Of a stretch of DNA of 15,947 nucleotides, positions 1 through 15,947 are shown one piece after another; the first letter of the stretch is position 1, and every line of letters begins with the position of its first letter. The translations under genes were made by a program, and so were the position numbers. The notes below the pieces were generated by a model. It saw only the letters and a program-made list of their open reading frames with translations. It made no database searches and was not told where the DNA came from. Source of the DNA: Methyloglobulus sp. (GTDB lineage Bacteria; Pseudomonadota; Gammaproteobacteria; Methylococcales; Methylomonadaceae); the NCBI GenBank assembly GCA_013140405.1, contig JABFSV010000507.1:1-15947 (forward strand), read 5' to 3'.

Positions 1-1322
1 AAAAGAATCAAGCCGACACCGATGGTGTCAAGGTATTGGGGCAAATCGTCGATACTAAAAAACAAGCCCAACCCGACAACAATTAGCAGAACAGGAAGGA
101 TTAATTGCTTAAACCATTCCATTTTGGTGTTGCCGATAGAAGCCTTCAAGCCTGGGCGTAGCAACAGGGCTGCGATTATCATCAATGGATATTCGTAAAC
201 CGCATTAAAAATAAATGGCGCTACAAATGTGTTGAACATTCCACCTAACATGCCAGCAAATGACATAATTAGGTAATAGGTAGTTAGGTGTTTGGTGTTC
301 GGCCTTAGCCGAGCGAGTTCACCATGACATACCATTACCGCCAGAAAAAATGCGGTCAGGTGCAAGCCCAGGTCAACCCAGTAAGGTAGCACCGCCGGAT
401 TGATGAAAGAATAAGCAATAAACGGCAGCAACACGATGGGTTGCAGAGTGACCATCAACGAATGGACTTTATCATGCCATTTTGAGAACACGATAACGAA
501 GGTGAGCAGGTATAGGGTCAGAGGAATAATCCACAGCAATGGCACCGAAGCGATGTCTGTGCTGATGAAAGTGGTCAATCCCAGTAACAAGCTGGATGGC
601 ACAAAGGCCAGTGCCAGCCAATGCAATTTGGTCACAATACTGAGTTCACCGTCGTCAGCTGCGGGTTCTTCGGTAGCATCCTTGGCTTGCTGTGCTTTCC
701 AGACAGTAAAAGCGCACGCGGCTATCAAGACACAAAGCAACAGGAAGCCAATGCTCCAGTAAGATTTTTGGTTAGCCAAGCCAATATTGGGTTCGAGCAA
801 AAAGGGATAGCTCAGCAACGCAATCATACTGCCGGTATTGCTGGCGGCATAGAGGTAATAGGGGTCGTGGCTAGTGTGGTGCCCGACGTTGGCGAACCAT
901 TTTTGGATCAAGGGGGCGGTGGTGGAAACCACAAAAAATGGCAGGCCTATTGAAAGAAACAATACCCCAAGCAGCCAAAACGTCGGGTTGCTTTCAGTTG
1001 GCGGGGAAACACTATCGGGCAAAGCAACAGGCAATGCCAAAAAACTGACCAAAATGACGGCGATATGTACCAGGATTTGCTTATGTTGGCTTAGTCGGGT
1101 TGAGAGATAATGGGCATAAAGATAGCCGAGAAATAAAATGCTTTGATAAAACACCATGCAGGTGTTCCAGACGGCGGGAGAGCCACCCAACAAAGGCAGC
1201 AAAATTTTCCCGAACATCGGTTGCAACACAAACATCAATGCCGCACTGGTGAATAAGGTCCCCGCAAATAAAAAAATCAGAAGTAAGCTGCGGTCTGTTG
1301 GCGTGTTGGTTGACGAATTCAT
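1..1322 (-). CDS. Fused MFS/spermidine-synthase-like membrane protein (partial, N-terminal part)
   Basis: The reading frame starts at ATG 1320-1322 and stays open to the left edge, giving about 440 residues with no stop, so the C-terminus lies outside the window. The visible part is a polytopic membrane protein with many hydrophobic segments. Landmarks typical of the N-terminal membrane half of 'fused MFS/spermidine synthase' proteins are QPMFGKILLPLLGGSPAVWN (residues 34-53), a DPYYLYAASNTGS block and a CHGELARLRPNT block. In that family a soluble aminopropyltransferase-like domain normally follows; it is not seen here, so enzymatic function cannot be judged. A charged linker (QQAKDATEEPAADDGE) separates two membrane bundles. 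No clear ribosome binding site precedes the ATG. The gene lies downstream of the cytochrome c4 gene on the same strand but is separated from it by a strong terminator, so it is probably transcribed on its own. Family call is good; role unknown. Confidence 0.75.
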   Translation of the reverse strand, partial: MNSSTNTPTDRSLLLIFLFAGTLFTSAALMFVLQPMFGKILLPLLGGSPAVWNTCMVFYQSILFLGYLYAHYLSTRLSQHKQILVHIAVILVSFLALPVALPDSVSPPTESNPTFWLLGVLFLSIGLPFFVVSTTAPLIQKWFANVGHHTSHDPYYLYAASNTGSMIALLSYPFLLEPNIGLANQKSYWSIGFLLLCVLIAACAFTVWKAQQAKDATEEPAADDGELSIVTKLHWLALAFVPSSLLLGLTTFISTDIASVPLLWIIPLTLYLLTFVIVFSKWHDKVHSLMVTLQPIVLLPFIAYSFINPAVLPYWVDLGLHLTAFFLAVMVCHGELARLRPNTKHLTTYYLIMSFAGMLGGMFNTFVAPFIFNAVYEYPLMIIAALLLRPGLKASIGNTKMEWFKQLILPVLLIVVGLGLFFSIDDLPQYLDTIGVGLIL

Positions 1323-1429
1323 TGTTATTTTAGTGTGGTTTGAGCTGGGTTTAATCTGGTCTAACTCGTTAATCGCCCTATGATAAACTATTTGTCTTTC
1401 TGATAGGCAATCGAAAATGGCACGACAAT

Positions 1430-1456
1430 AAAAAAGGCGGTCGAACCGCCTTTTTT
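1430..1456 (-). terminator. Rho-independent terminator after cytochrome c4 gene
   Basis: A perfect 6-bp GC-rich stem (GGCGGT at 1436-1441, ACCGCC at 1445-1450) with a 3-nt loop is flanked by six A (1430-1435) and six T (1451-1456). The A and T tracts can extend the stem to 12 bp. It lies about 20 bp beyond the cytochrome c4 stop. On the minus strand the hairpin is followed by a T run, as expected for an intrinsic terminator. The symmetry means it could work in both directions. Confidence 0.9.
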
Positions 1457-1476
1457 AAAGTAAATAGACATGCTCT

Positions 1477-2043
1477 TTATAATGAGCCGAAAAACGCGGC
1501 CAATGCCTTTATCTCTTCTTCCGAAAGATTTCCGGCAATCGCTTGCATTGCCCCATTTATGCGCGAACCGTCTTTGTAAGCGGTCAATTGTTTAGCCAGA
1601 TAATCGGGATGTTGCCCCGCCAGTCTTGGATACTGGCCATTACCCTCGCCAGATGCACCATGACAACCCAGACACACAGTGGCTTTAGATTTGCCCTGTT
1701 GCACTAAAGCAGGGTCGCCACCGGCTTTAGCCGCTTGCTGCACCGCAAAATAAGCGCCGTAGTTATTAATATCTTCAGCCGTTAAATTGCTTGCCTTTGC
1801 TTGCATGGCAGGATTTTTTCTTTCACCGGATTTAAATGCATTCAGTTGGTTAACAATATAAACCGATTGCTGTGCCGCTAGGCTAGGGAATTGCGGATCA
1901 TTGCCTTTCCCCTTGTCGCCATGGCATACAAAACAGGTGGCTGCTTTTTGTTCCACCGCTGACAACTCATTCGCCGAGGCTTGCATGGTGCCAAAACAGG
2001 CCAGGGATAACAAAAAAATAAACGCTTGCCTTAATAAGTGCAT
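1477..2043 (-). CDS. Diheme cytochrome c4
   Basis: 188 residues with a Sec signal peptide (about residues 1-24, ending ASA), so the protein is periplasmic. It has two tandem class I cytochrome c domains: CFVCH at 37-41 and CLGCH at 124-128. Probable axial methionines sit in matching contexts, M80 (NPAMQ) and M166 (NGAMQ). The duplicated layout and length match cytochrome c4, a diheme electron carrier usually delivering electrons to terminal oxidases or other periplasmic redox partners. ATG 2041-2043 is preceded by GAGGTGATTC, a good ribosome binding site. A promoter candidate lies upstream and a strong terminator downstream, so it is a single-gene unit. It is the only small c-type cytochrome gene in the window and therefore a possible, unproven, electron acceptor for the HaoA protein encoded 6.6 kb away. 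Confidence 0.92.
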   Translation of the reverse strand: MHLLRQAFIFLLSLACFGTMQASANELSAVEQKAATCFVCHGDKGKGNDPQFPSLAAQQSVYIVNQLNAFKSGERKNPAMQAKASNLTAEDINNYGAYFAVQQAAKAGGDPALVQQGKSKATVCLGCHGASGEGNGQYPRLAGQHPDYLAKQLTAYKDGSRINGAMQAIAGNLSEEEIKALAAFFGSL

Positions 2044-2109
2044 GAATCACCTCAATAGATTTAATACAAAGGCCTCTAGCAAACAAGGGGCTGATTCCAG
2101 AAGTGTTTG

Positions 2110-2139
2110 ATTATAATTCAGTTCTTAATATACAGCCAA
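2110..2139 (-). promoter_or_regulatory. Candidate promoter of cytochrome c4 gene
   Basis: On the minus strand, a perfect -10 box TATAAT (plus-strand 2110-2115) follows a -35-like TTGGCT (2134-2139) with an 18-bp spacer. This would give a leader of about 60 nt before the cytochrome start. Sequence pattern only. Confidence 0.42.
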
Positions 2140-2260
2140 ACGTGAAGAAAGATAATGAAAAATTCGTTAATCCGCAAAAGGTGTTTTTTTGCTTGTTATA
2201 GGTTGAAAGTGGCTAAATAAACTTGCAAAAAGTAAGCAGAAATGTGATTATTGATAACAC

Positions 2261-2289
2261 TTGTATTTTGCAAGTAACAATCTGATAAT
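2261..2289 (+). promoter_or_regulatory. Candidate promoter of glutathione S-transferase gene
   Basis: TTGTAT (2261-2266), 17-bp spacer, GATAAT (2284-2289). The start of transcription would fall near 2296, leaving a leader of only about 10 nt that just contains the GAGG ribosome binding site at 2298-2301. The short leader makes this uncertain. Confidence 0.3.
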
Positions 2290-2306
2290 TCCGATGCGAG
2301 GTCAAT

Positions 2307-2930
2307 ATGAAGTTATATCATTTCCCAATATCCCCCAATTCCAGACGAGTTGTCGCCGTTCTCCATCATTTGCAGTTAGATTGCGAATTGGAAGTGGTGG
2401 ATTTAAGCAAGGGCGAGCAAATGCAGCCCGAGTTTCTCAAATTAAATCCCAATCACATGATTCCTGCGTTAGTTGATGGCGATTTTGTATTATGGGAATC
2501 AAACGCCATCATGCAATATCTTTGTTCCAAAGTGCCAAATACCACGCTTTGGTCGGCTGATTCCCGTGTCCAAGCTGACATTAACCGCTGGCAGTTTTGG
2601 CAAGCAGCACATTTTGGAAGCGCTTGTTCCGTCATGATTTTTGAACGGGTCGTGAAAAAACTTTTCATGTCCGCTGAAGCAGATTTACAAGAAGTCGCCA
2701 AAGGTGAAGAACGTTTCCACCGCTTTGCACAAGTGCTGGAGCAACATCTTAAAGGCCGTGAATGGTTGGTGGGAGACACTGTGACACTGGCTGATTTTTC
2801 GGTCGGTTCATTCCTTGATTTGGCGGAACTCGCACAATATCCGATGACACCTTATACGGAGATCCAGCGCTGGTATCGCAATATTGAAGAGTTGCCAGCC
2901 TGGAAAAGCTCAGCGCCAGCAGCCCGTTAA
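2307..2930 (+). CDS. Glutathione S-transferase family protein
   Basis: 207 residues, cytosolic, no signal peptide. The N-terminal thioredoxin-fold domain (residues 1-78) carries SPNSRR near the glutathione site, a cis-Pro motif in NPNHMIPALVDGD (about 47-59) and WESNAIMQYL (about 63-72), where the Glu-Ser pair binds the gamma-glutamyl part of glutathione. The all-helical C-terminal domain contains VTLADFSVGS, the GST N-capping box region. Length is normal for bacterial theta/phi-like GSTs. The substrate cannot be deduced; such enzymes usually detoxify electrophiles or peroxides. ATG 2307 has GAGG at 2298-2301. The gene is divergent from cytochrome c4 and is followed by a minus-strand gene, so it is probably monocistronic. 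Confidence 0.93.
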   Translation: MKLYHFPISPNSRRVVAVLHHLQLDCELEVVDLSKGEQMQPEFLKLNPNHMIPALVDGDFVLWESNAIMQYLCSKVPNTTLWSADSRVQADINRWQFWQAAHFGSACSVMIFERVVKKLFMSAEADLQEVAKGEERFHRFAQVLEQHLKGREWLVGDTVTLADFSVGSFLDLAELAQYPMTPYTEIQRWYRNIEELPAWKSSAPAAR

Positions 2931-3048
2931 ATATCACTCTGACCGATATTAGCTGAAAGAGGGGGTTAAATAAACAATGTATTTCAAATAGTTATAGTTT
3001 TTTAAATTAAAGAAGTGGCGTATTAATACGGTTTTTTGTATTTCGTTG

Positions 3049-3783
3049 TCATCCTAAACGTAAATTATCTTTATTGCTGCTATCTACGCCATTAGTTCGT
3101 CGTACACCATAGGGATTTTTACTAATTAGTATTAAGAATGCGATTGAAATTAAAAATAACATCGGCAACACAACGTTATTGCTCAGTCTAAATGGAACAA
3201 TATCAACTGACAAAAGGGCATCATATAAGCCATGTATGGCGGCAGTAAAAACCATGCTGCCGGTATAAATAAATATACATCCGAATATTATGCCCGCTAA
3301 TGCTATGAGTAGTAATCCACCAGTCTGTCCGTTGTAAATATATTGGACGTGCGAAAGCGTAAATAGCAGGGTTGCGATGGGTAAGGCTATCTTGTAGCCG
3401 TATTTCGATTGTAAAGCGTTTTGAACGATTCCTCGGTAAAACAGTTCCTCTCTGAACCCAGCAGCAATGCCTGATATTACAAAGACGATCTGCCACAAGA
3501 CAGTTTCATTTTGGGCATTGCTGTAGGCAACTGCGAAAAGCAAAAACAACAGGATCGCGGTGGTAAATTGTGGGTTTAATAAGTCTTTTGTGTTGAATGA
3601 ATAGTTAGGCTTATAAAAATATTTTTGGTAAAAATTGGCATAGAATCCAATTGAAATAACTCTTAACCCTGTCCTGAGAATCTCCCCCGTATAAGACCAT
3701 TGCCCAAACCATCGGGCTAGAATAAAGGAAAGCGTTAGATAACTAATTTCGAGTATTACAGCAAATAAGATTATTCTTTTCAT
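3049..3783 (-). CDS. CPBP (CAAX/Abi) family intramembrane metalloprotease
   Basis: 244 residues, with hydrophobic helices throughout and no soluble domain. The three family motifs are present and complete: EExxxR in FREELFYRG (E112, E113, R117), FxxxH in FTLSH (H145), and HxxxD in HGLYD (H184, D188). These Glu and His residues bind the catalytic metal in Rce1-like proteases. Bacterial members process or protect against peptides such as bacteriocins, or have unknown roles. No peptide or bacteriocin precursor gene is seen beside it. GAGAA lies about 8 nt before ATG 3783. The C-terminus ends in a short polar tail. It is flanked by AT-rich DNA on both sides and appears to be a lone gene. Confidence 0.88.
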   Translation of the reverse strand: MKRIILFAVILEISYLTLSFILARWFGQWSYTGEILRTGLRVISIGFYANFYQKYFYKPNYSFNTKDLLNPQFTTAILLFLLFAVAYSNAQNETVLWQIVFVISGIAAGFREELFYRGIVQNALQSKYGYKIALPIATLLFTLSHVQYIYNGQTGGLLLIALAGIIFGCIFIYTGSMVFTAAIHGLYDALLSVDIVPFRLSNNVVLPMLFLISIAFLILISKNPYGVRRTNGVDSSNKDNLRLG

Positions 3784-4528
3784 TATTATTTCTCATTGCA
3801 TCACGTTTGCCAACGTCGCTAAAAGCACAACCATCACTAGGCTTTTACTTTGTGTTTTTTCACATTCTGAATTCAGCCAACCTTCTCGACTATTTTGCCA
3901 AAGCATCAGAATATGCAACGAAATTCTACGAGAAAACGCACTACAAACAAAGCGTGTTTTGCAAATAATTGGAGAAACCCAATCCGAACTTAAATAGGGA
4001 AGAAAGCCTTGCCGATTGCACACCGACGTTGTGAAACCAATTCTGTAAATCAAAGGTATCGGCAGGACTCATTGCCCTGAAATCAATAGCCAAACGTGGC
4101 ACAAAAAGGACAATAAATTAAAGGAGATAGAGTCATATCAAAAAATGAAGATGCTGAATCCTATACGTAACTAGAAAGAGTTTTGTCGCCACGCAATAAC
4201 TTGCCAAAGGACAACATTAGTCAAGCTAAAAACTTCATTCACTCCTGGTGAATTATTCCACAGATAACGGAATTGAATAGCTCTACTCTTTAGGCAGGGT
4301 CATATTCAAACTAGCAACAAATGAAACAACAGAAATAACCGAATTTTTTATCGGTTCAAGACAATTGGCTTGGCTAAAGCCTGAACAGATATGCCTCTTT
4401 ATTGGTAATTGAAGGGTAACAATTTCCGCAATGCTTGGTGTTATTAGGGGGATTCTATAACTGGAAGTTGTTTCACTATAAAAATCCATGTTCTGAAAAA
4501 TTATTAACTGTCCTTGAGGAGATAGACC
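3784..4528. other. Long intergenic region without a convincing gene
   Basis: This 745-bp AT-rich stretch lies between the divergently transcribed CPBP protease and the beta-helix protein gene. Two minus-strand open frames exist (3793-4053 and 4283-4543). Their products are rich in Cys, Trp and Arg, have no domain-like pattern, and the second overlaps the ribosome binding site and start of the next gene, so neither is called. A short dyad (ATTCAC 4237-4242, GTGAAT 4248-4253) is the only small structure noticed. The region may hold 5' control elements for both neighbours or the decayed remains of a gene; no transposon ends were recognised. Confidence 0.5.
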
Positions 4529-7500
4529 ATGTGTAGATCCCACTTAGCTTTTCTGATTGCGGTCAGCATCAACTTGCTGGTTTTAAATCCCGTTCAAGCA
4601 AATATATTCACTGTCGGTGTTGGTGCAGGCTGTACGCACGCCACTTTAGATGAGGCTCTAAGCACTGCTGCTGCTTCCTTAGGCGCTGATCAGATACGGC
4701 TGTCCCAAACGATTCAGTACCATAACATCGAAGCCCAAATAATTAATCAAAACATCGAAATAAAGGGTGGATACGAAACCTGTCAAAGTTCCGATGCAAT
4801 TGGGAGTGTTAGCTTGGAAGGCGATGGTGGCACTCCCAAAAGCGTATTGCAGATTCGTGGCGGTGGTATTGTTCGATTAACACAATTAACTATTGCAAAA
4901 GGCGATGGGAATGACAACTCCGATGGCGGTGGTATTGATTATAAAGGCAGTGGGGCATTGATCCTGGATTCCGTCATTCTCGACCACAATCACGCGGGTA
5001 ATGGTGGGGGAATATACTTTAGAGGAGATGGCGCGGGTGCCAAGCTGACGCTGCTGGATAATAATTACATCCAATACAACAGCGCCGCTCGCAGTGGCGG
5101 CGGCATTTACTTAAACGGTAGAGCTATGTTGAACATGGCCGGCAGAAATAGCGTCGTGACCCATAACACGGCTTATGGTGTAACTCCTATCCCTAATCAA
5201 CCCCTTATCGAGGGTTATGGGGGAGGCCTCTTTGTTCAAGCGCCGGCCAATGCAGAAATTGGCTCTGGCGCAGATAGCAATGGCAGCGTGTTCTTTCAGA
5301 ATGAAGCCAGAATGGGTGGGGGTATTGCTGTGTTAGGTAATAGCCTCGGTCATGCAAACTTGGTGCGCTTGTTTTCTGGATATGTCAATTCGCCCATGCG
5401 GGTGAGCGGTAATAAAGCCAATGAAAAAGGCGGCGCGATTTACGTTTCAGCCAAAGCGGTCAATTCATATTTTTCGCGTCCTGGCGTATGTTTGCTCGAT
5501 ACCTCTTTGGAAGGCAATTCAGCCCCGAAGGGCGCGGCTGTTTTTGCGGAAAAAGCAACCAATGCCAGCGGTTCGGAAAGCCCCTATTTTTCAATCAACG
5601 CCTGTCCAAGACCAAATAATGCGCCAACTTGTCCAACAGGCAGTAATTGCAGCCATATTAGCGGCAATGTCGAACCGGTCATCCCTGGTAAACCAAATAC
5701 TGGGTCTATTATCGAATTAGATATGGTTGATAAAACACATAGCCAGGCCAATCGGCTTAACAGTTTTGCAGCACATGGCAATGCCGCTGGCTCGCTTATC
5801 AAGCTAAACGGAGGGGAGCTATCCTCAACGCGTATCCAAAATTGTTTGGTTTGGGGGAATACAATCAGCCAGTTCATAGTAGACGCACCCGAAGCAGCGA
5901 CAATAATCAACCAATGTACAATAGCCGCCAATACGATAAATACTATTTCACAATATATATTCAGGTTGCATCAACCAAGCGGCTCCCCGCAAAGGTTGTC
6001 CAAGGTGATCAATTCAATCATCGCTCAACCCAGAAAACAAGCGGTAACCTTAACTGGCGACTTGCCTTTATTCGAAGCAGCGCATGTGTTTAGCAATGCC
6101 CCTTTTGTTAATGGCATTATCCAACGTTATCTCACCAATCAAGATCCTGGGTTTGTAAATCCGAGCGCATTCGATTTCCGTTTGAAACCTGACTCTGCTG
6201 CTATCGACTACGCACCCTTGTACGGAGATGGTTTGGCGACCGACGTAACGGGCAATAAACGAACTGTCGACCTGCCTAAAACTAATCTTAGTGGACTTCG
6301 TGATGTTGGGGCTTACGAAGTGCAAATACCGATACAATCCATTCCAAAAGATTTGCCGGTATACATTAATGGCAGCACCACGGAATGGAAGGAATTGTTA
6401 AAACAAACGCTTGCAGAAGGGGGGCGTACAGTTGTGCTTGCTCCCAATGTCGATATGGATTTGAGCGGGGAAGAAGGCCTTTATATCGGCCCCAACACGA
6501 CACTGACCAGCAATAACGCCCGTACTCCGAATAATCCTGGGCCACGTTTGTTTACGACAACGCGCCCCAAGCCGTTATTCCTTATTCGCTGCAACGGTGT
6601 AAATATTTTCGGCGACAATGTTACGGTTGAAGGTTTTCGCCTCATCGGGCCGCATTTTAATTCGGAATCCGGTAGCTCAAATGAAGAGCGCGGCATTATG
6701 GTCGAGTCTTGTAGAGGCGTTAAGGTTCGGAATATGGAAGTCGCCGGATGGAGCGGTCAGGCAATCTATGTTTCGGACTCTGTAAACCGGATTACTGACG
6801 ACAATGCTGTGCAGGTTAGCAATAGTTTCATTCATCATAATCAGCATGATGGTGGTGAAGGTTATGGTGTCGAGTCTGCCCATGGCGCAAGGGTAATTAT
6901 CGAAAAGAATGCTTTCGACTTTAACCGACATGCCATCATGGCAAGTGGTTTGAATGGCCCTCTGGATGAGGCTAATCCAAACTCACCTTTAAACGGTACA
7001 GGTTATATAGCACGTCATAACTTGGTGCTTAGAGGTGGCGGTTACCATGGTAGTTATGGCCCCTATACGCATTACACGCAACAGTTTGATGTGCATGGTA
7101 CGACCAAATGTGTCAGTTTCGATCCATTTGATTGGTTTTCCGATAGTCTATGCGGTCAAGCAGGTGACACCTTTGAGATAGCAAACAATGCCTTTCAGTA
7201 TACGGCCGGTTATGCCATCAAATTCCGAGGCAATCCAACTAACTATGCCTTAGTAGCAAATAATATCTTTGCCCACGGCAGCAGTAGCGATGCAATCACT
7301 CAAAACGGCAATGCTGGGCCAGGCGACAATATCACAAATCCTATTCAGCTATCAGGAAACCAATATAATTTTCAGTCTTATGGAAAATATGGTGTTTGCG
7401 ACTTTGACGGTGATGATATTGACGATCTATTTTTAGCCACAGGTGTAAATTGGTGGTATTCAAGCAGTGGCAAAGCGCAATGGACATTCCTTAAAGATGC

Positions 7501-8284
7501 AACAGAACGGTTGCCGCAAGTAGGGTTGGGTGATTTTGATGGCGATGGCAAATGCGATGTTGTAGCGGGCGGTACACCTAATCCGCTGCAAATTGCCAGT
7601 GGCGGCACTGGCGAATGGAAAGTGTTAACGGATATGTCTGGCGTACCACTGGTGGATCCTTTCAATCAGTTGCGATTTGGCGATTTTAATGGAGATGGGC
7701 GTACCGATATCTTCTTCCGTGGAAACGATGGGCAATGGCAAATTATTTCGCCCGGCTACGAAGGTGTGCTGGGAGTCTATGATTGGACACCTATCCAAAG
7801 TTCAGGCTTTCCGCTTAGCGATCTTCGCTTCGGCGATTTCAATAACGACCAAATTACCGATGTTATCGCCATTCAAGGCGGGCATTGGTCAGTATCTTGG
7901 GGCGGCAAATCGACATGGGTTCAGCTTAACGGCAGCCTTTCGGATAGTTTGAAACCGGTATTAATCGGCGATATAGATCATAACGGATTCGACGATATTA
8001 TACGTTACCGTGTTACTGCATCGCCGCCCCAAATCGGCGATCCACCTGGCTTACTATACCTGAATTATATATTGGAGGTTTCTTGGGATGGCGTAAGTGG
8101 CTGGTCTAATCTTCAATTCATACGTCTGCAATCAGGCTTTGCTCCAGTGGTCACACCTCGCTTGGTAGGGCGTTTCCGAAAGGATAAAGGCATGGATTTG
8201 TTGGGATTGGCCAATAACCGTAGCGGTAAAATATTCGATGTGATAAGTAAACAATATACCGATCACAGTCTTTATGCTTACTGA
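4529..8284 (+). CDS. Large secreted protein: two right-handed beta-helix regions plus FG-GAP/VCBS-like repeats
   Basis: 1251 residues with a Sec signal peptide (about 1-24, ending VQA), so exported. Region 1 (about 60-600) is a parallel beta-helix with repeated GG[GA][IL] turns at 133-136, 159-162, 190-193, 231-234, 263-266 and 301-304, like chlamydial Pmp-type repeats. It closes with the 'choice-of-anchor Q' type ending: DPGFVNP at 539 and RDVGAYE ending at 597. Region 2 (about 610-945) is a second, pectate-lyase-like helix with Asn-rich turns (NVTVEGF, FIHHNQHDGGEG). Region 3 holds five calcium-loop repeats of the form DFDGDGxxD beginning near 958, 1002, 1052, 1103 and 1148, as in FG-GAP/VCBS proteins. 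No lyase active site, autotransporter barrel, LPXTG or other obvious anchor was seen. GAGGAGA at 4516-4522 supports the ATG. Both neighbours are transcribed separately. Likely a surface or secreted adhesin, matrix or polysaccharide-binding protein; the ligand is unknown. Confidence 0.85.
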   Translation: MCRSHLAFLIAVSINLLVLNPVQANIFTVGVGAGCTHATLDEALSTAAASLGADQIRLSQTIQYHNIEAQIINQNIEIKGGYETCQSSDAIGSVSLEGDGGTPKSVLQIRGGGIVRLTQLTIAKGDGNDNSDGGGIDYKGSGALILDSVILDHNHAGNGGGIYFRGDGAGAKLTLLDNNYIQYNSAARSGGGIYLNGRAMLNMAGRNSVVTHNTAYGVTPIPNQPLIEGYGGGLFVQAPANAEIGSGADSNGSVFFQNEARMGGGIAVLGNSLGHANLVRLFSGYVNSPMRVSGNKANEKGGAIYVSAKAVNSYFSRPGVCLLDTSLEGNSAPKGAAVFAEKATNASGSESPYFSINACPRPNNAPTCPTGSNCSHISGNVEPVIPGKPNTGSIIELDMVDKTHSQANRLNSFAAHGNAAGSLIKLNGGELSSTRIQNCLVWGNTISQFIVDAPEAATIINQCTIAANTINTISQYIFRLHQPSGSPQRLSKVINSIIAQPRKQAVTLTGDLPLFEAAHVFSNAPFVNGIIQRYLTNQDPGFVNPSAFDFRLKPDSAAIDYAPLYGDGLATDVTGNKRTVDLPKTNLSGLRDVGAYEVQIPIQSIPKDLPVYINGSTTEWKELLKQTLAEGGRTVVLAPNVDMDLSGEEGLYIGPNTTLTSNNARTPNNPGPRLFTTTRPKPLFLIRCNGVNIFGDNVTVEGFRLIGPHFNSESGSSNEERGIMVESCRGVKVRNMEVAGWSGQAIYVSDSVNRITDDNAVQVSNSFIHHNQHDGGEGYGVESAHGARVIIEKNAFDFNRHAIMASGLNGPLDEANPNSPLNGTGYIARHNLVLRGGGYHGSYGPYTHYTQQFDVHGTTKCVSFDPFDWFSDSLCGQAGDTFEIANNAFQYTAGYAIKFRGNPTNYALVANNIFAHGSSSDAITQNGNAGPGDNITNPIQLSGNQYNFQSYGKYGVCDFDGDDIDDLFLATGVNWWYSSSGKAQWTFLKDATERLPQVGLGDFDGDGKCDVVAGGTPNPLQIASGGTGEWKVLTDMSGVPLVDPFNQLRFGDFNGDGRTDIFFRGNDGQWQIISPGYEGVLGVYDWTPIQSSGFPLSDLRFGDFNNDQITDVIAIQGGHWSVSWGGKSTWVQLNGSLSDSLKPVLIGDIDHNGFDDIIRYRVTASPPQIGDPPGLLYLNYILEVSWDGVSGWSNLQFIRLQSGFAPVVTPRLVGRFRKDKGMDLLGLANNRSGKIFDVISKQYTDHSLYAY

Positions 8285-8415
8285 CCGAATATACTAAAAA
8301 CTGGAAATTGTATTGAACCTTGAAAAGAGTCACTTATCCGACTTCAGGTTTCATAATCCAAACCAGGCAGAAGGGAGAGATGGGAAGATATAAGCTATAA
8401 ATAGCTTAGGCTAAT

Positions 8416-8453
8416 GGGCGGTTACTGGCTGAAGCCTTGCTCGGTAACCGTCC
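8416..8453. repeat. Inverted repeat / hairpin between beta-helix gene and haoA
   Basis: GGGCGGTTAC (8416-8425) pairs with GTAACCGTCC (8444-8453) in a 10-bp stem with one G-U wobble and an 18-nt loop. No T run follows, so a classic intrinsic terminator is unlikely. It could be an extragenic palindrome, an RNA 3'-end stabiliser for the upstream mRNA, or a regulatory site. Confidence 0.45.
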
Positions 8454-8580
8454 AATAAGTCAGAAGCCGTTTGGGATGGGATAAATAGAAAAAGAAGATG
8501 CTTTTTGCCAGTTACCACCACTGAGACAAACTAAATCCCTTTGCGGTGTTCAGGGAATCCTTAGATAGATTTAAAATTTC

Positions 8581-8609
8581 TTACCAGTTTGATATTGATT
8601 CGATATAAT
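8581..8609 (+). promoter_or_regulatory. Candidate sigma70-type promoter of haoAB
   Basis: TTACCA (8581-8586), 17-bp spacer, perfect TATAAT (8604-8609). This would give a leader of about 28 nt that includes the strong ribosome binding site GAGGGGA (8631-8637). A small dyad GATTC/GAATC (8597-8601, 8610-8614) brackets the -10 box and could be an operator half-site pair. Pattern only. Confidence 0.52.
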
Positions 8610-8643
8610 GAATCTGCTTGATTAATTCTCGAGGGGAGACGTT

Positions 8644-10269
8644 ATGAAAACCACGTTGCTTTATTTGTTGGCTACGCTACTGTTCTGTCTGAATTGGCAA
8701 ACTGCCTGGGCAGAAAAAACCAATTTCGAACAGGTCAAAAAAAATTATTACGACACCCATCCCGGTAAAGGTAGCCATGGTGAGTACTGGCAACCGATCC
8801 CAATTCAAAAATACTGGAATCCCAAGGATTTTTATACGCCCCCGAAAACAATTCAAGGTGAATTCAGCCAGGAAAACTGCGTTGGCTGTCACGAGGCTAC
8901 CACGCCTGGGGCTTACCACGCCTGGAAAAAAAGTGTCCACAGCAATCTGGCTACAATCCGCAACATTCCCGATACCGACGTACGTGCTTATAAAAAGGCA
9001 AAATTGACAGAAGTTGAAAGCAATCTGCACGAACTCGGTTTGCTGGAAAAAGATCAGCCGCTTTCTCAAGTCGGCTGCATCGACTGCCACGGTGGTTTAG
9101 GCAAAAAGACTATCGATCATGCTAAAGACTTGATAATGCCAGACCGCGCTGCTTGCGGAACGTGCCATCAAGATGAATTTGCCGAGGCGGAGTCCGAGAA
9201 GGAGCAAACGTGGCCTCAAAAGCAATGGGATAAAGGCCACCCATCACATGCGGTTGACTGGGCAGCCAATGTTGAAAATGCGGTTTGGGCGGCGATGCCT
9301 GAACGTGAAGTCGCACAAGGCTGCGATTCTTGCCATTATCAACAAAATAAATGCGATGGCTGCCATACCCGCCATACTTTCTCGGTAGCAGAAGCACGCC
9401 AGCCAGAAGCCTGTTCTACCTGCCACAATGGCGCAGACCATAACGAGTTTGAAAACTTCATGCTGTCCAAGCACGGCACACAGTTCTTGACCATGGGTAA
9501 AAGCCAATGGAACTTTGAAGCCCCCCTGAAGGATGCCATCACCAAAGGAGGTTACACTGCGCCGACTTGCCAGCTCTGCCATTTCGAATTTCACGGGGAG
9601 TATTCCCATAATCTGGTGCGTAAAGTCCGTTGGGCATTCAATCCAACGCCAGGCATTGCCGACAACCTGAATCATCCTTGGTTTGAAGATCGCAAGAAAG
9701 CCTGGGTACAGACTTGTACCTTGTGCCATTCCGAAAGTTTTGCCAAGGCTTATTTGGACGCCGCCGATAAAGGCACCATTCAAGGCCTAAAAGTGGAGCA
9801 GGAAGCAAAAAGTGTTATCAAAGCTCTCTATAAAGACGGTTTACTCACAGGACAAAATACTAATCGTCCCGCACCACCTGCGCCTGAAAAAGATGATGCG
9901 GGCGGCTTTTTCCAATTGTTTTGGGCGAAAGGGAATAATCCCAGCCGCGTCGAACGGATTTATGCCGATATGTGGGAGCATGACTTGATCAAGCATTACA
10001 AAGGCATTTTCCATGCGAACCCAGGCGGCTATACCTATACCGAAGGTTGGTCTGCTCTCATGCGCGATTATGCCGAGATTATGGATGAAGACACCAAGTT
10101 GCGCGAGGCAGCAAGAAATAAGTCCGGCACAGACGCTAAAGTGGTTTCCACTACTGGCGGCAGCAGTGACAAGACCGATTACGGTACATTATTGGCTGGC
10201 TTTATCTTGGTCATACTTGGGCTTTTTGTCGGCTACCTTGTCCTCAAACCTAAACAAGAGGATCAATAG
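8644..10269 (+). CDS. haoA: Octaheme hydroxylamine oxidoreductase family protein (HaoA), membrane-anchored
   Basis: 541 residues. A signal peptide ends at about AWA (21-23). Eight CXXCH heme sites follow: C79, C145, C171, C227, C237, C257, C309 and C358 (first Cys of each), the complement of HAO. The fourth (CDSCH, 227-231) corresponds by order to the catalytic P460 heme. The block HANPGGYTYTEGW (457-469) has the tyrosines (Y463/Y465) where HAO cross-links Tyr to that heme, which suggests the oxidative type rather than a reductive Tyr-less homologue. A single hydrophobic helix (about 514-534) followed by a short Lys-rich tail would tether the enzyme to the inner membrane, facing the periplasm. 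Known role of the family: four-electron (or three-electron, to NO) oxidation of hydroxylamine; in methanotrophs this removes hydroxylamine made by methane monooxygenase from ammonia. GAGGGGA precedes ATG at 6-nt spacing. haoB follows immediately. Confidence 0.92.
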   Translation: MKTTLLYLLATLLFCLNWQTAWAEKTNFEQVKKNYYDTHPGKGSHGEYWQPIPIQKYWNPKDFYTPPKTIQGEFSQENCVGCHEATTPGAYHAWKKSVHSNLATIRNIPDTDVRAYKKAKLTEVESNLHELGLLEKDQPLSQVGCIDCHGGLGKKTIDHAKDLIMPDRAACGTCHQDEFAEAESEKEQTWPQKQWDKGHPSHAVDWAANVENAVWAAMPEREVAQGCDSCHYQQNKCDGCHTRHTFSVAEARQPEACSTCHNGADHNEFENFMLSKHGTQFLTMGKSQWNFEAPLKDAITKGGYTAPTCQLCHFEFHGEYSHNLVRKVRWAFNPTPGIADNLNHPWFEDRKKAWVQTCTLCHSESFAKAYLDAADKGTIQGLKVEQEAKSVIKALYKDGLLTGQNTNRPAPPAPEKDDAGGFFQLFWAKGNNPSRVERIYADMWEHDLIKHYKGIFHANPGGYTYTEGWSALMRDYAEIMDEDTKLREAARNKSGTDAKVVSTTGGSSDKTDYGTLLAGFILVILGLFVGYLVLKPKQEDQ

Positions 10270-10273
10270 TCTT

Positions 10274-11281
10274 GTGGCTTGGGTATTGAAAAAAGGTGCG
10301 TTACTATTGATTTGCGGAGCGCTGCTGTTTACTGGCAGCGCGATGTTGATTCAACAAGCCAGGGTTGCTTTTTTTGATGGCGGTGAATCCGAGCAAACAA
10401 GGCCAGCACCGCTTAATGTTACTCTTCTCCATGGGCAAACATCTGATCTACAGGGCGCTTTTCCAGTAGATTCTGTTGATAACTATACTATTGAACGGGG
10501 TGGCAAAGATGCTTTCAGTCTTTTGCTGGCGCATTATAAAGATGACCAGAATCAACAACGCCGTGCCGTGCTGTTCCCTAAAGGTAAACAAGAGGCAAGG
10601 GCGTTGCCAAGCCCTACCGGATTACGACAAGCCATATGGCAAGATGCGGCTAAAGCCATCAGCGAAAACACGCCGAAAGATGCACTGATATTGAGCTGGT
10701 GGGATGATGGGCAGAGAATCCACTTTTTGGGCGGACGGGATGCCTGGGTTAGCAAGCCATCATCGCAAACTTTCATCAGCCCAATTTGGAAGCAATTGCA
10801 GGGAAATTTGTTATTGGCTTCCGATTCCGAACGCGGACAACTATCAAGCATGGCACGTTGGTTGACGATGGATAGCGAGAAGGCTTTAGCAGAAATGCGC
10901 CAGATGTTTGGGTCATCACGACCAATTTATTTGCTCGTCACCAATGACTTGTTAATGCGCCTGGGTGAAATGGTGGACTATGGTGGCACATCGTTAGCGT
11001 TCAGTTCAAAAGCTGTCCCGGCGCATGACAACCTGCATGGCGACATAGCCCAGATCAAGCAGTGGGCTTATGAAGAAGGCAGCGGCAACTATCTGGTGCA
11101 AAAAGAGGGGCTGAATTATCATGTTTGGACGACCCCTAAAGGCTCAGTAACAGAAAACAAATCCCTGCTTGTGCGTCTGCTGCCTTTTGTTGATTCCCTC
11201 AAAAAACTTCCAGAAGGTGTCCATTTGGTCTACCAAAGCCATTGGGGTGGTCATTTGTCGGTATATAGGCTTGATTTGTAG
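10274..11281 (+). CDS. haoB: HaoB, membrane-anchored protein of the haoAB operon
   Basis: 335 residues if started at GTG 10274-10276, 4 bp after the haoA stop. AGAGGA (10257-10262), inside the haoA end, serves as ribosome binding site about 11 nt upstream, so translation is likely coupled to haoA. The frame is open further upstream inside haoA, but that part is only antiframe coding and lacks a good start. An N-terminal hydrophobic helix (about residues 8-26) is followed by a soluble, probably periplasmic domain without Cys-heme motifs or other recognised catalytic signatures. Its identity rests mainly on position directly after haoA, its size and the N-terminal anchor, which match HaoB/Orf2 of methanotrophs and ammonia oxidisers. 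The biochemical role of HaoB is not established. No terminator is visible in the 53 bp before the convergent CBS gene. Confidence 0.8.
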   Translation: MAWVLKKGALLLICGALLFTGSAMLIQQARVAFFDGGESEQTRPAPLNVTLLHGQTSDLQGAFPVDSVDNYTIERGGKDAFSLLLAHYKDDQNQQRRAVLFPKGKQEARALPSPTGLRQAIWQDAAKAISENTPKDALILSWWDDGQRIHFLGGRDAWVSKPSSQTFISPIWKQLQGNLLLASDSERGQLSSMARWLTMDSEKALAEMRQMFGSSRPIYLLVTNDLLMRLGEMVDYGGTSLAFSSKAVPAHDNLHGDIAQIKQWAYEEGSGNYLVQKEGLNYHVWTTPKGSVTENKSLLVRLLPFVDSLKKLPEGVHLVYQSHWGGHLSVYRLDL

Positions 11282-11334
11282 TTTCTGAAAATAAATGAAG
11301 GGGCTGGTAATGCTTTGTCGGAGCGTATGCTGGA

Positions 11335-11760
11335 TTAGTGCCAAGACAGAAGATGAAATGCCGCAATCAAGTTAGCTTGATACACTATGCCCACCAAGCG
11401 TTTTTCGTTGTTTACTATCGGGATTTGTCTAAAGCCTTCATTTGACAACAGAGGAATGAGGTCGATGACATGCGTGCTTTCAGCCAGCATGGTAACGGGA
11501 GATGACATAATATGTCCGACTGATTCCGGTTTATCAGTTGATATGTCAGGTGTGCGCCGTATGAAAGCTCGGAGTCTTTCCTGAAAGGTTTCACGGGTAT
11601 TCATGTTTATGAATTTAAAAAAATCATGCCAGGTAATAATGCCAATAACACGCCTGGATTTGTCGATAACCGGTAATGCCTTAAGATTTTCACGTTGCAT
11701 TAGCTTCCATGCCTCCTCAACATCAGTTCCGTATTCAACCGTTAACAATAATATCTGCAC
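11335..11760 (-). CDS. CBS-domain pair protein, apparently the detached C-terminal half of an HPP-CBS protein
   Basis: 141 residues from GTG 11758-11760. It contains two CBS domains: the first about 7-53 (TVEYGTDVEEAW, LKALPVIDKSRRVIGIIT) and the second about 80-141 (VGHIMSSPVTM, FRQIPIVNNEKRLVGIVY). CBS pairs bind adenine nucleotides or similar ligands and regulate attached transporters or enzymes. The first CBS begins abruptly at its second strand: the usual lead-in (ADI-M-x-x-x-V-x-TVEYGT) is split, with CADI encoded at the end of the upstream HPP frame and TVEYGT in this frame. The two frames overlap by 26 nt. GAGA about 6 nt before the GTG could allow coupled reinitiation, so a separate protein is possible. 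Otherwise this is the out-of-frame remnant of a formerly fused gene. Confidence 0.75.
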   Translation of the reverse strand: MQILLLTVEYGTDVEEAWKLMQRENLKALPVIDKSRRVIGIITWHDFFKFINMNTRETFQERLRAFIRRTPDISTDKPESVGHIMSSPVTMLAESTHVIDLIPLLSNEGFRQIPIVNNEKRLVGIVYQANLIAAFHLLSWH

Positions 11761-12481
11761 AGCTTATCTCGGTGCTGTGCCGCTTAACGCTTTGCATCTG
11801 GACATCGGCCAGCAATCTACTTAGATCCCCAGTGCTGACATCCATAAATGTATCCATTTTCTGTAGCACCTGTTCCACGTCTTGCTCAGAAATTCCAGGT
11901 TGTTGGGTAAGCTCAACGATAGGGTCGTTATTGCTGTTTTTGTAAGATTTTCGGGGTCTAATTGGGTACTCATGGCGCAACAACCAACGGTTGACGACAA
12001 TAGCCAAAACCAGCATGACCGCTATATTTAAGCTTACTGGCAGCAGTACAAAACCGTAGCCTAATGATACGATTGAATCGCCTGATATGACGGGTGTCAG
12101 CGCGGATGCAGCGCCAGGTGGATGGAGGCAACGCAATAGCAACATGGCAAGGACACTGCCGCCGACGGCAAATGCTGATGCGAAAGCCGTATCGGATACA
12201 ATTTGGGCGCAAACAATTCCGATAGCCGTCGATACCAGTTGTCCCCCGACCAGGGGCCACGGCTGTGCAAGTGGGCTGTTAGGGATAATAAAAACAATGA
12301 CCGCTGATGCCCCCATTGAAGCGATGAGCATTGGATAAGCAGTGGGTAGGGTGAATTGCTGAGATACCCATGCCATTGCCAGTATGACAGTGAAGCACGA
12401 AGCGACAGAAAGAAGTTTTCCCTTGAAACTCAGGTTTACTGGGTCAACGGGTATGGCACGAATAAGCCTGTTAATGTTCAC
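11735..12481 (-). CDS. HPP-family integral membrane protein (frame ends at CBS junction)
   Basis: 248 residues from GTG 12479-12481, the most upstream start in this frame; no strong ribosome binding site. It starts 17 bp after the reductase stop. The HPP-domain membrane region (about 20-165) shows MGASAVIVF (56-64), SPLAQPWPLVGGQ (69-81) and the name-giving LHPPGAASAL (119-128). A cytosolic linker (170-240) ends in ISCADI, where a CBS domain would normally begin, then goes out of frame and stops. Cyanobacterial and chloroplast HPP proteins have been reported to transport nitrite. That activity would fit the haoAB/hemoglobin setting here, but substrate is inference. The residues after CADI (IVNG) look like out-of-frame read-through rather than conserved sequence. 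Membrane domain appears intact. Confidence 0.82.
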   Translation of the reverse strand: MNINRLIRAIPVDPVNLSFKGKLLSVASCFTVILAMAWVSQQFTLPTAYPMLIASMGASAVIVFIIPNSPLAQPWPLVGGQLVSTAIGIVCAQIVSDTAFASAFAVGGSVLAMLLLRCLHPPGAASALTPVISGDSIVSLGYGFVLLPVSLNIAVMLVLAIVVNRWLLRHEYPIRPRKSYKNSNNDPIVELTQQPGISEQDVEQVLQKMDTFMDVSTGDLSRLLADVQMQSVKRHSTEISCADIIVNG

Positions 12482-12498
12482 CGTGTTTAACTGATTGT

Positions 12499-13470
12499 TT
12501 AGTTAGGCGAAATCAGGAATGCATCGGTATAAATGTCTGCTATTGAAGCACCTTTGAGAAAGGATTGTTTTTTCATTTGATTGACCATTTCAGGATGGCC
12601 GCAGAGAAATACCCGCCAGCTATTTAAATCAGCAAGTTGGGAAAACACGCAGTCATTCACTCGGCCAGCCGAAAAACCACCAGGAACTTGGTTGCCAGAT
12701 ACGCAGGGCGTGTAATGAAAGTTTGTATATTGTTCAGTAAGCTGGCGCATTTCGTCAATTCTGTAAAGGTCTTCAACTTCACGGCTACCATGAAAAAGAT
12801 GGATAGGGCCGGAATGCCCGTGTGAGAGTGCATCCGTCAGGATTCCAGCTAACGGTGCCAAACCAGTCCCCGTCCCAACCAGCAATATGCCTTGCTCATG
12901 CCGCTCAGGAATATAGAAACAATGTCCACGCGGTTCCGAGACAGCGATTGAATCGCCAACACTGACTTCATCGTGCAGCCATGTGCTGAATATGCCGTCT
13001 GGCAAGCGGCGGATATGAAATTCCAGCGTATTCGATTTTTGCGGAATATTGGCGATTGAATAACTGCGTGTCAGGCCATCATTTCTTTGCAAATTAACAA
13101 ACTGTCCGGCATTGAATTCAAAGGCATCGTCAAATGCGATGATTAATAGGATAGTATTCCTGTTGAGTAACGTGTTGACGACGACAGTTCCCATCCTATA
13201 AAACTCCGATTGGTCGGGGAGTTTTATGTGCATGTCCTGCTCTGGGTAACACTGGCAGGCCAGAAAATAATTCTGTTTTATCAGGGTGTTTTTTAACCCA
13301 GACTGGGCGGATGACGGCGGTGTTACGTCCGTGCTGCGTAACATGCAGCTATGACAGGTGCCTTTTTTGCAAGCATAGGAAAGATTAATATTTTCCCGCA
13401 ACAACGCATCGAGAACAGTCTCGTCCGGCTGGCAAGCAAAATTATTTTGTTCAATGGTTAAAGTAAACAT
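12499..13470 (-). CDS. Ferredoxin-FAD-NAD(P)H oxidoreductase (electron-transfer reductase)
   Basis: 323 residues from ATG 13468-13470. A GTG nine bases upstream is possible, but AAAAGG is correctly spaced only for the ATG. The N-terminal plant-type [2Fe-2S] domain (1-88) has C34-X4-C39-X2-C42-X29-C72. The FAD domain (about 92-190) has the RSYSIAN flavin motif and SEPRGHCFY. The NAD-binding domain (about 195-323) has LLVGTGTGLAPL and the C-terminal FLCGHPEMV. This order is that of MmoC, benzoate dioxygenase reductase and phenol hydroxylase reductase. No oxygenase is nearby; instead it lies 72 bp after a truncated hemoglobin gene on the same strand. The simplest reading is a dedicated NAD(P)H-dependent reductase for that hemoglobin, together doing what a one-chain flavohemoglobin does. 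Partner assignment is inference. Confidence 0.9.
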   Translation of the reverse strand: MFTLTIEQNNFACQPDETVLDALLRENINLSYACKKGTCHSCMLRSTDVTPPSSAQSGLKNTLIKQNYFLACQCYPEQDMHIKLPDQSEFYRMGTVVVNTLLNRNTILLIIAFDDAFEFNAGQFVNLQRNDGLTRSYSIANIPQKSNTLEFHIRRLPDGIFSTWLHDEVSVGDSIAVSEPRGHCFYIPERHEQGILLVGTGTGLAPLAGILTDALSHGHSGPIHLFHGSREVEDLYRIDEMRQLTEQYTNFHYTPCVSGNQVPGGFSAGRVNDCVFSQLADLNSWRVFLCGHPEMVNQMKKQSFLKGASIADIYTDAFLISPN

Positions 13471-13542
13471 AATGTGCACCTTTTATGCAAGACTCAAGGA
13501 CGACTGGTTGATCGCCCTTGTGACTGACTAAAGCGGTTTTGG

Positions 13543-13911
13543 TTATCTCCCCAAAACATCTTTCCGCGTACTTTCAGCAATTGCCGCAGCCTCTGCAATC
13601 AGGTCTTCCGGCACTTTCAATTCCACGAGAGTGGCGCCCAAGTGTTCCATGACGGCATTAAAATGATCTTCATTCAGTCCTATTTTGACCAGACCAGCAT
13701 GGGCATTCCGCATATCCTGTCCTGTATAGTTGTTGGGGCCGCCGAAAGCCATAGTAAAGAACGCCTTTTGCTTGGCTATTTGCTTGTCCATGTCGGCGTT
13801 GTCAAAAAACCGGTTGATACGGTAATCGTTCAGTACTTTGCGGTAAAAAACATTAACAGCTGCATCCACGGCTGGCTCGCCGCCGATTCTTTCATAGAGT
13901 GTTTCGCTCAT
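13543..13911 (-). CDS. glbN: Group I truncated hemoglobin
   Basis: 122 residues, cytosolic, normal length for TrHbN. Features seen: the early Gly pair (IGG, 9-11), B10 Tyr as Y23 (FYRKVL), E-helix Q44/Q48 in KQIAKQKAFF, the GGPNNYTGQDM turn (57-67) and proximal His H71 (RNAHAGL). A polar Tyr/Gln distal pocket like this is associated with NO dioxygenation in mycobacterial TrHbN. GGAG lies 7 nt before the ATG. It is the first gene of a minus-strand cluster with a ferredoxin-type reductase, an HPP membrane protein and a CBS protein. A divergent Cys-rich regulator starts 210 bp away. Probable role (inference): NO conversion to nitrate, or reduction of nitrogen oxides, near the site of hydroxylamine oxidation. 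Confidence 0.92.
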   Translation of the reverse strand: MSETLYERIGGEPAVDAAVNVFYRKVLNDYRINRFFDNADMDKQIAKQKAFFTMAFGGPNNYTGQDMRNAHAGLVKIGLNEDHFNAVMEHLGATLVELKVPEDLIAEAAAIAESTRKDVLGR

Positions 13912-13997
13912 CAGTTGTCTCCAGATTTGAAGGTAAAATTTCCGTCGCTATTTCAAAAACGCGACCAATAAGTAGCGATTGGTGTGGCTACGAAAAA

Positions 13998-14026
13998 ATA
14001 ATAGCTAATAAATACAATTTATACAA
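13998..14026 (-). promoter_or_regulatory. Candidate promoter of hemoglobin cluster
   Basis: On the minus strand, TTGTAT (plus-strand 14021-14026), 17-bp spacer, TATTAT (13998-14003). Transcription would begin near 13991, giving an 80-nt leader with a TCGCTA/TAGCGA dyad (13945-13950, 13973-13978). The -35 box overlaps one inverted copy of the TTTATTGT motif. Confidence 0.48.
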
Positions 14027-14085
14027 TAAAAATATGTTATAAGTTTTATATTTATTGTTTCATAGGCTATAATTTTCTTTATTGT
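14023..14085. repeat. Three TTTATTGT motifs across divergent promoters (candidate operator)
   Basis: ACAATAAA at 14023-14030 (inverted copy) and TTTATTGT at 14051-14058 and 14078-14085 (direct copies, both followed by T) are spaced 28 and 27 bp apart start to start. The first overlaps the -35 of the hemoglobin promoter. The second lies between the -35 and -10 of the regulator promoter, and the third at its expected transcription start. This layout is what autoregulation by the divergently encoded regulator would look like. AT-rich background reduces certainty; isolated copies were also noticed at 1425-1432 and 4110-4117. Confidence 0.42.
14045..14073 (+). promoter_or_regulatory. Candidate promoter of the winged-helix regulator gene
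   Basis: TTTATA (14045-14050), 17-bp spacer, perfect TATAAT (14068-14073). Predicted start near 14080, leader about 42 nt, with AAGGA at 14111-14115 before the ATG. It is back to back with the hemoglobin promoter. Confidence 0.48.
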
Positions 14086-14121
14086 TATGATAATTAAACA
14101 AATTTTCAAAAAGGAAACTTT

Positions 14122-14757
14122 ATGGCCGATCAAATAGGCTCACGTCAGCGCCAAATTTTAGAACTGCTGCTTGAAAATAAAGAAGGGCTTTGCATTGATG
14201 AAATGGCTAAGGCATTACACATTTCGCGCAATGCGGTTCAGCAACATATTTCCGTGCTTGAACTTGAGGGCTATCTTCAGGCGGGTGAGTTAAATAAAAC
14301 AGCAGGCCGTCCAGTGCGGCGTTATGTGTTGACCGAAGCGGGCATCAACAGTTTTCCAAAGCAATATGCCTGGTTTTCTAAGCTCATGCTGACCGACCTG
14401 AAAAGCGAAATTGGCCCTGAAGCGTTTCAGCGTTACATGTACAAGCTGGGAAATAACTTGTCACAAAGTTACAAATATCGGTTTACGGGAAAGAAGCCGG
14501 CCGAGCGCCGCGAAGAATTATTGAAAATAATGGACGATTTGGGTTTTAAGACTGGTAGCAAGGCTGACCAAAGCGGCATTGAACCACCGACTATTAAAGC
14601 CTATAACTGTATTTTCCATGACTTGGCTCAAAAGCATAATGAGATTTGTCAGTTTGATATAGCCCTTATGTCTGCCTTGCTAGAACAGGATGTCGAGCTT
14701 TCGGAATGTATGGCAAAAGGGAGTGGAGTGTGTTGTTTTAAAATCACCAACAAATAA
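14122..14757 (+). CDS. Winged-helix transcriptional regulator with C-terminal cysteine cluster (SufR-like architecture)
   Basis: 211 residues. The N-terminal winged helix (about 6-75) has the recognition helix in ISRNAVQQHISVLE (34-47) and the wing in GRPVRRYVLTEAG (62-74), as in ArsR/DeoR-type regulators of the COG2345/SufR group. The middle is helical. The C-terminus carries C163, C176, C196, C204 and C205, in contexts NCIFHDLAQ, EICQFD, ECMAKGSG and VCCF, which fits an Fe-S cluster site. Spacing C-X12-C-X19-C-X7-C shares the first interval with SufR but differs afterwards, so it is probably a paralogous sensor rather than the suf-operon regulator; no suf genes are present. AAGGA precedes ATG by 6 nt. 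Divergence from the hemoglobin cluster suggests it controls that cluster and itself, perhaps responding to NO or oxygen (inference). Confidence 0.85.
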   Translation: MADQIGSRQRQILELLLENKEGLCIDEMAKALHISRNAVQQHISVLELEGYLQAGELNKTAGRPVRRYVLTEAGINSFPKQYAWFSKLMLTDLKSEIGPEAFQRYMYKLGNNLSQSYKYRFTGKKPAERREELLKIMDDLGFKTGSKADQSGIEPPTIKAYNCIFHDLAQKHNEICQFDIALMSALLEQDVELSECMAKGSGVCCFKITNK

Positions 14758-14763
14758 TATTAA

Positions 14764-14793
14764 CCCAGGATCATAATCGCGATAATCCGGGGT
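14764..14793. terminator. Possible hairpin between convergent genes
   Basis: ACCCAGGAT (14764 onwards, first A at 14763) can pair with ATCCGGGGT (14785-14793) with one internal mismatch and a 13-nt loop. It lies between the regulator stop and the fdsD stop. No T run follows on either strand, so intrinsic termination is only a weak proposal. Confidence 0.28.
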
Positions 14794-14801
14794 CATTCGA
14801 T

Positions 14802-15032
14802 TCAAAAACCATTGATTTCGATTGATTGGAGTTTTTTTACGGCCTGCGCTGCCAACGGACTTAGCCCTTCACCATTGTCGTTGATATGTTTGATAATGGC
14901 CTTTCTCATGCGCGGGTCCCATGACCGCAGGATATGTTTTTTTACGCCTTCAGCAGCGATTTCTTTGTCACTTTCTGAATTAAAGAAGTCGGCAATATCA
15001 TTGGCCATTTTAATCAATTTTTCGATGTGCAT
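14802..15032 (-). CDS. fdsD: Formate dehydrogenase delta subunit
   Basis: 76 residues, all-helical, no cysteines. The sequence matches the small FdsD family: MHIEKLIKMANDIADFF at the N-terminus, a central LRSWDPRMRKAI, and LSPLAAQAVKKL near the C-terminus. Length is typical. It starts 10 bp after the fdhD stop on the same strand, the usual last position of fds operons (G-B-A-C-D). The subunit is associated with NAD-dependent molybdenum formate dehydrogenase and is thought to help assembly or stability. No clear ribosome binding site; translation is probably coupled to fdhD. Confidence 0.9.
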   Translation of the reverse strand: MHIEKLIKMANDIADFFNSESDKEIAAEGVKKHILRSWDPRMRKAIIKHINDNGEGLSPLAAQAVKKLQSIEINGF

Positions 15033-15042
15033 TTAAGCTGGA

Positions 15043-15909
15043 CTATTTTATCAAGGTTGGGTAAATGGTGTGGTTCAAACGTTCGGGATGGGTGTATACC
15101 ACATGCTGATTGTCACGGACAAAGCCGACTAGGGTAAGTCCAGCTTCATCTGCCAAGCGTATGGCTAATCCAGTCGGTGCCGACATCGCAGCTAGTAGGG
15201 TAATGCCGACACTAGCGGCTTTTTGTACGAGTTCATAGCTGGCGCGGCTGGTAATAACCACAAATCCTGCCGCTGGATTTGTGCCTATACGTAATAACAA
15301 GCCTATGAGTTTATCGAGGGCATTATGTCTACCAACATCTTCCCTGACATATTGCACATCTTGCCCTGGGACTACCCAGGCAGCGGCATGTACGGCTCCG
15401 GTCAATTGGTTAAGCTGTTGATGATGGTTAATTGCCGTCAATGCGGAAAAGAGTTCGGTAGCAGGCAGGTTTAGTTCTCCCTGCACAGGTTTAGGGTGGC
15501 GAATAGCTTGTTGTAAGGTGCTGGCACCGCAAAGGCCGCATCCGGTACGTCCAGTTAGGTTACGGCCTTTATCGGATAAATGGCGAAAACGCGGTTCGGG
15601 AATTTGCAAACGAACCTCGATACCATTAGAACGGTTATAAGTGTGACTGGATAGCAGTTCACGTGGTGTTTCAATGATGCCTTCCGTGATGCTGAACCCT
15701 AATGCAAAATCTTCAAGGTTGGTCGGCGTGGCCAACATGACAACATGGGGTGTACCGTTATAAACCAAGGATACCGGAACTTCTTCGGCAATGTAGTCCT
15801 GCTGGATGGAATGTTGGTTGCCTTGCCAGCGTTCTACCTTCCTCAGTTGGTAGCTGGGCCATCCCAATTCAGGCGTAAGCTCTGGCATGACTACATTAGG
15901 GTTAGCCAT
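15043..15909 (-). CDS. fdhD: Formate dehydrogenase accessory sulfurtransferase FdhD (FdsC)
   Basis: 288 residues from ATG 15907-15909. AAGGA lies 7 nt upstream; the adjoining GTG one codon earlier is less well spaced. Landmarks: EEVPVSLVYNG (42-52), LEDFALGFSITEGII (65-79), the catalytic TGCGLCGAS (123-130, C124 and C127 forming the CXXC loop), AAWVV, EDVGRHNALDKLIG and VITSRASYELVQKAA. FdhD transfers sulfur from a cysteine desulfurase to the bis-MGD molybdenum or tungsten cofactor and is required for active formate dehydrogenase. It sits between the fdsA end (TGA 3 bp before this ATG) and fdsD, an arrangement typical of fds operons. Confidence 0.95.
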   Translation of the reverse strand: MANPNVVMPELTPELGWPSYQLRKVERWQGNQHSIQQDYIAEEVPVSLVYNGTPHVVMLATPTNLEDFALGFSITEGIIETPRELLSSHTYNRSNGIEVRLQIPEPRFRHLSDKGRNLTGRTGCGLCGASTLQQAIRHPKPVQGELNLPATELFSALTAINHHQQLNQLTGAVHAAAWVVPGQDVQYVREDVGRHNALDKLIGLLLRIGTNPAAGFVVITSRASYELVQKAASVGITLLAAMSAPTGLAIRLADEAGLTLVGFVRDNQHVVYTHPERLNHTIYPTLIK

Positions 15910-15912
15910 CAC

Positions 15913-15947
15913 TCATTCCTTGTCGAGCAATTCCAGTTGCCGTTCGG
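15913..15947 (-). CDS. fdsA: C-terminal end of upstream gene, probably formate dehydrogenase alpha subunit (partial)
   Basis: The minus strand from the right edge reads ERQLELLDKE followed by TGA at 15913-15915, only 3 bp before the fdhD ATG. Ten residues cannot prove a family. Operon order (fdsA-fdhD-fdsD) and the charged, helical tail make FdsA the most likely identity. Its stop region contains the fdhD ribosome binding site, so the two are translationally linked. Confidence 0.5.
   Translation of the reverse strand, partial: ERQLELLDKE

Follow-up and report, generated by a model that had tools for sequence, protein, structure and literature searches.

Methanotrophs produce NO and N2O during ammonia oxidation or denitrification and, to our knowledge, the way in which they sense and clear NO is poorly understood. 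A contig of Methyloglobulus sp., analysed here over its full length of 15,947 nucleotides (the window), raises the question of whether hydroxylamine oxidation and NO removal form a single system. In it, a pair of hydroxylamine oxidoreductase genes (haoAB) faces a cluster encoding a truncated hemoglobin (TrHb), a ferredoxin-type reductase (FdR) and HPP and CBS domains, headed by a divergent regulator, and the initial annotation read both groups as one reactive-nitrogen pathway. We consider it likely that the regulator, TrHb and FdR constitute a dedicated NO-defence unit with haoAB as a lineage-specific neighbour. This widespread methanotroph unit probably senses and destroys NO, and haoAB is probably a separate system in this genome.

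Gene content of the locus

The convergent arrangement of the two groups was borne out by the open reading frame map, with haoB on the forward strand and the hemoglobin cluster on the reverse strand, and the identities of haoA, haoB, TrHb, the ferredoxin-type reductase and the divergent Cys-rich regulator were upheld by Pfam, NCBIfam and structure-sequence matches. The product of haoA (8644..10269, forward strand) matches the solved hydroxylamine oxidoreductase 4fas with 580 bits and has the features of an octaheme enzyme, namely eight CxxCH motifs and a tyrosine motif (YTYTEGW) aligned to that of 4fas; the Tyr of TYTEGW is presumably the catalytic tyrosine. The adjacent haoB (10274..11281, forward strand) scores 238 bits against TIGR04392, for a cut-off of 200. 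Gene order and heme motif number are those of haoAB in gammaproteobacterial methanotrophs, but the window pair lacks the cytochrome P460 gene that stands 3' of haoB in Methyloglobulus morosus (G099), Crenothrix CP1 and locus L153 (PF16694, 119 bits in L153). The single P460 gene of this genome lies on a different contig and shares 25% identity with the hao-linked kind. The window haoAB probably has its own promoter. The promoter-like sequence TTACCA-17-TATAAT found 5' of haoA (8581..8609, forward strand, 10 of 12 matches) is weak evidence of this, because such sites are no commoner than chance in the promoter and terminator scan of the region (9 promoter-like sites versus a mean of 11.0 in shuffles).

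On the reverse strand, the TrHb gene (13543..13911; PF01152, 69 bits) encodes a group I truncated hemoglobin of the TrHbN/GlbN type, the best solved relatives of which are cyanoglobins (122 bits). Residues Y23, Q44, Q48 and H71 are in register with cyanoglobin, in agreement with the Tyr B10, Gln E11 and His F8 of group I. The FdR gene (12499..13479, reverse strand) combines Fer2, FAD_binding_6 and NAD_binding_1 domains and encodes a ferredoxin-type NAD(P)H reductase that is a candidate hemoglobin reductase. TrHb is a putative NO dioxygenase that would be re-reduced by FdR. In Methyloprofundus, listed without hao, the transcript of a group I truncated hemoglobin ranks within the top 10 genes (PMC8788690, partial text).

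The cluster had been described as four open reading frames, of which TrHb and FdR stand as annotated and the HPP and CBS frames do not stand as separate genes. The HPP half (11735..12481, reverse strand; PF04982, 150.7 bits) and the CBS half (11335..11760, reverse strand) overlap in different frames in the window, but form one uninterrupted frame in all eight relatives aligned, all of which also contain 11 bp that are missing here at about 11742/11743 (within 11735..11750). The cluster thus consists of three genes, the last one broken in this assembly, and a two-gene reading can be discarded. Nitrite transport by HPP is a predicted family role, and the gene is broken here; the nitrite work is reportedly on cyanobacterial and chloroplast HPP proteins.

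Conservation of the regulator-hemoglobin-reductase unit

Conservation of the unit was assessed at the best 80 of 164 confirmed regulator matches, a set biased to close kin, in which at least 700 bp of upstream sequence was available at 78 loci, at least 2.5 kb at 70 and at least 3.5 kb at 61. Within this set, a divergent TrHb occurs at 68/80 loci and FdR at 66/80, and both are present at 61 of the 70 loci with at least 2.5 kb upstream. The association of regulator, TrHb and FdR exceeds chance, and the grouping of the two enzymes with an Fe-S-type regulator is supported as a conserved unit. HPP is found near the regulator at 16 of these best 80 loci, pieces and one broken copy counted, and at 9 of the 61 with at least 3.5 kb upstream; on the preferred reading, HPP-CBS accompanies the TrHb-FdR unit only optionally and has often been lost.

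Genes of NO metabolism recur in the neighbourhood. NorB lies within 10 kb of the regulator at 11 of the best 80 loci: downstream of the regulator and on its strand in L173, L174, L175, L177 and L179 (the latter with 322 bits against the cNOR structure 3o0r), behind FdR and on its strand in L220, L224, L227 and L230, and on the far side of HPP in L153 and L163. Also, a NarK-family gene scoring above the NCBIfam cut-off is located 3' of the regulator at a contig end (L185), and NnrS (PF05940, 370 bits) adjoins L153 alone among the same 80 loci. The recurrence of norCB near the regulator makes NO a likely signal.

A SufR-like regulator and hemoglobin unit of methanotrophs was not found described in the literature searched, from which subscription papers were mostly absent. 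A close parallel is the glbN-lpg2536 operon of Legionella pneumophila, which, as here, joins a cyanoglobin-type hemoglobin and a ferredoxin reductase under an NO-related regulator (PMC1274295, PMC3820574, both in partial text). That operon is the predicted sole target of NsrR and has been proposed to oxidize NO (PMC1274295). However, the Legionella regulator is an Rrf2-type NsrR, whereas that of the window is a divergent winged-helix (wHTH) protein of SufR/ArsR type with a different site and an optional HPP-CBS gene.

The regulator and its predicted signal

The regulator (14122..14757, forward strand) contains an HTH_11/ArsR-like domain, and no Rrf2 match was obtained in this protein. Its best NCBIfam match is the SufR model TIGR02702, at 63.6 bits and far below the cut-off of 178.8. 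Four cysteines, Cys163, Cys176, Cys196 and Cys204, are invariant in the 20 homologues aligned, and the spacing of Cys163, Cys176 and Cys204 (x12/x27) is that of C203, C216 and C244 in Mycobacterium tuberculosis SufR (PMC6034842, partial text). The protein therefore shares with the SufR of cyanobacteria and mycobacteria the wHTH, the spacing of the C-terminal Cys ligands and the best-matching model, but differs in the score, in the additional invariant Cys196, in its recurring NO-gene neighbours and in its surroundings, as a Pfam scan of 13 proteins of the window showed no suf gene. An identification as SufR itself was rejected on the score and on the missing suf neighbours in the window. Many of the 120 homologues listed carry the JGI label 'suf operon transcriptional repressor', which these data suggest is misleading for many such regulators.

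A second likeness, drawn from published description, is with ArnR of Corynebacterium glutamicum, a wHTH protein with a [4Fe-4S] cluster that represses hmp and narKGHJI and whose DNA binding is abolished by NO (PMC12343034, partial text). Both have a wHTH and three conserved Cys, and ArnR uses an NO-sensitive cluster to repress an NO-removing globin gene, hmp, together with narK. The ArnR cysteines are 14 and 30 residues apart, compared with 13 and 28 in the window regulator, its target is a flavohemoglobin rather than a truncated hemoglobin, and the available part of the same source describes ArnR as nearly confined to Actinobacteria. By analogy with these two families, the window regulator is probably an Fe-S NO sensor.

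An unlikely alternative is that it senses a different signal, such as oxygen, iron or Fe-S status, zinc or a small ligand, with TrHb-FdR serving in O2 handling or redox protection. SufR responds to Fe-S status (PMC9045647, partial text), and group II and III truncated hemoglobins of other methanotrophs rise at low oxygen and are thought to be O2 carriers (PMC11102522, partial text). The structure model of the regulator (pTM 0.58) gave TRAPP Bet3 and MopR-type phenol sensors as top PDB matches, distant at TM 0.4-0.5, and together with the fourth invariant Cys these leave room for a zinc or small-ligand sensor. The second regulator copy of this genome adjoins a two-domain laccase, a paralogue position that also fits such a signal. 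Against this, the genes that recur beside the regulator are NO genes, the Pfam scan of 13 window proteins showed no suf gene, and ArnR is described, in the part of the source available, as not being an O2 sensor (PMC12343034).

A conserved operator-like site (14016..14046) with a partial dyad separates TrHb from the regulator. It scores 36.5 with a matrix trained, on 32 of 38 intergenic regions, without this genus, and is the sole site in the window and the sole match in the genome at up to three mismatches. The site was recovered 5' of 73/79 regulators (45/51 outside the training set), and 2 others turned up in 1.22 Mb; the six loci without it include L229, on a contig matching the same-genus genome G067. 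Its dyad symmetry is modest, being reached by 40 of 1000 column shuffles. The site also precedes the regulator at the norB-linked loci L173, L174, L177 and L179, and in L173 and L174 the gene that points away from the regulator across this site is HPP-CBS, not TrHb, which gives HPP-CBS some claim to membership of the unit.

According to the preferred NO-defence reading, the regulator, probably a dimer, would hold an NO-reactive Fe-S cluster on Cys163, Cys176 and Cys204 and, with this cluster intact, would bind 14016..14046 and repress both the hemoglobin operon and itself. Damage to the cluster by NO would lift repression, and the group I hemoglobin, to which FdR would pass electrons from NAD(P)H, would convert NO and O2 to nitrate. 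In this scheme haoAB would be the ordinary hydroxylamine oxidoreductase pair of methanotrophs, found next door in one clade only. As haoAB yields NO, it would gain from the unit without belonging to it.

Linkage of haoAB to the unit

The proposal that haoAB belongs to the hemoglobin system implied that the two should co-occur in related genomes. Among 151 genomes of the family, haoA was found in 29 and stands beside the unit in 4 of these; a fifth linked case (L153) comes from another collection. Many of the 25 unlinked genomes are drafts in which contig ends restrict the view, but 10 are near-closed and firmly unlinked, so that linkage is 0/10 in near-closed haoA genomes. In Methyloglobulus morosus KoM1, too, haoAB lies away from the unit. 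Viewed from the regulator, haoA is present at 3 of the best 80 of 164 loci. The two groups thus rarely lie side by side, and the adjacency exceeds chance only in a small clade (four of the 29 haoA genomes of the family sample, plus L153).

Control by the same site can be discarded for the window haoAB, as no site precedes its haoA. The matrix scan found none upstream of 16 unlinked haoA genes either, two of these 17 upstream regions being shorter than 520 bp (L109, 290 bp; L148, 385 bp). Four loci outside this set have haoAB downstream of the regulator, and there no strong site was found other than that preceding the regulator. In Crenothrix CP1 haoAB is next to the regulator on the same strand. 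In G108 it follows, on the same strand, a mere remnant of the regulator, which is why about 450 bp separate the pre-regulator site from haoA. L153 and Crenothrix CP2 have it on the regulator strand with opposite-strand reading frames between.

It is quite unlikely, in view of this distribution, that a single regulator governs a system in which haoAB makes NO and nitrite, TrHb-FdR clears NO and HPP moves nitrite. Such a system would agree with the presence of haoAB beside the unit in 5/9 rows of one haoA clade (in trees of 18 haoA and 16 FdR rows, fragmentary G121 omitted), four of the five having it downstream on the regulator strand, and with the divergent HPP-CBS of L173 and L174. Also, the regulator, TrHb and FdR are all present, adjacent or not, in 25/29 genomes with haoA compared with 73/122 without (Fisher p=0.009, ignoring relatedness and genome size). 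However, the remnant and the intervening frames weaken three of the four downstream cases, the haoA and FdR trees conflict for G108, and the window itself has a convergent, siteless haoAB and a broken HPP-CBS. Joint inheritance of haoAB and the unit is at odds with the tree conflict for G108, but on the haoA tree the linkage may have had a single origin.

That the adjacency is an assembly mis-join is highly improbable: the window is one entire 15.9-kb contig of a 545-contig assembly and differs from the other linked genomes in the way its haoAB is oriented, but haoAB also stands beside the unit in two Crenothrix polyspora records, on the 2-Mb contig of L153 and in G108.

Implications for NO defence in methanotrophs

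What lies downstream of the regulator varies: Methylovulum and its relatives have norCB there, Crenothrix, L153 and G108 have haoAB (accompanied by a P460 cytochrome in two cases), and G085 has P460 alone. A tentative and somewhat doubtful extension is that a family of SufR-like NO sensors, mostly from one methanotroph family as sampled, runs a local NO-defence hub, in which the divergent arm would usually be globin plus reductase, and sometimes HPP-CBS, and the downstream slot would be swappable. We rate it lower on account of the opposite-strand frames in L153 and Crenothrix CP2 and the regulator remnant in G108. If it holds, NO would raise hydroxylamine oxidoreductase by read-through in Crenothrix CP1, coupling hydroxylamine oxidation to NO removal.

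Together, the conserved regulator, its defined binding site and a hemoglobin paired with a putative dedicated reductase offer an NO-response circuit that can be tested directly in cultured methanotrophs, among which Methylotuvimicrobium buryatense 5G (L230, with norCB behind TrHb-FdR) and Methylomonas sp. LW13 (L221) carry the unit, and FdR is a candidate for the reductase partner of a group I truncated hemoglobin.

Gene content of the window

The window is one entire 15,947-bp contig of a 3.39 Mb assembly in 545 contigs. Its haoA gene (8644-10269, + strand) encodes a protein scoring 580 bits against solved hydroxylamine oxidoreductase, and its eight CxxCH motifs and TYTEGW stretch align in register with that enzyme; haoB scores above its curated cut-off. 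Domain matches place CBS, HPP, a ferredoxin-type reductase (FdR; Fer2-FAD-NAD) and a group I truncated hemoglobin (TrHb; best solved relatives, cyanoglobins) on the strand opposite to haoAB, with a wHTH regulator divergent to them. Homology puts the window close to Methyloglobulus, the regulator sharing 97% identity with a protein carrying the name Methyloglobulus sp. The identities assigned to haoAB, TrHb, FdR and the regulator in the initial annotation were upheld; HPP and CBS, listed there as separate genes, are not. The window HPP frame spans 255 aa, versus near 400 aa in most of the family-sample matches listed, and the HPP-CBS junction is a single frame throughout in all eight relatives aligned, every one of which carries 11 bases missing from the window; the two ORFs are thus halves of one broken gene. 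Stops, splits or short remnants also occur in other relatives (G085, G096, G122, G031, G067 and G099, Methyloglobulus morosus), so the gene seems to have been lost repeatedly. The 11-base gap may be an assembly fault, or the halves may still be produced as two separate proteins.

The window also encodes a 1251-aa ORF containing beta-helix and FG-GAP repeats immediately 5' of haoA (4529-8284), FdhD downstream of the regulator (15043-15912) and a 440-aa membrane-protein-like ORF that has no Pfam match and runs off the window end (3-1322).

Conservation of the regulator-hemoglobin-reductase unit

A sample of 151 Methylomonadaceae genomes was searched for every part, with a threshold set separately for each, and matches were recovered in 104 (regulator), 139 (TrHb), 122 (FdR), 75 (HPP) and 29 genomes (haoA). 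In a separate collection of named regulator loci (the best 80 of 164 confirmed matches), a divergent TrHb adjoins the regulator at 68/80, FdR is found at 66 and HPP, pieces counted, at 16. TrHb is absent at 12, some of them cut by contig ends; where at least 2.5 kb of upstream sequence exists, TrHb and FdR are both present at 61/70 loci. Among 274 genomes sampled across the class, the regulator (E up to 1e-30) occurs in four, two of this family and two outside it, the latter having no homologue of the window TrHb or FdR in the surrounding 5-13 kb. At one locus of the same genus (L112, G044:C66, 6573-7591), FdR is probably broken, matching in two frames beside an intact TrHb and regulator.

A conserved operator-like site

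The TrHb-regulator intergenic regions (38 distinct) share the motif consensus AACTTATACAATATAAATATGTTATAAGTTA. A matrix built from 32 of these regions, with the window's genus left out, scores 36.5 at window position 14016 (site 14016-14046) and below 4 everywhere else in the window. Sites scoring at least 15 lie within 400 bp of the regulator at 73 of the 79 named loci that have enough upstream sequence (all but L168, L192, L206, L223, L229 and L232), and upstream of the regulator in 45/51 loci outside the training set; only two others occur in 1.22 Mb. At three mismatches or fewer, this site is the single match in the window's genome; 5/31 relatives gave a match in the same search, so the exact pattern is narrow. 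Its symmetry is only modestly beyond shuffles (40/1000 reach the observed value).

The site is also kept at regulators without a divergent TrHb: L177 and L179 (regulator, 109-aa ORF, norC, norB), L173 and L174 (HPP-CBS divergent, norCB downstream), the laccase-linked L134 and L182, and L159. L134 (G000:C187, 5346-8998) holds the own genome's second SufR-like regulator, 54% identical and with its own site copy (score 20.2), divergent to a gene for a laccase-type multicopper protein with two domains, after which comes one for a beta-propeller protein whose matches to lactonase-type N2O reductase and hydrazine synthase beta are weak and far below cut-off. One of the two extra sites, a second strong one (25.2) at position 1526 of L192, a MAG labelled Crenothrix polyspora, lies between FdR and a truncated hemoglobin gene that is divergent and only distantly related (32%).

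The regulator

Four cysteines (C163, C176, C196 and C204) are conserved without exception across the 20 homologues aligned. Damage of the SufR cluster by NO was reportedly addressed by Anand in 2021. The spacing of C163/176/204 is that of C203/C216/C244, described as required in M. tuberculosis SufR in the available text of PMC6034842, and passages of PMC9045647 state that NO damages the SufR cluster. ArnR, a similar wHTH [4Fe-4S] repressor of hmp and narKGHJI, is described in part of PMC12343034 as losing DNA binding with NO. Many of the 120 regulator homologues among the matches listed carry the JGI label suf operon repressor; a Pfam scan of the 13 window proteins detected no suf gene. The protein may instead be a zinc or ligand sensor, since its AlphaFold model (20 sequences; pLDDT 82, pTM 0.58) resembles Bet3/MopR-type domains (TM 0.4-0.5).

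Linkage to haoAB and nitric oxide genes

haoAB is a patchy neighbour of the unit. The initial annotation proposed a search for haoA near the hemoglobin cluster across relatives; haoA adjoins the unit in only 4/29 haoA genomes of the family sample (G000, the window's own; G009 and G059, which match the Crenothrix polyspora records CP1 and CP2; and G108) and lies within 10 kb of the regulator at 3/80 named loci. In ten near-closed haoA genomes (four contigs or fewer: G010, G027, G028, G037, G053, G055, G060, G074, G078, G090) no less than about 220 kb separates haoA from the closest regulator listed. Locus L153 of the named collection adds a fifth linked genome. In L153, CP1, CP2 and G108, haoAB lies 0.1-3.4 kb downstream of the regulator on the same strand: directly after it in CP1 (about 155 bp), beyond one opposite-strand ORF in L153 and beyond three, one a transposase, in CP2. 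In G108 (L106, G108:C80, 3229-3471) what stands between the hemoglobin operon and haoAB is precisely an 80-aa regulator remnant, and the site is retained (25.3). Unlike these, the window haoAB is convergent and at the cluster end away from the regulator. No site scoring at least 15 precedes the window haoA or 16 unlinked haoA genes (520 bp each, two shorter); the best of these 17 is 8.1 (G111; shuffled 95th percentile 4.0, maximum 13.9).

All five linked genomes belong to a single nine-row clade of the haoA tree (100/100) without forming a group of their own; the linkage may have arisen once. G108 pairs with Crenothrix in that tree (100/99) and falls outside the eight-row FdR clade (99/98) containing the other linked genomes, and these differing placements indicate separate histories for its haoA and FdR.

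Other neighbours were recorded. In G085 (L154/L235, same genus, no haoA match), the gene right after the regulator encodes a P460-type cytochrome 88% identical to that following haoB in L153. In L147 (G121, 3939-8085) a molybdopterin oxidoreductase gene is immediately upstream of haoA; it occupies two overlapping frames and is joined to flavodoxin-reductase domains. One of two sand-filter Crenothrix bins is reported to carry cytS immediately after haoA and haoB, and the term hemoglobin is absent from the available text of that paper (PMC5563964); excerpts of a marine methanotroph study report increased haoA, haoB and cytL ratios during incubation (PMC12636513).

NorB lies within 10 kb of the regulator at 11/80 named loci (that of L179 scores 322 bits against solved cNOR), and norCB follows FdR on the same strand in L220, L224, L227 and L230. 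In L153 (1038-6819), HPP-CBS is followed on its own strand by NnrS (PF05940, 370 bits), with norCB 2.5 kb beyond; this NnrS is within 10 kb of the regulator at that locus alone among the 80.

Functional interpretation

NO likely relieves repression of the globin-reductase pair, which would then oxidise NO to nitrate. The nearest known arrangement found is the Legionella glbN-ferredoxin reductase operon, given as the sole predicted NsrR target in the available portions of PMC1274295 and PMC3820574. The regulator class and the site differ.

The initial annotation joined haoAB and the hemoglobin cluster into a single reactive-nitrogen pathway. Consistent with this, TrHb is matched in 29/29 haoA genomes, and 25/29 have regulator, TrHb and FdR together, versus 73/122 genomes without haoA (p=0.009, uncorrected, as are all these values, for relatedness or genome size); no clear excess was found for TrHb alone (p=0.12), FdR alone (p=0.29) or HPP (p=0.22, its share being lower in haoA genomes). 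Equally, all three parts are present in those 73 genomes, where haoA is missing; Methyloprofundus, which is listed as lacking hao, has a group I trHb in its top ten transcribed genes in the part of PMC8788690 available. The co-occurrence of haoA and the unit fits the plain expectation that NO-making cells keep an NO sink.
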